NCBI GenBank assembly: GCA_001799895.1
Contig: MGUI01000043.1
Coordinates: 1 to 49,340, forward strand
Origin: Elusimicrobia bacterium GWD2_63_28
GTDB lineage: Bacteria; Elusimicrobiota; Elusimicrobia; Elusimicrobiales; UBA9959
Reading direction: 5' to 3'
DNA: 49,340 nt
Position 1 is the stretch's first letter; every line of letters begins with the position of its first letter. Below are positions 1-49,340 of this stretch, piece after piece. The notes beneath the pieces were generated by a model that saw only the letters and a program-made list of their open reading frames with translations, searched no databases and had not been told where the DNA came from. The position numbers and the translations under genes are program-made.

Positions 1-301
<301 letters not shown>

Positions 302-302
302 T

Positions 303-644
303 ATGGCCGAAAATAAAAAAACCGAAGACGGCAAGCCGGCGCAGCAGCGGATCCGCATCCGCCTCAACGCGTACGACTACAGGCTGATAGACCAGTCGAC
401 CGCCAAGATCATCGACACGGCGAAGCGGACCGGCGCGCTCATAGCGGGCCCGGTGCTTCTCCCGACGAGGATCCGCAAGTACACGGTGAACCGCTCCGTG
501 CACGTCGATAAAAAGTCGCGCGAGCAGTTCGAGATGCGCATCCACAAGCGCCTCATCGAGCTGATCAGCCCGACCCAGAAAACGGTGGACGAGCTGATGA
601 AGCTCGACCTCCCCAGCGGCGTGGAAGTAGAGATAAAGCTCTAA
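303..644 (+). CDS. rpsJ: 30S ribosomal protein S10
   Basis: The 113-residue product matches S10, including [33 protein letters not shown] and [15 protein letters not shown]10 lies in the 30S head and in other bacteria is also the NusE antitermination factor. A charged N-terminal extension of about 15 residues ([15 protein letters not shown]) precedes the usual start. GGAG at 286-289, inside the tuf end, may serve as a distant ribosome site. Two strong terminator hairpins follow instead of rplC, so the gene closes its operon here; rplC is found 46 kb away with its own promoter. Confidence 0.98.
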
Positions 645-677
645 CTCCCCGCAGCTCTCGGTAAGCTTGCTTTTGCC

Positions 678-720
678 AACCCTGGCGGCGCCTCACGGTG
701 CCGCCAGGGTTTTCTTTTTA
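678..720 (+). terminator. Strong intrinsic terminator after rpsJ
   Basis: AACCCTGGCGGC pairs with GCCGCCAGGGTT across a short loop and is followed by TTTCTTTTT. It ends the tuf-rpsJ unit and is not of the CCGCCGGG family that dominates the rest of the window. Confidence 0.9.
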
Positions 721-750
721 TCAAGGAATACTGCGCCTGACGAGCAAAAG

Positions 751-809
751 GAGGCTGGCTCTCTTTTGGGGTAGGGGCCCCAAAAGGTGCCAGCCTCTCT
801 TTTGTTTGG
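751..809 (+). terminator. Second long hairpin downstream of rpsJ
   Basis: GAGGCTGGC (751-759) pairs with GCCAGCCTC (789-797), and inside it CTTTTGGGG (763-771) pairs with CCCCAAAAG (778-786), leaving a 6-nt loop. TCTTTTGTTT follows. It looks like a back-up terminator sealing the ribosomal operon. Confidence 0.65.
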
Positions 810-1127
810 GGAAGGTCGGCCCGCCGGGGGTGTGGGGGCCTCTGGCACGGGGTCTCGCACACCGTGCTCGCCCCTCGTCACTCAGTCGTCGCGCTTACGC
901 AAGCTCCTCCCTCCGTGACGGCCCTCCACACGGTTCGCCGCCAGGCAGGCAAATTATATAGGTAATTGACCACACCCTGATGTTGCGGCCAGGCAATACG
1001 AGTATTCATATAGTAAAATATGAACATTGTGGAAGGTTTTTTGATTGGGGTATCTGTTAAATTGTTGTAGCTCATTTTATGTTGCGTGTTAGTGGAATCC
1101 AAGTGTTTCGATAAGAGGAATTCTCAA
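810..1127. other. Intergenic transition between rpsJ and the AT-rich island
   Basis: The first part (810-950) is GC-rich and low in complexity, with no credible gene on either strand. After about 950 the composition becomes AT-rich and stays so through three genes, so the island edge lies near here. A TAAAAT at 1014-1019 is a possible -10 for the first island gene. No tRNA, integrase or flanking direct repeat was recognised. Confidence 0.5.
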
Positions 1128-2150
1128 ATGGATGAAACTGGTCGGAAAAGATGGGAGTCAAAGTATAAACAGTTGCTTGATGATGAGTCTGGAATCTATC
1201 TTAAACATGATATCCCAGAGAATGTAGTTGTAAGAGCCAGGAGCAGTCTTGGGAACTTAATCCAAACATGGACTGAGGTGTTTGGGAACTTCTGGCAGCG
1301 TACGCGACATTCAAATCCAGAAATAGAAATAGATGCAGCTAAAGCTGAAATTGCCTCTCTCATTGAAAATGAAATACAACGGATTAACTTGCGTATTGGA
1401 CAGCTGTGGGCGAACCAATTGGAGCGTCTCCACGACTTGAAAATGGCGGGTAAAAAACTTGAGTCAACAGCGGAGGTTCAGTTGGATAAATCAGTTGAAA
1501 TCCTTGATAATCTTTTGGCCCATAGCCGATTTGAATTAGACGAAGAATCTAAGGTGCGTAGGGAGCGTTGGACAGAGATTCTTGTTAGCAGCATGTTGTC
1601 TCTGGTGTTCGGTGGGGCAATCGCACTTTTTAGTGTCTGGATAACTAATAAGTCTAATATGGAAAAGTTAGATCCCTATTTGGATATTAGCTTGGGCGAA
1701 CAGGATAAGATGGGCTTAATCCCAGTAAGCAGTGACACATTGCATCTTTCACTCATGAATAGCGGGCCTACTGATGTCGAAAATATACGAGTATCCTTAA
1801 CAAGTTTTCATGGCTCGTTGACTCTGGATAAGATAATTCAGGATTATGTGCAGACAGTCCCGAATTACAGTCTAAAAACACTTAAAAAGGGTGATAGTGT
1901 CGATATCGTTTTTGGGAATAACGATATATTTAAGTGGTCTAGTATGTTCGCTAATGAGGATTCTGTTTATAAGAAGGATTCGAGGTATAAAGGGTTAATA
2001 TTGTTAGTGAAATTGCACACAAGTTATCGAAGAGCGGTTGATAAAAAGATATTTCACACTACCCAAGTGTTTATTGCCAATAGGCACAATATTGTCCCAA
2101 TCCAGGCAATGTCAACTCGTGATGATTTCCTGCCGGGATATCTGCGATAG
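1128..2150 (+). CDS. Membrane-anchored coiled-coil protein of the AT-rich island (unknown function)
   Basis: The product has 340 residues. I chose the ATG at 1128 over the upstream in-frame start at 1086 because GAGG (1115-1118) lies 9 nt before it. Residues 1-148 are soluble, charged and helical, with coiled-coil character around 65-145. One membrane segment lies near 150-172 (ILVSSMLSLVFGGAIALFSV). The C-terminal part (about 180-340) looks beta-rich and contains NSGPTDVENIRVSL, which resembles CARDB or Ig-like adhesion folds. No enzymatic motif was seen and no family was recognised. It is AT-rich like the next two genes and probably belongs with them. A sensor or membrane effector role is only a guess. 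Confidence 0.8.
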   Translation: MDETGRKRWESKYKQLLDDESGIYLKHDIPENVVVRARSSLGNLIQTWTEVFGNFWQRTRHSNPEIEIDAAKAEIASLIENEIQRINLRIGQLWANQLERLHDLKMAGKKLESTAEVQLDKSVEILDNLLAHSRFELDEESKVRRERWTEILVSSMLSLVFGGAIALFSVWITNKSNMEKLDPYLDISLGEQDKMGLIPVSSDTLHLSLMNSGPTDVENIRVSLTSFHGSLTLDKIIQDYVQTVPNYSLKTLKKGDSVDIVFGNNDIFKWSSMFANEDSVYKKDSRYKGLILLVKLHTSYRRAVDKKIFHTTQVFIANRHNIVPIQAMSTRDDFLPGYLR

Positions 2151-2162
2151 GGGGAATAATAT

Positions 2163-2190
2163 GGGACGCTGCTTCTTATATTCCTAACTA
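2163..2190 (+). repeat. Degenerate half-REP, GGGACGCTGCTTC type
   Basis: Starts GGGACGCTGCTTCTTATATT and continues TCCTAACT, close to the clean copies at 10701 and 12834. It lies 12 bp after the preceding stop codon, the usual place for these elements here. The following ACCGGGTAAGCGCGGGGGCT may be a decayed terminator. Confidence 0.6.
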
Positions 2191-2244
2191 ACACTAATTC
2201 ACCGGGTAAGCGCGGGGGCTTTGTGAAAGTGGGATAATCAATAT

Positions 2245-3993
2245 TTGCTAATGAAAAAGCGCCAGAAAATTACCGTACGATTGTTGCAGGAATGGCACCC
2301 AAGCAAGAATGTGGGGTTGGATCCAATTGGTTTGACCAGGTTTTCTTTTAAGAAAGTCTGGTGGAAGTGTCGGAAATGCGGGGGGGAATGGGAGGCTCGC
2401 ATTTCTGCCCGTAGTGTCGGCAGGGGCTGCCCCTTTTGCGCTAATCTTAAAGCTTCTCCTGTGAATTGCCTTGCTAAGCACTGCCCTGACATTTCCGCGG
2501 ATTGGGATAAATTGCGAAATGCAACTTTGACCCCGAAGGACGTAACCCCGGGTTCTGCCAAGAAAGTATGGTGGATTTGCTCAAACGGACACCGTCAGTA
2601 TGTCTCAGTTCGCTACAGAACGCAGTCCGGATGCCTTGAATGCCGAAAGCAGGGGAAGTTAAATAAGCTTCGCGCTGAAGGTGATCATTTAGCTGCGAAG
2701 AAAGGCGGACGTGTTCTTCAGCTTATTAAAGAAGGCAGAATTTATAAGCTCGAGTTAGAATGCGATAAGGAGCATAAATGGTGGACCCGGCTTGACCGAC
2801 TGAGACATAATACTTGGTGCAAGGTGTGTGTTCACAAAGCTCTTGCCTTTACGATTAAAGACGCAAAGAAGCTTGCCGCAACTTATGGCGGCGAATGCCT
2901 TTCGACTGAATATAACAACTCAACCACGCCACTAATCTGGCGCTGCAAGCTGGGCCACACTTGGGAATCGACTTATTCCAATGTGGCAGCCGGAGGCTGG
3001 TGCCGGCATTGTGCCTCCGGTAAGTCCGAGCGGATTTGTCGTGCTCTTTTCAAGGCTACATTTGGTAACGATTTCAACAAGCAACGCCCAAAGTGGCTAA
3101 TTGGCCCCTCCGGCAGTCCCTTGGAATTGGACGGCTACGCGCAAACATTGGGTATTGCTTTCGAATTTCAAGGCCATCAACACACAAAAAAACACGATTA
3201 TTTTGATAAAACTGTTACCTCTTTTGAAAAAAGGAAAATGTACGATCAGGTAAAATCTGCCTTATGCAGGCAGAAGGGTGTAAAACTCTTTCAAATCTTC
3301 CCATTCGAAGATATTTCTGATTTGAGGCGGCAACTCCTTCGCGAAGCCAAGCGGCTTAATATTAAACTTCCTAAGAATCCATCCACGGTTTCAGTGTCTG
3401 GGGCCGAAACGGCCTCCCCCGATATGACGCTTAGGATGCTAAAAGCTGCTAAAAATGCCAGACTCAAGTTGCATACTGACTATTGTTCTGATGCTAATCA
3501 GCCAATTCTCGTAGAGTGTGAAGATGGACACAAATGGAACACAAATATCCATCGTATTGAGAAGGGACAGCATTGCAGAGTGTGCGCTGGTCTGGTACGT
3601 TTAGATCTTAGGGATATTAAAGATTGGGCAAGAAAGAGAGGGTGGACTTGTCTCTCAAAATCTTACCTTGATAGCCGAAGTAATCTTACTTGGAAATGCA
3701 GTAAAGGGCATATTTGGGAGGCCTCCTGGAGTAATGTTTCAAAGAAAAATCGTCCGACCGGATGCCCTGAATGCGCAGGAAAGCGGCGCCACACTATTTC
3801 CGAGATGCATAGCTTTGCAGCCAGTCGGGGGTGGCGTTGCCTCTCTACAAATTATGTAAACAAAGACGCCCATTTGATTTGGCAATGCGCCAAAGGCCAC
3901 AAGTGGTCGGTCTCATATGGCAATGTAAAAACATATAAAGATTGTCCTCATTGTACTGGGTATGCCAAATCGATACACTTAAAGGGGGAATAG
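2245..3993 (+). CDS. Nuclease-like protein with seven treble-clef/zinc-ribbon repeats
   Basis: The product has 582 residues from TTG 2245, where GGGA at 2231-2234 is well spaced; ATG 2251 is the alternative start. Four zinc-ribbon repeats come first (about residues 14-65, 76-133, 150-195, 207-256), each built as W-x-C-x2-C or C-x2-GH, W/Y, then a terminal C-x2-C; the first contains EWHPSKN and CPFC, as in the DUF4379 family. A nuclease-like core follows (about 260-372) with LELDGYAQ and AFEFQGHQH, where D296, E307 and Q309 fit a PD-(D/E)XK or Vsr-like site (ExQ in place of ExK). Three more ribbons end the protein (about 393-450, 455-517, 520-573). Zinc binding and cleavage of nucleic acid are inferred from family resemblance. 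The gene sits between two other AT-rich genes on the same strand. Confidence 0.8.
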   Translation: MLMKKRQKITVRLLQEWHPSKNVGLDPIGLTRFSFKKVWWKCRKCGGEWEARISARSVGRGCPFCANLKASPVNCLAKHCPDISADWDKLRNATLTPKDVTPGSAKKVWWICSNGHRQYVSVRYRTQSGCLECRKQGKLNKLRAEGDHLAAKKGGRVLQLIKEGRIYKLELECDKEHKWWTRLDRLRHNTWCKVCVHKALAFTIKDAKKLAATYGGECLSTEYNNSTTPLIWRCKLGHTWESTYSNVAAGGWCRHCASGKSERICRALFKATFGNDFNKQRPKWLIGPSGSPLELDGYAQTLGIAFEFQGHQHTKKHDYFDKTVTSFEKRKMYDQVKSALCRQKGVKLFQIFPFEDISDLRRQLLREAKRLNIKLPKNPSTVSVSGAETASPDMTLRMLKAAKNARLKLHTDYCSDANQPILVECEDGHKWNTNIHRIEKGQHCRVCAGLVRLDLRDIKDWARKRGWTCLSKSYLDSRSNLTWKCSKGHIWEASWSNVSKKNRPTGCPECAGKRRHTISEMHSFAASRGWRCLSTNYVNKDAHLIWQCAKGHKWSVSYGNVKTYKDCPHCTGYAKSIHLKGE

Positions 3994-4022
3994 TAGTAGG
4001 AAAGATAGTGGGAATGTAGGCA

Positions 4023-4089
4023 GGTCTTAACTTTTGACCTTTAACTCGAACCCGCCGGGGAAGCCTAGACATTTTGATTTAGTGAAATG
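4023..4089 (+). repeat. Decayed REP plus terminator module
   Basis: GGTCTTAACTTTTGACCTTT resembles a REP variant, and CCCGCCGGGGAAGCC (4051-4065) followed by ATTTTGATTTAGTGAAAT matches the standard terminator/-10 module with the right stem arm lost. It shows that the island carries the same punctuation as the host genes, but degraded. Confidence 0.5.
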
Positions 4090-4186
4090 GATAAAAGAGG
4101 TCTAGTTGGTCATTCCGTTGTCAGCGTCCCTAGTGCCGTTTTGAAATAGAAAGTAATAAACCATGTTGTTTTGAATGAGGAATCTA

Positions 4187-4966
4187 ATGCGTGCTACCAG
4201 AATCACAAGTTTTACTTTGCTCGATAATGCAAAAGACTCCTTGGCGCATGCCGTTTTGCATTTGTCTGATTTGGAAGATAAGTCCCCAAGGAAGTGGAAA
4301 ATTGCGATACGTGAAATCACACATGTTATTGAACTCCTACTAAAGGAAAGATTGCGACGGGAACACCCCGCTCTGATTTGGATAAAAGCTGATGACTACT
4401 TATCAATGGATAAGCCTACGGTTGGCATCTCTGAGGCCGCAGATAGATTGCATCGTATTTGTAATATCCCACTCCCCAAAGGTGCAGATCGGACACTGAA
4501 TGCCTGCAAGAAACTTCGGAATCGCATTGAACATTGTGAATTTCAGCTCAATGAGGCTGAGGCTAAAGGATTTGTGGGAAGATTGTTGTCTCTTATTATT
4601 GTTTTCTCTAAAGAGCATCTTTCTGTAGACTTTGAAACGGAGTTTCGGAATGATAAAAGTTGGAAGGATTTAATCGAAATTGTGGAGTTTCGGGAGGAAC
4701 AGGTTAAGTCCATCAGAGAGCGTTTTGTGAGGGAGGAAATTTCTTCAGATGTATGCCCGTCATGTGGTGAGGACACTTTTCATCTCGAGGAAGAAAGATG
4801 CTGCCTGTGTGATCACCATGAGCGTTTAATTGAATGTGAAGCTTGTGGTGTTTTGTTATTTCAGTCAGAGAGTAAGTATCTGTCTGGACCAAATGATGAA
4901 GATGACGCATGTTTCTGCATGGATTGCTATGTTGATATAATGCATGCGGAGCACGACTATGATTAA
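4187..4966 (+). CDS. HEPN-like protein with C-terminal zinc ribbons
   Basis: The product has 259 residues. ATG 4187 is preferred over 4175 because GAGG (4177-4180) sits 6 nt upstream of it. The first 170 residues are helical and contain LRNRIEHCEF, whose R-x4-H (R111, H116) matches the RNase signature of HEPN domains. The C-terminal 80 residues hold several Cys pairs (CPSCG, CCLCDHH, CEACG, CFCMDC), a pattern of one or two zinc ribbons. HEPN proteins are often RNA-cleaving effectors in toxin-antitoxin and antiphage systems, so an RNase effector role is a reasonable inference, not proven here. The gene is AT-rich and on the same strand as the zinc-ribbon nuclease gene 193 bp upstream. Confidence 0.72.
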   Translation: MRATRITSFTLLDNAKDSLAHAVLHLSDLEDKSPRKWKIAIREITHVIELLLKERLRREHPALIWIKADDYLSMDKPTVGISEAADRLHRICNIPLPKGADRTLNACKKLRNRIEHCEFQLNEAEAKGFVGRLLSLIIVFSKEHLSVDFETEFRNDKSWKDLIEIVEFREEQVKSIRERFVREEISSDVCPSCGEDTFHLEEERCCLCDHHERLIECEACGVLLFQSESKYLSGPNDEDDACFCMDCYVDIMHAEHDYD

Positions 4967-5000
4967 TGGAAGGACAACCATGCGGGTATAGGGCCCCGCC

Positions 5001-5024
5001 AAAAAAGTAGCTGCCACCTTTTTT
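5001..5024 (+). terminator. Weak hairpin after the HEPN-like gene
   Basis: AAAAAAG (5001-5007) can pair with CTTTTTT (5018-5024) around a 10-nt loop. An A/T-only stem with a T-run is a weak terminator candidate. Confidence 0.35.
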
Positions 5025-5036
5025 ATGGAGGGAATC

Positions 5037-5068
5037 GGGGGGACGCTGATTCCGAATTCCTAATTGCG
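5037..5068 (+). repeat. Half-REP before terminator
   Basis: GGGGGACGCTGATTCCGAAT followed by TCCTAATTGCG is a diverged copy of the GGGGACGCTGCTTCC family, directly abutting the next terminator. Confidence 0.6.
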
Positions 5069-5069
5069 A

Positions 5070-5243
5070 AGCCGCCGGGGGAGCCCGGCGGTTTTGTTTT
5101 GTGGCGACAGGCCGTTGTCAGTGCGGGGTGCTATCCTATATGGGCGGGGGGAAGTGCTTTTTGTATTCCATACGCATACAACAAATTTGTTGGTATGGCC
5201 GCTGGAACAAAAAAGGGGGCAGGGATGTCAGCCAGTTATGGGG
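5070..5243 (+). repeat. Copy 1 of a duplicated terminator-promoter-operator block
   Basis: This block is nearly identical to 6132-6307: terminator, TGTGGCGACA, a CTATCCTATATGGGCGGGGG stretch, an AT-rich palindrome and AACAAAAAAGGGGG leading into an ATG. In this copy the palindrome (5175-5197) has one extra G and the ATG at 5225 opens a dead reading frame. The two copies flank the receiver gene at 5546-6097. Confidence 0.85.
5071..5100 (+). terminator. CCGCCGGG-family terminator (module copy)
   Basis: CCGCCGGG (5072-5079) pairs with CCCGGCGG (5084-5091), followed by TTTTGTTTT. Confidence 0.85.
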
Positions 5244-5245
5244 TA

Positions 5246-5273
5246 GGGGACGTTCTTAACTATTGGACTATTT
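5246..5273 (+). repeat. Half-REP, GGGGACGTTCTTAAC type
   Basis: GGGGACGTTCTTAACTATTG continuing GACTATTTG parallels the copy at 7530 (GGGACGCTCTTAACTATTGA). It lies inside the broken XRE remnant. Confidence 0.55.
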
Positions 5274-5296
5274 GGTGGATAGTAGACGCTCTGTTT

Positions 5297-5321
5297 CTAA
5301 GGTTCCAATTTGGAACCTTAG
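5297..5321. promoter_or_regulatory. 25-bp perfect palindrome (orphan operator candidate)
   Basis: Arms CTAAGGTTCCAA and TTGGAACCTTAG flank a single T. The shape resembles operators of XRE/HigA-type antitoxins, yet no regulator gene adjoins it. It shares its CCAATTTGG core with the palindrome at 5376. Confidence 0.55.
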
Positions 5322-5375
5322 AGGTAGGGCACTAAAAGCAGGTCGCTGCATCTTAACTCCTATGTGTCGAATCTT

Positions 5376-5398
5376 TAAGATGCCAATTTGGCATCTTA
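5376..5398. promoter_or_regulatory. 23-bp perfect palindrome related to the one at 5297
   Basis: Arms TAAGATGCCAA and TTGGCATCTTA flank a single T. The outer and central bases match the first palindrome and only the inner pairs differ, as expected for two operators of related regulators. It lies 148 bp before the receiver gene. Confidence 0.55.
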
Positions 5399-5475
5399 GA
5401 GCATATAAGGGGATATTAGGGCCGTAGGTGGGAGACGCTTTTACCATTTGATTCTTGTGTTTCCGCTTGGCCTAT

Positions 5476-5497
5476 AAAGCCCGGCGGCTTTATTTTT
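5476..5497 (+). terminator. Short degenerate hairpin before the receiver gene
   Basis: AAAGCC (5476-5481) pairs with GGCTTT (5486-5491) around CGGC, followed by ATTTTTA. It looks like a decayed CCGCCGGG module. Confidence 0.35.
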
Positions 5498-5545
5498 ATA
5501 CAATAATCCGGAGAGGGCTGGTCAGCGGGGATCTGGGGGATAGTT

Positions 5546-6097
5546 ATGATGATTCTTATTGTGGACGATGATAAGGACAGTCTGTTCATGACTGGCGCCA
5601 TGGTGAAGCAGTGCGGCTACACTCCGGTAACGGTTTCGGACGGCGCCCAGGCGCTCTCCCTTATAGCCGACATGGATATACGGGTGGTCATAAGCGACTG
5701 GGAGATGCCGGGACTGACAGGCATTGACCTGGTGCGGGCCCTGCGCGCCGACAGGCTGCGGCCTTACGTTTATTTCATCGTGCTCACCGGCAAGAGGATA
5801 GGCAGCATCAACTTTATGGAGGCCATGGACGCCGGGGCGGACGACTACATGGAAAAGCCGGCGCACAAGGACCTTCTGAAGGTCAGGCTGCGGGTAGCGG
5901 AGAGGATACTGAAGCTGGACATGCAGATGAAGGACTTAAGCAGACTGGTCCCGGTATGCGCCAGCTGCCGACGCGTGCGCCGCGATGACCAGGCGTATGA
6001 AAGCATCGAGCAGTATATTTCCAAGAATTCCGAATTCAAGTTCTCTCACGGCATCTGCCCGGAGTGCATGAAGAGGCTGTATCCGCAGATCAAGTAG
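5546..6097 (+). CDS. Receiver-domain response regulator with C-terminal four-Cys motif
   Basis: The product has 183 residues. Residues 1-120 form a CheY-like receiver: acidic D7-D9, phospho-acceptor D51 in VVISDWEMPG, T81 and K104 in MEKP. The tail (about 134-183) has C138-x2-C141 and C171-x2-C174 within a LVPVCASCRRVR...FSHGICPECMKRLYP pattern that in other bacteria ends many receiver and hybrid-kinase proteins and probably binds a metal. There is no DNA-binding domain and no histidine kinase nearby, so its partner is encoded elsewhere. ATG 5546 and 5549 are both possible starts. The gene lies between two copies of a 170-bp repeat. Confidence 0.9.
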   Translation: MMILIVDDDKDSLFMTGAMVKQCGYTPVTVSDGAQALSLIADMDIRVVISDWEMPGLTGIDLVRALRADRLRPYVYFIVLTGKRIGSINFMEAMDAGADDYMEKPAHKDLLKVRLRVAERILKLDMQMKDLSRLVPVCASCRRVRRDDQAYESIEQYISKNSEFKFSHGICPECMKRLYPQIK

Positions 6098-6101
6098 GCA
6101 G

Positions 6102-6132
6102 AGGGACGCTGCCGAGTTCTTGCGCTGTTCGC
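6102..6132 (+). repeat. Half-REP before terminator
   Basis: GAGGGACGCTGCCGAGTTCT, a diverged GGGGACGCTGCTGAGTTTT-type copy, directly after the receiver stop and abutting the terminator. Confidence 0.6.
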
Positions 6133-6162
6133 GCCGCCGGGGAAGCCCGGCGGTTTTGTTTT
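6133..6162 (+). terminator. CCGCCGGG-family terminator
   Basis: CCGCCGGG (6134-6141) pairs with CCCGGCGG (6146-6153), followed by TTTTGTTTTG. It ends the receiver transcript. Confidence 0.88.
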
Positions 6163-6176
6163 GTGGCGACACGCCC

Positions 6177-6204
6177 TTGTCGGGGTTGGCTGCTATCCTA
6201 TATG
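6177..6204 (+). promoter_or_regulatory. Possible promoter of the XRE gene
   Basis: TTGTCG (6177-6182) and TATATG (6199-6204) are 16 bp apart. The stretch is repeated upstream in copy 1. Confidence 0.4.
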
Positions 6205-6236
6205 GGCGGGGGGAAGTGTTTTTTGTGTTCCATACG

Positions 6237-6258
6237 CATACAACAAATTTGTTGTATG
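6237..6258. promoter_or_regulatory. 22-bp perfect palindrome, probable operator of the XRE regulator
   Basis: CATACAACAAA is followed directly by its reverse complement TTTGTTGTATG. It lies between the promoter and the ATG at 6287, where a repressor would block its own gene. Confidence 0.65.
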
Positions 6259-6286
6259 TCCGCTGGAACAAAAAAGGGGGGCAGGT

Positions 6287-6571
6287 ATGGCAGCCAGGGA
6301 TTACGGGATGAAGGATTTTGAGGAGGAATTCATAAAGACCCCGGCGCAAAGACTGGCTGTCGAGCGGGCCCTCGCGCGCCTGCTCATAGGCCGCAAGGTG
6401 GCTGACCTGCGCACGGCCGCGGGCATGACCCAGGCTCAGTTGGCGGGGCGGCTGCGCACAAAGCAGCAGGTGATCTCCCGCCTGGAGCAGGCCAAATACA
6501 AGCCATCCCTGCGCACCCTCGAGAAGATCGCCCGCATCTTCTCCCGCCGCCTGGAGATAAACTTCGTCTAG
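6287..6571 (+). CDS. XRE-family helix-turn-helix regulator (solo antitoxin-like)
   Basis: The product has 94 residues from ATG 6287, with GGGGGGCAGG just upstream. Residues 34-88 form the HTH_XRE domain: VADLRTAAGMTQAQLAGRLR, then the recognition helix KQQVISRLEQ and the SLRTLEKIARIF helix. The N-terminal FEEEFIKTPAQRLAVERALA resembles HigA-type antitoxins, but no RelE/HigB-like toxin lies on either side. The 22-bp palindrome upstream suggests autorepression. It could be a stranded antitoxin or a simple repressor. Confidence 0.88.
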   Translation: MAARDYGMKDFEEEFIKTPAQRLAVERALARLLIGRKVADLRTAAGMTQAQLAGRLRTKQQVISRLEQAKYKPSLRTLEKIARIFSRRLEINFV

Positions 6572-6590
6572 TCTTCCTGACCAGCGCAAA

Positions 6591-6620
6591 GCCGCCGGGG
6601 CCGACCGGCGGTTTTATTTT
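6591..6620 (+). terminator. CCGCCGGG-family terminator after XRE gene
   Basis: CCGCCGG (6592-6598) pairs with CCGGCGG (6605-6611), then TTTTATTTTG. Confidence 0.85.
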
Positions 6621-6709
6621 GTGATGGAGTAAAGGGCCCAGAGTCCGAAAGGCCAAAATACCGGATAGGCCTAGTCCCTATGGCCCCTGTTCCTTAGCTG
6701 CGTGGGGGC

Positions 6710-6715
6710 TATAAT
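6710..6715 (+). promoter_or_regulatory. -10 box of the ADP-ribosyltransferase gene (leaderless)
   Basis: TATAAT ends 6 nt before the GTG start codon, so transcription would begin at or next to the codon itself. No Shine-Dalgarno site is present. Confidence 0.65.
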
Positions 6716-6721
6716 ATTTTC

Positions 6722-7525
6722 GTGGGATTATTTATAAACCTGTTAGCCGGCTGCCTGCTGGCGTCCGCCATTGCCGTCAACGCCTCAGCTGAATTTTCCT
6801 TCGACAGCCGTTCGGCCGGCCTTTCCTTTGCCGCTGACCTAGTACCCGTTGCGGTGCCGCTCGCCGCGCCTGCCGGAGCGCAAACGTACGATTTTAAGTC
6901 CCTCTACCGCTCGCTGGGGTATCCCTCCGCCGACTTCTTCGGCTCTTCGGAGGACGAGGTGATGGCGCTGGAGGCCTATATCAGCAAGGAAGACCCGATC
7001 TACAACGAGATAAACGGCTACCTGCGCTATCATCCGCAGCCTTACGCCTGGTACGGCACCGGCCCGGACGACGCGAAGGTCATAGTGGGCCATATCGACA
7101 AGATATTGCGCAGTGCGCCGAAGCTGCCCGGCGACCTGGTGCTCTTCCGCGGCCTGGGCCTCGGCTACCGGCAGGACAAGCCTTTTGAGACAGGCGAGGA
7201 GTTCACCGACAAGGGCTACGTTTCCACTTCAGTTACCTACAGCGTGGCGCGCTATTTCGCCATGGAGATGACTGACGAGGGAAAACCCGACCGGCGGGCC
7301 GTCTTCGCCCTGTACTTCGCCGGGCCCGGAGAGCGCGGCATACTGATAGACCAGCGCGAGGACGAGGTGATACTGGGCCACGGCCGCAAATTCAGGGTTA
7401 TGGCGCGCAAGGACGGCATGGCGAAATACGACCTTTACCTGGTGCAGGTCTGCGCCGCCTCCTGCGACACTACCCTGCGCGGCGACGTTAATGATTTTTG
7501 GAATTCTTTCAGCGTCAGCGACTGA
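6722..7525 (+). CDS. Exported ADP-ribosyltransferase of the R-S-E class
   Basis: The product has 267 residues starting at GTG 6722, right behind a -10 box. Residues 1-23 are a signal peptide (FINLLAGCLLASAIAVNASA). From about residue 57 the protein follows the ADP-ribosyltransferase exoenzyme (VIP2/C3-like) plan: an INGYLR helix near 97-102, R143 in LVLFRGLG, the STS motif 168-170 in FTDKGYVSTS, and a Glu-x-Glu (E213, E215) in QREDEVIL before GRKFRV. These are the NAD-binding Arg, the Ser-x-Ser class motif and the catalytic Glu of mono-ADP-ribosyltransferases. The target is unknown. No immunity partner or ADP-ribosylglycohydrolase is adjacent. Confidence 0.85.
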   Translation: MGLFINLLAGCLLASAIAVNASAEFSFDSRSAGLSFAADLVPVAVPLAAPAGAQTYDFKSLYRSLGYPSADFFGSSEDEVMALEAYISKEDPIYNEINGYLRYHPQPYAWYGTGPDDAKVIVGHIDKILRSAPKLPGDLVLFRGLGLGYRQDKPFETGEEFTDKGYVSTSVTYSVARYFAMEMTDEGKPDRRAVFALYFAGPGERGILIDQREDEVILGHGRKFRVMARKDGMAKYDLYLVQVCAASCDTTLRGDVNDFWNSFSVSD

Positions 7526-7529
7526 CCTA

Positions 7530-7562
7530 CGGGACGCTCTTAACTATTGAACTATTTGAGAC
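7530..7562 (+). repeat. Half-REP, GGGACGCTCTTAAC type
   Basis: GGGACGCTCTTAACTATTGA then ACTATTTGAGAC, immediately after the stop codon and before the terminator. Confidence 0.65.
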
Positions 7563-7567
7563 GGTCC

Positions 7568-7597
7568 GCCGCCGGGAGAGCCCGGCGGTTTTGTTTT
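7568..7597 (+). terminator. CCGCCGGG-family terminator
   Basis: CCGCCGGG (7569-7576) pairs with CCCGGCGG (7581-7588), then TTTTGTTTTG. Confidence 0.88.
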
Positions 7598-7669
7598 GCG
7601 GGGGTGGGCGGAAATAATAGAATATCGCTATGAGGTGGAGAAGGACGGTTAGCTTTTAATGGAGTCAAC

Positions 7670-8368
7670 GTGAAGATAGGCATAATCGCCGCGATGGAAG
7701 AGGAGCTGCGGGAGCTGCGCAAGCGCCTGGAGCGGCCGCGCATAGCGCGCCGCGGGGCTTTTGTATTCTACACGGGCCGCCTGCTCGGCCACAGGGTGAC
7801 GCTGCTGCGGTGCGGCATCGGCAAGGTCAACGCCGCTGTGGGCACGGCGCTGCTCATAAACGAATTCGCGCCCGAGCGGGTTATAAACACAGGCGTAGCC
7901 GGAGGTTTCCCGCCGGATAAATTGCGCGTCGGGGATATCGTAGTCTCCGCCGAGGTGCGCCACCACGATGCGGACGCCACCATTTTTGATTACGAGTTCG
8001 GGCAGATCCCCAAAATGCCCGCGGCCTATTATCCAGATAAGCGCCTGTTGGCGCTGGCCATGCGCGCGCTGAAAAACGAAAAGGACGCGCGGGGGCTGCG
8101 CGGCCAGATAATGTCCGGGGATTCCTTTATCCATAACCCGCGGCAGATCCGGGATATCCTTAAAAAATTCCCGTCGGTGATGGCGGTGGAGATGGAGGGC
8201 GCCGCCATAGCCCAGACCTGCTACCTTTTCCACACGCCGTTCCTCGTCATCCGGTCCATTTCTGACATCGTCACTGCGGATAAGAGCCATAAGGTGTATA
8301 AGACTTCCATGCCGGAGGCGGCGCGGCGGTCGGTGGCGCTGGTGCTGAAGCTGCTCGAGGCGCTGTAG
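7670..8368 (+). CDS. mtnN: 5'-methylthioadenosine/S-adenosylhomocysteine nucleosidase
   Basis: The product has 232 residues, the family length, from GTG 7670 with GGAG at 7661-7664. The start MKIGIIAAMEEEL holds the conserved E12. Also present are CGIGKVNAA, NTGVAGG, the substrate-binding VEMEGAA and RSISDI, whose Asp is the proton donor in characterised enzymes. The enzyme removes adenine from methylthioadenosine and S-adenosylhomocysteine in the methionine salvage and methyl cycle. It is a single-gene unit between two terminator modules. Confidence 0.93.
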   Translation: MKIGIIAAMEEELRELRKRLERPRIARRGAFVFYTGRLLGHRVTLLRCGIGKVNAAVGTALLINEFAPERVINTGVAGGFPPDKLRVGDIVVSAEVRHHDADATIFDYEFGQIPKMPAAYYPDKRLLALAMRALKNEKDARGLRGQIMSGDSFIHNPRQIRDILKKFPSVMAVEMEGAAIAQTCYLFHTPFLVIRSISDIVTADKSHKVYKTSMPEAARRSVALVLKLLEAL

Positions 8369-8374
8369 AGGGCA

Positions 8375-8404
8375 GGGGACGCTGCTGAGTTTTTGAGTTA
8401 TTTG
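8375..8404 (+). repeat. Half-REP, GGGGACGCTGCTGAG type
   Basis: GGGGACGCTGCTGAGTTTTT then GAGTTATTTG, directly before the terminator stem. Confidence 0.7.
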
Positions 8405-8405
8405 T

Positions 8406-8442
8406 GCCGCCGGGGAAGCCCGGCGGGTTGTTTTGGTAGAAT
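8406..8442 (+). terminator. Terminator with extended -10
   Basis: CCGCCGGG (8407-8414) pairs with CCCGGCGG (8419-8426), then GTTGTTTTGG and TAGAAT at 8437-8442, preceded by TGG as in an extended -10. It serves the gene at 8491. Confidence 0.85.
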
Positions 8443-8490
8443 AAACGCTGGGTACGGAGCGGGAGCCGGATATGGCATCAATAAATTGAT

Positions 8491-8943
8491 ATGAGGATAG
8501 CGGCTATAATAGCGGCGCTCGCGGGACTTCTTTTCTGGGTATATGTGTGGCCCTCGGTAAGGGTCATGCGCGCCCTCGGCAGCGACGTGGAGGCGTTCAG
8601 GGCGCTGGAGGACTTGCGGGGACAGGTCGCGGAATACCGGAAGGCCAGCGACGGCCGGCCGCCCGCGGACCTCTCCAGCATGAAGGTTCCGGAGCTTAAA
8701 CTGTACTGCTTCGATAAGGAAAAGCGGGGCATGCACCGGCACGGGCGCATTTCCGGAGTGGAGTTGAGGCCAAGCCCGGAGAATTTCAGCGCGGCGTCTT
8801 CGACAGGTATGCCCCGGGGCCAGGCCAGGAGCCATCTCGACGGCGACAGCGGGAAATGGCTGTACGACCCTGTGACAGGCTTGGTGGTCATTGGCTGCAC
8901 CGGCACGGATACCAAGCACGGACATCCCTGGAACGAATATTGA
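8491..8943 (+). CDS. Small membrane-anchored protein, pseudopilin-like tail (unknown)
   Basis: The product has 150 residues. An N-terminal hydrophobic segment (about 3-22) anchors it, with the rest outside the membrane. A charged helix (about 30-52) and a C-terminal KWLYDPVTGLVVIGCTGTDT, resembling the end of type II/IV pseudopilins, are visible, but there is no prepilin-peptidase site. A five-codon frame ATGGCATCAATAAATTGA (8472-8489) ends one base before its ATG and may couple translation. Function not recognised. Confidence 0.65.
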   Translation: MRIAAIIAALAGLLFWVYVWPSVRVMRALGSDVEAFRALEDLRGQVAEYRKASDGRPPADLSSMKVPELKLYCFDKEKRGMHRHGRISGVELRPSPENFSAASSTGMPRGQARSHLDGDSGKWLYDPVTGLVVIGCTGTDTKHGHPWNEY

Positions 8944-8948
8944 CGGCT

Positions 8949-8964
8949 GCCGGGCTTCCCCGGC
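8949..8964 (+). terminator. Short hairpin without T-run
   Basis: GCCGGG (8949-8954) pairs with CCCGGC (8959-8964); only TACTTT follows. It is probably a shortened CCGCCGGG module, so read-through into the next gene is likely. Confidence 0.4.
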
Positions 8965-8972
8965 GGTACTTT

Positions 8973-9809
8973 ATGGGGATTAATTTTTCTTTCAATAGCC
9001 GCCGCCGGACAGAGGCGGAAACTCCGGAAGCGGCCAGGGCCGCGCGTGTTTCCGTGAACGGGGAGCCTGAGGACGAGCCGCTGGAGGACCTGTCGCCTGC
9101 CGGTTCTGCCGCGCAGCAGCCCGGCCCCGCGGCGCGGCCCTGGGGCGGCTGGCGAACAGGGGTCCTGATGACTGCCGGACGCAGGCTGGCCGCGGCCGCT
9201 CCGCCGCCGCGCGGCATTTCCCGCGGGCTGCGGCTCGCTGTGCTGTTCGGCAATAACTTCGTGCTTATGAGCCTGTTCGTGCTGGCGCTGGTCTTTGTGC
9301 CGTCGCTCGACAAGCTGCACGGTATAGTAGGCGGGCTGCGCGAGGGGCTTACCGATCTTTCCGCGGCGTGGCTGGTCCTGCCGGGGGCCTTCCTCTTCGC
9401 GGTCGCCGTCTCCGCCTTTACCGGGTGGTGGGCTTTCCGTTTCGGCCAAATGCAGCTGGACCGCCTGGTGAATTGGCGGCTTTGCCACGCCAGGCTCAAG
9501 TCCAAAGTGAAGATAACCTGCGGGGATTCCGAAGTCTACCGCATGAGGTTCGAATACGAAGCCGGGGGACAGAAATACACCAATATCTCGGACATGAACT
9601 TTACCTCCGCCATGGAGGACGAGACGGAAGAGCCCGTGCTTTACGACCCGCTCAAGCCCCGGCGCTCCATGCTGGTTGACGAACTGCCCGCCTCGATAAT
9701 ACTCGATGAGCGCGGCGGCTTCACCTCCCGGTGGCCCTTCATGGGCTACTTCTACGCTTCGCTGCCCCTGCTGCTGCTGGCCGCCATGGGCATAGCCGCC
9801 TTCCGCTGA
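8973..9809 (+). CDS. Two-segment membrane protein with DUF3592-like domain
   Basis: The product has 278 residues from ATG 8973, 29 bp after the previous gene. Residues 1-80 are Pro/Ala-rich and charged, probably cytoplasmic and disordered. Membrane segments lie near 86-108, 128-150 and 257-276. Between them MRFEYEAGGQKYTNISDMNF and EPVLYDPLKPRRSMLVDE follow the DUF3592 pattern of a soluble beta domain between helices. No enzymatic role is known for that family. It may share a transcript with the 8491 gene. Confidence 0.65.
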   Translation: MGINFSFNSRRRTEAETPEAARAARVSVNGEPEDEPLEDLSPAGSAAQQPGPAARPWGGWRTGVLMTAGRRLAAAAPPPRGISRGLRLAVLFGNNFVLMSLFVLALVFVPSLDKLHGIVGGLREGLTDLSAAWLVLPGAFLFAVAVSAFTGWWAFRFGQMQLDRLVNWRLCHARLKSKVKITCGDSEVYRMRFEYEAGGQKYTNISDMNFTSAMEDETEEPVLYDPLKPRRSMLVDELPASIILDERGGFTSRWPFMGYFYASLPLLLLAAMGIAAFR

Positions 9810-9818
9810 CACGACTGA

Positions 9819-9849
9819 GCCGCCGGGGAAGCCAGGTGGTTTGTTTTGT
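9819..9849 (+). terminator. CCGCCGGG-family terminator (imperfect), between convergent genes
   Basis: The right arm has diverged to CCAGGTGG, leaving one mismatch and a G-T pair. TTTGTTTTG follows. Confidence 0.7.
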
Positions 9850-9872
9850 GCGGGAGCCTTCCCCTATCGCGC

Positions 9873-10655
9873 TCAGCGGGCGAATTTGACCACAAGGGCG
9901 TGGTTAAGGCCGAAGTCGTTGCGCTTGATGCCGGGTGACGGGCGCGAGTCGTATTCCTCGGTGGCAGTGAGCCTGAATGCCACGGCTTCCTTCCAGACCT
10001 TGAATTCCAGGTAGCTTTCCGCGTATAGGCGCGCGTCGCCGGTGTCGGCCAGGCGCGGCGTGTAGATGAGGTCGCCGTTGAGCTTCATCGTGTCGGTGAG
10101 CTGCATGGCGAAGTTGAGCCGCCCCGTGGCGCGCAGGTCGCGCTTGATGCCGCCGGCGTTGTCCTTTTCGTATTCGGGCGTGAGGCCGGCGCTGAGCATG
10201 ACTGGCTTGAGGACCCCGGGCAGGAAGTTGTGATAGCAGAGGCCGGCGGTATTGGTCATGCGGTACTTCACGCTGCGGAACTTGTCGTGGTTGTGCGTGG
10301 TCTGCAGGAACAGGTTGAGGCGGGGTTTAACCGCATAGGCGTAGAGCAGCGAACCCTTGGACTTATCCGTAACCGCAGTTTCGCCGTATTTCACGTAATT
10401 ATCCGCGGCCTGCAGGAAAACGGAGTGGTCCGTCGCGGGCTTCCAGTCGAACTCCAGGCCCCCGTTGAAACCGTAGTTCTTTACGTTTCCGTTGAGGTAA
10501 CTGCCGCCGAGCGTCAGGTCCAGGCCGTAGAGCGTGTGCGGCTTCCAGGCCTCCGGCGGGCGAACGCGCAGGTCTTCGGTGCGGACGAACTGTGCTGCTG
10601 CGCTTCCGGCCAGAAGGGCGAGCAGTGCCGCTGCGAGGGTGTATCTCTTGTGCAT
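9873..10655 (-). CDS. Outer-membrane DUF481 (YdiY-like) beta-barrel protein
   Basis: The product has 260 residues with signal peptide 1-21 (TLAAALLALLAGSAAAQ) and GGAGG just before ATG on the minus strand. The mature part alternates polar and apolar strands and starts with LDLTLGGSYLNGNVKNYGF, the typical first hairpin of DUF481 proteins, continuing through barrel-like strands to the terminal VVKFAR. The family is annotated as salt-induced outer-membrane protein, with unclear function. Its presence supports a diderm host. Confidence 0.82.
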   Translation of the reverse strand: MHKRYTLAAALLALLAGSAAAQFVRTEDLRVRPPEAWKPHTLYGLDLTLGGSYLNGNVKNYGFNGGLEFDWKPATDHSVFLQAADNYVKYGETAVTDKSKGSLLYAYAVKPRLNLFLQTTHNHDKFRSVKYRMTNTAGLCYHNFLPGVLKPVMLSAGLTPEYEKDNAGGIKRDLRATGRLNFAMQLTDTMKLNGDLIYTPRLADTGDARLYAESYLEFKVWKEAVAFRLTATEEYDSRPSPGIKRNDFGLNHALVVKFAR

Positions 10656-10678
10656 GATTTCCTCCGGTGTCTGTTAAG

Positions 10679-10684
10679 ATTTTA
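10679..10684 (-). promoter_or_regulatory. -10 box of the DUF481 gene
   Basis: TAAAAT on the minus strand, 23 nt before the ATG, leaves room for the GGAGG ribosome site. Confidence 0.5.
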
Positions 10685-10700
10685 GCAAACACGGGAGATA

Positions 10701-10732
10701 GGGGACGCTGTTTCCTATCTTCCTAACTAGTG
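10701..10732 (+). repeat. Half-REP, GGGGACGCTGTTTCC type
   Basis: GGGGACGCTGTTTCCTATCT then TCCTAACTAGTG, directly before the terminator. Confidence 0.7.
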
Positions 10733-10736
10733 CGAA

Positions 10737-10773
10737 GCCGCCGGGGAAGCCCGGCGGTTTTGTTTGGTAGAAT
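10737..10773 (+). terminator. Terminator with extended -10
   Basis: CCGCCGGG (10738-10745) pairs with CCCGGCGG (10750-10757), then TTTTGTTTGG and TAGAAT (10768-10773). It precedes the TPR gene on the + strand. The DUF481 gene is divergent, so here the module acts mainly as insulator and promoter. Confidence 0.85.
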
Positions 10774-10806
10774 GTTTAAAAAGCGGGGCGGATAACAAGG
10801 AAGGAT

Positions 10807-11628
10807 ATGGGAAAGATATTAAAATGGGGACTGGCGGCCGCGGCTTGCGCGGTGATCGGGCTGGTCGCGTATTTCTTTAACTACCGGGCTACCGCCTCGT
10901 CTTGTCTGGCGCGTAACTCGGCCGGGTCCCTGAAGGCGTGCAATTCCATGGTCTCCCGGCTGCCGGACGACAGGGTGGCGATGTATCTGGCAAGCCGCGC
11001 TGTCCTTTACGAGGATGCCGGGAAGCAGGCGGAGGCGCTCGCCGACCTGAAGCGCCTCGCCGAACTGCATAGTATCGGCAAGGCGGCAGTGCCTGAAAGC
11101 ACGCTGCTGCGCACGCATGAGCGCATCGCCATGCTCAGCGCTGAATCCGGCGACGTGGAATCCACTCTGACCTATGGCGGCAAAGCTGTATCGATGGGGA
11201 GCAAAGCCCCGAACGTGCATATGATGCTGGGGCTGGCGGCCTCGTCCGGAAAGAAATATCCCGAAGCCATCGGATACCTGCGAAAGGCGGAGGAATTCGG
11301 GATCTTGTCCGCCCAAGGCGCGAATACCGCGCAATTTTTCTACGCCTATGGGCGCGCTGCCCTGGAGGCCGGCGACCATGAAACGGCGTTCGCCTACCTT
11401 TCAAAGGCGGAACCTCTTATGAAGGATCCGGCCGGGCTGTCCCGGATAAATAAGGCGCTCGGCCGCGCCCTTTTCGAGGTGAAGCGATATCCGGAGGCCA
11501 AGGCGCGCCTGCAGGCGGTGCTGGCTTCCGGGGCGGAATGCCCGGAATGCACGCAATTCCTCGCGGCTATTGCCCAAGCAGAGAAAGATGCGGCCCGCAC
11601 GAAGCGCGCGGCCAGGAAGAAACGGTAG
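10807..11628 (+). CDS. Membrane-anchored tetratricopeptide-repeat protein
   Basis: The product has 273 residues. Residues 7-26 form an N-terminal anchor or signal. The rest is helical with TPR-like units, clearest at AVYLEDAGKQAEALADLKR-like residues near 68-85, MMLGLAASSGKKYPEAIGYLRKAEE, AYGRAALEAGDHETAFAYLSKAE and ALGRALFEVKRYPEAKARLQ. The C-terminus is Lys/Arg-rich. TPR proteins are scaffolds; the partner is unknown. It stands as a single-gene unit. Confidence 0.82.
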   Translation: MGKILKWGLAAAACAVIGLVAYFFNYRATASSCLARNSAGSLKACNSMVSRLPDDRVAMYLASRAVLYEDAGKQAEALADLKRLAELHSIGKAAVPESTLLRTHERIAMLSAESGDVESTLTYGGKAVSMGSKAPNVHMMLGLAASSGKKYPEAIGYLRKAEEFGILSAQGANTAQFFYAYGRAALEAGDHETAFAYLSKAEPLMKDPAGLSRINKALGRALFEVKRYPEAKARLQAVLASGAECPECTQFLAAIAQAEKDAARTKRAARKKR

Positions 11629-11670
11629 GGAGAAAGCTCCGTTCCTTTGCCCGCTGCCGCGCAGCACGGA

Positions 11671-11727
11671 GCCGCCGGGGAAGCCAGGCGGTTCTGTTAA
11701 AACCGGATAATCCCCATTTGCTAAAAT
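11671..11727 (+). terminator. Terminator (imperfect) with nearby -10
   Basis: CCGCCGGG (11672-11679) and CCAGGCGG (11684-11691) pair with one mismatch; TTCTGTT follows. TAAAAT at 11722-11727 is a likely -10 for the receiver gene at 11781. Confidence 0.7.
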
Positions 11728-11780
11728 AGTTTTTGTGGGCCGGTGGAACGGCGGGGAATGCGGCGCTTTGTCCTGAAAAA

Positions 11781-12182
11781 ATGAAGAAGATACTTATCGT
11801 AGACGACAACCTGGAACTGTCCTGGGTGCTCGCGGAGTGCCTGAAGAGGGAAGGGTATAAAACCCTGACCGCCGGCAGCGGGGCGGAGGGGATAAAGAGC
11901 GCTCTTTCCTTCCTTCCCGACCTGGTGCTGCTGGATTACAATCTTGGCGACATGAACGGTCACGACGTGGCCGTGGCCATCAGGAACATGCATAAAACCT
12001 CCAAGACCCCTTTCCTGATCCTGTCCGCCCACGGCGCCGACCCGCAGCTGGCGCGCGCTTTTGCAAAAATTCCCAACTGCCGCGGCGCCATGTCTAAAGT
12101 GCTTTCCACCAGGGAAGTCGTTAAAACGGTCAGCCAGGCCCTCCACGCGGGGCCAAAAGCCGTCACGCCCCCGCATCATTGA
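11781..12182 (+). CDS. Single-domain response regulator (CheY-like)
   Basis: The product has 133 residues from ATG 11781. All receiver landmarks are present: D8-D9, phospho-acceptor D52 in LVLLDYNLGDMNG, S82 and K106. There is no output domain; a short His/Pro tail (VTPPHH) ends the protein. No kinase is nearby, so it acts with a partner encoded elsewhere. Confidence 0.92.
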   Translation: MKKILIVDDNLELSWVLAECLKREGYKTLTAGSGAEGIKSALSFLPDLVLLDYNLGDMNGHDVAVAIRNMHKTSKTPFLILSAHGADPQLARAFAKIPNCRGAMSKVLSTREVVKTVSQALHAGPKAVTPPHH

Positions 12183-12184
12183 CT

Positions 12185-12214
12185 GGGGACGCCGCTGAGT
12201 TTTTAAGTTATCTG
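12185..12214 (+). repeat. Half-REP, GGGGACGCCGCTGAG type
   Basis: GGGGACGCCGCTGAGTTTTT then AAGTTATCTG, between the receiver stop and the terminator. Confidence 0.7.
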
Positions 12215-12215
12215 T

Positions 12216-12251
12216 GCCGCCGGCCTTCCCGGCGGTTTTGTTTTGTAAAAT
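12216..12251 (+). terminator. Terminator with -10
   Basis: CCGCCGG (12217-12223) pairs with CCGGCGG (12229-12235), then TTTTGTTTTG and TAAAAT (12246-12251), serving ndk. Confidence 0.85.
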
Positions 12252-12288
12252 AAATGTGACACCTACTTGTTTTCCCGGGAGCCGACAA

Positions 12289-12834
12289 ATGGAAGAATCT
12301 ATACTTGTAATAGTAAAGCCTGACGGTATGGTTAAGGGGCTGGCGGGCTATGTGCTGACGCGCTTCGAGGCCACCGGCCTGCGGATGGTGGCCGCGCGCA
12401 TGGCCAAGGTCACCAGGGAACTGGCCGAGGCGCACTATCATCACCTCCGGGAGAAGCCCTTTTACGAAGAGCTGATCCGTTTCATCATGGGCGAGTTCGA
12501 CAATAACCAGGACAATGTGCTGGCCTTCGCCTTTACCGGCGAAGGGGCTGTCAACAAGGCCCGCGCCATAGCCGGCGCCACCAACCCGGAAGAAGCCGAT
12601 TACCGCACCATACGCGGCAGCCTGGGCCGCGTGACCACCAAGGGCATCTTCGAGAACGTGGTGCATGTCTCTTCGGACCCCATAGAGGGCGAGCGCGAGA
12701 TAAAGCTCTGGTTCTGGCCGGAAGAACTGACCATAGAGCTGTTCCCCACCAAGATGGCCGGAAGCCGCAAAGGCTGGGCGGAACCCGGCGGCCCCAAGAC
12801 CCGCACCGCCCCCTGGCCTGAGGAATATAAGTAG
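12289..12834 (+). CDS. ndk: Nucleoside diphosphate kinase
   Basis: The product has 181 residues from ATG 12289 with GGGAG upstream, longer than the usual 140 because of insertions and a Pro-rich tail (WAEPGGPKTRTAPWPEEYK). VIVKPDGMV at the start, YRTIRGSLG and the active-site region NVVHVSSDP identify it; H126 would carry the phosphate. The usual GSDS after the His reads VSSD here, a divergent but alignable site. The enzyme equalises the NTP and dNTP pools. Confidence 0.9.
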   Translation: MEESILVIVKPDGMVKGLAGYVLTRFEATGLRMVAARMAKVTRELAEAHYHHLREKPFYEELIRFIMGEFDNNQDNVLAFAFTGEGAVNKARAIAGATNPEEADYRTIRGSLGRVTTKGIFENVVHVSSDPIEGEREIKLWFWPEELTIELFPTKMAGSRKGWAEPGGPKTRTAPWPEEYK

Positions 12835-12876
12835 GGGACGCTGCTTCCTATCTTCCTAACTTTTTAATAGTTAGCT
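12834..12876 (+). repeat. REP with its hairpin tip retained
   Basis: GGGGACGCTGCTTCCTATCT then TCCTAACT, TTTTAAT and AGTTAG. CTAACT and AGTTAG pair, so this copy keeps the tip and the first 6 nt of the right arm of what was probably a full palindromic REP. No terminator stem follows. Confidence 0.65.
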
Positions 12877-12927
12877 GATTCTTGTGGTTCTAATGGCAAA
12901 AACGATAAAGACTGACTGGTCCGCCGC

Positions 12928-13746
12928 ATGAGCGGGGATGACCGCCCCGCGTTCAATCCGCGGCTGGCCTGCCCCTGGCCGCGCCGCGCGCGGCTGGTGA
13001 ACGTGGGCCAGATAGCCCCGGCGGAACTCGACAGCTGGATAATCCACCACGACGAGCAGGTTATAGTAACAAACAAGCCGGGGGACATTATCTGCCATCC
13101 GTCCAAGGACGGGCCCTGGTCCAGCCTGGCCGGCGCGGTGCGCGAACACTTCGGGCTTGCCGCCGCCCACCTGGTTTTCCGGCTGGACCGCGAGACCAGC
13201 GGGGTGGTGGTGTTCGCCAAGAACCCCGCTGCGGCGGGCCGCCTGCAGAAGGCCATGCAGCGGCGGCAGGTGGGGAAAATCTACCTGGCAATAATGACCG
13301 GCCAACTTTCCGGCCCGGTTACGGTAGACCAGCCTTTGGGCGACGACGAAGGCAGCCCGGTGTACTTCAAAGCGGGCGTAAGGCCGGACGGGCGGTCCGC
13401 GGTAACTCATTTTGCACCGCTTGCCTGCGGCGGAGGTTTTACGCTGGCGCGCGTGGTTACCGAAACCGGCCGCATGCACCAGATCCGCGCCCACGCGCAA
13501 TGGCTGGGGCACAGCCTGGTGGGGGACAAGGTCTACGGGCCGGACGCCCGCTGCTACCTGGATTTCCTGGACAATGGCTGGACGCCGGCTCTGGAAGAAA
13601 AGCTATTGCTGCCGCGGCAGGCGCTGCATTGCGCTGAAATAGATATGCGTAAAGCGGGGCTGGAGCGCGTGTTCTCAGTGCCGCTGCCGGCGGACCTGCG
13701 CGCTTTCTGCGCTGCCCGCGGCCTGGCGGTCCCGGAGGGGCTGTAG
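12928..13746 (+). CDS. RluA-family rRNA/tRNA pseudouridine synthase, copy 1
   Basis: The product has 272 residues. It carries the RluA core: VIVTNKPGDIICHPS, the catalytic HLVFRLDRETSGVVV (the Asp in RLDRE), KIYLAIMTG, and the late RMHQIRAHAQWLGHSLVGDKVYG. There is no N-terminal S4 domain. These enzymes isomerise uridine to pseudouridine in rRNA or tRNA; the target is unknown. A close paralogue lies on the other strand at 43015-43797, sharing long identical stretches up to the terminal GLAVPEGL. No clear Shine-Dalgarno site precedes the ATG. Confidence 0.92.
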   Translation: MSGDDRPAFNPRLACPWPRRARLVNVGQIAPAELDSWIIHHDEQVIVTNKPGDIICHPSKDGPWSSLAGAVREHFGLAAAHLVFRLDRETSGVVVFAKNPAAAGRLQKAMQRRQVGKIYLAIMTGQLSGPVTVDQPLGDDEGSPVYFKAGVRPDGRSAVTHFAPLACGGGFTLARVVTETGRMHQIRAHAQWLGHSLVGDKVYGPDARCYLDFLDNGWTPALEEKLLLPRQALHCAEIDMRKAGLERVFSVPLPADLRAFCAARGLAVPEGL

Positions 13747-13896
13747 AAAAAGACCGCTGCCGCCTTTTAGGCGCGTCCGCCTGAGGCCAAAGGGCCTATA
13801 GCTGACAGGGCCTTTCTGCTCTTTATAGGAATAGATGGTTAGGCTACAATATCTTATCTGGTCTATGCTCCGGGTCCGGAGCCAAGGGGTGCGTTA

Positions 13897-15750
13897 ATGA
13901 AAAAGACATTCCGTGCGGCGTCAGTGTTTTCCTCTCTCCTGATAGTCTCGGGCGCGGTCTCCGCCTCCGATGTCTCTGTCAAACAGCTGTCGGAAGTCGG
14001 CGACACTGTTAACCAAATCACACAAGAACAGAAAGAGTTTCAAAAACCTCCGTTCCCCGGGCAGCCCGGCCATCCCGGCCAGCCGCCCAAGCCTGACCAC
14101 CCCGGCCAGCCCGGTCAACCCATTCATCCGCCCAAGCCTCCGCAGCCTCCGCAGCCTCCGCAGCCTCCCCAGCCTCCTAAGCCGGTAGATACTACCCACG
14201 CTTATAACGCCGGCATGCGCGACGGCGCCGATAAAGGCGCCAGGGAAGGCCGCCGCGAAGGCTACGCCGAAGGCATCAACGACGGCGAAAGGGACGGCCG
14301 CAGGAACGGTACTAACGAAGGCGATTCCGCCGGCAGGGCAGCGGGCTACAGGGACGGCTATGGCGTCGACCAGTCCGCGGGCACGCAGCAGGGCAACGCC
14401 GACGGCCAGAACGCCGGTATCAATAACGGCACCGAGGCCGGCAAGCGCCGCTGCTACGACGCGGGCTATACCAATGGTTATAACGGCGCCTATGCCGAGG
14501 CCAAACAGTTAGGCCAGCAGGACGCCGCTTCCTACAGCAACGGCTACGCCAAAGGGCAGGCCGACGCGGCTGTCATGGAGTCCGAGAGCGGGCGCAAGGC
14601 CGGTTACCAGGCGGGCTTCGCCCAGCGTGAGAACGAACTTCAAACCTCTACCGCCGACATGCGCGGCCTGAAAAGCGCCGGCACGAAAAGCGTGAGGGGC
14701 ATGGACCTCCCCATAGAGCTGGCCCGCAACGGTTACGCTACCCCGGAAGAGCGGCAGGCCTACGAGAGAGGCTACAGAGAGGGGTATCAGAGAAGCTATC
14801 GCCGGGCTTATGACGACGCCAAGCGGGAGGGCTACAACGAAAGATACCACCAGGCCTACAGGCGCGCCTACGACAATCAGTTCTCCATCAGCTACCGGAC
14901 CGGCTTTGCCGACGGCAAAGACAAGGGCTACAAGGCGGCTTACCGGGCGGCGTACAACTCGGCGTATGCCTCGTTCTATGAGGAATACAGCAATAGGGAA
15001 TACGCCGACCAGCGGGCCCTGGGCCTGAGCAATGGCCGGGCTACCGGCCAGCGGGAAGGTTTCGAGGCCGGCTGCGCCGAGCAGACCAAGCGCGGCTACA
15101 ACGCGGGCTACCAGAAGATGGCGGCCGAGGTGTATCCGGGCGCTTTTGAAGCCGGCAAGCAGGCCGGCATCGCCGCCGCGGACAAGCATTACAGCGAGAA
15201 CGCCGTGCTGAAGGTCTCCGGCATCTCGTTCTACGACGAGAACAGTAACGGCCAGTTCGAGGCGGGCGAGAACATCATGCTGCGGGCCGAGGTGCGCAAC
15301 TTCGGTTTCCAGAAGTCCGACACCGTTACTGTAGTGGTAAAGAGCGAGCGCGGGGAGATAACCCTGGTGCCCGATCTGCGCGCCGAAGGCGTGGGCGGCC
15401 GGGGGAAAGCCGCGGTGAACCTCAACATCGGCAGGCTCTACGACGTGGTCGCGCCGGACTCGGACGCCCTCGTGGTGACTTTCACCGAGAGGGGCAGGCA
15501 GATCGGCGATGCCCGGCAGATGTACACGAGGACCAATCCCAACAAGGTCGCCATAATCAACAAGGACGACACCGCCATAAAGGAAAAGGCCGGCTGGCTG
15601 TTCGTCGGCACGGTGACCAAACTCAACAGCGGCGAAAAGGTGCTGATCACAGGCGAGAAGGACGACTGGTACAAAGTCCGCAGGTCCGCGGTCGGCGCCG
15701 GCAGCTGGAATGAAGGGTTTGTTAAGAAGGGCAAGGTTAGCGTGCAGTAA
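13897..15750 (+). CDS. Exported Gly/Tyr four-residue-repeat protein with Pro-rich stalk and SH3 domain
   Basis: The product has 617 residues. In order: signal peptide (1-23, SLLIVSGAVSAS); a Pro/Gly-rich stalk (about 48-97) of PGQPGHPGQP and PPQPPQPPQP repeats; about 320 residues (100-420) where Gly, Tyr or Ala recurs every four residues (GYAEG, GERDGRRNG, GYREGYQRSY), predicted as one very long helix like the GX3YX3 repeats of Yae1-like proteins; a CARDB-like domain (about 428-545, ISFYDENSNGQFEAGENIMLRAEVRN); and a bacterial SH3 domain (550-617, WLFVGTVTKLNSGEKVLIT). It is likely a surface or periplasmic structural protein binding cell-wall material through SH3. No homologue of the whole architecture is known to me. 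Confidence 0.78.
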   Translation: MKKTFRAASVFSSLLIVSGAVSASDVSVKQLSEVGDTVNQITQEQKEFQKPPFPGQPGHPGQPPKPDHPGQPGQPIHPPKPPQPPQPPQPPQPPKPVDTTHAYNAGMRDGADKGAREGRREGYAEGINDGERDGRRNGTNEGDSAGRAAGYRDGYGVDQSAGTQQGNADGQNAGINNGTEAGKRRCYDAGYTNGYNGAYAEAKQLGQQDAASYSNGYAKGQADAAVMESESGRKAGYQAGFAQRENELQTSTADMRGLKSAGTKSVRGMDLPIELARNGYATPEERQAYERGYREGYQRSYRRAYDDAKREGYNERYHQAYRRAYDNQFSISYRTGFADGKDKGYKAAYRAAYNSAYASFYEEYSNREYADQRALGLSNGRATGQREGFEAGCAEQTKRGYNAGYQKMAAEVYPGAFEAGKQAGIAAADKHYSENAVLKVSGISFYDENSNGQFEAGENIMLRAEVRNFGFQKSDTVTVVVKSERGEITLVPDLRAEGVGGRGKAAVNLNIGRLYDVVAPDSDALVVTFTERGRQIGDARQMYTRTNPNKVAIINKDDTAIKEKAGWLFVGTVTKLNSGEKVLITGEKDDWYKVRRSAVGAGSWNEGFVKKGKVSVQ

Positions 15751-15771
15751 ACAGCGCCAGCCAGCAACGCG

Positions 15772-15804
15772 AAACCGCCGGGACAGCCCGGCGGTTTTGT
15801 TTTT
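15772..15804 (+). terminator. CCGCCGGG-family terminator
   Basis: CCGCCGGG (15775-15782) pairs with CCCGGCGG (15787-15794), then TTTTGTTTTT. Confidence 0.88.
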
Positions 15805-15817
15805 GAAGGGGGGTTTG

Positions 15818-15823
15818 TATAAT
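15818..15823 (+). promoter_or_regulatory. -10 box, leaderless start of the HD-domain gene
   Basis: TATAAT ends 6 nt before ATG 15830. TTTTGT of the terminator tail, 17 nt upstream, could act as a weak -35. Confidence 0.65.
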
Positions 15824-15829
15824 CAGTAT

Positions 15830-16576
15830 ATGGGCAACACACATTTTCATGTTCCTTCTTTCAGGTCGGGGCTTGTGACGGCGGCAGCTGCTGCAATTCT
15901 TTCGGCGGGGCCGGGCACGGCGGTTTTTGCGGGTGGGCCGGACGGCGGACAGCGGCCGGCCACGGTCAGCCGCTCTGCTCCGCAGGGCTGGCGAACTAAC
16001 GTGCGGGAATTCGCCATGGCTAATTTCAGGCATCCGGCCTGGGGCGCTTCTCATGCGGCGCGTGATTACAGCCTGGCGGTAAAGTTGGCCGCGGCGGACA
16101 AGGTCCAGCTGGACGACGACGTGCTTTATGCCGCGGCGTGGCTTCACGACATGGGGGCGTTCGCCCCCTGGGCGGACCCGAAGGCCGATCATGCGGAGGT
16201 TGCGCTGTCGAGCGCCGCGGAGGTGCTGGCTGGCGCCGGTTTCCCCGCGGCCAAATTGGACACCGTGCGCGGGGCGATCCGCACGCATATGCACGAACGC
16301 ACACCGGAGGGCCCTGAGGCGCTATATCTGCATGATGCCGACGCCCTTGAGTGGCTTGGGGCAATAGGCGCGGCGCGTCTGCTGGCGCTGGTGGATCCCA
16401 ACGGCGCCGCCCCGACGACGCCGATGATGGCGGCCGGGCTTGAGGATATGCTGGCGAAGGTGCCCGCCAGGGTGCTGTCTCCTGCCGGCCGCGCGCTGTT
16501 GCCCGCGCGCAAGGCTGAATTGGAACAATTTCTGCGGAATCTTCGCGCTGAAAGCGATAACTTCAGGCAGCTCTAG
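15830..16576 (+). CDS. Exported HD-domain phosphohydrolase-like protein
   Basis: The product has 248 residues starting right behind a -10 box. Residues 14-35 are a signal-like hydrophobic segment (GLVTAAAAAILSAGPGTAVFA). The HD core follows: H74 in GASHAARDY, the HD doublet in YAAAWLHDMGAF, a His in ADHAEVA and THMHER, and Asp in YLHDADALEWLG. These are the metal ligands of HD hydrolases. The substrate is unknown; an exported HD protein is uncommon because most act on nucleotides in the cytoplasm. Confidence 0.8.
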   Translation: MGNTHFHVPSFRSGLVTAAAAAILSAGPGTAVFAGGPDGGQRPATVSRSAPQGWRTNVREFAMANFRHPAWGASHAARDYSLAVKLAAADKVQLDDDVLYAAAWLHDMGAFAPWADPKADHAEVALSSAAEVLAGAGFPAAKLDTVRGAIRTHMHERTPEGPEALYLHDADALEWLGAIGAARLLALVDPNGAAPTTPMMAAGLEDMLAKVPARVLSPAGRALLPARKAELEQFLRNLRAESDNFRQL

Positions 16577-16581
16577 GCGGG

Positions 16582-16620
16582 GCAAAAGGGTCAGGTCTTG
16601 GATTTTGAGCTTTTGCGCGA
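16582..16620 (+). repeat. REP-like sequence of the GGGTCAGGTCTTG type
   Basis: CAAAAGGGTCAGGTCTTGGA then TTTTGAGCTTTTGCGCG, a second REP flavour related to 4023. CAAAAG and CTTTTG can pair. Confidence 0.45.
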
Positions 16621-16669
16621 AACTGCCGGCGCCGCCCGCCGGCCCCTTAATAAGCAGGAGGAGATCAAA

Positions 16670-17161
16670 ATGAGTAATTGGCAGTTGCGCTTACGCGGTA
16701 TGGTCTGGATGTGCCTTACCTGGGCGGCCGGCTGGGCGGTAGCCGGCCTGCTTATAGGGGTGACCAGCCTGGTAACGCCCTTCCTGCCCTGGGACGCTTT
16801 CTTCAGGGTCTTCGACGCCCCGCTGCCGGCGCTGGGCATGCCGGCCTTTATAGGCGGCGGGCTCTTTTCCATCGTGATCGGGTTCGCCGAGCGCCGGAGC
16901 AGGTTCGAGGACCTGTCGCTCGGCCGGTTCGCAGCCTGGGGCGCGGCCGCCGGCCTGCTGCTCAGCCTGGTGCCCGCGGCCATGGTGGCGGTCGGGCTGG
17001 CCAGCCTTAACCGCCCGGAGTATGGCCTGTGGAAACTGACCGCCCTGATAAGCGGCCCGCTGACTCTGTTGGGCGCAGTCTCTGGCGTTGCTTCTCTGCA
17101 CCTGGCCAGGATGACGCGCCTCTGGAAGACGCTGCTGCTCCAGCTGCTGGCCAGCGAGTAG
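16670..17161 (+). CDS. Four-segment membrane protein of unknown function
   Basis: The product has 163 residues. ATG 16670 is chosen because AGGAGGAG lies 5-8 nt upstream, one of the clearest ribosome sites here. Hydrophobic segments lie near 12-38, 52-74, 86-110 and 120-145. There are no conserved catalytic residues and no recognised family. Confidence 0.72.
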   Translation: MSNWQLRLRGMVWMCLTWAAGWAVAGLLIGVTSLVTPFLPWDAFFRVFDAPLPALGMPAFIGGGLFSIVIGFAERRSRFEDLSLGRFAAWGAAAGLLLSLVPAAMVAVGLASLNRPEYGLWKLTALISGPLTLLGAVSGVASLHLARMTRLWKTLLLQLLASE

Positions 17162-17169
17162 CGCGGGCA

Positions 17170-17200
17170 GGGGACGTTGTTGAGTTTTTGAGTTGTTGTG
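17170..17200 (+). repeat. Half-REP, GGGGACGTTGTTGAG type
   Basis: GGGGACGTTGTTGAGTTTTT then GAGTTGTTGTG, 8 bp after the stop and abutting the terminator. It matches the arm of the full REP pair at 46148. Confidence 0.75.
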
Positions 17201-17235
17201 CCGCCGGGCGAGAAAATCCCCGGCGGTATTTCTTT
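17200..17235. terminator. Terminator between convergent genes
   Basis: CCGCCGGG (17201-17208) pairs with CCCGGCGG (17219-17226), loop 10 nt, then TATTTCTTTT. Confidence 0.8.
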
Positions 17236-17247
17236 TGAACGGCAGGA

Positions 17248-18147
17248 TCAGTAGTAGGCTACGGTGGTGAGGCCGAAGATGACGCGGGAGTGCATCTCGG
17301 AATAATCTATGCGGAAGAAGCCGTTCTCGCCCCAGTTGGTGCCCCAACTGTTCTTAACTATGAAATATTCCTCTTCGTCGTTGTAGCCCACCAGCAGCAC
17401 GGCGTGGGCGCCGACGCGCTTGCCGGCCACGCGGGAGTAAACGCCGCCCGTGTAGTTGAGGAAGTCCTCGTAGACCTGCATAGAGGTGGGCAACGGGCCG
17501 TAGTGGGCCAGCGCGGCCTTGATCTTGTTTACGGTGGGCAGCACCATGCCCCAACCGCCAATCTTGTGCGTGTTGCGCTCCCAGCCGGAGGCGGCGTTGG
17601 AGCAGGTGCCGTTCGCTTCGGCGTAGGGATAGGCGGATTCGTCCGGCAGGCCCTGGCGTACCAGGAAGATAGGGAAGAGTGCTCCGCCCTTACAGCTGCC
17701 GACGCTGCTGCAGGAAATATAGAGCTGCTCGGAAAGGTCGATGGCCAGGCCGGGCTTGCCGCTCTTGCGCATGACATAGGATTCCAGCGCGCCGGTCATG
17801 GCGAAGGACCAGCAGGAGCCGCAGCCGCCCTGCTGCTTGGGGGCGGTGATGAAGTTGCCGCCGTTGCTGCGCCAATCGATAGAGCTGCGCAGGCGGGTCT
17901 CGGGCGCTTCGGGGGCCAGCGGGCCGGAGGGGGCGTTGGTGTCCAGGCCTACCAAATTGCTCCACTGGTCTTCGGTGAGATTGGAGACAGCGGTCTCGCC
18001 GGCGGTCCACCGTGTGCCCCGCGTCTCGAGGGATTTCCGCAATTCGGTTATTTTGGCGCTGGCTTCCGGCGTGAGCTCGGCCGCGGCGGAGCCGGCCATC
18101 AGGCAGACGAGCGCGGCAATCGTAATGCAGGCGGGGCGGAAGTTCAT
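17248..18147 (-). CDS. Exported papain-like (C1A) cysteine protease
   Basis: The product has 299 residues: signal peptide 1-23, a short propeptide to about residue 85, then the C1A catalytic domain. The oxyanion Gln and nucleophile are in KQQGGCGSCWSFA (Q106, C112), the catalytic His in RVGAHAVLLVGY (H248) and Asn in VKNSWGTNWGENGFFRI (N266), all with papain spacing. YISCSSVGSCKGG supplies structural cysteines. It is an endopeptidase expected to act in the periplasm or outside the cell after propeptide removal. Confidence 0.94.
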   Translation of the reverse strand: MNFRPACITIAALVCLMAGSAAAELTPEASAKITELRKSLETRGTRWTAGETAVSNLTEDQWSNLVGLDTNAPSGPLAPEAPETRLRSSIDWRSNGGNFITAPKQQGGCGSCWSFAMTGALESYVMRKSGKPGLAIDLSEQLYISCSSVGSCKGGALFPIFLVRQGLPDESAYPYAEANGTCSNAASGWERNTHKIGGWGMVLPTVNKIKAALAHYGPLPTSMQVYEDFLNYTGGVYSRVAGKRVGAHAVLLVGYNDEEEYFIVKNSWGTNWGENGFFRIDYSEMHSRVIFGLTTVAYY

Positions 18148-18239
18148 GTATATAGGTTAGCTTCCAGCCGCGCCTATTGCAAGGCCATAGGGCCCAGGCC
18201 CGGCCGTCCAAGGGGGCACTTGTGGGAAAGCGGGAAATC

Positions 18240-18265
18240 GGGGACGCTTAAGCATATGACGCTCC
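18240..18265 (+). repeat. Degenerate half-REP
   Basis: GGGGACGCTTAAGCATATGA, just upstream of a terminator. Only the first ten bases match the family well. Confidence 0.45.
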
Positions 18266-18280
18266 GGCGAAGTCAGGCAA

Positions 18281-18319
18281 GACCGCCGGGAGGGCCCGGC
18301 GGTCTTGTTTTGGTAGAAT
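18281..18319 (+). terminator. Terminator with extended -10, leaderless start
   Basis: GACCGCCGGG (18281-18290) pairs with CCCGGCGGTC (18295-18304), then TTGTTTTGG and TAGAAT (18314-18319), which ends 6 nt before ATG 18326. Confidence 0.88.
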
Positions 18320-18325
18320 CAGGGT

Positions 18326-18700
18326 ATGCCTATACTGCAAGTGGAAATTGTGGGAAAGCCCTCGGCCGGGAGCGGGAACCTGGCCCGGCGCATCGCGGAT
18401 GCGGCCGCCAAAGTGCTTAAGGCGCCGCCCGGCCGCGTCTGGGTGCGGCTGAGGTACCTGCCGCGCGCCAACTATGCCGAGTGCGGCGGCCCGGTGCCCC
18501 GGGGAATGCGGCCGGTGTTCGTGGAACTGCTTAAAGCCTCCGGCGCGCCGCAAAAGGAGCGGCTGCGCGAGGCCGCGGCCCTGGCCCGGGCCCTGGCAAA
18601 GGCCTGCTCCAGGCCGGTAGAGAGCGTGCATATCTTTTACGAACCGCCCGCGGCGGGCCGCGCGGCTTTCGGCGGCGAGCTGCTGGAAAAGCGCGGGTAG
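18326..18700 (+). CDS. Tautomerase-superfamily protein (4-OT/MIF-like)
   Basis: The product has 124 residues. It begins MPILQVEIVG, so removal of Met exposes the N-terminal Pro that is the general base of 4-oxalocrotonate tautomerases. The second half, PVFVELLKASGAPQKERLRE...PVESVHIFYEPP, repeats the beta-alpha-beta unit, giving the length of MIF-like members. It would catalyse keto-enol tautomerisation of an unknown substrate. It is followed after 26 bp by the amide hydrolase gene and may share its transcript. Confidence 0.72.
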   Translation: MPILQVEIVGKPSAGSGNLARRIADAAAKVLKAPPGRVWVRLRYLPRANYAECGGPVPRGMRPVFVELLKASGAPQKERLREAAALARALAKACSRPVESVHIFYEPPAAGRAAFGGELLEKRG

Positions 18701-18726
18701 CGCCAACAGGGAATAAGGGGAAAAGC

Positions 18727-19695
18727 ATGAGAAACACTATCCTGGTTGCAGCGGCGCTGGTCTGCATTAGCCAGCCGCTCAGCGCCTGTTCCGTTTTTAC
18801 GGTTACCGACGGCGCCAAAACTTTCTTCGGGAATAACGAGGATCAGACCAATTCCTACGCGGTGGTAACCTTTGTGCCGGCCGCCAAGGGGAAATACGGC
18901 CATTTCTACATGGAAACGCCCCACGACCCCGCCAGCGCCGTGCCGCCCGCCGAGCCCCCGATGATAGAGCATTACCCCCAGGGCGGCATGAACGACCAGG
19001 GGTTGGCCTATGATGTGACCGCCACCCCGTTGAAGGGCGCCCGCCAGATGAAGTTCTCTCCCGAACAGAAAGTGTTGGACCCGCAAGACGAATACCAGGG
19101 TTATATCCTCAGAAGGGTGCTGGCCCAGGCCGCCACGGTGGAGGAAGCGATCAAGATAATAAAGGAATACCAGGTCCCGGACTTCTTTACCATCCAGGTC
19201 CTGCTCGCGGACAAGGGCGGGCGCTCGGCGATACTGGGGATAGGCAAAGACGACCGGCTTTCGGTGATACGCAGCAGCGAAAATTACCAGGTGCTTACCA
19301 ACTTCAGCCAGGCGGACCCGGAGAACAGCACTATCTTCGACCCCAGGTTCGACATAGCCAACGCCATGCTCAAAGAGGACGCATCCGTTAATGTCGCCAA
19401 CTTCCTTTCCCTCATGGCGGCGGTGCACGTGGAGGGCGTGGCCGCTACGGTCTACTCCAATATCTACGACCTGAATAAGGGTGATATTTATTTCTATTAT
19501 TTCCACAATTACCAGGAGCCGGTCAGGGTGAACCTGGCCGCGGAGCTGAAGAAGGGTAAACATTCCTTCGTGCTGTCGAGCCTCTTCAAGCGCAAGATCT
19601 TCGCGCAGACCGCGACGGAGGAAATGGTTAAGAACTTCTCCGGCCTGATAAAGCGGGTAGAGGCCTGCGGTGTGAAGACGCCCCCCGGCCGTTGA
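18727..19695 (+). CDS. Exported linear-amide C-N hydrolase (choloylglycine hydrolase/penicillin acylase type)
   Basis: The product has 322 residues with a ribosome site (AAGGGGAAA) before ATG 18727. The signal peptide ends at LSAC, and C21 directly after it would become the N-terminal nucleophile of an Ntn hydrolase once cleaved; LSAC also resembles a lipobox. FFGNNEDQT, NDQGLAYDV and the later TNF are the motifs of the family, which includes bile-salt hydrolases, penicillin V acylases and acylhomoserine-lactone-active members. The actual amide substrate cannot be told. Confidence 0.82.
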   Translation: MRNTILVAAALVCISQPLSACSVFTVTDGAKTFFGNNEDQTNSYAVVTFVPAAKGKYGHFYMETPHDPASAVPPAEPPMIEHYPQGGMNDQGLAYDVTATPLKGARQMKFSPEQKVLDPQDEYQGYILRRVLAQAATVEEAIKIIKEYQVPDFFTIQVLLADKGGRSAILGIGKDDRLSVIRSSENYQVLTNFSQADPENSTIFDPRFDIANAMLKEDASVNVANFLSLMAAVHVEGVAATVYSNIYDLNKGDIYFYYFHNYQEPVRVNLAAELKKGKHSFVLSSLFKRKIFAQTATEEMVKNFSGLIKRVEACGVKTPPGR

Positions 19696-19724
19696 GGGAC
19701 GCTGCTTAGTTTTTGAGTTGTTGG
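19695..19724 (+). repeat. Half-REP, GAGGGACGCTGCTTAG type
   Basis: GAGGGACGCTGCTTAGTTTT then TGAGTTGTTGG, overlapping the end of the upstream stop codon region. Confidence 0.65.
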
Positions 19725-19725
19725 C

Positions 19726-19757
19726 GCCGCCGGGGAAACCCGGCGGTTTTGTTTTTA
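19726..19757. terminator. Terminator between convergent genes
   Basis: CCGCCGGG (19727-19734) pairs with CCCGGCGG (19739-19746), then TTTTGTTTTT. It separates the hydrolase and MATE genes. Confidence 0.88.
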
Positions 19758-19760
19758 TGT

Positions 19761-21137
19761 TTACTGCTGCAGTGCCAGGGCGGGGGCTTGGTTCGCCTTA
19801 AGCAGGCGGGAGGTGGCGCCGCCCTTGTGGAAGAGCCAGGAGGCCCACACGCCTTTGGCGAAAGTGGAGAGGGTTATGGCCCACCAGATGCCCGGCGTGC
19901 CGAAGCCCAGGGTGATGGCCAGCAGCCAGGCCGCCGGCCAGCGCGCCAGCGTGAGCGGCACGGCGATGAACATGTAGTCGCGGGTATGGCCGAGCCCCGT
20001 GAACACGCCTTCAAAGAGCAATTCCCAGCCTAGAAAAATTTCAAAATAGCCGACGGTGCGCAGGTAGCGCGCGGCATTGGCTATCACTTCGGGGTCCGAC
20101 GTCATGGGGCGCACCAGCAGTTCGGGGATAAAGATGAAAGCCAGGGCCACCGGCAGCAGCAGCACCGTGATGAGCAGGCGGCCGCGCGCCACTATCTGGC
20201 GCACCCGCTGCATGTCGCCGCGGCCGAAGGACTGGCCCACCAGCGCCGCCATGGCGGTGGAGAACCCTATGCCGAGGAAATAGGGCACGCCTTCCAGCCT
20301 GAAGCAGACGCTAAGCCCGGCGAGAGGGGCTTCGCCGAAGCGCGTGATGATGGCCGTGAGGGCGGGGTAGACGAGCGACCACACAACATTTACAGAGGCG
20401 GCCGGCACACCGATCTTGAGCATGCGCGCGCCGCGCGTGAAGGCGGGTAGCCGCAGCACTTCGGCCAGCGGCGGCAGGTAGCCGCGCCGGCGCAGGAATA
20501 CCACCTGCAGCGCCAGCGCTATGGTGGTGACGATCACTGAGGCGGCCGCGGCCCCCGGCACGCCCAGCGGTTTGCCGGTCCCCCAGCCCAGTATCAGCAC
20601 GGGGTCCAGCACTATGTTGAGCGCCACCGTCGCCGACATTATGATCACATTGGTGCGCGTGTCTCCGTAGGCGTTGAACACGCTGCCCGCCAGATTGCAG
20701 AGGTAATAGAGCGGCAGGGCGCAGACGTAGATGGTGAGGTACTGCCGGGCGTAGGCGGCGGTCTCCGGCTGCAGGCCCATCAGGCGGAAGATGAGGGGGA
20801 TGCTGGGCAGCAGCAGGGCCATTATAAGCAGGCAGCCGCCGAGGCTCAGCCAGGCGGCTTCAACGGCGGTCTGCCGCGCTTCCTCGTTCTTACCGGCGCC
20901 GAAGGCCTGCGCGATAAGGCTGTTGGCCCCGGCGGTGGTGGCGGCCATGGCCGCGTAGACCGCCCAGGTAAGGAAAGCGGCTGAGGCCACGCCGGCTATG
21001 GCGGCGGTCCCCAGCGTGCCGACCCAGAAGATATTGATGATGTCGAAAAGGACGAAGCCCAGCGAACCCAGGAAGGCCGGGACGGCGATGCGGAAGATCT
21101 CGCGGTCCAGCGGGTGGCGCTTCCAGAGGGCTTTCAT
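19761..21137 (-). CDS. MATE-family multidrug/Na+ efflux protein
   Basis: The product has 458 residues with 12 hydrophobic segments in two homologous halves. It starts RHPLDREIFRIAVPAFLGSL, a typical MATE N-terminus, and repeats a GSVFNAYGDTRTNV-like loop and, in half two, VGQSFGRGDMQRVRQI, the counterpart of IAQAFGAGKNEEAR in half one. MATE pumps expel cationic drugs using Na+ or H+. The gene has its own leaderless -10 and is followed by no partner gene. Confidence 0.94.
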   Translation of the reverse strand: MKALWKRHPLDREIFRIAVPAFLGSLGFVLFDIINIFWVGTLGTAAIAGVASAAFLTWAVYAAMAATTAGANSLIAQAFGAGKNEEARQTAVEAAWLSLGGCLLIMALLLPSIPLIFRLMGLQPETAAYARQYLTIYVCALPLYYLCNLAGSVFNAYGDTRTNVIIMSATVALNIVLDPVLILGWGTGKPLGVPGAAAASVIVTTIALALQVVFLRRRGYLPPLAEVLRLPAFTRGARMLKIGVPAASVNVVWSLVYPALTAIITRFGEAPLAGLSVCFRLEGVPYFLGIGFSTAMAALVGQSFGRGDMQRVRQIVARGRLLITVLLLPVALAFIFIPELLVRPMTSDPEVIANAARYLRTVGYFEIFLGWELLFEGVFTGLGHTRDYMFIAVPLTLARWPAAWLLAITLGFGTPGIWWAITLSTFAKGVWASWLFHKGGATSRLLKANQAPALALQQ

Positions 21138-21143
21138 ATTACA

Positions 21144-21149
21144 ATTTTA
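21144..21149 (-). promoter_or_regulatory. -10 box, leaderless start of the MATE gene
   Basis: TAAAAT on the minus strand ends 6 nt before ATG (21137). There is no Shine-Dalgarno site. Confidence 0.6.
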
Positions 21150-21185
21150 GCAATTCGGGGGCGCCGGTACGGTGGGACTAAGCTT

Positions 21186-22268
21186 TCAGCGCGAAAGGAC
21201 ACGCTCTTCGCGCGGACCTGTGGAGTCGTCGGTCTTGACTTTTATGTCTATGCGCCCGAGCTCCCTGCCGTCGGAGGTTATGATCTCCACCCGCCAGCGG
21301 CCGGGCTGGTAGTTGGCTTTTGACGTGAAGCCCCGCCAGCCGTCGTCGCGGCCTCCCGTTATGGGCATGGGGATGGTGTCGGACTCGCTCCACCCGTCCG
21401 GGCCGCGGTACCGCCAGCGCACCGAAAGGTGTTCCCTGAAATTGGTAGGCGCGAAAACCGCGGCCCAGCAATAAAGCTTGTCGCCGGGCCGCGCCAGGAA
21501 GGTCTGGTCGCCGCGCTGCCAGAACTTCCAACGCGGCCGCGTCGAGACCAGTTCAAAACCGTTCTCATTGCGGCTGACGCCGTGGTAGACGCCTAGTTCG
21601 GAGATGGACAGCGGCACGGGCGGTATCACTTTGGCGAAATAGAGGAGGGTGAACAGCGCGGCGACCACGGCGAAGGGATAGAGCGTATGCCTGTGCACCG
21701 CCAGCTCCTGTTCCGGCAGGCGCGCTTTAAGCCGCCAGGCCAGGAGCGCGGCGCAGGCCGAAGCGCCGACTATGGAGCCGAGGAAAGGCAGGGCGCCGAT
21801 GCGGCCCATCAGGGTGGGCACGAGGTAAGTGAAATAAGACACCAGGCAAAGGCTGAACAGGCTCATCCGCAGCAGGGTGCCCGAGTTCTTGAAAGGCTTC
21901 AACTCGTTCACGGCGATCAGGGCGGTCAAACCGACCAGGAACACCAGCGAGGTCCACAGTGAGGCGCTCTTGAAATAGAAAAGGGTGTAGATATTCAGCA
22001 GGGTGCCGAGCATGAAATGCGTGGCGCCCACATGGTAGCGCCAGGCCGTCTTCAGCCGTTCCGGCGGCACGAAGCCGCCGTAGGTCTCACGCAGTTCCAG
22101 CCCGGTCAGCCAGGCGCACAGGGTAAGGTAGGTCGCCTGGTGGATGATGTTGTGCAGCTTGTCTATCCGCCCCACGGCGAGGACGTCGAACAGGAAGCCG
22201 GCGACGAAAAAACCCGCCGTGCAGGCCGGCTCGTGCTTGTTGTAAAAATCTTTAGCGCGCTCGAACAT
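21186..22268 (-). CDS. Membrane protein with C-terminal DUF2914 domain
   Basis: The product has 360 residues. ATG 22268 is preceded by GGAG on the minus strand. About seven hydrophobic segments span residues 15-240. The C-terminal 110 residues (GVYHGVSRNENGF, KLYCWAAVFAP, VRWRYRGPDGW, GWRGFTSKANYQPGRWRVEI) match DUF2914, a beta-sandwich found on many bacterial membrane proteins. Function is unknown. It reads toward the MATE gene, with 48 bp between them. Confidence 0.82.
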   Translation of the reverse strand: MFERAKDFYNKHEPACTAGFFVAGFLFDVLAVGRIDKLHNIIHQATYLTLCAWLTGLELRETYGGFVPPERLKTAWRYHVGATHFMLGTLLNIYTLFYFKSASLWTSLVFLVGLTALIAVNELKPFKNSGTLLRMSLFSLCLVSYFTYLVPTLMGRIGALPFLGSIVGASACAALLAWRLKARLPEQELAVHRHTLYPFAVVAALFTLLYFAKVIPPVPLSISELGVYHGVSRNENGFELVSTRPRWKFWQRGDQTFLARPGDKLYCWAAVFAPTNFREHLSVRWRYRGPDGWSESDTIPMPITGGRDDGWRGFTSKANYQPGRWRVEIITSDGRELGRIDIKVKTDDSTGPREERVLSR

Positions 22269-22298
22269 CTTATAGTCTCCACGCGTATAATACTAAAA

Positions 22299-22328
22299 GG
22301 GGACGTTGTTGAGTATTTGAGTTATTTG
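22299..22328 (+). repeat. Half-REP, GGGGACGTTGTTGAG type
   Basis: GGGGACGTTGTTGAGTATTT then GAGTTATTTG, before a terminator and between divergent genes. Confidence 0.72.
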
Positions 22329-22329
22329 C

Positions 22330-22365
22330 ACCGACGGGGAGCCCGGCGGTTTTGTTTGGTAGAAT
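22330..22365 (+). terminator. Terminator with extended -10, leaderless start
   Basis: CCGACGGG (22331-22338) pairs with CCCGGCGG (22342-22349) with one mismatch, then TTTTGTTTGG and TAGAAT (22360-22365), 6 nt before ATG 22372. No gene reads into it from the left, so it acts as promoter/insulator. Confidence 0.8.
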
Positions 22366-22371
22366 TCTTGT

Positions 22372-23088
22372 ATGCGGACAGTTAAGATCGCGGCGGTAGT
22401 GCTATGCGCGGCGGCGGCGGCCGGGTACGGGCTGCTGCGGCTCAGCAAGGCCAGGACCTTCCAGGTTTTCGGCGACCTCGTCGCGCGCGTGGCCACGGAG
22501 CAGAAAGTGGCGGCCCTCACCTTCGACGACGCGCCTTTCGCAGCGGACGCGGAGGTGCTGCGCCTGCTGGCCCGGGAACGTGTCAAAGCCACGTTCTATT
22601 GCGTCGGCGCCAATATTGAGAAGGACCCCGCAATCGCGGCGGCCATAACGGCCGCCGGCCACGAGCTCGGCAACCATACCTGGTCGCATAAGCGCATGGT
22701 CTTCAAAACGCCCGTTTTTGTGGCGCGGGAAATAGAGAGGACCGACGCCCTCATCCGCGCCAGCGGCTACAAAGGCGAAATAACCTTCCGCCCGCCTTAC
22801 GGCAAGAAGCTGCTGGCGCTGCCCTGGTACCTAAGCCGGCGCGGCGTCACCAGCGTGACCTGGGACCTGGAGCCGGACACCTATTTCCCGGGCGACGCCG
22901 CGCGCATCGAGGAGTATGTGCTTAACGGGGCCGTGCCGGGCTCCATAATACTCCTGCACCCGCTCTGCGGCGAAGCCTGCGCCGCGGACAGGAGAGCGCT
23001 GCCCGGCATAATTAAAGGCCTGAAGGCGCGCGGCTACTCTTTCGTCACCGTCTCACAACTGCTGGCCCTGCGCGACACGGCCCGCTGA
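22372..23088 (+). CDS. Polysaccharide deacetylase (NodB domain)
   Basis: The product has 238 residues. An N-terminal hydrophobic segment (5-23) anchors or exports it. The NodB motifs appear in order: LTFDDAP (D52, D53), GNHTWSHKRM (metal-binding H102 and H106), FRPPYGKK, the WDLEPD region and LLHPLCGE. The family removes N- or O-acetyl groups from peptidoglycan, chitin or exopolysaccharide using a divalent metal. The insertion GEACAAD after LLHP is not usual. Confidence 0.9.
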   Translation: MRTVKIAAVVLCAAAAAGYGLLRLSKARTFQVFGDLVARVATEQKVAALTFDDAPFAADAEVLRLLARERVKATFYCVGANIEKDPAIAAAITAAGHELGNHTWSHKRMVFKTPVFVAREIERTDALIRASGYKGEITFRPPYGKKLLALPWYLSRRGVTSVTWDLEPDTYFPGDAARIEEYVLNGAVPGSIILLHPLCGEACAADRRALPGIIKGLKARGYSFVTVSQLLALRDTAR

Positions 23089-23130
23089 ACATATTCGGCG
23101 AAAGATGCGCGGAGGGAAATTTATAGCGAA

Positions 23131-23167
23131 GCCGCCGGGCCGTCCCGGCGGTTTTGTTTGGTAGAAT
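23131..23167 (+). terminator. Terminator with extended -10, leaderless start
   Basis: CCGCCGGG (23132-23139) pairs with CCCGGCGG (23144-23151), then TTTTGTTTGG and TAGAAT (23162-23167), 6 nt before ATG 23174. Confidence 0.88.
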
Positions 23168-23173
23168 TTAAGC

Positions 23174-24235
23174 ATGAAAGAGTTGCGCAAATTGCGCTCG
23201 CTGGCTGCGGCGCGCTCGCTGGCCGAAGCCCCCACGCTGCAGCAGGCGGTGGACAGGCTGGGCTTCGTGCAGGCGGACCCCATCCGCTCGCCCGCGCGCG
23301 CGCAGGACCTGATACTGCGCCAACGGGTGCCCGGTTACCGGGCCGGGGACCTGGAGCGGCTCTACCCGCGGCTGGATATCGAAGAGGATTATCTTTACGC
23401 CTACGGTTTTGTTTCTCGCGGAGTGTGGCGGCTGCTGCACCCGCGCGGCGGCGGCGCGCCTAAAGGTTTTGAAAAGAAGGTGCTGGCGGCGGTGGCCGGC
23501 CAGGGCGAGGCGCACCCGGCCGCGCTGGAGGCGCTGCTGGGCGCCCGGCGCGTGACCAATGCCTGGGGCGGGTTGTCCAAGGCCACCACGCAGGCGCTGG
23601 ACTGGCTGCATTACCGCGGCCTGCTGCGGGTGGCCCGCCGCGAGAACGGCATCCGCGTGTTCGCGCCTGCCCGGCCGGTCACTGAAGACCTGCTGCCGGC
23701 CCAGCGCATGCGGGCGCGCGTGCTGGCGCTGGTGAATATACTGGCCCCCGTGCCGCTGCGCCAGCTGCGGGCCATGGCCGCGCGGCCGCTGCGCCGGTAT
23801 TTCCCGGGCCTGGGCGCTGCGCCGGCTTTTCTGGCCGCCATGATAAAGGAAGGGGCGCTGGCCGTGGTGAAGGCCGGCGGCGAGGACTATGTGCTGCCGC
23901 CCGGCTGTGAACTGGCCGCCGAGGCGCCGCGCAAGGTCAGCTTCCTGGCCCCGTTCGACCCGCTGGTCTGGGACAGGGATCGCTTCAAACAGTTCTGGGG
24001 CTGGGATTACCGGTTTGAGGCTTACACCCCGGCGGCCAAGCGCGTGCGCGGTTATTACGCCCTGCCGCTGCTATGGGGAGACGCTGTTGTGGGCTGGGCC
24101 AACGCTTCGGTGCGCGAAGGGCGGCTGGTAGTGGAGACCGGTTTTGCCGGGGCGCGACCGCCGGGCGCCGCCTTCAAACGCGAACTGGAAGCGGAGACAG
24201 CCCGCCTGGCGGCTTTCCTCGGCGCACGTCTTTAA
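23174..24235 (+). CDS. YcaQ/AlkZ-type DNA glycosylase (winged-helix HTH_42 family)
   Basis: The product has 353 residues with three winged-helix units and a beta domain, as in HTH_42 proteins. LGFVQADPIRSPARAQDL near residue 30 holds the Q-x-D motif; in studied relatives AlkZ has QxQ and YcaQ/AlkX has QxD, the catalytic signature for removal of cross-linked or bulky adducts. FLAPFDPLVWDRDRF and WGWDYRFEAYTPAAKRVRGYYALP follow the family. It would unhook DNA interstrand crosslinks or excise alkylated bases. Annotated by family, not by assay. Confidence 0.85.
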   Translation: MKELRKLRSLAAARSLAEAPTLQQAVDRLGFVQADPIRSPARAQDLILRQRVPGYRAGDLERLYPRLDIEEDYLYAYGFVSRGVWRLLHPRGGGAPKGFEKKVLAAVAGQGEAHPAALEALLGARRVTNAWGGLSKATTQALDWLHYRGLLRVARRENGIRVFAPARPVTEDLLPAQRMRARVLALVNILAPVPLRQLRAMAARPLRRYFPGLGAAPAFLAAMIKEGALAVVKAGGEDYVLPPGCELAAEAPRKVSFLAPFDPLVWDRDRFKQFWGWDYRFEAYTPAAKRVRGYYALPLLWGDAVVGWANASVREGRLVVETGFAGARPPGAAFKRELEAETARLAAFLGARL

Positions 24236-24277
24236 TTGTATAGGCCCCGTTGTCTGCTAAATTCCTGATCGCTGTGT

Positions 24278-24329
24278 AAACCCGCCGGGGCTGCCTTTCG
24301 GTTTTGTTTTTTGGCGGGTTTGATATAAT
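24278..24329 (+). terminator. Variant terminator with an alternative stem and -10
   Basis: The usual right arm is lost (CTTTCGG), but AAACCCGCC (24278-24286) can pair with GGCGGGTTT (24313-24321) across TTTTGTTTTTTT. TATAAT at 24324-24329 is the -10 for the next gene. Confidence 0.6.
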
Positions 24330-24362
24330 ATTGCCGGCTACCGAGGGATAAGGGGGATACAG

Positions 24363-24794
24363 ATGGAAGAAGCGATGAAAATGGAAGCGAAACGCCCGCT
24401 GATGGTGTGGGTTATCTCGCTATTTTATTTTCTTACGATAGGCCGTTCTCTTCTGGCGCTCTATTTCATTTATTCCGGCGCGGCCTCCGTATCACCGGAG
24501 CATCAGGCGCTCCTGGCGCGTGTTACGCCTTTTGAATGGGTGCTGACCGTGCTGACCTCCATCGCGGGTATGGCCGGGTCCGTGCTCCTGTTCATGCGGA
24601 AAAAAGCGGCCTTCCCGCTTTTCCTGGCGTTTTTTATAGTCGGCGTCGGCATGGCTATATGGCCTTGGTTCACGCAGGCCGGGTTTGCGGGGATAACCTG
24701 GCAGATCCTGCTTCCGACCGTGATAGCCAAAGCGATCCTGGCCTGGGTCTGCATTTATATAAGGGACCTGGTGCTTAGCGGCGTGCTGACCTAA
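24363..24794 (+). CDS. Small four-segment membrane protein (unknown)
   Basis: The product has 143 residues, with AAGGGGG upstream of ATG 24363; ATG 24375 is also possible. Hydrophobic segments lie near 15-36, 55-75, 82-101 and 112-133. No family was recognised. It is a single-gene unit between terminators. Confidence 0.72.
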   Translation: MEEAMKMEAKRPLMVWVISLFYFLTIGRSLLALYFIYSGAASVSPEHQALLARVTPFEWVLTVLTSIAGMAGSVLLFMRKKAAFPLFLAFFIVGVGMAIWPWFTQAGFAGITWQILLPTVIAKAILAWVCIYIRDLVLSGVLT

Positions 24795-24825
24795 AGGCAA
24801 GTCTGTGATCATACGAAGCAGGCGA

Positions 24826-24863
24826 AACCGCCGGGGCAGCCCGGCGGTTTTGTTTGGTAGAAT
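24826..24863 (+). terminator. Terminator with extended -10
   Basis: CCGCCGGG (24828-24835) pairs with CCCGGCGG (24840-24847), then TTTTGTTTGG and TAGAAT (24858-24863), 60 nt before the next ATG. Confidence 0.87.
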
Positions 24864-24923
24864 TCAGTCTATTGGTTAGGGGCGCCGGCTGCCGGGCAGG
24901 GCGGCCGGGAAAAGGATGAAGCT

Positions 24924-25763
24924 ATGAAAATTAAAAACTTGTTTATGGCGGCTGCGCTCTGTTTTGCCGTTCAGGGGGCGGGGGCGCTGTTCGCTGACGG
25001 AGGCGAAGAGATACTTGTGCCGCACCCGATGCCGGTGTATCCTGGCAGCGTGCAGGTTGACGAGAAGAATCACCTAAACCGCCTCACCAAGGACGAACTG
25101 GCCGCGGTCAGGAAATTCTTCGAGGCGAATCTGAAGCCCGGCGACAGCATAAAAACTTTCACAGAGGAAGACGAGGCCGGCTTTAATGTTATGTACACCA
25201 AGAAGGTGGGGTCTCGGAACCTTACTGTTTTAGAGGTCCGCGTGGCCGCCAGGACAGGGCAGCGGCCGCCCCACCAGGCTTTCGGCGAACTCAACGTGCA
25301 GGTCAGCTCCGGCCGGCACAAGGAATCGGAATTCCAGGCCTTGGCGAAAGAGTACGGCGCTATAGACAGCGCCTATTTCCGCAGAGGCGCACCGGGCGGC
25401 CGGGGGGACGAGGGCGCCCAGCTACTGGCTGCCGCGCACAAGCAGGCTCACCCTGATGAGGCCAAGCTCAAGGCCGCCGGGAAAAAGAACAAGGTTTCGG
25501 CGGACGACAAGGCCGAAGCCAGGGAATTGAAGAAAAAGATGAAGGAGCTGAAAGCGCAGGGCGACTTCGCCGGGATGATGGCGCTCGCGCAGGACAGCAA
25601 GAAGTTCCAGGCCCCGCCCGCCGGTCAGATGGAAGCCGCCAGGCTGGCGGCGGAAGACCGCAACCGGGACACCTGGGACATCTGGGTTAAATGCCTGAAG
25701 GATACCGCGGCCGCCGCCTACCGCACCAGGCTGGAGTATTCTTCCGACGCCTTAAAAAACTGA
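24924..25763 (+). CDS. Exported protein of unknown function
   Basis: The product has 279 residues with signal peptide 1-25 (LFMAAALCFAVQGAGALFA). The first mature part has PHPMPVYPGSVQVDEKNH, followed by an alpha/beta domain to about residue 130. Residues 170-255 are a Lys/Glu/Ala-rich helix, probably a coiled coil (DDKAEARELKKKMKELKAQG). No enzymatic motif was recognised. GGAAAAGGATG precedes the ATG. Confidence 0.75.
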   Translation: MKIKNLFMAAALCFAVQGAGALFADGGEEILVPHPMPVYPGSVQVDEKNHLNRLTKDELAAVRKFFEANLKPGDSIKTFTEEDEAGFNVMYTKKVGSRNLTVLEVRVAARTGQRPPHQAFGELNVQVSSGRHKESEFQALAKEYGAIDSAYFRRGAPGGRGDEGAQLLAAAHKQAHPDEAKLKAAGKKNKVSADDKAEARELKKKMKELKAQGDFAGMMALAQDSKKFQAPPAGQMEAARLAAEDRNRDTWDIWVKCLKDTAAAAYRTRLEYSSDALKN

Positions 25764-25782
25764 CGGATCAATATGCGCTGAA

Positions 25783-25819
25783 GCCGCCGGGAGAGACCGG
25801 CGGGTTTGTTTGGCAGAAT
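25783..25819 (+). terminator. Terminator with extended -10, leaderless start
   Basis: CCGCCGG (25784-25790) pairs with CCGGCGG (25797-25803), then GTTTGTTTGG and CAGAAT (25814-25819), 6 nt before ATG 25826. Confidence 0.85.
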
Positions 25820-25825
25820 TTTAAT

Positions 25826-26311
25826 ATGAAAGATATCAAGAAGAAGATCCGCCAGTTGGAGAAGTTGCGGACGGTGCCCGCCAAGAAGGCGCTGATACCG
25901 CTGCTGGAACAATATTTGAAAGACAATGCCGGGGATATCTGCGCCTGGTACAGGCTTGCCTGCTGCAACGATTTCCTGGGGCGCGAGCTCAAGGCCGAGC
26001 CCTGCTACGCCAAGGTTTACAAGGGTTGGCACGCGCTGCCCGGGAAGGAGCGGCCCGGTTTCTTTGTGGGCTACGGCAGCACGCTGCGCAATAATAAGAA
26101 ACTGGCGCAGGCGGCAAAGGTTCTGCGGGAAGGGGTAAAGCATTTCCCGAGCAACCCCGAGCTCCGTATCTTCCTGGCGCTGGCGCTGTATTCGGCCGGG
26201 GATTTCAAGAGTTCCGCGCGCGAACTGTTCCGGGCCTGCGGCGGCCTGCCGCCGTCCTGTGTGAACGGCTATGACAGGGCTATCGCCTATTATGTCAAAA
26301 CGCTGAAATAG
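25826..26311 (+). CDS. Tetratricopeptide-like repeat protein
   Basis: The product has 161 residues, cytoplasmic and helical. Three TPR-like units are visible: ALIPLLEQYLKDNAGDICAW, a middle unit ending FVGYGSTLRNNKKLAQAAKV, and HFPSNPELRIFLALALYSAG. The basic start KDIKKKIRQLEKLR may form a coil. Probably a protein-binding module; the partner is unknown. Confidence 0.72.
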   Translation: MKDIKKKIRQLEKLRTVPAKKALIPLLEQYLKDNAGDICAWYRLACCNDFLGRELKAEPCYAKVYKGWHALPGKERPGFFVGYGSTLRNNKKLAQAAKVLREGVKHFPSNPELRIFLALALYSAGDFKSSARELFRACGGLPPSCVNGYDRAIAYYVKTLK

Positions 26312-26329
26312 CGCGGTAAATAATGCGAA

Positions 26330-26359
26330 GCCGCCGGGGCAGCCCGGCGGTTTTTATTT
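26330..26359. terminator. Bidirectional CCGCCGGG-family terminator
   Basis: CCGCCGGG (26331-26338) pairs with CCCGGCGG (26343-26350), then TTTTTATTTG. It can also end the short minus-strand gene at 26377. Confidence 0.85.
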
Positions 26360-26376
26360 GCGGAGCAAGTCGGGGG

Positions 26377-26478
26377 CTAGATATTGGCCATTATGATGAG
26401 CGCGAAAGTGGCCAGGGTAAGGATAAGAAGAACAATCGCGGAAAAGCTGCTGAATTTAACTCCCAAGTTTCGTCCCAT
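26377..26478 (-). CDS. 33-residue membrane peptide
   Basis: The minus strand reads MGRNLGVKFSSFSA followed by a hydrophobic run (IVLLILTLATFALIIMANI) and TAG. One membrane-spanning helix with a basic N-terminus is clear. TATAAT lies exactly 6 nt before the ATG, the leaderless pattern used elsewhere in the window. The gene is too short for a similarity claim and could be a small membrane regulator or a type I toxin-like peptide; no function is asserted. Confidence 0.6.
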   Translation of the reverse strand: MGRNLGVKFSSFSAIVLLILTLATFALIIMANI

Positions 26479-26500
26479 GCGGATATTATAGGATATCCGC
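26479..26500 (-). promoter_or_regulatory. -10 box inside an inverted repeat
   Basis: TATAAT (26485-26490, minus strand) serves the 33-residue peptide. GCGGATAT (26479-26486) and ATATCCGC (26493-26500) form an inverted repeat over it, a candidate repressor site. Confidence 0.5.
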
Positions 26501-26507
26501 GCCGGCG

Positions 26508-26535
26508 GGCAGGGCAGCAGCTTCCTGTCTTCCTG
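26508..26535 (+). repeat. Degenerate half-REP
   Basis: GCAGCAGCTTCCTGTCTTCC resembles the GACGCTGCTTCCTATCTTCC core. GGGGACACGGCTGG follows at 26548, another REP-like start. Confidence 0.4.
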
Positions 26536-26565
26536 CGGAGAGTAATGGGGACACGGCTGGTTTAG

Positions 26566-26571
26566 TAAAAT
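26566..26571 (+). promoter_or_regulatory. -10 box, leaderless start
   Basis: TAAAAT ends 6 nt before ATG 26578; the six bases (AAGGGG) could also serve as a very short ribosome site. Confidence 0.6.
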
Positions 26572-26577
26572 AAGGGG

Positions 26578-26898
26578 ATGCTGCAGGATTACCCGCTTTA
26601 TGAAGAGATGGTGCGTTTGGGCTCGCGCGGGCGCTGGGTCTGGCGCATCGGCAACTGGCTGGTCTACACCGGCGTGATCGGGATAATATTTCTCCTGATC
26701 ATCTGGCCGGTGGTGTTCTATTTCAAGATAAGCGACGCGGGGCTGATATTCCTGGTGGCGCTGTTCATAATGGCGGCGCTGTTCACGCTGGGCAGCCTGC
26801 TTAAGAGGCTGTCCTACAGGATAGCGCTGGGTGAAGGAATAGACGTCGTTAAGTTTTTAACTGTTGAGGAAGACGGAAAACCTGGATCCCGCAGTTGA
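26578..26898 (+). CDS. Small two-segment membrane protein (unknown)
   Basis: The product has 106 residues. Two hydrophobic helices lie near 29-52 and 57-76; the N-terminal 25 residues and the C-terminal 30 are polar. No family was recognised. Confidence 0.68.
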   Translation: MLQDYPLYEEMVRLGSRGRWVWRIGNWLVYTGVIGIIFLLIIWPVVFYFKISDAGLIFLVALFIMAALFTLGSLLKRLSYRIALGEGIDVVKFLTVEEDGKPGSRS

Positions 26899-26926
26899 AA
26901 AAGGCAACGGCCTCCTGTTATGAGAA

Positions 26927-26964
26927 GCCGCCGGGCAAGCCCGGCGGTTTTGTTTTGATAAAAT
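26927..26964 (+). terminator. Terminator with extended -10, leaderless start
   Basis: CCGCCGGG (26928-26935) pairs with CCCGGCGG (26940-26947), then TTTTGTTTTGA and TAAAAT (26959-26964), 6 nt before ATG 26971. Confidence 0.85.
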
Positions 26965-26970
26965 AGGGGG

Positions 26971-27186
26971 ATGCTGACTTTCATCCTGTGGCTGATACTG
27001 CTGGCGCTGTGCTGGCCGCTGGCGCTGCTGGCCCTGCTGCTCTACCCGCTGCTCTGGCTTCTCCTGCTGCCGTTCCGGCTGCTGGGCATAGCCGTGGGCG
27101 GCGTGCTGGCGCTGTTGTGGACGGTGGTCACGCTGCCGGCGGTTATACTGCGCCGGCTGTCGCGCGGGCCGGTGGCTGGAACCTAG
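26971..27186 (+). CDS. 71-residue hydrophobic membrane protein
   Basis: Nearly the whole product is hydrophobic (LILLALCWPLALLALLLYPL and a second segment near 38-60), ending RRLSRGPVAGT. Leu-rich composition alone can arise by chance in GC-rich DNA, but the start sits 6 nt behind a -10 box like its neighbours. The next gene begins 18 bp later, suggesting a shared transcript. Confidence 0.58.
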   Translation: MLTFILWLILLALCWPLALLALLLYPLLWLLLLPFRLLGIAVGGVLALLWTVVTLPAVILRRLSRGPVAGT

Positions 27187-27204
27187 CGGCATTGCCGCTC
27201 ATAC

Positions 27205-27888
27205 ATGATCAAGAGAACTGAAACGCCTGCCGCCCAGCCCGCCCACCGTGAGGAGTGCTATACCTGCCGCAGGCCTAAAATGAACTGCTTATGCGGCAGT
27301 GCGAAGCCCTTCGCCACGAGGATGCGTTTCATTATCCTCATGCATACCAAGGAAGCCCACAAGCAGAGAACGGGGACGGCCCGGCTTGCGAAGCTGTGTT
27401 TAAAGAACGCGGAACTTATCATCGGCACGGATTTTACGCACAATGAACGGATCAATTCCCTGATCCAGGACCCGGCCTACAGCCCTTTCGTGCTGTATCC
27501 CGGTCCCGCAGCCGCAAGTTTTAAAACCCTGGGGAAAGAGCAGCTCCCGGCGGGGAAAACCCTGCTTGTCTTCGTAATAGACGGTACCTGGCGCGGCGCG
27601 CAGCGAGTGCTGAGAAAAAGCCACAATGTCCGCGCCCTGCCACGGCTTTCTTTTTCGCGCGGCTACAGCTCGCAATTCATAATTAAAAAACAGCCGCTCG
27701 CGCACTGCGTTTCCACCATAGAGGCCATTTACTATTTATGCAAAGAAGGCCAGGAAGCCGGTTATGAAAAGCTGAAAGGACAGGAAGAGATCCTGATGTC
27801 CATTTTTAAAGAGCTGGTCGATACCCAGCTCGGCTATCAGAAGGGAAAAGGCAGGCGGAGGGAAGAGAGGCCGGATAAGGAAAGCTGA
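27205..27888 (+). CDS. DTW-domain tRNA-uridine aminocarboxypropyltransferase
   Basis: The product has 227 residues. The N-terminal CYTCRRPKMNCLC gives four Cys for a metal. LVFVIDGTWRGAQRVLRKS contains the D-x-T-W signature, and the domain continues to the HCVSTIEAIYYL segment. Characterised DTW proteins (TapT/DTWD) add the acp group from SAM to uridine at tRNA position 47 or 20. A Lys/Arg-rich tail ends the protein. No clear ribosome site; it probably follows the 26971 gene in one transcript. Confidence 0.87.
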   Translation: MIKRTETPAAQPAHREECYTCRRPKMNCLCGSAKPFATRMRFIILMHTKEAHKQRTGTARLAKLCLKNAELIIGTDFTHNERINSLIQDPAYSPFVLYPGPAAASFKTLGKEQLPAGKTLLVFVIDGTWRGAQRVLRKSHNVRALPRLSFSRGYSSQFIIKKQPLAHCVSTIEAIYYLCKEGQEAGYEKLKGQEEILMSIFKELVDTQLGYQKGKGRRREERPDKES

Positions 27889-27915
27889 AACTTGCGGCTG
27901 TTCGCCGGGAATGAA

Positions 27916-27945
27916 AAACCGCCGGGAGAGCCCGGCGGTTTTGTT
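27916..27945. terminator. Terminator between convergent genes
   Basis: CCGCCGGG (27919-27926) pairs with CCCGGCGG (27931-27938), then TTTTGTTC; the minus side has TTTTTCATTC. Confidence 0.85.
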
Positions 27946-27960
27946 CTGCCCGGAACTTGT

Positions 27961-28350
27961 TTAATGCGGTTGCGCTGCCGGCGGGGGGAGGAGGTCTTTC
28001 ACCGCTTTCAGCAGGCCCTTCTCGGTGAAAGGCTTCGGCAGGAAATAGGCCGCGCCGAACATCTGGGCGCGCCGCCTTTCCACCTCGAAGCTCTTGGCCG
28101 ACATGACCATGATCTTCAGCCCCTTCAGCTCGGGGTCGGCGGAGATCGACTTGCAGAGGTCGAGGCCGGTTATGCCGGGCATCATGATGTCGGTGATGAC
28201 CAGCTTGGGGGAGGCCTTCTTTATGGCCGCCACGGCTTCGCGCGGGTCCTGCACCCAGCGCACGGCGTAGCCGGCGCCGGTCAGTATGTCGCACGCTATT
28301 TCCCCCACAAGGGCGTCATCTTCTACCAGTATTATGTCTCTCTTGCTCAT
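27961..28350 (-). CDS. Single-domain response regulator
   Basis: The product has 129 residues from ATG 28350. The longer start at 28386 is rejected because its ATG overlaps a TATAAT -10 box. Receiver residues are E10-D11-D12, phospho-acceptor D54 in LVITDIMMPG, S84 and K106 in FLPKPF. A Pro-rich tail (PPPAAQPH) follows. There is no output domain. It is divergent from the OmpA-like gene, with about 150 bp between. Confidence 0.92.
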   Translation of the reverse strand: MSKRDIILVEDDALVGEIACDILTGAGYAVRWVQDPREAVAAIKKASPKLVITDIMMPGITGLDLCKSISADPELKGLKIMVMSAKSFEVERRRAQMFGAAYFLPKPFTEKGLLKAVKDLLPPPAAQPH

Positions 28351-28498
28351 ATGGTGCCGGTCGCGGGTCTTAAACAAAGAATACATTATATTCGCTCAGC
28401 GGGCCAAACCTGCGTTTGTGTTCCGGGAGGACGGTTCTATTTTACATCGGTTGACCAATCGCATGGCGCGGCTGGCGCGGATTTTGGAAAATATAGCC

Positions 28499-29365
28499 AT
28501 GAAGGGCGGGCAAAAACAAATACTGCTTGAAGGGGCCGCGGCCCTGCTGCTGCTGCTTTCAGCGCGGCCGGCCGATACCGCTTTCGGGGAAAGCCGGCCC
28601 GGAGTGGCGCTCGAAGCCAGCGTCGTCATGACCTCCGACCCGGCGGCCGCGCCGGTGACTTTCCTGTTCAACGATGACCCCGACCCGTTCGCCGACCCGG
28701 CGGCCGGGCTCGGCGAAATAGCGGCCTGGCAGATACAGGTGCTCGACCATGCCGGCCGCAAGATGAGCTTCATACAGGGCAGCGGGCGCCCGCCGGCCGG
28801 CGGCGTACTCTGGACCGGGGTCTCATCCGGCGGCGAGCCGCTGCCCGACGGTTTTTATAAAGCCAGGCTAGCCTGGATAGGACGGGATAAAAAAAACCGC
28901 GCTACCCCTGTCATTATGGTCAGCCTCTCCACCCCGATGGAGCTCCGCAGGCTGGCGGCCGCGCGGCTGCGGCTGGCATACACCCCGGAGGGGCTCGCCG
29001 TCACTTTCCCCGAAAGCAGGATCTTCAGGCCAGGCGAAAGCCGGATCAAAGAAGAAGCCCTGCCCGCGCTGCGCGAGGTTTCCGCGTTCCTGAAAGGCGC
29101 CAGGCGCAACAGGGTGCTGGTGCGCGGCCACAGCGACGCCAGCGGTTCCCTGCGGTTCAACCTGGACCTGTCCGGCGAAAGGGCCGCCCGCGTCTGCCGC
29201 TTCCTGGCGGAGAGCGGCGTAGAGCCGGGCCGCATGTCCTATGCCGGCCTCGGGCCGTCCGCTCCGGCGGCCTCCAATGACACCGAAGCGGGCCGCGCCC
29301 GCAACCGCCGCGTTGAAATAATAGTCCTCCGCCGCGAGGGCGGGGAAACTATGATTACCATCTGA
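28499..29365 (+). CDS. Exported OmpA-family C-terminal domain protein
   Basis: The product has 288 residues. ATG 28499 gives a signal-like N-terminus (KQILLEGAAALLLLLSARP); ATG 28463 is the alternative. Residues 40-165 look like beta-rich sheets (SFIQGSGRPPAGGVLWTG, DGFYKARLAWIG) of a FlgD/Ig-like kind. Residues 190-285 are an OmpA/MotB peptidoglycan-binding domain: VLVRGHSDASGSLRFNLDLS, GERAARVCRFL and AGRARNRRVEIIV, with the conserved Asp and Arg that bind diaminopimelate. It tethers something to the wall in the periplasm. Confidence 0.88.
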   Translation: MKGGQKQILLEGAAALLLLLSARPADTAFGESRPGVALEASVVMTSDPAAAPVTFLFNDDPDPFADPAAGLGEIAAWQIQVLDHAGRKMSFIQGSGRPPAGGVLWTGVSSGGEPLPDGFYKARLAWIGRDKKNRATPVIMVSLSTPMELRRLAAARLRLAYTPEGLAVTFPESRIFRPGESRIKEEALPALREVSAFLKGARRNRVLVRGHSDASGSLRFNLDLSGERAARVCRFLAESGVEPGRMSYAGLGPSAPAASNDTEAGRARNRRVEIIVLRREGGETMITI

Positions 29366-29386
29366 AAAGGCGGCAGCCGCCCTTTT
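29366..29386 (+). terminator. Hairpin after the OmpA-like gene
   Basis: AAAAGGCGGC pairs with GCCGCCCTTTT with one bulge around a single A, ending in TTTT. Confidence 0.6.
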
Positions 29387-29389
29387 GAT

Positions 29390-29450
29390 CCCGCCGGGGC
29401 GGCCCGACGGTCTTATCCGGGCTGAAAAACCGGCGGGTTTTTGATATTAT
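29390..29450 (+). terminator. Expanded terminator module with extended -10
   Basis: CCCGCCGG (29390-29397) pairs with CCGGCGGG (29430-29437) across a 32-nt loop, followed by TTTTTGA and TATTAT (29445-29450). Confidence 0.6.
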
Positions 29451-29456
29451 AGAGAG

Positions 29457-29474
29457 ATGGGGATCATTCAATGA
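29457..29474 (+). CDS. Five-codon leader frame coupled to the receiver gene
   Basis: Six nt after the TATTAT box an ATG opens ATGGGGATCATTCAATGA, whose TGA overlaps the receiver ATG (29471) as ATGA. This suggests leaderless entry followed by re-initiation. The peptide itself probably has no role. Confidence 0.4.
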   Translation: MGIIQ

Positions 29475-29848
29475 GCGGAGCGGCGGCCTCGACGGTCCTT
29501 GTGGTGGACGATGACAAGAACGTCTGCGACCTGATCCGGGCTACCCTGACGGGCCAGGGCTACGACACGGTCGTTACCGGCAACGGCAAAGAGGCGCTGG
29601 CTTACCTCAGGAGCGCCTTGCGGCAGCCCAGGCTGATACTGCTGGACCTGATGATGCCGGAAATGACCGGCTGGGAATTCCGGAGGATACAGCAGGACGA
29701 CCCCGCGCTGGCCGACATCCCTGTCGCCATAATTACCGGTCTGCCCGGCGTGGAAGAGAAGGCCGCTTCCATCGGGGCCGTGGACGTGCTCTACAAGCCC
29801 TCGCGCGTGGAAACCCTTACCTCGCTGGTCTCCCGGTTCTGCCAATAA
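29471..29848 (+). CDS. Single-domain response regulator
   Basis: The product has 125 residues: D13-D15, phospho-acceptor D59 in LILLDLMMPEMTG, T89 and K109 in VLYKPS. It is a stand-alone receiver with no output domain or nearby kinase. Its start overlaps a five-codon leader frame. Confidence 0.92.
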   Translation: MSGAAASTVLVVDDDKNVCDLIRATLTGQGYDTVVTGNGKEALAYLRSALRQPRLILLDLMMPEMTGWEFRRIQQDDPALADIPVAIITGLPGVEEKAASIGAVDVLYKPSRVETLTSLVSRFCQ

Positions 29849-29878
29849 AGGGGCCGCTTGCCGGGCACAGCCATGCTG

Positions 29879-29910
29879 AACCGCCGGGACATACCGGCGG
29901 TTTTTAATTT
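29879..29910 (+). terminator. CCGCCGGG-family terminator
   Basis: CCGCCGG (29881-29887) pairs with CCGGCGG (29894-29900), then TTTTTAATTT. Confidence 0.83.
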
Positions 29911-29915
29911 AAGCC

Positions 29916-29955
29916 AAAGGCCCAGGGCGGCCTGGGACCTTTTGCCCTTACGGGC
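29916..29955 (+). promoter_or_regulatory. GGCCCAGG hairpin upstream of the ribonuclease gene
   Basis: AAAGGCCCAGG pairs with CCTGGGACCTTT (one bulged A) around GCGG; GCCC-TTAC-GGGC follows. The central CCCAGGGCGGCCTGGG also occurs at 45147 before the trypsin gene. It lies upstream of the predicted -10 (CATAAT 29971-29976), so as DNA it may be a protein site. Confidence 0.4.
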
Positions 29956-29983
29956 GGCGGTTCTTTCCGGCATAATTATATTA

Positions 29984-30571
29984 ATGAGAAAGCTTAAACT
30001 CCCTCTGCTGCTCTCCGCGCTGTTTCTCTCAACCCTGCCGCCGGCCTTCGCCGCGCCGGCGGTTGCCGATTCCAAAAAAACCGCTTACGACCTGCTTTCG
30101 GAGCTGGTCCCTGTCTCCGCGGCTGAGATAGTCATCTCGACGCCCACGCCGGCCGCCGCGGAGCGCCAATACCCCAAGCCGCCCTGCAAGCCCAGCGACG
30201 CCATACTGCCCGGCCGGACTTTCCTGCCCAAGGTGAGCGACGAGCGCCGCGTGAGGGCCATCAACGATCTGCTGGCGAAGATAGCCGTCTGCCGCCCCAT
30301 GCCGTACGATAACGACGGCAACGTGCACAGCAAACCTCACAACGGCCTGCCCAAGAAACCGGCCGGCTATTACCTGGAATACACGCTCATAGTTCCCAAC
30401 CGGCCCACCGGCTCCGGCCCGGAGCCGGTAGTGATAGGCGGCGTGACGTATATGGCCGGCCCCGTGCAGAGCTTCCGCGGCGCCGAGCGCCTGATGATAG
30501 GCGAGGGGCGCGAGGTATACTATACCCCCGACCATTACAGCACCTTCATCTACCTGGACATAGTGCGCTGA
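29984..30571 (+). CDS. Exported guanyl-specific ribonuclease (RNase Sa/N1 family)
   Basis: The product has 195 residues with signal peptide 1-23 (LLLSALFLSTLPPAFA). The catalytic domain (about 75-195) follows RNase Sa/barnase: PMPYDNDGN, GLPKKPAGYYLEYT, RGAERLMIGEG and YYTPDHYSTF. The general base Glu (E132), Arg pair (R165, R169) and acid His (H184) are placed as E54, R65, R69 and H85 of RNase Sa. A 22-residue insertion (around 140-162) separates the Glu strand from the Arg pair. It would cleave single-stranded RNA after G outside the cytoplasm. No barstar-like inhibitor gene lies nearby. Confidence 0.85.
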   Translation: MRKLKLPLLLSALFLSTLPPAFAAPAVADSKKTAYDLLSELVPVSAAEIVISTPTPAAAERQYPKPPCKPSDAILPGRTFLPKVSDERRVRAINDLLAKIAVCRPMPYDNDGNVHSKPHNGLPKKPAGYYLEYTLIVPNRPTGSGPEPVVIGGVTYMAGPVQSFRGAERLMIGEGREVYYTPDHYSTFIYLDIVR

Positions 30572-30593
30572 GATTCAGCCGCGCAACCGAATA

Positions 30594-30625
30594 AAACCGC
30601 CGGGCTGCCCCGGCGGTTTCTGCTT
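30594..30625. terminator. CCGCCGGG-family terminator
   Basis: CCGCCGGG (30597-30604) pairs with CCCGGCGG (30609-30616), then TTTCTGCTT. It may also end the minus-strand peptide gene at 30645. Confidence 0.75.
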
Positions 30626-30644
30626 GCTGCGTGTACGCCCCGTG

Positions 30645-30755
30645 TCAGCGGGCGAAGGGGGAATTTATCCGGGCCGCTTCCACGCACTCCATCTCGCCGC
30701 CGTAGGCGCCGGCCGAAAGGGACAGGGTAAACGCTAACAAAGCTGCAATTCTCAT
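30645..30755 (-). CDS. 36-residue exported peptide
   Basis: The minus strand reads MRIAALLAFTLSLSAGAYGG, then E, M, E, C and a short tail ending SPFAR and TGA. GGAGG sits 5 nt before the ATG, the best Shine-Dalgarno in this region. The N-terminal half is a signal peptide, leaving about 17 mature residues with one Cys. It is convergent with the ribonuclease gene. No function is asserted; an immunity role is only a thought. Confidence 0.6.
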   Translation of the reverse strand: MRIAALLAFTLSLSAGAYGGEMECVEAARINSPFAR

Positions 30756-31012
30756 TGTTTCCTCCAGATCGGCCGCTTAAGGCCATGTAACCATTTTAAG
30801 ATTGTTCCGCTCAGGCCTGATATGCCCGAAAGTCCCTGAACTTTATGGGAACAATGGTCCCGGCGTCATTGCCGCGCGGGCGGATGTTCCTTGGGAAATT
30901 TGACCTGGATTTGATTTTTTTCTGGAGAGAATTTGGGGCCCGGCCGCTATAAACTATAATAGAAGGAAATGACGGCCCGGCGCTGGCGCGCCGCGTTGCC
31001 GGAGGAGGCCGC
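30756..31012. other. Intergenic region between the peptide gene and the LysM-FecR gene
   Basis: Divergent control region of 257 bp. It contains the GGAGG of the minus gene, a GTCCC/GGGAC-rich stretch near 30820-30860 and CTATAAACTATAATAG at 30946-30961, whose TATAAT is a good -10 for the + gene. No further gene was seen. Confidence 0.5.
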
Positions 31013-32008
31013 GTGAAGACCGTTCTGGGAGCCATGATAATCGTGCTGTTCGCGGCCCCCTGCCGCGCGGGCGAAGAAATGCAGTCCCTCCAGGTAAAGC
31101 CCGGGGACACGCTCCGCAGCGTTTCGGAGGTCTACCTGAAGGACCCGAAGCGCTGGAGCGAGCTTCTGAAATACAACCGTCTGCCAGCGGCCGACCCGTC
31201 CGCCGCCCTGCCGGGCCCGGCGCTCAAGGTACCGGCGGCCCTGGTGAAGGATCAGTACCGGGCGGCCAGGCTGGTCTACCTCGTCAAGGAGGTGCTGCTC
31301 CGGCGCACCGGCGCCGGGGGCTGGGAGACCGCGGGAGCGATGATGGCGCTGTTCAGGAACGACACGCTCTACACCAGGGCCGGCGCGCGGGCGGACATCA
31401 AATTCCATACCGGGGAGCGGCTGAGCCTGGCGCCCAACACCCTGGCCGTGCTGCACCCGCCGGCCGGGAAAGAGGCGCAGGTGGAGATGGTGGCCGGCGA
31501 ACTGAAAAGCGCCAGGACCCGCGTGCTGACGCGCTCGGCCCTGATAACGCCCAAGTCGAAGAACGCCGAATTCAGCGCCAGGATCGGCACGGACTTTTCC
31601 ACGGTGGTGAGGGTTTCGCGCGGCGTGGTGGACGTGGAGGCGCAAGGCAAAAAAGTGGAAGTGCGCGAGGGCTACGGCGTAAGGGTAGGAGCCGACATGG
31701 CGCCTTCGGCCCCGGTAAAACTGCCGAAATCGGCGCGGCCGGGCAGCGCGCCGGCCGCCCCACAGGGGGACCTCAGCGTGCCGGACCGCAAACTGGTCAT
31801 GACGGACGCCGTGAGCGGCTTCCACCTGCAGGTCTCAAGGGACAAAGACTTTGCTGTCAGGGTGCTGGACGAGACTTACCTGGAGGTTGAAAGGCCCGAC
31901 CTCGACAAACTGCTGCCGCCCGGGGATTATTACGTCCGCATGGCGCTGATAGACCTGCTGGGCTACGAGGGGAAATTCAGCGCCCCGCGCTCCATAAAAA
32001 TAAAATAG
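31013..32008 (+). CDS. Exported LysM plus FecR-domain protein
   Basis: The product has 331 residues from GTG 31013, with GGAGGAGG at 31001-31008. Signal peptide 1-19. Residues 25-75 form a LysM domain (LQVKPGDTLRSVSEVYLKDPKRWSELLKYNRLP), which binds peptidoglycan. Residues 105-225 match the FecR fold (NDTLYTRAGARADIKFHTGE, LAPNTLAVL, VSRGVVDVEAQGKKVEVREG). The C-terminal part (about 255-331) is a beta-sandwich (FHLQVSRDKDFAVRVLDE, PPGDYYVRMALID). FecR-LysM proteins sense or anchor in the periplasm. This one has no linked sigma factor. Confidence 0.85.
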   Translation: MKTVLGAMIIVLFAAPCRAGEEMQSLQVKPGDTLRSVSEVYLKDPKRWSELLKYNRLPAADPSAALPGPALKVPAALVKDQYRAARLVYLVKEVLLRRTGAGGWETAGAMMALFRNDTLYTRAGARADIKFHTGERLSLAPNTLAVLHPPAGKEAQVEMVAGELKSARTRVLTRSALITPKSKNAEFSARIGTDFSTVVRVSRGVVDVEAQGKKVEVREGYGVRVGADMAPSAPVKLPKSARPGSAPAAPQGDLSVPDRKLVMTDAVSGFHLQVSRDKDFAVRVLDETYLEVERPDLDKLLPPGDYYVRMALIDLLGYEGKFSAPRSIKIK

Positions 32009-32027
32009 GCCAGGCGTCGGCTGAAAA

Positions 32028-32071
32028 TGACGGGGCCCCGGCTCGGGAGAGCGCGGGGCCCGTCATTTTAC
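32028..32071. terminator. Bidirectional terminator between convergent genes
   Basis: AAAATGACGGGGCCCCG pairs with CGGGGCCCGTCATTTT with one bulge around about 10 nt. It is not of the CCGCCGGG family. Confidence 0.85.
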
Positions 32072-32086
32072 GGCGTGAGCTGAAGT

Positions 32087-33058
32087 TTACCAGCTTAAGC
32101 CGCCGCGGAGAACGGAGAAGACCTCGCCCGGGTTGGCCAGGGGGTCGGCCACGCGGAAAGCGGGGGCTTCGGAGGCGGGCGGCAGCAGCTCGGCGGGGTT
32201 GGCGGGCTTGTACCAGCACAGCGGCCGGAAGCCGGCCTGGAAACCGGCCGAGCGGGTGCAGGTGCCGACGGCGGGGTTGGTGCCGCTCAGCGGGGCGTCC
32301 ACGGGCTGGGTGCACAGCGACCCGGCCAGGTAGGTGTCCATGCGGCACTGCGTGGGCGGATGCACGGTCATCATGCTGGTCACCACCACGGCGGAGGGCG
32401 TGTCGTAGCGGGGGGTGACGGTCTCGTTGCGCAGGGCCTTGAAGAGGTAGGCCACGGATTTGCCGGCCATGGCGGCCCGCACGCAGACGGCGCGCTCCTG
32501 CGGGTCGGAGTAAATGGCCTCGCAGCCTTTCTCGGCCACCTCGTCGCCGATGGACAGGCGGGTGAAGGCGGCGGCGGCTTCGTCGGCGAATACCATCTTG
32601 AGGCACTTCATGTTGGCGTAATAGTCGCTCTGGCCCTCGTTGGAGGCCCAGCTGGACACCTTGGGCGCGCCGCCCAGGTGGTGGCCCAGTTCGTGGCAGG
32701 CTACCAGCGCCATGCCGTCCATGGTGATGGCCTCGTGGCGGGCCAGGCCGCCGTACATGTTGAGGACATAGCGGTTGCCGATCTGCTGGGCCGAGGCGTT
32801 AACGGTATCGTTGGTCCAGAGCCGGCGTATTTCCAGGACTTTGCCCTGCGCCGACACTATGGGCTTGTAGATCTTTTCTACGGCGCTGAGGACTTCGTTG
32901 AACTGGGTCTCGATGATGCCCTTGGCCAGGACGGAGTCCACGGGGATCTTCAGGTCGTTGGGGGGCAGGAAGCCGTCGCAGTCGGAGGCGGAGGCGGGGA
33001 GTACGGCCGCGCCCAGCAGCAGGGCGGAGAAGGCGGACAGGAGCATGGTTCTTTTCAT
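32087..33058 (-). CDS. Exported zincin-type metallopeptidase (HELGHH)
   Basis: The product has 323 residues. ATG 33058 is chosen over the longer start because AGGAAAG precedes it and a signal peptide (TMLLSAFSALLLGAAVLPASA) follows. ALVACHELGHHLGG (H122, E123, H126) is the HExxH zinc site, and ASNEGQSDYYA about 15 residues later offers the third ligand (E141 or D145), as in M48-like peptidases. The C-terminal half is Cys-containing and of unknown fold. It would act on proteins in the periplasm or outside. It is convergent with the LysM-FecR gene. Confidence 0.82.
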   Translation of the reverse strand: MKRTMLLSAFSALLLGAAVLPASASDCDGFLPPNDLKIPVDSVLAKGIIETQFNEVLSAVEKIYKPIVSAQGKVLEIRRLWTNDTVNASAQQIGNRYVLNMYGGLARHEAITMDGMALVACHELGHHLGGAPKVSSWASNEGQSDYYANMKCLKMVFADEAAAAFTRLSIGDEVAEKGCEAIYSDPQERAVCVRAAMAGKSVAYLFKALRNETVTPRYDTPSAVVVTSMMTVHPPTQCRMDTYLAGSLCTQPVDAPLSGTNPAVGTCTRSAGFQAGFRPLCWYKPANPAELLPPASEAPAFRVADPLANPGEVFSVLRGGLSW

Positions 33059-33173
33059 CGTTTCTTTCCTTGGGTGGCTGTGATATGACAAATGTCAATA
33101 TTTAAGGTATTATAGCCTTAGAACGGCCGCTTTGAAAAGAAAAAAAACCTGGCGGCCCCGGTACGGAGAATTT

Positions 33174-34454
33174 ATGCGCATTTTAAAAGCTTTCCTGGTT
33201 CTTGCCCTCCTGTCAGGCAGCGCCGCGGCGGTCAGCGCCGGCTATACTCCCGATTTCGACCGAGGCGTGGACGTGAAGCAGGCCATACAGGCGGCCCTGG
33301 AGGCCGCCGCTTCCGCGGGCGGCCTGCTGCCCGAACTGCCGGGGCGCCAGCAAGAGGCGGGGCCGGTCTGGGTCAGCATGGAGAAGAGCGATGTCGGGGG
33401 GCTGGACGGGGCGCTGTTCAAGGCCGCGCCGGCGGCCCAGAACAAGCGCATCGTCATTTACGAATTCGACGCGGACCGCGTCGCCGAGCTGGCCGCGGGC
33501 ATGCACCGCGCCTACTACAGGGCCCCCGGCTTCTTCGCCCACGATACGCTGGAGTCCGCCCTGGAGGACCTGAAGGCGCCGCGCCCCGTGCCGGCCCGCG
33601 CCTACGCCATAGACCAGGCCGCCCGCGTGAAGGAACTGCTCCCGCTGGTCAAAGAAGCCCCTATCGTTTCCGCCATCGCCTCTCTGTCCGCCTTCAAGAA
33701 CAGGGGCTCGCGCTACGCCACCGGCGTGGACGCCTCCAAGTGGCTGCAGAAGGAATGGGCGAAGCTGGCCTCTGGCCGCCCCGACGTTTCCGTGGCACCT
33801 TTCAAGCACGCGGCCTTCCCGCAGGAATCCGTGGTCCTGACGCTGCGCGGCGCCACCGAGCCCGATAACGTGGTGGTCATCGGCGGCCATATAGACTGCG
33901 TGGCCGGCTACGGCGATACCCTTGCCCCCGGCGCCGACGACAATGCCAGCGGCGCGTCCGTCACCCAGGAAGTGGCCCGCGCCCTGATAGAGGGCGGCTA
34001 CAGGCCGGCCAAGACGATTAAATTCATCGGGTTCGCGGCCGAGGAGGCCGGGCTGCGCGGTTCGGCCGACATCGCCGCCGCTTTCAGGAAGGACGGCGTC
34101 AAGGTGGAGGGCATGCTGAACCTGGACATGGTCAATTACAAGGGTTCCGCGAAGGACATCTACTTCGTCACCGACAATACCAGCCCCGACCAGAACGCTT
34201 TCCTGGGTAAACTGATAGACACCTATACGGAGTACACCTGGGGCAGCTTCAAGTGCGGCTACGGCTGCTCCGACCACGCCTCGTGGACCAAGAACGGCTA
34301 CCCGGCCTCGATGGCGTTCGAGTCCACTTTCGAGCAGTACAACCCCAGCATCCACAAGCCCGTGGATACGCTGGCGCAGACCGGCGGCAGGGCCGAGCAC
34401 GCTTTCAAGTTCGCCAGACTGGGCGTGGCCTACGCCGTGGAGCTGGCGAAGTAA
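33174..34454 (+). CDS. Exported M28-family aminopeptidase
   Basis: The product has 426 residues from ATG 33174 with GGAG at 33165-33168. Signal peptide 1-22, then a propeptide-like region to about 180. The two-zinc M28 core follows: VVIGGHIDCV, PGADDNASGASV (bridging Asp), FAAEEAGLRGS (catalytic Glu), MLNLDMVNYKG, CGYGCSDHASW, and the final His in NPSIHKPVDT. This matches the Vibrio leucyl aminopeptidase layout. It removes N-terminal residues from peptides released by the endopeptidases encoded nearby. Confidence 0.92.
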   Translation: MRILKAFLVLALLSGSAAAVSAGYTPDFDRGVDVKQAIQAALEAAASAGGLLPELPGRQQEAGPVWVSMEKSDVGGLDGALFKAAPAAQNKRIVIYEFDADRVAELAAGMHRAYYRAPGFFAHDTLESALEDLKAPRPVPARAYAIDQAARVKELLPLVKEAPIVSAIASLSAFKNRGSRYATGVDASKWLQKEWAKLASGRPDVSVAPFKHAAFPQESVVLTLRGATEPDNVVVIGGHIDCVAGYGDTLAPGADDNASGASVTQEVARALIEGGYRPAKTIKFIGFAAEEAGLRGSADIAAAFRKDGVKVEGMLNLDMVNYKGSAKDIYFVTDNTSPDQNAFLGKLIDTYTEYTWGSFKCGYGCSDHASWTKNGYPASMAFESTFEQYNPSIHKPVDTLAQTGGRAEHAFKFARLGVAYAVELAK

Positions 34455-34474
34455 AGCCTCTTAAGTTTTGCTAA

Positions 34475-34512
34475 AACCGCCGGGGCAGCCTGGCGGTTTT
34501 GTTTGGTAGAAT
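34475..34512 (+). terminator. Terminator with extended -10
   Basis: CCGCCGGG (34477-34484) and CCTGGCGG (34489-34496) pair with one G-T, then TTTTGTTTGG and TAGAAT (34507-34512). Confidence 0.85.
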
Positions 34513-34558
34513 AGTTCAAGGTTCGGGCGCGGGCGGCCGGCCGGGGGGGGGACAGACA

Positions 34559-34930
34559 ATGGCTAATATATTACTGATAGACGACGACAGGGATTTCAGC
34601 GCTCTTGCCGCCGCGCATTTTTCCAGGCTGGGCTATACCGTGACGCTCTCTTACGACGGGAAAGACGGCCTGGCAAAAGCCTGCCTGATCAAGCCGGAAG
34701 TCATCCTGCTGGATATCATGATGCCGGGCATGAACGGGATAGAGGTGCTGCGCGAGCTGCAGGCCGCGGATGACGCCGCCGAGATCCCGGTCGTGATCAT
34801 CAGCGGTAAATATGTGGACCAGGGCATGATAGACCTGTTCAGCCAGGAAAGGAACTTCCGCGCCTTCCTCGGTAAGCCGGTGGCGCTGGCCGCCCTGCAG
34901 CAAAAGGTGGAGGCCCTGCTGAAGAAGTAA
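34559..34930 (+). CDS. Single-domain response regulator
   Basis: The product has 123 residues: D8-D10, phospho-acceptor D52 in VILLDIMMPGMNG, S82 and K106 in FLGKPV. A stand-alone receiver. The 34946 gene begins 15 bp later and is probably co-transcribed. Confidence 0.92.
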   Translation: MANILLIDDDRDFSALAAAHFSRLGYTVTLSYDGKDGLAKACLIKPEVILLDIMMPGMNGIEVLRELQAADDAAEIPVVIISGKYVDQGMIDLFSQERNFRAFLGKPVALAALQQKVEALLKK

Positions 34931-34945
34931 CGGCGGGAGGCGAAC

Positions 34946-35473
34946 ATGGATCCTGAACAGGTTAAAATTCTGCTGATCGCCGGGGCCGTGGCCGCTGTCG
35001 GCGGCGCGGCCGGGTACTATATCGCGCGGTATCTCAAAGGCAGCATCACCGTTTCACTGCCCAGGACGGCGTTCAATCCCGGAGAGCAGATAGAGGGCTC
35101 CTTCCAGCTGCTTACCCGCAAAGAAGTGAACGGCAACAATCTTACCGCGGTCCTGGTGGCCACCGAGACCACCAGGGAACGCGGCTACAACGGCAAAACC
35201 AGGACCCGCACCAGGGAGATATACCGGAGCGGCCAGACCCTGGAACAGGCCAGGGTCTACCCGGCGGGCTACGCCGCCAGCTATGAGTTCAAGATCCCGG
35301 TTCCCGCCGAGCAAAGCCTGGCCGGTACGGACTCCATTCTCGGCCAGGCGCTTAACATGCTCAACAGCTTCGGCCGGCGCATCTCCTGGAAGGTGGAGGT
35401 GCGGCTGGACGCCGAAGGCGTGGACCTGGCTTCCTCTAAAGGCGTTACGGTCAACCGCCCGGGACTGTTCTGA
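34946..35473 (+). CDS. Membrane-anchored arrestin/Spo0M-like fold protein
   Basis: The product has 175 residues. One membrane segment (7-28, ILLIAGAVAAVGGAAGYYIA) is followed by a beta-sandwich: ITVSLPRTAFNPGEQIEGSF, NLTAVLVATETT, SYEFKIPVPAEQ, WKVEVRLDAEG. Strand order and the GEQIEGSF and FKIPVP motifs resemble arrestin/SpoOM-like domains. Function is unknown. Linkage to a receiver suggests a signalling unit. Confidence 0.62.
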   Translation: MDPEQVKILLIAGAVAAVGGAAGYYIARYLKGSITVSLPRTAFNPGEQIEGSFQLLTRKEVNGNNLTAVLVATETTRERGYNGKTRTRTREIYRSGQTLEQARVYPAGYAASYEFKIPVPAEQSLAGTDSILGQALNMLNSFGRRISWKVEVRLDAEGVDLASSKGVTVNRPGLF

Positions 35474-35507
35474 CGGGGCGGCGGCCGGCCCCGGCCAGCC
35501 GCGGCAA

Positions 35508-35544
35508 GCCGCCGGGCAGCCCCGGCGGTTTTGTTTTATAAAAT
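35508..35544 (+). terminator. Terminator with -10
   Basis: CCGCCGGG (35509-35516) pairs with CCCGGCGG (35521-35528), then TTTTGTTTTA and TAAAAT (35539-35544). Confidence 0.85.
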
Positions 35545-35593
35545 GAGCGGTAGCGGGAACGGGGCCCTGCGGCCCGGCCCGCGCAAGGAAAAT

Positions 35594-36358
35594 ATGACCG
35601 GCGAAAATAAAAAAAGCGCGGCCCTGGACATAAAAGGCTTAAGCAAGGCCTTCGGGGAAAAGCGGGCGGTCGACCAGCTCGACCTCGCCATCCCCGCCGG
35701 AGAATTCCACGCCCTGCTCGGCCCCAACGGCGCGGGCAAGACCACCACCCTGCGCATGGTGGCCGGCCTGCTGCGCTCCGACGCGGGCTCGGTCTCCGTC
35801 TTCGGCCACGATATCTCCCAAAAAGCCACCGCCGCCAAGAGCGTCACGGCCTTCCTGCCCGACGACCCGCTGCTCTACGGCAAACTGACCCCCCTGGAAT
35901 ACCTGGAATTCGTAGCAGGCCTCTGGGCCATCCCCTCCCCGGCCGCCGCCCTGCGCGCGAGGGAACTGCTGGAATGGCTCGAGCTTTGGGGAAACCGGAG
36001 CGAATACGCGGAGGGCTTCTCCCGCGGCATGCGCCAGAAGCTGGCGCTGGCCGGCGCGATGATACACGAGCCGAAGCTGATGATCCTCGACGAGCCCCTG
36101 ACCGGCCTGGACGCGCGCGCCGCGCGCTCGGTCAAGGACATGCTGGTGGCTTACGTCAAGAAAGGCAATACCGTGGTGCTCACCACGCACATACTGGAGA
36201 TAGCCGAGCGCCTGGCCGAGCGCATCAGCATCATTTTGAACGGGCGCATAGTGGCACAGGGCACCCTGGACGAACTGCGCTCCCGCACCGGCGCGGCGGT
36301 GGGCCAGGCCGGCGCCACCCTGGAGGACGTCTTCCTTGAACTGACGGAGCCGGCATGA
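35594..36358 (+). CDS. ABC transporter ATP-binding protein
   Basis: The product has 254 residues from ATG 35594 with AAGGA upstream. It contains Walker A GPNGAGKTTT, the signature FSRGMRQKL (in place of LSGGQ), Walker B LMILDEPLTGLD and the H-loop TTH. The C-terminal GATLEDVFLELTEPA is typical of ABC-2 exporter ATPases. Its stop overlaps the permease start (ATGA), so the two are translationally coupled. Cargo unknown. Confidence 0.95.
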   Translation: MTGENKKSAALDIKGLSKAFGEKRAVDQLDLAIPAGEFHALLGPNGAGKTTTLRMVAGLLRSDAGSVSVFGHDISQKATAAKSVTAFLPDDPLLYGKLTPLEYLEFVAGLWAIPSPAAALRARELLEWLELWGNRSEYAEGFSRGMRQKLALAGAMIHEPKLMILDEPLTGLDARAARSVKDMLVAYVKKGNTVVLTTHILEIAERLAERISIILNGRIVAQGTLDELRSRTGAAVGQAGATLEDVFLELTEPA

Positions 36359-37896
36359 AACTGAAACCCGGAACCTGGCCCTGGCTGCTGGAGCACGAGC
36401 TGCGCGTCAGCTGGCGCGGCGTAGGCGGCAGGAGTTTCTGTCTTATCGCGGCCTTCGGAAGCCTGCTCTGGTTCTTCATGCATTGGGCCGCCTGGGCTTC
36501 GCTGCCGGGCGGCTACAAGCTGCTCCGCGGCATGCTGGAGATGCCGGTGTTCCTGGGCGGCCTGTACTGGCTGGCAGTCTCGCTGCTGGTCTCGCAGACC
36601 ATGGTGCACGCCGTGAACGCCCTGATAGTACGCGGCGACCTGGACCTGCTGCTGTCGTCGCCGCTGTCCCAGCGTTCCATCTTCCTGGTGCGCGGCTTCT
36701 CCATCGCCGTCAGCGCGGGGCTGCTGCCGGCCTTTGCCGCGCTGCCGCTGGCGCACGCGGGGCTGCTGCGCGGCTACCCGGGCTTCCTGGCGCTTTACCC
36801 TTTAGTTATCGCCACCGCCCTCGGCTGCGCCGCGGCGGGCATCTTCATCACGATGACCCTGGTACGGCTGCTGGGCGCCAGGCGGGCCAGGACGGCCGGG
36901 CAGGTCTTAGCCGCCGTTATCGGCGTGGTTTTTTTCTTGTCCTTCCAGCTGCCCAACGCCCTGCCGGCGGCTGCGCGCAAGGCTTTCCTCGCCGGGCTGA
37001 AAGCCCAGCTGATGGAGAACGGCCTGTTCGGGCCCGGCAGCCCGCTCTGGTGGCCGGTCCGGGCCGGGTTTGGCGAGCTGCTGCCGCTGCTGGCGGTGGC
37101 GGCCGTCGGCGCCGGCGGTTTCTGGCTGTCCGTCAGCCTTACTTACCGCCGCTTCATCTCCGGCACGCAGGAAGCCATCAGCGGGGGGGGAGTGCCCGCC
37201 GCGGCCGACAGCCCTTCCGGCCCCGTTTTCCGCTCCGGGCTGGTGCGGGTGCTGCTGCTCAAGGAATGGCGGCTGGTGCTGCGGGACATGCAGGTGATCT
37301 CCCAGTCGCTGCTGCAGCTGCTTTACCTGGTGCCGATGGTGTTCATCGGTTTTAAGTCCGGGCCCGAGAATAAATTCATTATCCCGGTTATCGTGGCGGC
37401 CGCCGCCATGCTGGCCGGCAACCTGGCGTGGATAACCATCAACGCCGAGGAGGCGCCGGAGCTGATGGCCACCGCGCCGGTTCCGATCTCGAAGGTCCTG
37501 TGGATAAAGGCCGCCGCCGCCGTGCTGCCGGTCCTGGCGCTGCTGCTGCCCCTGGCCGTCTGGTGGGCCCCGCGCGGCCCGCTGGCCGCCGCCACGCTGC
37601 TGCTGTGCGGCGCGGGCGGCACGCTTTCCGCCGCCCTGGTGCAGATCTGGAGCCCGCGCGCCGGCAAGCGCGGCGACCTGAAGAACCGGTATAAGCAGGG
37701 CGGGGCGGCCGGCGTCATAGAATTGCTGAGCACCATAGGGTGGATCGGTGTGGCCGTCTGCGCCGGCAGTTACCGGGAATGGCTGCCCGCGGCCGCGGCC
37801 GCTCCCGCCATCGCGCTGCTGGCGGCCTGGTATTCCGGGAGCGGCGCGCGCGCCGAAGCCTGGGGAGGCGGCCTCCCGGCCGTAAGGCGGGCGTGA
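36355..37896 (+). CDS. ABC-2 type transporter permease
   Basis: The product has 513 residues with about 12 hydrophobic segments, an unusually large single permease. It starts with a basic GTWPWLLEHELRVSWRGV amphipathic region. A polar stretch near 270-300 (GTQEAISGGGVPAAADSPSG) may be a cytoplasmic loop between two halves. Paired with the preceding ATPase by a 4-bp overlap. Similar large two-half permeases occur in exporters of unknown lipids or peptides. Confidence 0.88.
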   Translation: MKLKPGTWPWLLEHELRVSWRGVGGRSFCLIAAFGSLLWFFMHWAAWASLPGGYKLLRGMLEMPVFLGGLYWLAVSLLVSQTMVHAVNALIVRGDLDLLLSSPLSQRSIFLVRGFSIAVSAGLLPAFAALPLAHAGLLRGYPGFLALYPLVIATALGCAAAGIFITMTLVRLLGARRARTAGQVLAAVIGVVFFLSFQLPNALPAAARKAFLAGLKAQLMENGLFGPGSPLWWPVRAGFGELLPLLAVAAVGAGGFWLSVSLTYRRFISGTQEAISGGGVPAAADSPSGPVFRSGLVRVLLLKEWRLVLRDMQVISQSLLQLLYLVPMVFIGFKSGPENKFIIPVIVAAAAMLAGNLAWITINAEEAPELMATAPVPISKVLWIKAAAAVLPVLALLLPLAVWWAPRGPLAAATLLLCGAGGTLSAALVQIWSPRAGKRGDLKNRYKQGGAAGVIELLSTIGWIGVAVCAGSYREWLPAAAAAPAIALLAAWYSGSGARAEAWGGGLPAVRRA

Positions 37897-37926
37897 ACGG
37901 CGGACGGTAAACGGGGGAAAGGCTGA

Positions 37927-37954
37927 GCCGCCGGGGAAACCCGGCGGTTTTTTT
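37927..37954 (+). terminator. CCGCCGGG-family terminator
   Basis: CCGCCGGG (37928-37935) pairs with CCCGGCGG (37940-37947), then TTTTTTTAG. It ends the ABC operon. Confidence 0.88.
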
Positions 37955-37973
37955 AGATCAGGCGGTCAATAAA

Positions 37974-38003
37974 AAACCGCCGCTCTTTTCAGAGCGGCGG
38001 TTT
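37974..38003. terminator. Bidirectional terminator, mainly for the RRM gene
   Basis: AAACCGCCGCTCT pairs perfectly with AGAGCGGCGGTTT around TTTC. On the minus strand the hairpin is followed by TTTTTTATTG. Confidence 0.88.
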
Positions 38004-38024
38004 AAAACCGTTAAAGGATTTTAA

Positions 38025-38357
38025 TTACCACTTGTTGCCGCCGCCGTAGCCGCCGCGGCCACCGCGATCGCCACCGCGACCGCCGCGGTCGCCGCCGCCG
38101 GTGCGGGGCTCCATCGGGCGGGCTTCGTTAATGGTCAGCTTGCGGCCGCCGAAGTCGGTGCCGTTAAGCTTCTCCATGGCGGTAGCAGCTTCCGCGTCGT
38201 TCGGCATCTCGATGAAGCCGAAGCCGCGGGACTGGCCGGACTCCCTGTCGGTGATCAGCTTCGCGCTGGAAACTTCACCGTAGGTCGCGAAAAGGGTCTT
38301 CATTTCCTCTTCGGTGGTATTGAAGGGCAGACCGCCCACGTATATTCTCTTGCTCAT
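38025..38357 (-). CDS. Glycine-rich RRM RNA-binding protein
   Basis: The product has 110 residues. Residues 1-78 form an RNA-recognition motif with RNP2 (RIYVGGLPFN) and RNP1 (SRGFGFIEM). The tail is Gly/Arg-rich (GGGDRGGRGGDRGGRGGYGG). Such small bacterial Rbp proteins act as RNA chaperones and are often cold-induced. A tail of RGG repeats promotes RNA contact. AGGAG lies 8 nt before the ATG in a 5' region with pairing ability. Confidence 0.94.
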   Translation of the reverse strand: MSKRIYVGGLPFNTTEEEMKTLFATYGEVSSAKLITDRESGQSRGFGFIEMPNDAEAATAMEKLNGTDFGGRKLTINEARPMEPRTGGGDRGGRGGDRGGRGGYGGGNKW

Positions 38358-38371
38358 TGTGTTATTCTCCT

Positions 38372-38424
38372 AGCAACTATATTTACCTGACTCATCTCTT
38401 TGCGCTATCTTTCCTACAGTTGCT
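38372..38424 (-). promoter_or_regulatory. 5'-UTR hairpin of the RRM gene
   Basis: AGCAACT (38372-38378) and AGTTGCT (38418-38424) can pair and bring the ribosome site (AGGAG, about 38366-38370) next to a stem, as in thermosensitive leaders of cold-shock genes. The arms are 39 nt apart, so this is weak evidence. Confidence 0.35.
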
Positions 38425-38507
38425 CGGCAGAATAGGCTTAAAAAAGAGTTCTGGTTTGACTACCCTTATAGTATGACATTATTTGGACAAAAGGTATATA
38501 GGCATCA

Positions 38508-38526
38508 TGGCCCAATTTTACTGGGC
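38508..38526 (+). promoter_or_regulatory. Hairpin upstream of the GYF-like gene
   Basis: GGCCCA and TGGGCC pair around ATTTTAC, followed by CTCCC and, 20 nt later, TTTTTTT. It may be an attenuator or simply the end of a minus-strand signal. Confidence 0.35.
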
Positions 38527-38653
38527 CCTCCCTTCCTGCTTTTTTTGAAGGCGGCCGGCGGGGTCCCGTACTTTTTTCCTGCGCCGGGTTTAGGGGGCCG
38601 CTTTTTGGTATTATTATTCCTCAGCGGAGCTATGCGGCGCTATAGGATGGCTT

Positions 38654-39268
38654 ATGAAATACTGGGCGTGCATTAATAATAAGGTACTCGGCCCCTTTGA
38701 AGCGGATAAACTGGCCGCGGTTCCGGATTTTACGCTTTCTACCCTCCTCTGTCCGGAAACAGCTGCCGGCGGAGGGGCCGGCGCCTGGAAAGAGGCGTCC
38801 TCCTGCCCTGAAGTAATGGCCGCGCTTAACCCAGCGCCCGCGCCGGCGCAGCCGCGGCGGCCCGCTCCCGAGTCGCCGCTCGCCATGACCATGCGGGGCA
38901 CGCTGATAGAAGAGACGCCGGCTGCTGACCCTGTCCCGCAGCCGCGCCGCCCCGCCGCTGAATCTCCGCTGGCGATGACCATGCGCGGGTCCCTGATAGA
39001 AGAACCCGTAATAAGCGCTCCGGCCGCCCTGCCGCCCGGGCCGGCCCCGGAGAAAGCGGCGCCTACCGGGCCGGCCTCAATGAACCCGGCGCCCGCCGCC
39101 GCCAGGTTGCCGGAACCGGAGCCGCTGGCGCTAAAACTTGACCAGCTGGGCGCTAAGCTGGCCGCCATAACTGAAAACCAGGCGCAGCTGTTAAACCGGA
39201 TGAGCAGGGTTGAAAGCGCGGTCGCCGAAATGAAGGCCCTGCTTTTTCCGCCGCCGCCCACGCGGTAA
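38654..39268 (+). CDS. GYF_2-like domain protein with repeated linker motif
   Basis: The product has 204 residues. Residues 1-55 resemble a GYF_2 domain (MKYWACINNKVLGPFEADKL ... WKEASSCPEV). A Pro/Ala-rich linker carries two copies of RRPA-x-ESPLAMTMRG-(T/S)-LIEE (residues 68-87 and 98-117, period 30). The C-terminal 60 residues form a coiled coil (LKLDQLGAKLAAITENQAQL). The repeated Thr/Ser in a fixed context could be a phosphorylation or docking site. First gene of a six-gene + strand cluster to 42987. Confidence 0.62.
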   Translation: MKYWACINNKVLGPFEADKLAAVPDFTLSTLLCPETAAGGGAGAWKEASSCPEVMAALNPAPAPAQPRRPAPESPLAMTMRGTLIEETPAADPVPQPRRPAAESPLAMTMRGSLIEEPVISAPAALPPGPAPEKAAPTGPASMNPAPAAARLPEPEPLALKLDQLGAKLAAITENQAQLLNRMSRVESAVAEMKALLFPPPPTR

Positions 39269-39304
39269 ATTTCGTTCGCCGAAGAAATCTCAGAGGGGGG
39301 AACA

Positions 39305-39514
39305 ATGACCGAAGGACCCGAAAGCAAAATAGGCCTCAACCTGGAGACTGTCCGCTGTCCGGAGTGCGACGAGCTCATGCCCAAGATAAAGGTTCCGGAG
39401 AATATCCAGCAGCTCATGTGGGGCGGCTGGGCCTGCCCCAAGTGCGGCTGCCGCATGGACAAATGGGGCAAACCCCTGGAGATGAAAAGGCCGAACAAGC
39501 CTTTCGGGGTTTAA
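39305..39514 (+). CDS. Small zinc-ribbon protein
   Basis: The product has 69 residues with C-x2-C (RCPECDEL) and, 27 residues later, CPKCGCRMDKWG, a rubredoxin-like zinc ribbon. GAGGGGGG precedes the ATG. 36 bp after the GYF-like gene and 29 bp before the amidohydrolase. Confidence 0.75.
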   Translation: MTEGPESKIGLNLETVRCPECDELMPKIKVPENIQQLMWGGWACPKCGCRMDKWGKPLEMKRPNKPFGV

Positions 39515-39543
39515 GGCGCGAGCGCAGGGCGGCAGAGGACGGC

Positions 39544-40773
39544 ATGATAAAAGCGCGCATACCATTGCTGCACGACCGCCATACGCATGTCTCTTTTTAC
39601 GCCGCGCTCGGCCAGGCGGCCGACCTGTCCGCCTGCACCGGCCTCAAGGCCGCCCTCGCCCTTTTAAAAAAACAAAAAACCCCGCTGGCCCTGGGCCGCG
39701 GCTGGCGGGACAATTATTACGACTTGCCCCGGGCCGAGCTGGACAAGCTGGGCCCGGCCTTTGTCTGCAACGTGTCGCTGCACAGCTTCCGCCTTAACGG
39801 CCCCGCCAGGGAACTGCTGGCCGGAAAATTCCCGGAGATCGTAGCCGGGATAGACGACCAGCGCTGGGTGGAGCGCAACCTCAACCGCATCTTCGGGCTC
39901 TTTACGGCGTCGGGCGGGGCCGGCGCCATACCCGCCTACATGTCGCACCTGGCCGCGCTGGGGATCTGGGCCGCCGACGACATGCTGGTGTCTTCTGACG
40001 AGGCGGCGCTGCTGCTGCGCAAAAAATACGCCGGGCGCGTGACGCTCTGGACGGAACCGGATTGCTACCGGAAACTGGGGGCCGCGGGGAAGGCCGCGGT
40101 GAGCGGCCTGAAGATCTTTACCGACGGGGCCCTGGGCGCCCGCACCGCCGCGCTGGCCCGGCCCTACAAGTCAGGCGGCCGCGGCCTGCTGCTGCATTCC
40201 GATGACGGGCTGAAAAAGATAATCAAGTCCGCCGGCAGGCTGGCCGGCAGGCTGGCCATACACGCCATCGGCGACGCCGCCCTGGAACAGGCTGTCTCGG
40301 CGCTGGAGCGCCTGGCCATCCCGGCCGGGGAGCTGGCGGTACGCCTGGAGCACGCCCAGCTGATCACTCCGGAGCAGGCGCGCCGCGCTAAAAAACTCGG
40401 TGTTTGCCTCTGCATGCAGCCCAACTTCAGCGAGGATTCCGCCAGTTACGGAGACAGGCTGCCTCCGCGCTACCTGCGGTTGAACAACCCTTTCCGCATG
40501 CTTATAGACCGGGCCGGGTTCATTCCGGGCGAGGACCTGGTGTTCGGCTCCGACGGCATGCCGCACGGCGCCGCGGCCGCGCTGGAGAGCTCGCTATTTC
40601 CTCCCTTCCCGGGCCAGCGCCTGACGCTGGAAGAATTCACCGCCGGCTACTGCGTGCCGGGCCTGGCGCACGGCTGGCTGGACCTGCGCCTCGACGGCAG
40701 GAAAAAAAAGGCGGCCGTGAAGGTAACGCTTTCAGGGGAACAGGCTGGCGGAAGAAGCCGCGGCGTTTGGTAA
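39544..40773 (+). CDS. YtcJ-like amidohydrolase (amidohydrolase family 3)
   Basis: The product has 409 residues: HDRHTHVSFYA near the start gives the first two metal His, KIFTDGALGARTAAL the Lys region, LAIHAIGDAAL a third His, RLEHAQLI a fourth, and FGSDGMP the catalytic Asp. This fits metal-dependent hydrolases of the TIM-barrel amidohydrolase superfamily. It lacks the usual N-terminal beta-sandwich residues (the HTH motif begins at residue 13), so it is shorter than most members. The substrate is unknown. Confidence 0.86.
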   Translation: MIKARIPLLHDRHTHVSFYAALGQAADLSACTGLKAALALLKKQKTPLALGRGWRDNYYDLPRAELDKLGPAFVCNVSLHSFRLNGPARELLAGKFPEIVAGIDDQRWVERNLNRIFGLFTASGGAGAIPAYMSHLAALGIWAADDMLVSSDEAALLLRKKYAGRVTLWTEPDCYRKLGAAGKAAVSGLKIFTDGALGARTAALARPYKSGGRGLLLHSDDGLKKIIKSAGRLAGRLAIHAIGDAALEQAVSALERLAIPAGELAVRLEHAQLITPEQARRAKKLGVCLCMQPNFSEDSASYGDRLPPRYLRLNNPFRMLIDRAGFIPGEDLVFGSDGMPHGAAAALESSLFPPFPGQRLTLEEFTAGYCVPGLAHGWLDLRLDGRKKKAAVKVTLSGEQAGGRSRGVW

Positions 40774-40787
40774 AATGTAGGCGAAAT

Positions 40788-41429
40788 ATGGACGAAAATA
40801 AAGCCAAATATGACTGCCAGGTCAGGCTGATAGCCAGCCTGAACGAATTCTCCGGGCCGGTCCCCGCCGCTTTCTTCAGCCAGAAGGAATTCTTCATAGT
40901 CACGCTGCGGCGCATGGCCGCCAACCTGGCGGAGTTCAAGGCTGAAAACCTGCACCTCCTGGCCGCCAACCTGCTGGCCAAGCTGCGCCGCGGGCCGGTG
41001 ACGCCGGCGGACCTGACCGCTTTCAAGGATATGCTCGACAAGCTGGTTTCCAGCCGTGATTACCAGCTGGCCTGCGCCGGCCTGTCCGGCAGCAAGGAAT
41101 TCCTGGCCGAGCGGCTGGCCCGCGTGGAGCCGCTGTCCATAGCGGCCGAGGAGAGCAAACTGCCGGGGGAGCCCCGCGACCCTACCGCCGACAGGCTGGT
41201 GGGCGAGGCTTACAGGCGGCTGCGCTTCGACGCGCTGGAGGAAGAGTGGCGCAAAGGCCGGCCCGCGGACAAGGTGTTGGAGAAGGCGCGCGCGCAGGTG
41301 GCCGAATACTGCCTTATGTACAGGCTGCCGGTGCGCCCGGAAGACACGCTGCCGCCCTTCTCCCTGTCCCGCATCGACGCGGTGACCGGCGCCTGCTTCC
41401 GCCTGCTGGGCAAACTGCGGGAAGAATAG
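40788..41429 (+). CDS. Helical cytoplasmic protein of unknown function
   Basis: The product has 213 residues from ATG 40788. A TAAAAT at 40771-40776, overlapping the previous stop, could be an internal -10. Predicted all-helical and charged (AFKDMLDKLVSSRDYQ, DPTADRLVGEAYRRLRFD); no domain recognised. It lies in the same cluster as the amidohydrolase and AlaX genes. Confidence 0.68.
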   Translation: MDENKAKYDCQVRLIASLNEFSGPVPAAFFSQKEFFIVTLRRMAANLAEFKAENLHLLAANLLAKLRRGPVTPADLTAFKDMLDKLVSSRDYQLACAGLSGSKEFLAERLARVEPLSIAAEESKLPGEPRDPTADRLVGEAYRRLRFDALEEEWRKGRPADKVLEKARAQVAEYCLMYRLPVRPEDTLPPFSLSRIDAVTGACFRLLGKLREE

Positions 41430-41457
41430 CGGCGCCTGAACTGAAGGGAAGCTGAAG

Positions 41458-41892
41458 ATGAAAGACTATACTGACCCCAGGATGCATACGGCGGAGCACC
41501 TGCTGAACCAGACCATGGTGCGCCTGTTCGGCTGCGGGCGGGCTTTCAGCTCGCACATAGAGAAGAAGAAATCCAAATGCGATTATAAATTCACCCGCGC
41601 GCTGACGCCCGACGAGCACGCGGAGATAGAGCGGCGCGTGAACGAGGCCGTCCGCGCCGGCCTGCCGGTAACGGAAAGTTTTTTTTCAAAAGAAGAGGCC
41701 GCCGGGAAATTCGACCTGGGCAGGCTGCCGGAAGGGACCGGGGAAAGGCTGCGCGTCGTCCTGATAGGAGACTACGACGCCTGCCCCTGCATCGGGCCGC
41801 ACGTTAATTCCACCGCCGAGATAGGCGGGTTCAAGATCGTCTCCAGCAGTTTCAAGGACGGCGTGCTGCGGATAAGGTTCAAACTCGCCTAG
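41458..41892 (+). CDS. AlaX-type tRNA-editing protein
   Basis: The product has 144 residues. MHTAEHLLN supplies H-x3-H (H10, H14) and CPCIGPHV supplies C-x3-H (C111, H115): the zinc site of the alanyl/threonyl-tRNA synthetase editing domain. Length fits the short free-standing AlaX class that hydrolyses mischarged Ser- or Gly-tRNA-Ala. GAAGGGAAG lies before the ATG; the next gene starts 12 bp after its stop. Confidence 0.88.
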   Translation: MKDYTDPRMHTAEHLLNQTMVRLFGCGRAFSSHIEKKKSKCDYKFTRALTPDEHAEIERRVNEAVRAGLPVTESFFSKEEAAGKFDLGRLPEGTGERLRVVLIGDYDACPCIGPHVNSTAEIGGFKIVSSSFKDGVLRIRFKLA

Positions 41893-41904
41893 CGCCAATC
41901 CTTC

Positions 41905-42987
41905 ATGATCTCCGCCCTGATTCTCATGCTTCTGCTGTTCCCCGGCGGCGCCCGGGCCGACGGGGGCGCGCATTATTTTACCGCGGTGCAGAACGGGGCC
42001 TATAACTTCAAGGGCGGCCGGCCGGGGCTGGAGGAGTCCTACAAGGCCCTGCAGGGCATGGTCAAACTGGCCGGGGAGCGCGGCGTGCGGCTGACGCTGT
42101 TGTTCAGCGCGCAGTACGCCGTCTACATCGCCTCCGACTCGGCGCGCCTGGCCGAACTGCAGGGCTGGAATGACGCCGGCCACGAGATAGGCGCTTACCA
42201 CCAGGGGCCGGAAACCAGGGGCTGGGACGGCTATTCCGACCTTGCGGGGGCTGAACTGGCCCGGGTGCGCAAGAGCACCGGCCCGCTGTCCGCGCCGGGA
42301 CACGCCGAGTTCATGTCGGCGCTGGCCCTGCTGCAGCCGGCCATAAAGACAGGCTGCGTGATAGGCGGCGATAAAAAATTCCTGGCGGCCGCGCCACCGT
42401 ACGAGATCTGCCGGCGGTCGGCCGGGAGCGGGGCGGCTTCCGGAGTTAACGAGGCGGTGTTCCTGGCGCCGGGAGGCGGCCCGCAAAAGAGTCTTTCCAG
42501 CTTTCACCCCGCGGACAAGGCGGGCATAGAGGCCGCTCAGCAGGCTTTTGCCGGCATGGGCCGGGGCGTTTACGGCGCCGTCTTCAGGAGCACGCCGGCC
42601 GAGTTCGGGGCTTTCTACGCCTGGCTGACTTTCCTCGGGCGCCAGGACCCGCAGGGTTCGCGCAGCCGCACCGTTTCCACCGTCCTGGCCGGCGCGCTGC
42701 TGCCGGAGAAGAAAACTCCGCCACGCGCGGCGGCCGTGAAACCTGAAAAGAAACAGCCGCTGCCGGCGGTAAAAGCAGTACAGGCGGCGCAGCGGCAGGC
42801 TTCCCCCGCTGAAGAGATCCCTAAACTGAAGCCGGTGCGGTCCTTCTTCGGCAGCGTCGGCACCCGGGTCCCGGCGCCCCGGCAGCACCGGGTCGTTCCG
42901 CCCCAGAAAGGCTACTGCGGGGACGGGGTCTGCGATGTTTTCGAGCGCCGCGCGCCGGGCCGCTGCCCGCGCGACTGCGGGCAATAG
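41905..42987 (+). CDS. Exported deacetylase-like protein with CGDGxC tail
   Basis: The product has 360 residues. Signal peptide 1-18. Residues 20-240 resemble a polysaccharide-deacetylase-type barrel (VRLTLLFSAQYAVYIA, WNDAGHEIGAYHQGPE with GHE-x-G-x-H), though the classic TFDD motif is missing, so activity is uncertain. A Lys/Pro/Ala-rich linker follows (about 265-330). The last 25 residues, YCGDGVCDVFERRAPGRCPRDCG, form a four-Cys motif seen at the ends of other exported proteins and thought to bind Ca2+. Its role may be attachment. Confidence 0.68.
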   Translation: MISALILMLLLFPGGARADGGAHYFTAVQNGAYNFKGGRPGLEESYKALQGMVKLAGERGVRLTLLFSAQYAVYIASDSARLAELQGWNDAGHEIGAYHQGPETRGWDGYSDLAGAELARVRKSTGPLSAPGHAEFMSALALLQPAIKTGCVIGGDKKFLAAAPPYEICRRSAGSGAASGVNEAVFLAPGGGPQKSLSSFHPADKAGIEAAQQAFAGMGRGVYGAVFRSTPAEFGAFYAWLTFLGRQDPQGSRSRTVSTVLAGALLPEKKTPPRAAAVKPEKKQPLPAVKAVQAAQRQASPAEEIPKLKPVRSFFGSVGTRVPAPRQHRVVPPQKGYCGDGVCDVFERRAPGRCPRDCGQ

Positions 42988-43014
42988 ACCGGGCGGGATT
43001 TATTTTAAGAAAGT

Positions 43015-43797
43015 TTACAGCCCTTCGGGGACGGCGAGGCCGCGCTCTTCGCAGAAGGCGCGCAGGTCTTGCGGGAGGGGGGCCGTGAACACGCGGTCCA
43101 GCCCCGCCCCGATCATGTCTATTTCCGCGCAGTGCAGCGCCTGGCGGGGCAGCAGCAGCCTCTCCGCCAGCGCCGGGGTCCAGCCGCCGGCGATGAATTC
43201 CAGGAAACAGCGCTCGTCGGGGCCGTAGATCTTGTCCCCGACCAGGGGGCGCCCCAGCCACTGGGCGTGGGCCCGGACCTGGTGCTTGCGCCCGCTTTCG
43301 GTGACGACGCGCGCCAGCGTGAAGCCGCCGCCCGAGGAGAGGGGGGTGAAATGCGTGACCGCGGCCTGCCCGTCGGCCCTTACCGCGGATTTCGCCAGCA
43401 CGGGGCTGCCCTCGTCGCGCCCGAGGGGCTGGTCCACCGTCACCGCCTCTGAAAATTCCCCCGTCATGACGGCCAGGTAGGCCTTGCCCGACCGGCGCAG
43501 CCGCAGCGACTTCTGCAGGCGGTCGGCAACCACCGCGTTCTTGGCGAAGACCACTATGCCGCTGGTCTCGCGGTCCAGGCGGAAGACCAGGTGCGACACG
43601 GCCAGGCCCAGGTGTTCGCGCACGGCGCCGGCCAGGCTCGAGCAGGGGCCCGCCTTGGACGGGTGGCAGACGACGTCGCCGGGCTTATTTATAACCACCA
43701 CCTGCTCGTCGTCGTGCAGTATCCAGCTGCGGAGCTCTCCGGGCGCTATCAGGCGCACATAGATCCGCCTGGCTGGTGAGGGTTCCGCTTCGGGCAT
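43015..43797 (-). CDS. RluA-family pseudouridine synthase, copy 2
   Basis: The product has 260 residues. It has the core motifs VVVINKPGDVVCHPS, HLVFRLDRETSGIVV (catalytic Asp), KAYLAVMTG and KHQVRAHAQWLGRPLVGDKIYG. By eye well over half of its residues match copy 1 (12928-13746), including the C-terminal GLAVPEGL, but the N-terminal 20 residues differ. It is divergent from the 43887 gene. Confidence 0.92.
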   Translation of the reverse strand: MPEAEPSPARRIYVRLIAPGELRSWILHDDEQVVVINKPGDVVCHPSKAGPCSSLAGAVREHLGLAVSHLVFRLDRETSGIVVFAKNAVVADRLQKSLRLRRSGKAYLAVMTGEFSEAVTVDQPLGRDEGSPVLAKSAVRADGQAAVTHFTPLSSGGGFTLARVVTESGRKHQVRAHAQWLGRPLVGDKIYGPDERCFLEFIAGGWTPALAERLLLPRQALHCAEIDMIGAGLDRVFTAPLPQDLRAFCEERGLAVPEGL

Positions 43798-43886
43798 GGA
43801 CTAATTATAGGAAATCGGCGGCGGGGTCTTTTGCGCCCTGCGCGTAAGTTTTGTAAAATTACAAAAATAGACAGCGGGAGGGGTAA

Positions 43887-44297
43887 ATGAAAAAGAATAT
43901 CGTTATAGCTTTCTTCGCCCTGGCGGCGGCCGTAATCAGCGTGCACGCGGCCACGGTGCGCGTCAACGGCGAGCCGGCCCGGAAGATGTGGGAGGCCCTG
44001 AACCTCATGGCTAAATTTGAGGACCTGCCACTGCACGTGATCAGCGGCGCCAGCGACACTATCGGGGTGCGCAGCCTTACCTGCGCCTCGGAGATGTACG
44101 ACGCCTGCTCTTTCTTCGTGAAGGTGAATGGGGCGGAGAAAATGATAGTGCACACCGACGCCGCCGGCAAGATCATAGACGCCCTGTACGCCAACGGCAT
44201 CTACCCCAGCGAGGACGACCCCAGCCTGTCCCAGTCGGCCGGCAATGTCTCCTGCACTAAAACCAACGGACAATACGACTGCGTGATAACGGAATAA
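43887..44297 (+). CDS. Small exported protein with four cysteines (unknown)
   Basis: The product has 136 residues with signal peptide 1-21 and GGGAGGGG before ATG. The mature part has Cys at four positions (LTCASEMYDACSFF and VSCTKTNGQYDC), probably two disulfides, and no known motif. A TAAAAT at 43853-43858 is a possible -10. Confidence 0.7.
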   Translation: MKKNIVIAFFALAAAVISVHAATVRVNGEPARKMWEALNLMAKFEDLPLHVISGASDTIGVRSLTCASEMYDACSFFVKVNGAEKMIVHTDAAGKIIDALYANGIYPSEDDPSLSQSAGNVSCTKTNGQYDCVITE

Positions 44298-44320
44298 GGC
44301 CGGTTAAAGGCCTGGAGAGA

Positions 44321-44346
44321 ACGGCGGGCTGTCCCGCCGTTTTTTA
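44321..44346. terminator. Bidirectional terminator between convergent genes
   Basis: ACGGCGGG (44321-44328) pairs with CCCGCCGT (44333-44340), then TTTTTTATTT. Confidence 0.85.
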
Positions 44347-45069
44347 TTTGGGGGGAGCCGGGCTGCCGGGCGGAGGGGAGGCGGGAAGGCCGACTTCCCA
44401 GCGCCTGCCGCGGCCGGAGTCCAGGTGGACGAAGGCGGCGTCCCGGTAATAGCCGACGCCGCCGGCCTTCAGCTTGCCGGCGAATTTGGCGACGGCGGCC
44501 GCGCTCCGGCCGGGCACGCGTATGTCGGCCGCCCAGCCCAGCATGTGCAGGCTGCGGCGCGCCGAGCCGGGCACCGTCTTGTTGCGCATAGGCGTGCGGT
44601 AGCCGCTCAGGAGGATAAGCCCCCGGCCGCCGAAGCGGTCTTCCACGGCGTCGAGGATCTCCAGCAGTTTCAGGGAAACCGGCGTTTCCTCACCGGTGAG
44701 GCTGCAGCGCATGAGGCGGTCTATCTTGGCCGTTTCCGCCGCGTTGTAGGTGCCGTCCCTGTTGCGGTAATAGGAAATTATCCGCTCGCCGCTGTCGGGG
44801 CGGGCCAGGGCGAGGCGGCCGTCGCCGCCCAGGCGCACCGGGGCCGGGGGCCGGGCCTTGGCCCCGTGCTGGAAAATATAGGTCTGCAGGTCCCCTTCCT
44901 CCATCAGCACCAGCTGCGCCTCGGTCACTACCGGCGGTTCAGGCGTCTCTTCCAGCAGGGACTGGAAATTCTCCATGAATTCCGAAACGCTAACTTCCCC
45001 GCCCTTCGCGGGAATCCCGGAGCAGAGCAGCAGGCCTAGCGCGGCGGCAAAAGCGTAAGGGCGTCCCAT
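44344..45069 (-). CDS. Exported DUF882/M15-type (YcbK-like) peptidase
   Basis: The product has 241 residues from ATG 45069, a leaderless start 7 nt behind TAAAAT on the minus strand (45077-45082). Signal peptide 1-22 (PYAFAAALGLLLCSGIPAKG). The C-terminal 110 residues match DUF882/M15 metallopeptidases: LILLSGYRTPMRNK, SLHMLGWAADIRVPG (zinc His and Asp) and AAFVHLDSGRGRRW (final His). Such enzymes trim peptidoglycan peptides. Upstream of the catalytic domain is a linker with no recognised fold. Confidence 0.85.
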   Translation of the reverse strand: MGRPYAFAAALGLLLCSGIPAKGGEVSVSEFMENFQSLLEETPEPPVVTEAQLVLMEEGDLQTYIFQHGAKARPPAPVRLGGDGRLALARPDSGERIISYYRNRDGTYNAAETAKIDRLMRCSLTGEETPVSLKLLEILDAVEDRFGGRGLILLSGYRTPMRNKTVPGSARRSLHMLGWAADIRVPGRSAAAVAKFAGKLKAGGVGYYRDAAFVHLDSGRGRRWEVGLPASPPPGSPAPPK

Positions 45070-45076
45070 ACCCGTT

Positions 45077-45082
45077 ATTTTA
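45077..45082 (-). promoter_or_regulatory. -10 box of the M15-like gene
   Basis: TAAAAT on the minus strand, 7 nt before ATG 45069. Confidence 0.5.
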
Positions 45083-45145
45083 CCAAAGTTGCGGAAACCG
45101 GCAGGAGGCGCCGGCGCGGGCTTGACCGTGGTCGTGGGCTTAAGG

Positions 45146-45163
45146 GCCCAGGGCGGCCTGGGC
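45146..45163 (+). promoter_or_regulatory. GGCCCAGG hairpin upstream of the trypsin gene
   Basis: GCCCAGG pairs with CCTGGGC around GCGG; identical in its central 16 bases to the one at 29921. It lies 19 bp before the -35 box. Confidence 0.4.
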
Positions 45164-45181
45164 ACAAAGGGAAAAAATTCG

Positions 45182-45210
45182 TTGACACGCGTCAATTGAT
45201 ATTGCACAAT
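45182..45210 (+). promoter_or_regulatory. Promoter of the trypsin-like gene
   Basis: TTGACA (45182-45187), 17 bp spacer, CACAAT (45205-45210): the best sigma-70-type -35 in the window. The spacer repeats GTCAA, so TTGAC/GTCAA forms a small inverted repeat. Confidence 0.7.
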
Positions 45211-45246
45211 TCACCTAAGTAGTTATCCTAGCTAGCGGAGGAGTTC

Positions 45247-46098
45247 ATGATTAAATCGATAGCGGCCCTGGTCCTGGCGATAGCCATGGTTCCGGCCAAC
45301 GCGGCGAACATCAGCTTCGACACTCCCGGGCACAGCGTCCTGCCCGCCATACAGTCCATAGACTTGCCCGCCCGCCCGGCCCTCGTGCCCGAGGCGCTGA
45401 ATTCCTTCGCGCGCTACGCGGCCCCGAAAATAGTCGGCGGCGTGCAGGCGACGAAAGGCGAATTCCCCTTCATAGTCTCCCTGAAGAGCTCCTACGGCAG
45501 CCACTTCTGCGGCGGCTCGCTTATAAAGAAGAACTGGGTGCTGACCGCGGCGCATTGCGTCGAGGGCGGCTACCTTAAGGGCGTCACCATCGGCCTGCAC
45601 AACCAGGCCGACACCGTCGGTGTGGAGAAGTTCACCGTGCTGCAGATCGTGAAGCACCCCGGCTGGGACACCAACACCATGGACAACGACTTCGCGCTGG
45701 TTCAGCTCTCCGCCGATTCCAAGTTCGCTCCGATAGCGCTCAACGGCTCCGAGATCACCTCCGTGGTGGACTTCGTCACCGCCGGCTGGGGCACCACCAG
45801 CGAGGGCGGCGGCGTTTCCAGGATCCTGATGAAGGTCACCGTGCCTTTCGTCAGCAAGGAAACCTGCTCCGCAGCCTATGACGGCGTGACCGACAGCATG
45901 CTCTGCGCCGGTTACAAGGAAGGCGGCAAGGATTCCTGCCAGGGCGACAGCGGCGGCCCGCTCATCGTCGGCACCGGCTCCAACATGAAGCTCGCCGGCG
46001 TGGTGAGCTGGGGCGAAGGCTGCGCCCGCCCCAACAAGTACGGCGTTTACTCCAAGGTGAACGGCGCGCTTGAGTGGATCAACAAGACGGCGAAATAA
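45247..46098 (+). CDS. Exported trypsin-like serine protease (S1A)
   Basis: The product has 283 residues with GCGGAGGAG before ATG. Signal peptide 1-19, then a propeptide to K61-IVGG, the classic activation cut. The triad is H103 (LTAAHC), D148 (DNDFAL) and S235 (GDSGGP). D229, six before the Ser, predicts trypsin-like cutting after Lys/Arg. Six Cys occupy the expected disulfide positions (HFCGG, AHC, ETC, LC, DSCQ, EGC). S1A trypsins are common in animals and scattered in bacteria. Activation would need another protease or itself. Confidence 0.94.
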   Translation: MIKSIAALVLAIAMVPANAANISFDTPGHSVLPAIQSIDLPARPALVPEALNSFARYAAPKIVGGVQATKGEFPFIVSLKSSYGSHFCGGSLIKKNWVLTAAHCVEGGYLKGVTIGLHNQADTVGVEKFTVLQIVKHPGWDTNTMDNDFALVQLSADSKFAPIALNGSEITSVVDFVTAGWGTTSEGGGVSRILMKVTVPFVSKETCSAAYDGVTDSMLCAGYKEGGKDSCQGDSGGPLIVGTGSNMKLAGVVSWGEGCARPNKYGVYSKVNGALEWINKTAK

Positions 46099-46114
46099 GC
46101 CTCTCCGTCAAGAG

Positions 46115-46146
46115 AAAGGGCCCGGGTAAAACCGGGCCCTTTTTAT
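46115..46146 (+). terminator. Terminator after the protease gene
   Basis: AAAGGGCCCGG pairs with CCGGGCCCTTT around GTAAAA, ending TTTTT. Confidence 0.92.
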
Positions 46147-46147
46147 T

Positions 46148-46239
46148 GGGGACGTTGTTGAGTTGTTGACTTATTTGTCATTTTCGGGGGTAAAATACGC
46201 GTGCAGTGGGTAATAAGTCAACAACTCAACAACGTCCCC
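46148..46239. repeat. Complete REP pair with 28-bp inverted repeats
   Basis: The left arm (46148-46175) starts GGGGACGTTGTTGAGTTGTT; the right arm (46212-46239) is its exact reverse complement ending AACAACGTCCCC. The 36-bp centre includes GGGGGTAAAAT. It is a non-coding element like those moved by REP-associated tyrosine transposases (RAYT). No transposase is in the window. Confidence 0.85.
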
Positions 46240-46258
46240 ATATGATATCATTATCTAT

Positions 46259-46636
46259 ATGAGATTAAATACCATACTTTACGTGAAGGACCAGGCTGCC
46301 AGCCGGGCTTTTTACGCTATAGCTCTGGGTAAGGCGCCGCGGCTGGACGTGCCAGGCATGACGGAATTCGAACTGTTCGAGGGCTGCGTGCTGGGGCTGA
46401 TGCCGGAGCGGGGGATAAAAAGACTGCTGCCGGGAATGCCCGACCCCGAAACGGCGGCCGGGATCCCGCGGGCGGAACTGTACCTGACGGTGCCGGAGCC
46501 GGCCGTTTACCATGCCCGGGCGCTGGCCGCCGGGGCCAAAGAACTCAGCCCGCTGGAGCCGCGGGACTGGGGGGACACGGCGGCCTACAGCCTGGATCCG
46601 GACGGTCATGTGCTGGCCTTCGCCTGCCCCCTTTAG
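46259..46636 (+). CDS. VOC-superfamily (glyoxalase-like) protein
   Basis: The product has 125 residues with paired beta-alpha-beta-beta-beta units: RLNTILYVKDQAASRAFYAIALG at the start, ELYLTVPEPAVYHARALAAGAKE in the middle and WGDTAAYSLDPDGHVLAFA at the end. These are landmarks of glyoxalase/bleomycin-resistance proteins. Metal ligands typical of glyoxalase I are not all present, so the reaction is unknown. It starts 19 bp after the REP pair, 7 nt behind TATCAT. Confidence 0.8.
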   Translation: MRLNTILYVKDQAASRAFYAIALGKAPRLDVPGMTEFELFEGCVLGLMPERGIKRLLPGMPDPETAAGIPRAELYLTVPEPAVYHARALAAGAKELSPLEPRDWGDTAAYSLDPDGHVLAFACPL

Positions 46637-46643
46637 AAAACGC

Positions 46644-46672
46644 TTTACACGGTATGGATGTTTTGCTACAAT
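46644..46672 (+). promoter_or_regulatory. Promoter of the rplC operon
   Basis: TTTACA (46644-46649), 17-bp spacer, TACAAT (46667-46672). Strong and close to consensus, giving a leader of about 275 nt before rplC. Confidence 0.75.
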
Positions 46673-46687
46673 AATCGTGTGGTTAAT

Positions 46688-46710
46688 CGCGGCAACGCCG
46701 CGGTTTCTTT
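46688..46710 (+). promoter_or_regulatory. Early hairpin of the rplC leader (possible attenuator)
   Basis: CGCGGC pairs with GCCGCG around AAC, followed by GTTTCTTT, only about 10 nt after the predicted transcription start. Confidence 0.45.
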
Positions 46711-46838
46711 GAAAATGCAGTTTTTATTACGCTGTCGCGTTCGAAAGAATACGGACAGCGGCCCTATAGATGAAGCGGCCTTGATTCCCTTCACCTGCGG
46801 GCTTAATCATAGAAACTAAAAAAATTGTTTTACCAGTA
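46711..46838 (+). other. Middle of the rplC leader
   Basis: Non-coding. No reading frame with a ribosome site was seen on either strand. A-rich runs (AAAAAAATTG near 46819) may be unstructured protein-binding parts of the leader. Confidence 0.4.
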
Positions 46839-46922
46839 CCGGAGCTGAAAGGTTCCGGCGCGGTTTGTTCGTTTGTCTTTTAAAAACCGCGGGAAACCCG
46901 GCAGAAAACCGGGCGTTTCCCG
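46839..46922 (+). promoter_or_regulatory. Mutually exclusive hairpins in the rplC leader
   Basis: CCGGA (46839-46843) pairs with TCCGG (46854-46858). CGCGGTTT (46859-46866) pairs with AAACCGCG (46884-46891). CGGGAAAC (46890-46897) plus CCGG pairs with CCGG plus GTTTCCCG (46915-46922). The last two share bases 46890-46891, so their full forms compete. The ribosome site AAGGAG (46938-46943) follows. This could be an L4- or other r-protein-controlled leader. Confidence 0.5.
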
Positions 46923-46952
46923 TCGGATAGACGGCGCAAGGAGCGGACTGAC

Positions 46953-47741
46953 ATGACAGAAGAAAATAAAGAGAACGCGGCCCCCGAGGCCAAGCCCGAG
47001 GCGCAGCAGTTGCCTGTGGCTCATAAATTTCTCGTCGGCGAAAAGATGGGCATGACCCAGCTCTTCGACGACGCCGGCAACCTTCACGCGGTCACCGTCG
47101 TGAAGGCCGGCCCCTGCCGCGTGGCCTACACCCGCACCGCGGAGAAGGACGGCTACCAGGCCGTCTGCCTCGCCTTCGGCCACAAGAAAGAGCAGCGCGC
47201 CAACGCCGCCGAAAAGGGCCTGGCCAAAAAACTTTCCACCGCACCGCTCAAGCACCTGCGCGAATTCCGCGTGGCTGACCTGAAGGGCGCCGCGCAGGGC
47301 CAGACGGCCAGCGTGGAGCGCTTCGCCGAGGGCGAGTACGTGGACGTGCAGGGTATCTCCAAGGGCCACGGTTTCTGCGGCGGCATGAAGCGCCACAACT
47401 TCGCCGGCGGCTCCGCCTCCCACGGCGCCTCCGACCGCGAGCGCGCCCCGGGTTCCCTGGGTTCCCGCCGCTCGCTGGGCCGCGTGCTGCCCGGCCAGCG
47501 CATGGCCGGCCACTGGGGCGTGGAAACCGTCTCCGTGCAGAAAGTGAAGATCGTGAAGGTGATACCGGAAGAGAACCTGATACTTGTGAACAGCGGCATC
47601 CCCGGCGCCACCGGCAGCACGGTCTACATCACGCTGACCAACAAGAAGGTCCCGAACCCGAAGGCCAACAAGGTCTCCAAGAACAAAGTTAAGCAGGACG
47701 CCGGCAAGAAGCCGGCCGCCAAGCCTGCGGCCAAGAAGTAA
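46953..47741 (+). CDS. rplC: 50S ribosomal protein L3
   Basis: The product has 262 residues, longer than the usual 205-215, with an acidic/Ala N-terminal extension (about 22 residues) and a Lys/Ala tail (VSKNKVKQDAGKKPAAKPAAKK). The core VGEKMGMTQLFDDAG, VKAGPCRVAYTRT, VQGISKGHGFCGGMKRHNF and GSRRSLGRVLPGQRMAGHWG is clear. L3 starts 50S assembly near the peptidyl-transferase centre. It opens the displaced part of the S10 operon. AAGGAG lies 9 nt upstream. Confidence 0.97.
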   Translation: MTEENKENAAPEAKPEAQQLPVAHKFLVGEKMGMTQLFDDAGNLHAVTVVKAGPCRVAYTRTAEKDGYQAVCLAFGHKKEQRANAAEKGLAKKLSTAPLKHLREFRVADLKGAAQGQTASVERFAEGEYVDVQGISKGHGFCGGMKRHNFAGGSASHGASDRERAPGSLGSRRSLGRVLPGQRMAGHWGVETVSVQKVKIVKVIPEENLILVNSGIPGATGSTVYITLTNKKVPNPKANKVSKNKVKQDAGKKPAAKPAAKK

Positions 47742-47756
47742 CAGAGAGGACAAACC

Positions 47757-48383
47757 ATGGAAACAAAACTTTTGAACCTCAAAGGACAGGAAGTGGGCAA
47801 GGTAAACCTGCCCGAGAACCTGTTCTCGGTAAAGCCCGACCCCTACTTCCTGCATGAAGTAATGAACCACTACCTGGCCGCCAAGCACCGCGGCACCGCC
47901 TGCACCAAGACCCGCGCCGAAGTCTCCGGCGGCGGCAAGAAGCCCTGGAAGCAGAAGGGCACCGGCCGCGCGCGCGCCGGCTCCACCCGCTCCCCGATCT
48001 GGCGCAAGGGCGGCGTGGCGTTCGGACCCAAGCCCCGCTCTTTCCGCCAGTACCTGCCGCACCAGAAGCTGCGCCAGGCCCTGATCGAGGCCCTCTCCGC
48101 CCGCGCCGCCGACGGCGCCGTGCTGGTCATAGAGAACCTCGGCCTTGAGGCCCCCAAGACCAAGTCGCTCAACGACCTGCGCAAATGCCTCAGCGCCAAG
48201 ACCGTCCTTTTCATCACCGACAAGATGGACAAGAACTTCAAGGTCGCGTCCCGGAACATCGCCGATTTCGGCTGGTGCCTGGCGCAGAACCTGAACGCCT
48301 ACGAAGCGATGCGCAACACCAAGCTCGTTTTCACCGCCGCCGGCCTGAAAGTGCTGACCGACAGCGTTAAGGAGGTAAAATGA
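47757..48383 (+). CDS. rplD: 50S ribosomal protein L4
   Basis: The product has 208 residues, the normal size: KHRGTACTKTRAEVSGGGKKPWKQKGTGRARAGSTRSPIWRKGGVAFGPKPRSF is the family signature of the extended loop lining the exit tunnel. In E. coli, L4 also binds the S10 leader to repress its own operon. It overlaps rplW by 4 bp (ATGA). Confidence 0.97.
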   Translation: METKLLNLKGQEVGKVNLPENLFSVKPDPYFLHEVMNHYLAAKHRGTACTKTRAEVSGGGKKPWKQKGTGRARAGSTRSPIWRKGGVAFGPKPRSFRQYLPHQKLRQALIEALSARAADGAVLVIENLGLEAPKTKSLNDLRKCLSAKTVLFITDKMDKNFKVASRNIADFGWCLAQNLNAYEAMRNTKLVFTAAGLKVLTDSVKEVK

Positions 48384-48670
48384 ACTTTACCGAAGTGCTG
48401 ATAGCCCCCATACTCAGCGAGAAAAGCGTCATACTGAAGGATACGCAGAACCGCTATACCTTCCGCGTGAACCCCAAATCCAACAAGACCGAGATCAAGA
48501 AGGCCATAGAGACCCTCTTCAAGGTCAAGGTCACGGCGGTCCGCACCGCCAACTTCTACGGCAAGCTCCACAAGGTGGGCCGCTACGAAGGTTACCGCTC
48601 CGACTGGAAGAAGGCCATCGTCTCCGTGAAGGCCGGGCAGAAAATAGACATGACGGACCTGCCTAAATAA
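48380..48670 (+). CDS. rplW: 50S ribosomal protein L23
   Basis: The product has 96 residues with ILSEKSVILKDTQNRYTFRV, KTEIKKAIETLFKVKV and the C-terminal strand WKKAIVSVKAG. L23 sits at the tunnel exit and docks trigger factor and SRP. GGAGG (48371-48375, inside rplD) serves as ribosome site. Confidence 0.97.
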   Translation: MNFTEVLIAPILSEKSVILKDTQNRYTFRVNPKSNKTEIKKAIETLFKVKVTAVRTANFYGKLHKVGRYEGYRSDWKKAIVSVKAGQKIDMTDLPK

Positions 48671-48691
48671 GGCGAAACAGGAAAGAAAGAT

Positions 48692-49340
48692 ATGCCTATA
48701 AAATCATACAGACCCTATACCCCCTCGCGGCGCACGCTGCAGATGGCCGATTACTCGGACATCACCAAGACCGAGCCCGAGAAGAAACTCGCCAAGGGCA
48801 TGCGCAAGCATGGCGGCCGCAATAACACCGGCATGATCATGGTGCGCCACCACGGCGGCGGCCACCGCCGGCGCTATCGCATGATAGACTTCAAGCGCGA
48901 GAAGTACGGCGTCCCCGCCAAGGTGTCGGCCATCGAGTACGACCCCAACAGGAACGCCCGCATCGCCCTCCTCGTTTACGCGGACGGCGACAAGCGCTAC
49001 ATACCGGCCCCCCTCGGGCTCGGTGTCGGCGCCTCGGTGATGAGCGGCCCGAAGTCCGAAATCCGGCTCGGCAACGCCCTCCCGATGACCAATATCCCCG
49101 ACGGTACCTTCATCCACGCCATAGAGATGATCCCGGGCAAGGGCGCGCAGTTCGTCCGCGCGGCCGGCACCCAGGCGCAGCTGATGGCCAAGGAGGGCGA
49201 CTACGCCCTCGTCAAGATGCCGTCCGGCGAAATCCGCAAAGTGCTGAAGGCCTGCATGGCCACGATAGGCCAGGTCGGCAACATCGAGCACAATACGATC
49301 ACCCTCGGCAAAGCCGGCCGCCAGCGCCACATCGGCGTGA
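48692..49340 (+). CDS. rplB: 50S ribosomal protein L2 (5' part, runs off the window)
   Basis: The first 216 codons are present: [30 protein letters not shown] [33 protein letters not shown], then [22 protein letters not shown] and [24 protein letters not shown]2 is needed for subunit joining and peptidyl transfer. AGGAAAG precedes the ATG. Confidence 0.97.

Follow-up and report, generated by a model that had tools for sequence, protein, structure and literature searches.

The AT-rich stretch that follows rpsJ in the window (the whole 49,340 nucleotides analysed, equal to contig C43 of a 3.29 Mb source assembly in 74 contigs, with the genome labelled G000) probably represents three accessory genes, A, B and C, joined piecemeal at a variable site, with gene C, a putative stand-alone abortive-infection RNase, as the working part. 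The reading of C draws on the HEPN fold of its model, an invariant RxxxxH motif, its zinc ligands, profile matches in 39 of 39 family members and the defence-type genes next to its relatives; it is the frequent position of these relatives beside anti-phage genes that points to C as a lone phage-defence gene, and a compact HEPN-plus-zinc-ribbon family may in this way be placed among the likely single-gene anti-phage RNases. An AT-rich block need not equal one system, and this island is not readable as one because the relatives of its three genes differ and lie in different surroundings. B and C add to known kinds, and A is a near-orphan.

Composition and site of the AT-rich stretch

Genes A, B and C span positions 1086-4966 on the forward (+) strand, behind rpsJ (303..644, +), a conserved gene whose full-length relatives in seven same-genus genomes are 92-99% identical and whose 3' side carries a terminator-like hairpin (678..711, +), a 15-pair stem followed by a T-rich tail, that is kept in the siblings. 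The GC content is 0.40 in A, 0.47 in B and 0.42 in C versus about 0.63 in the rest of the window, and at the third codon position it is 0.41, 0.47 and 0.40, respectively, compared with 0.79 and 0.84 in the backbone ORFs at 7670 and 9876; the four 1-kb bins between 1 and 5 kb range from 0.395 to 0.473, and the remaining 45 bins of the window have a mean of 0.626 (sd 0.037) and a minimum of 0.532. The intergenic lengths are 94 bp between A and B (2151-2244) and 193 bp between B and C (3994-4186). The initial annotation had described a three-gene, same-strand, AT-rich island by rpsJ with gaps of exactly these lengths, and this description is borne out by the ORFs and by the clearly low overall and third-position GC; the foreign-looking composition is likewise supported by the GC values of the three genes. 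The start codons of A, B and C were chosen by reading and, for C, also from its relatives.

At its 5' margin, the AT-rich stretch has a genus-level repeat (815..927, within 812-950), with 75-77% identical stretches behind rpsJ in two siblings (L042 and L043) and four more partial matches within the window's own genome (contigs 14, 44 and 63). The sibling comparison covered the rpsJ DNA of nine same-genus siblings, seven of which (L042-L048) have at least 9 kb behind rpsJ. No match to A, B or C was found in the rpsJ-locus DNA of the nine siblings, and the genes of the window are mostly absent from the sibling regions behind rpsJ. AT-rich blocks occur there in two of the seven (L043, with 1-kb bins down to 0.37, and L046, down to 0.41), the lowest 1-kb GC bins of the other five being 0.48-0.59, and ndk lies at 12.2 kb in the window versus 4.6 kb in L042. 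Because the sibling contents differ, AT-rich blocks appear in two of seven and ndk is shifted, the site behind rpsJ is variable. PADLOC, applied to ten sibling genes behind rpsJ, gave one weak 4TM-effector match.

Insertion via a duplicated rpsJ 3' end was considered for the window and rejected, since the duplicate was absent in a BLAST comparison of bases 1-950 with the rest of the window. A duplication of this kind is present in the genome G148 (L049, 30-295 and 3536-3800), where the rpsJ 3' end is repeated over 268 bp at 88% identity, the second copy has a stop, and the duplicates flank ORFs that look transposase-like by eye. A structured RNA in the island was also discarded, as the four Rfam matches at E up to 1 were all under the gathering scores.

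Gene C, its family and its neighbours

Gene C (4187..4966, +; ORF 4175-4966), for which the ATG at 4187 after AGGA was taken as the start, encodes a protein predicted to adopt the HEPN fold and to carry two zinc ribbons. The AlphaFold2 model (pLDDT 91.6) has the four-helix HEPN fold, and HEPN chains top its VIA-align list; Foldseek returned nothing under E 0.001 for this model, and the fold statement rests on VIA-align. The protein contains one HEPN-type motif, RNRIEH (R111-H116; 4517..4534, +), with RNxIEH intact, which is the predicted RNase site: R111 and H116 are invariant in 39 of 39 rows, and N112, the polar residue after R111, is kept in at least 90% of them. An acidic residue in an Ex3[KR] pattern is also present upstream of the motif, E49 and K53 being invariant in 21 close rows, with E49 outside both the invariant and the 90% lists across the wider 39 rows. 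In the zinc-ligand region (4754..4927, +; C190-C247), four CxxC knuckles make up the two ribbons, and seven of the eight cysteines are invariant in the 39 rows, the other, C244, being kept in at least 90%. Fold model, motif and knuckles together agree with the earlier description of C as a HEPN-like protein with a zinc-ribbon tail.

All 39 scanned members of the C family match the PADLOC PDC-S64 and DUF3644 models, and C itself matches PDC-S64 with an E of 3e-24, aligned over the HEPN half only (model positions 3-152 of 339). The family is patchy across Elusimicrobiota, being present in 5 of 147 class genomes and 9 of 340 phylum genomes (the window's genome included), and occurs in a few other phyla. 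No relatives of C were found in the phage records searched; two plasmid records (26-27%) and one distant match in viral contigs (23%) were obtained. The HEPN domain with Rx4H is shared with the DUF3644/EC042_2821-type HEPN proteins, PADLOC PDC-S64 and HEC-08; according to the accessible part of the 2013 HEPN survey (PMC3710099), EC042_2821, which overlaps DUF3644, is fused to zinc-ribbon domains and found in R-M operons. Unlike the DUF3644/EC042_2821 type, C has no visible wHTH or REase fusion. As judged from profile and motif matches, C belongs to the DUF3644/PDC-S64 HEPN group as a new member. In the literature search, no experimental test of this HEPN-plus-zinc-ribbon family and no paper mention of PDC-S64 were found, and the only paper found for HEC-08 deals, according to its listing, with Acidithiobacillus phages.

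A functional parallel is offered by Tha, a tail-activated anti-phage protein that the available text describes as a non-specific, Abi-like RNase (PMC11087260). Likened by description, Tha and C are both single proteins with an RNxxxH-type HEPN site; nevertheless, the HEPN domain of Tha is C-terminal, behind an unassigned N-terminal part, whereas in C it comes first and the zinc ribbons last, and zinc goes unmentioned in the available text of the Tha paper, whereas C has two zinc ribbons (PMC11087260). According to the proposed mechanism, C would form a HEPN dimer that stays inactive as long as the cell is healthy, its zinc ribbons would gate the activity by sensing a phage-made trigger or RNA, and RNA cleavage by the activated protein, at the composite R/H site, would halt translation before phage progeny form; Tha, as far as its available description goes, is a tested example of such logic with the other domain order (PMC11087260).

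The genomic neighbours were compared at seven close C loci (L056, L058, L059, L060, L061, L063, which is a larger cut of L057, and L084), a count that leaves out L085 and the distant or other loci L064, L065, L066 and L086. Defence-type genes (restriction, abortive-infection or Thoeris-type TIR) are neighbours of C in four of the seven, a recombinase alone in two and neither in one, these being raw counts without a random-locus baseline. The defence neighbours all belong to other genomes, and none is present in the window itself among the ORFs covered by the profile searches, namely A, B, C and those at 5546, 6722, 7670, 10807 and 12214. L056, from Elusimicrobia bacterium GWB2_63_16, fits C at C42:5511-6302 of the same-genus genome G158 and has the order Mrr-type nuclease, Hypoth_Ymh, C, Eco57I-type methylase plus XhoI-type endonuclease, 8xMP protein and ThsB_TIR; its stretch 2896-11805 is a defence island in a same-genus genome. 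In L084, C is accompanied by an Eco57I-type methylase, a weak NucS_C match, ThsB_TIR and a weak 4TM-effector match (the first two preceding C and the last two following it), in L058 it adjoins a ResIII/HSDR_N protein, and in L063 an Abi_C protein is directly upstream and a phage integrase 1.5 kb downstream. Serine recombinases lie near C in L060 and L061; the neighbours in L059 include a pyridine-nucleotide oxidoreductase and genes that look by eye like those of the respiratory chain, with no defence or recombinase gene among them. In the partly profiled L085 (G228), which holds a distant C relative, a TIR_2 protein is found 3.5 kb from C. G158 and G325 each contain three ThsB_TIR matches, of which two in G158 and one in G325 lie by C, and G143, G228 and G000 contain none.

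These neighbourhoods also bear on the alternative that C hitch-hikes in the island and, instead of acting against phages, serves as the HEPN toxin in a stress-response or addiction module or takes part in housekeeping RNA processing. This alternative is unlikely: restriction, Abi and TIR neighbours recur, a presence in nine of 340 phylum genomes is unlike a housekeeping spread, no antitoxin-like ORF stands out near C by reading, and the ORFs of the gap between B and C are short and unsupported. The candidate defence role proposed in the initial annotation is supported for C and not for the A-B-C trio as a system.

Genes A and B and the co-occurrence of the three

Gene B (2251..3993, +; ORF 2245-3993, start at ATG 2251) carries seven treble-clef-type zinc modules, recognized by the pattern C-x2-3-(H/C)...CxxC, and a Vsr-like nuclease domain (3013..3363, +; aa 257-373 of the 582-aa form, the range aligned by VIA-align) that sits between the fourth and fifth modules, in keeping with the earlier view of a nuclease amid seven zinc ribbons. 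The domain is of the EDxHD/Vsr-like type, with E262, D296, E307, H313, D334 and K337 unchanged in every one of 18 rows; Foldseek returned nothing under E 0.001 for the B model, the fold statement resting on VIA-align, and the B alignment, when searched against PDB sequences, found a single match (E 0.24). Six stretches of B match DUF4379 (E 7e-47), a family named in three published papers, and CapR is matched with 22.8 bits, under its cut-off. Genes of the B type are present in 15 of 147 class genomes, and the phage matches of B include genes annotated as homing endonucleases. Clustered DUF4379-type ORFs were observed in L011 and L012 (G066 contig 29; G002 contigs 7 and 28), with 12 and 10 B matches per genome.

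The combination of a Vsr-like nuclease with zinc modules is described, in the accessible part of the source, as an outgroup of the EDxHD/Vsr homing endonucleases (PMC12350094). With the CapR/DUF4379 plus EDxHD/Vsr homing endonucleases, as presented there, B shares the repeated CapR/DUF4379-like modules of about 60 aa and the Vsr-like nuclease (PMC12350094); it differs in that its nuclease is central, not C-terminal, and in being free-standing in a bacterial chromosome. Compared with the Vsr very-short-patch-repair endonuclease, B shows 12% identity and has the zinc modules in addition. On this evidence, B belongs to the already described CapR/DUF4379-Vsr group, of which it is a new member. It would act separately, as a DNA endonuclease of mobile type within the EDxHD/Vsr outgroup, with the zinc modules reading DNA. 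Both the outgroup architecture (PMC12350094, in its accessible part) and the annotated phage homing endonucleases would also suit a block that is a homing-type mobile unit, in which uninterrupted sites behind rpsJ would be cleaved by B, with A and C copied in as passengers; however, an intron or intein context is absent, module remnants flank B on both sides, and B has no match in the AT-rich blocks that follow rpsJ in L043 and L046, which leaves such a unit rather improbable.

Gene A (1128..2150, +; longest ORF 1086-2150), whose start is more likely the ATG at 1128 after AGGA than the ORF start at 1086, is a predicted membrane protein, as the initial annotation had it: hydropathy reveals a single strongly hydrophobic segment (residues 151-169 in the 340-aa form), equivalent to one predicted transmembrane helix. 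No match at E up to 1 was obtained with Pfam, NCBIfam or PADLOC, PHROG gave weak matches only, and no relatives were found in the phage records searched or across 146 other class genomes; in a search over 5.8 billion proteins the sole match was A itself. One clear relative was found by the whole-genome phylum search, in G232 (E 4e-30; 32% identity over 201 aa), and the other hits, in G014, G299 and G050 (E 0.005-0.01), were disregarded. The G232 copy is part of an AT-rich element (L091, 2294-9755) with a serine recombinase, a filamentous-phage-type G2P replication protein and a NERD-domain protein, and in view of these neighbours it looks like mobile-element cargo; A itself would be membrane-anchored cargo of this type.

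That A, B and C form one co-transcribed defence system, made up of a membrane component, an enzyme that cuts DNA and one that cuts RNA, might be expected from their common strand, alike low GC and short gaps with decayed terminator modules, and from the same-genus locus L056, where an N-terminally membrane-like Mrr-type nuclease and Hypoth_Ymh are upstream of C. Nevertheless, B was found in none of the eight other C-bearing genomes, with the control genomes G000 and G055 positive, and B and C are together only in the window's genome among the 147 class genomes; G232, with the A relative, gave neither B (G055 control positive) nor C (the 9 C-bearing genomes of the 340 do not include it); and each of the three genes has its own mobile or defence context elsewhere. 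In G014, which has a distant C match, the A hit (E 0.005) is on another contig and was taken as chance. None of the other genomes searched yielded the complete trio, several of them being incomplete drafts (G143: 70%). The three-gene system was rejected, since its genes did not co-occur elsewhere in these searches, and is regarded as highly unlikely. The co-occurrence check suggested in the initial annotation, which had named the absence of the trio elsewhere as speaking against its proposal, has therefore, within these searches, gone against the three genes as one functional unit, and its further remark that they may be independent is supported.

Terminator-like modules between and around the genes

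The piecemeal origin favoured here for the three genes is also reflected in what separates them. The window contains 26 hits, at up to 9 mismatches, to a terminator-like module of 32 bases (CCGCCGGGGAAGCCCGGCGGTTTTGTTTTGTG and close variants); the + strand carries 24 of these hits, and copies occur at positions including 5072, 6134, 7569, 8407, 10738, 15775 and 19727. The module is present in seven of seven siblings (L042-L048), and the sibling AT-rich blocks contain three hits (L043) and one (L046). Decayed copies occupy the gap between A and B (2199..2230, +; 12/32 mismatches, with 1/1000 first-order shuffles as good) and that between B and C (4052..4083, +; 9/32 mismatches, 0/1000 as good), the latter being counted among the 26 and having lost, by reading, its second hairpin arm; the decayed punctuation modules noted earlier in both gaps are thereby confirmed. 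An intact copy 3' of C (5072..5103, +; 1/32 mismatches) marks the 3' edge of the block. The modules between A, B and C are the host genome's own, and their position between the three genes fits piecemeal assembly. The broken hairpins may permit read-through from one gene to the next; a shared function is not needed.

It would be a further step, and a very doubtful one, to suppose that, in this genus, single defence-type genes are taken up as cassettes between copies of its own terminator module, integrase-free, with each AT-rich gene behind rpsJ having come in separately via recombination between modules, with the region behind rpsJ as a standing dock in sibling species and with later module decay fusing neighbours into new defence operons.

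Some module copies continue, by eye, into a promoter-like TGGTAGAAT stretch, and a 122-nt direct repeat (5071-5192 and 6133-6254; 92% identity between the copies) begins inside the module. A pair of similar palindromes of the TAAGGTTCCAATTTGGAACCTTAGAG type (5298-5323 and 5376-5401, 78 bp apart) precedes the response-regulator gene at 5546, and the ORF at 6722-7525, with a signal-peptide-like start by eye, resembles a secreted ADP-ribosyltransferase (PF03496, E 9e-9).
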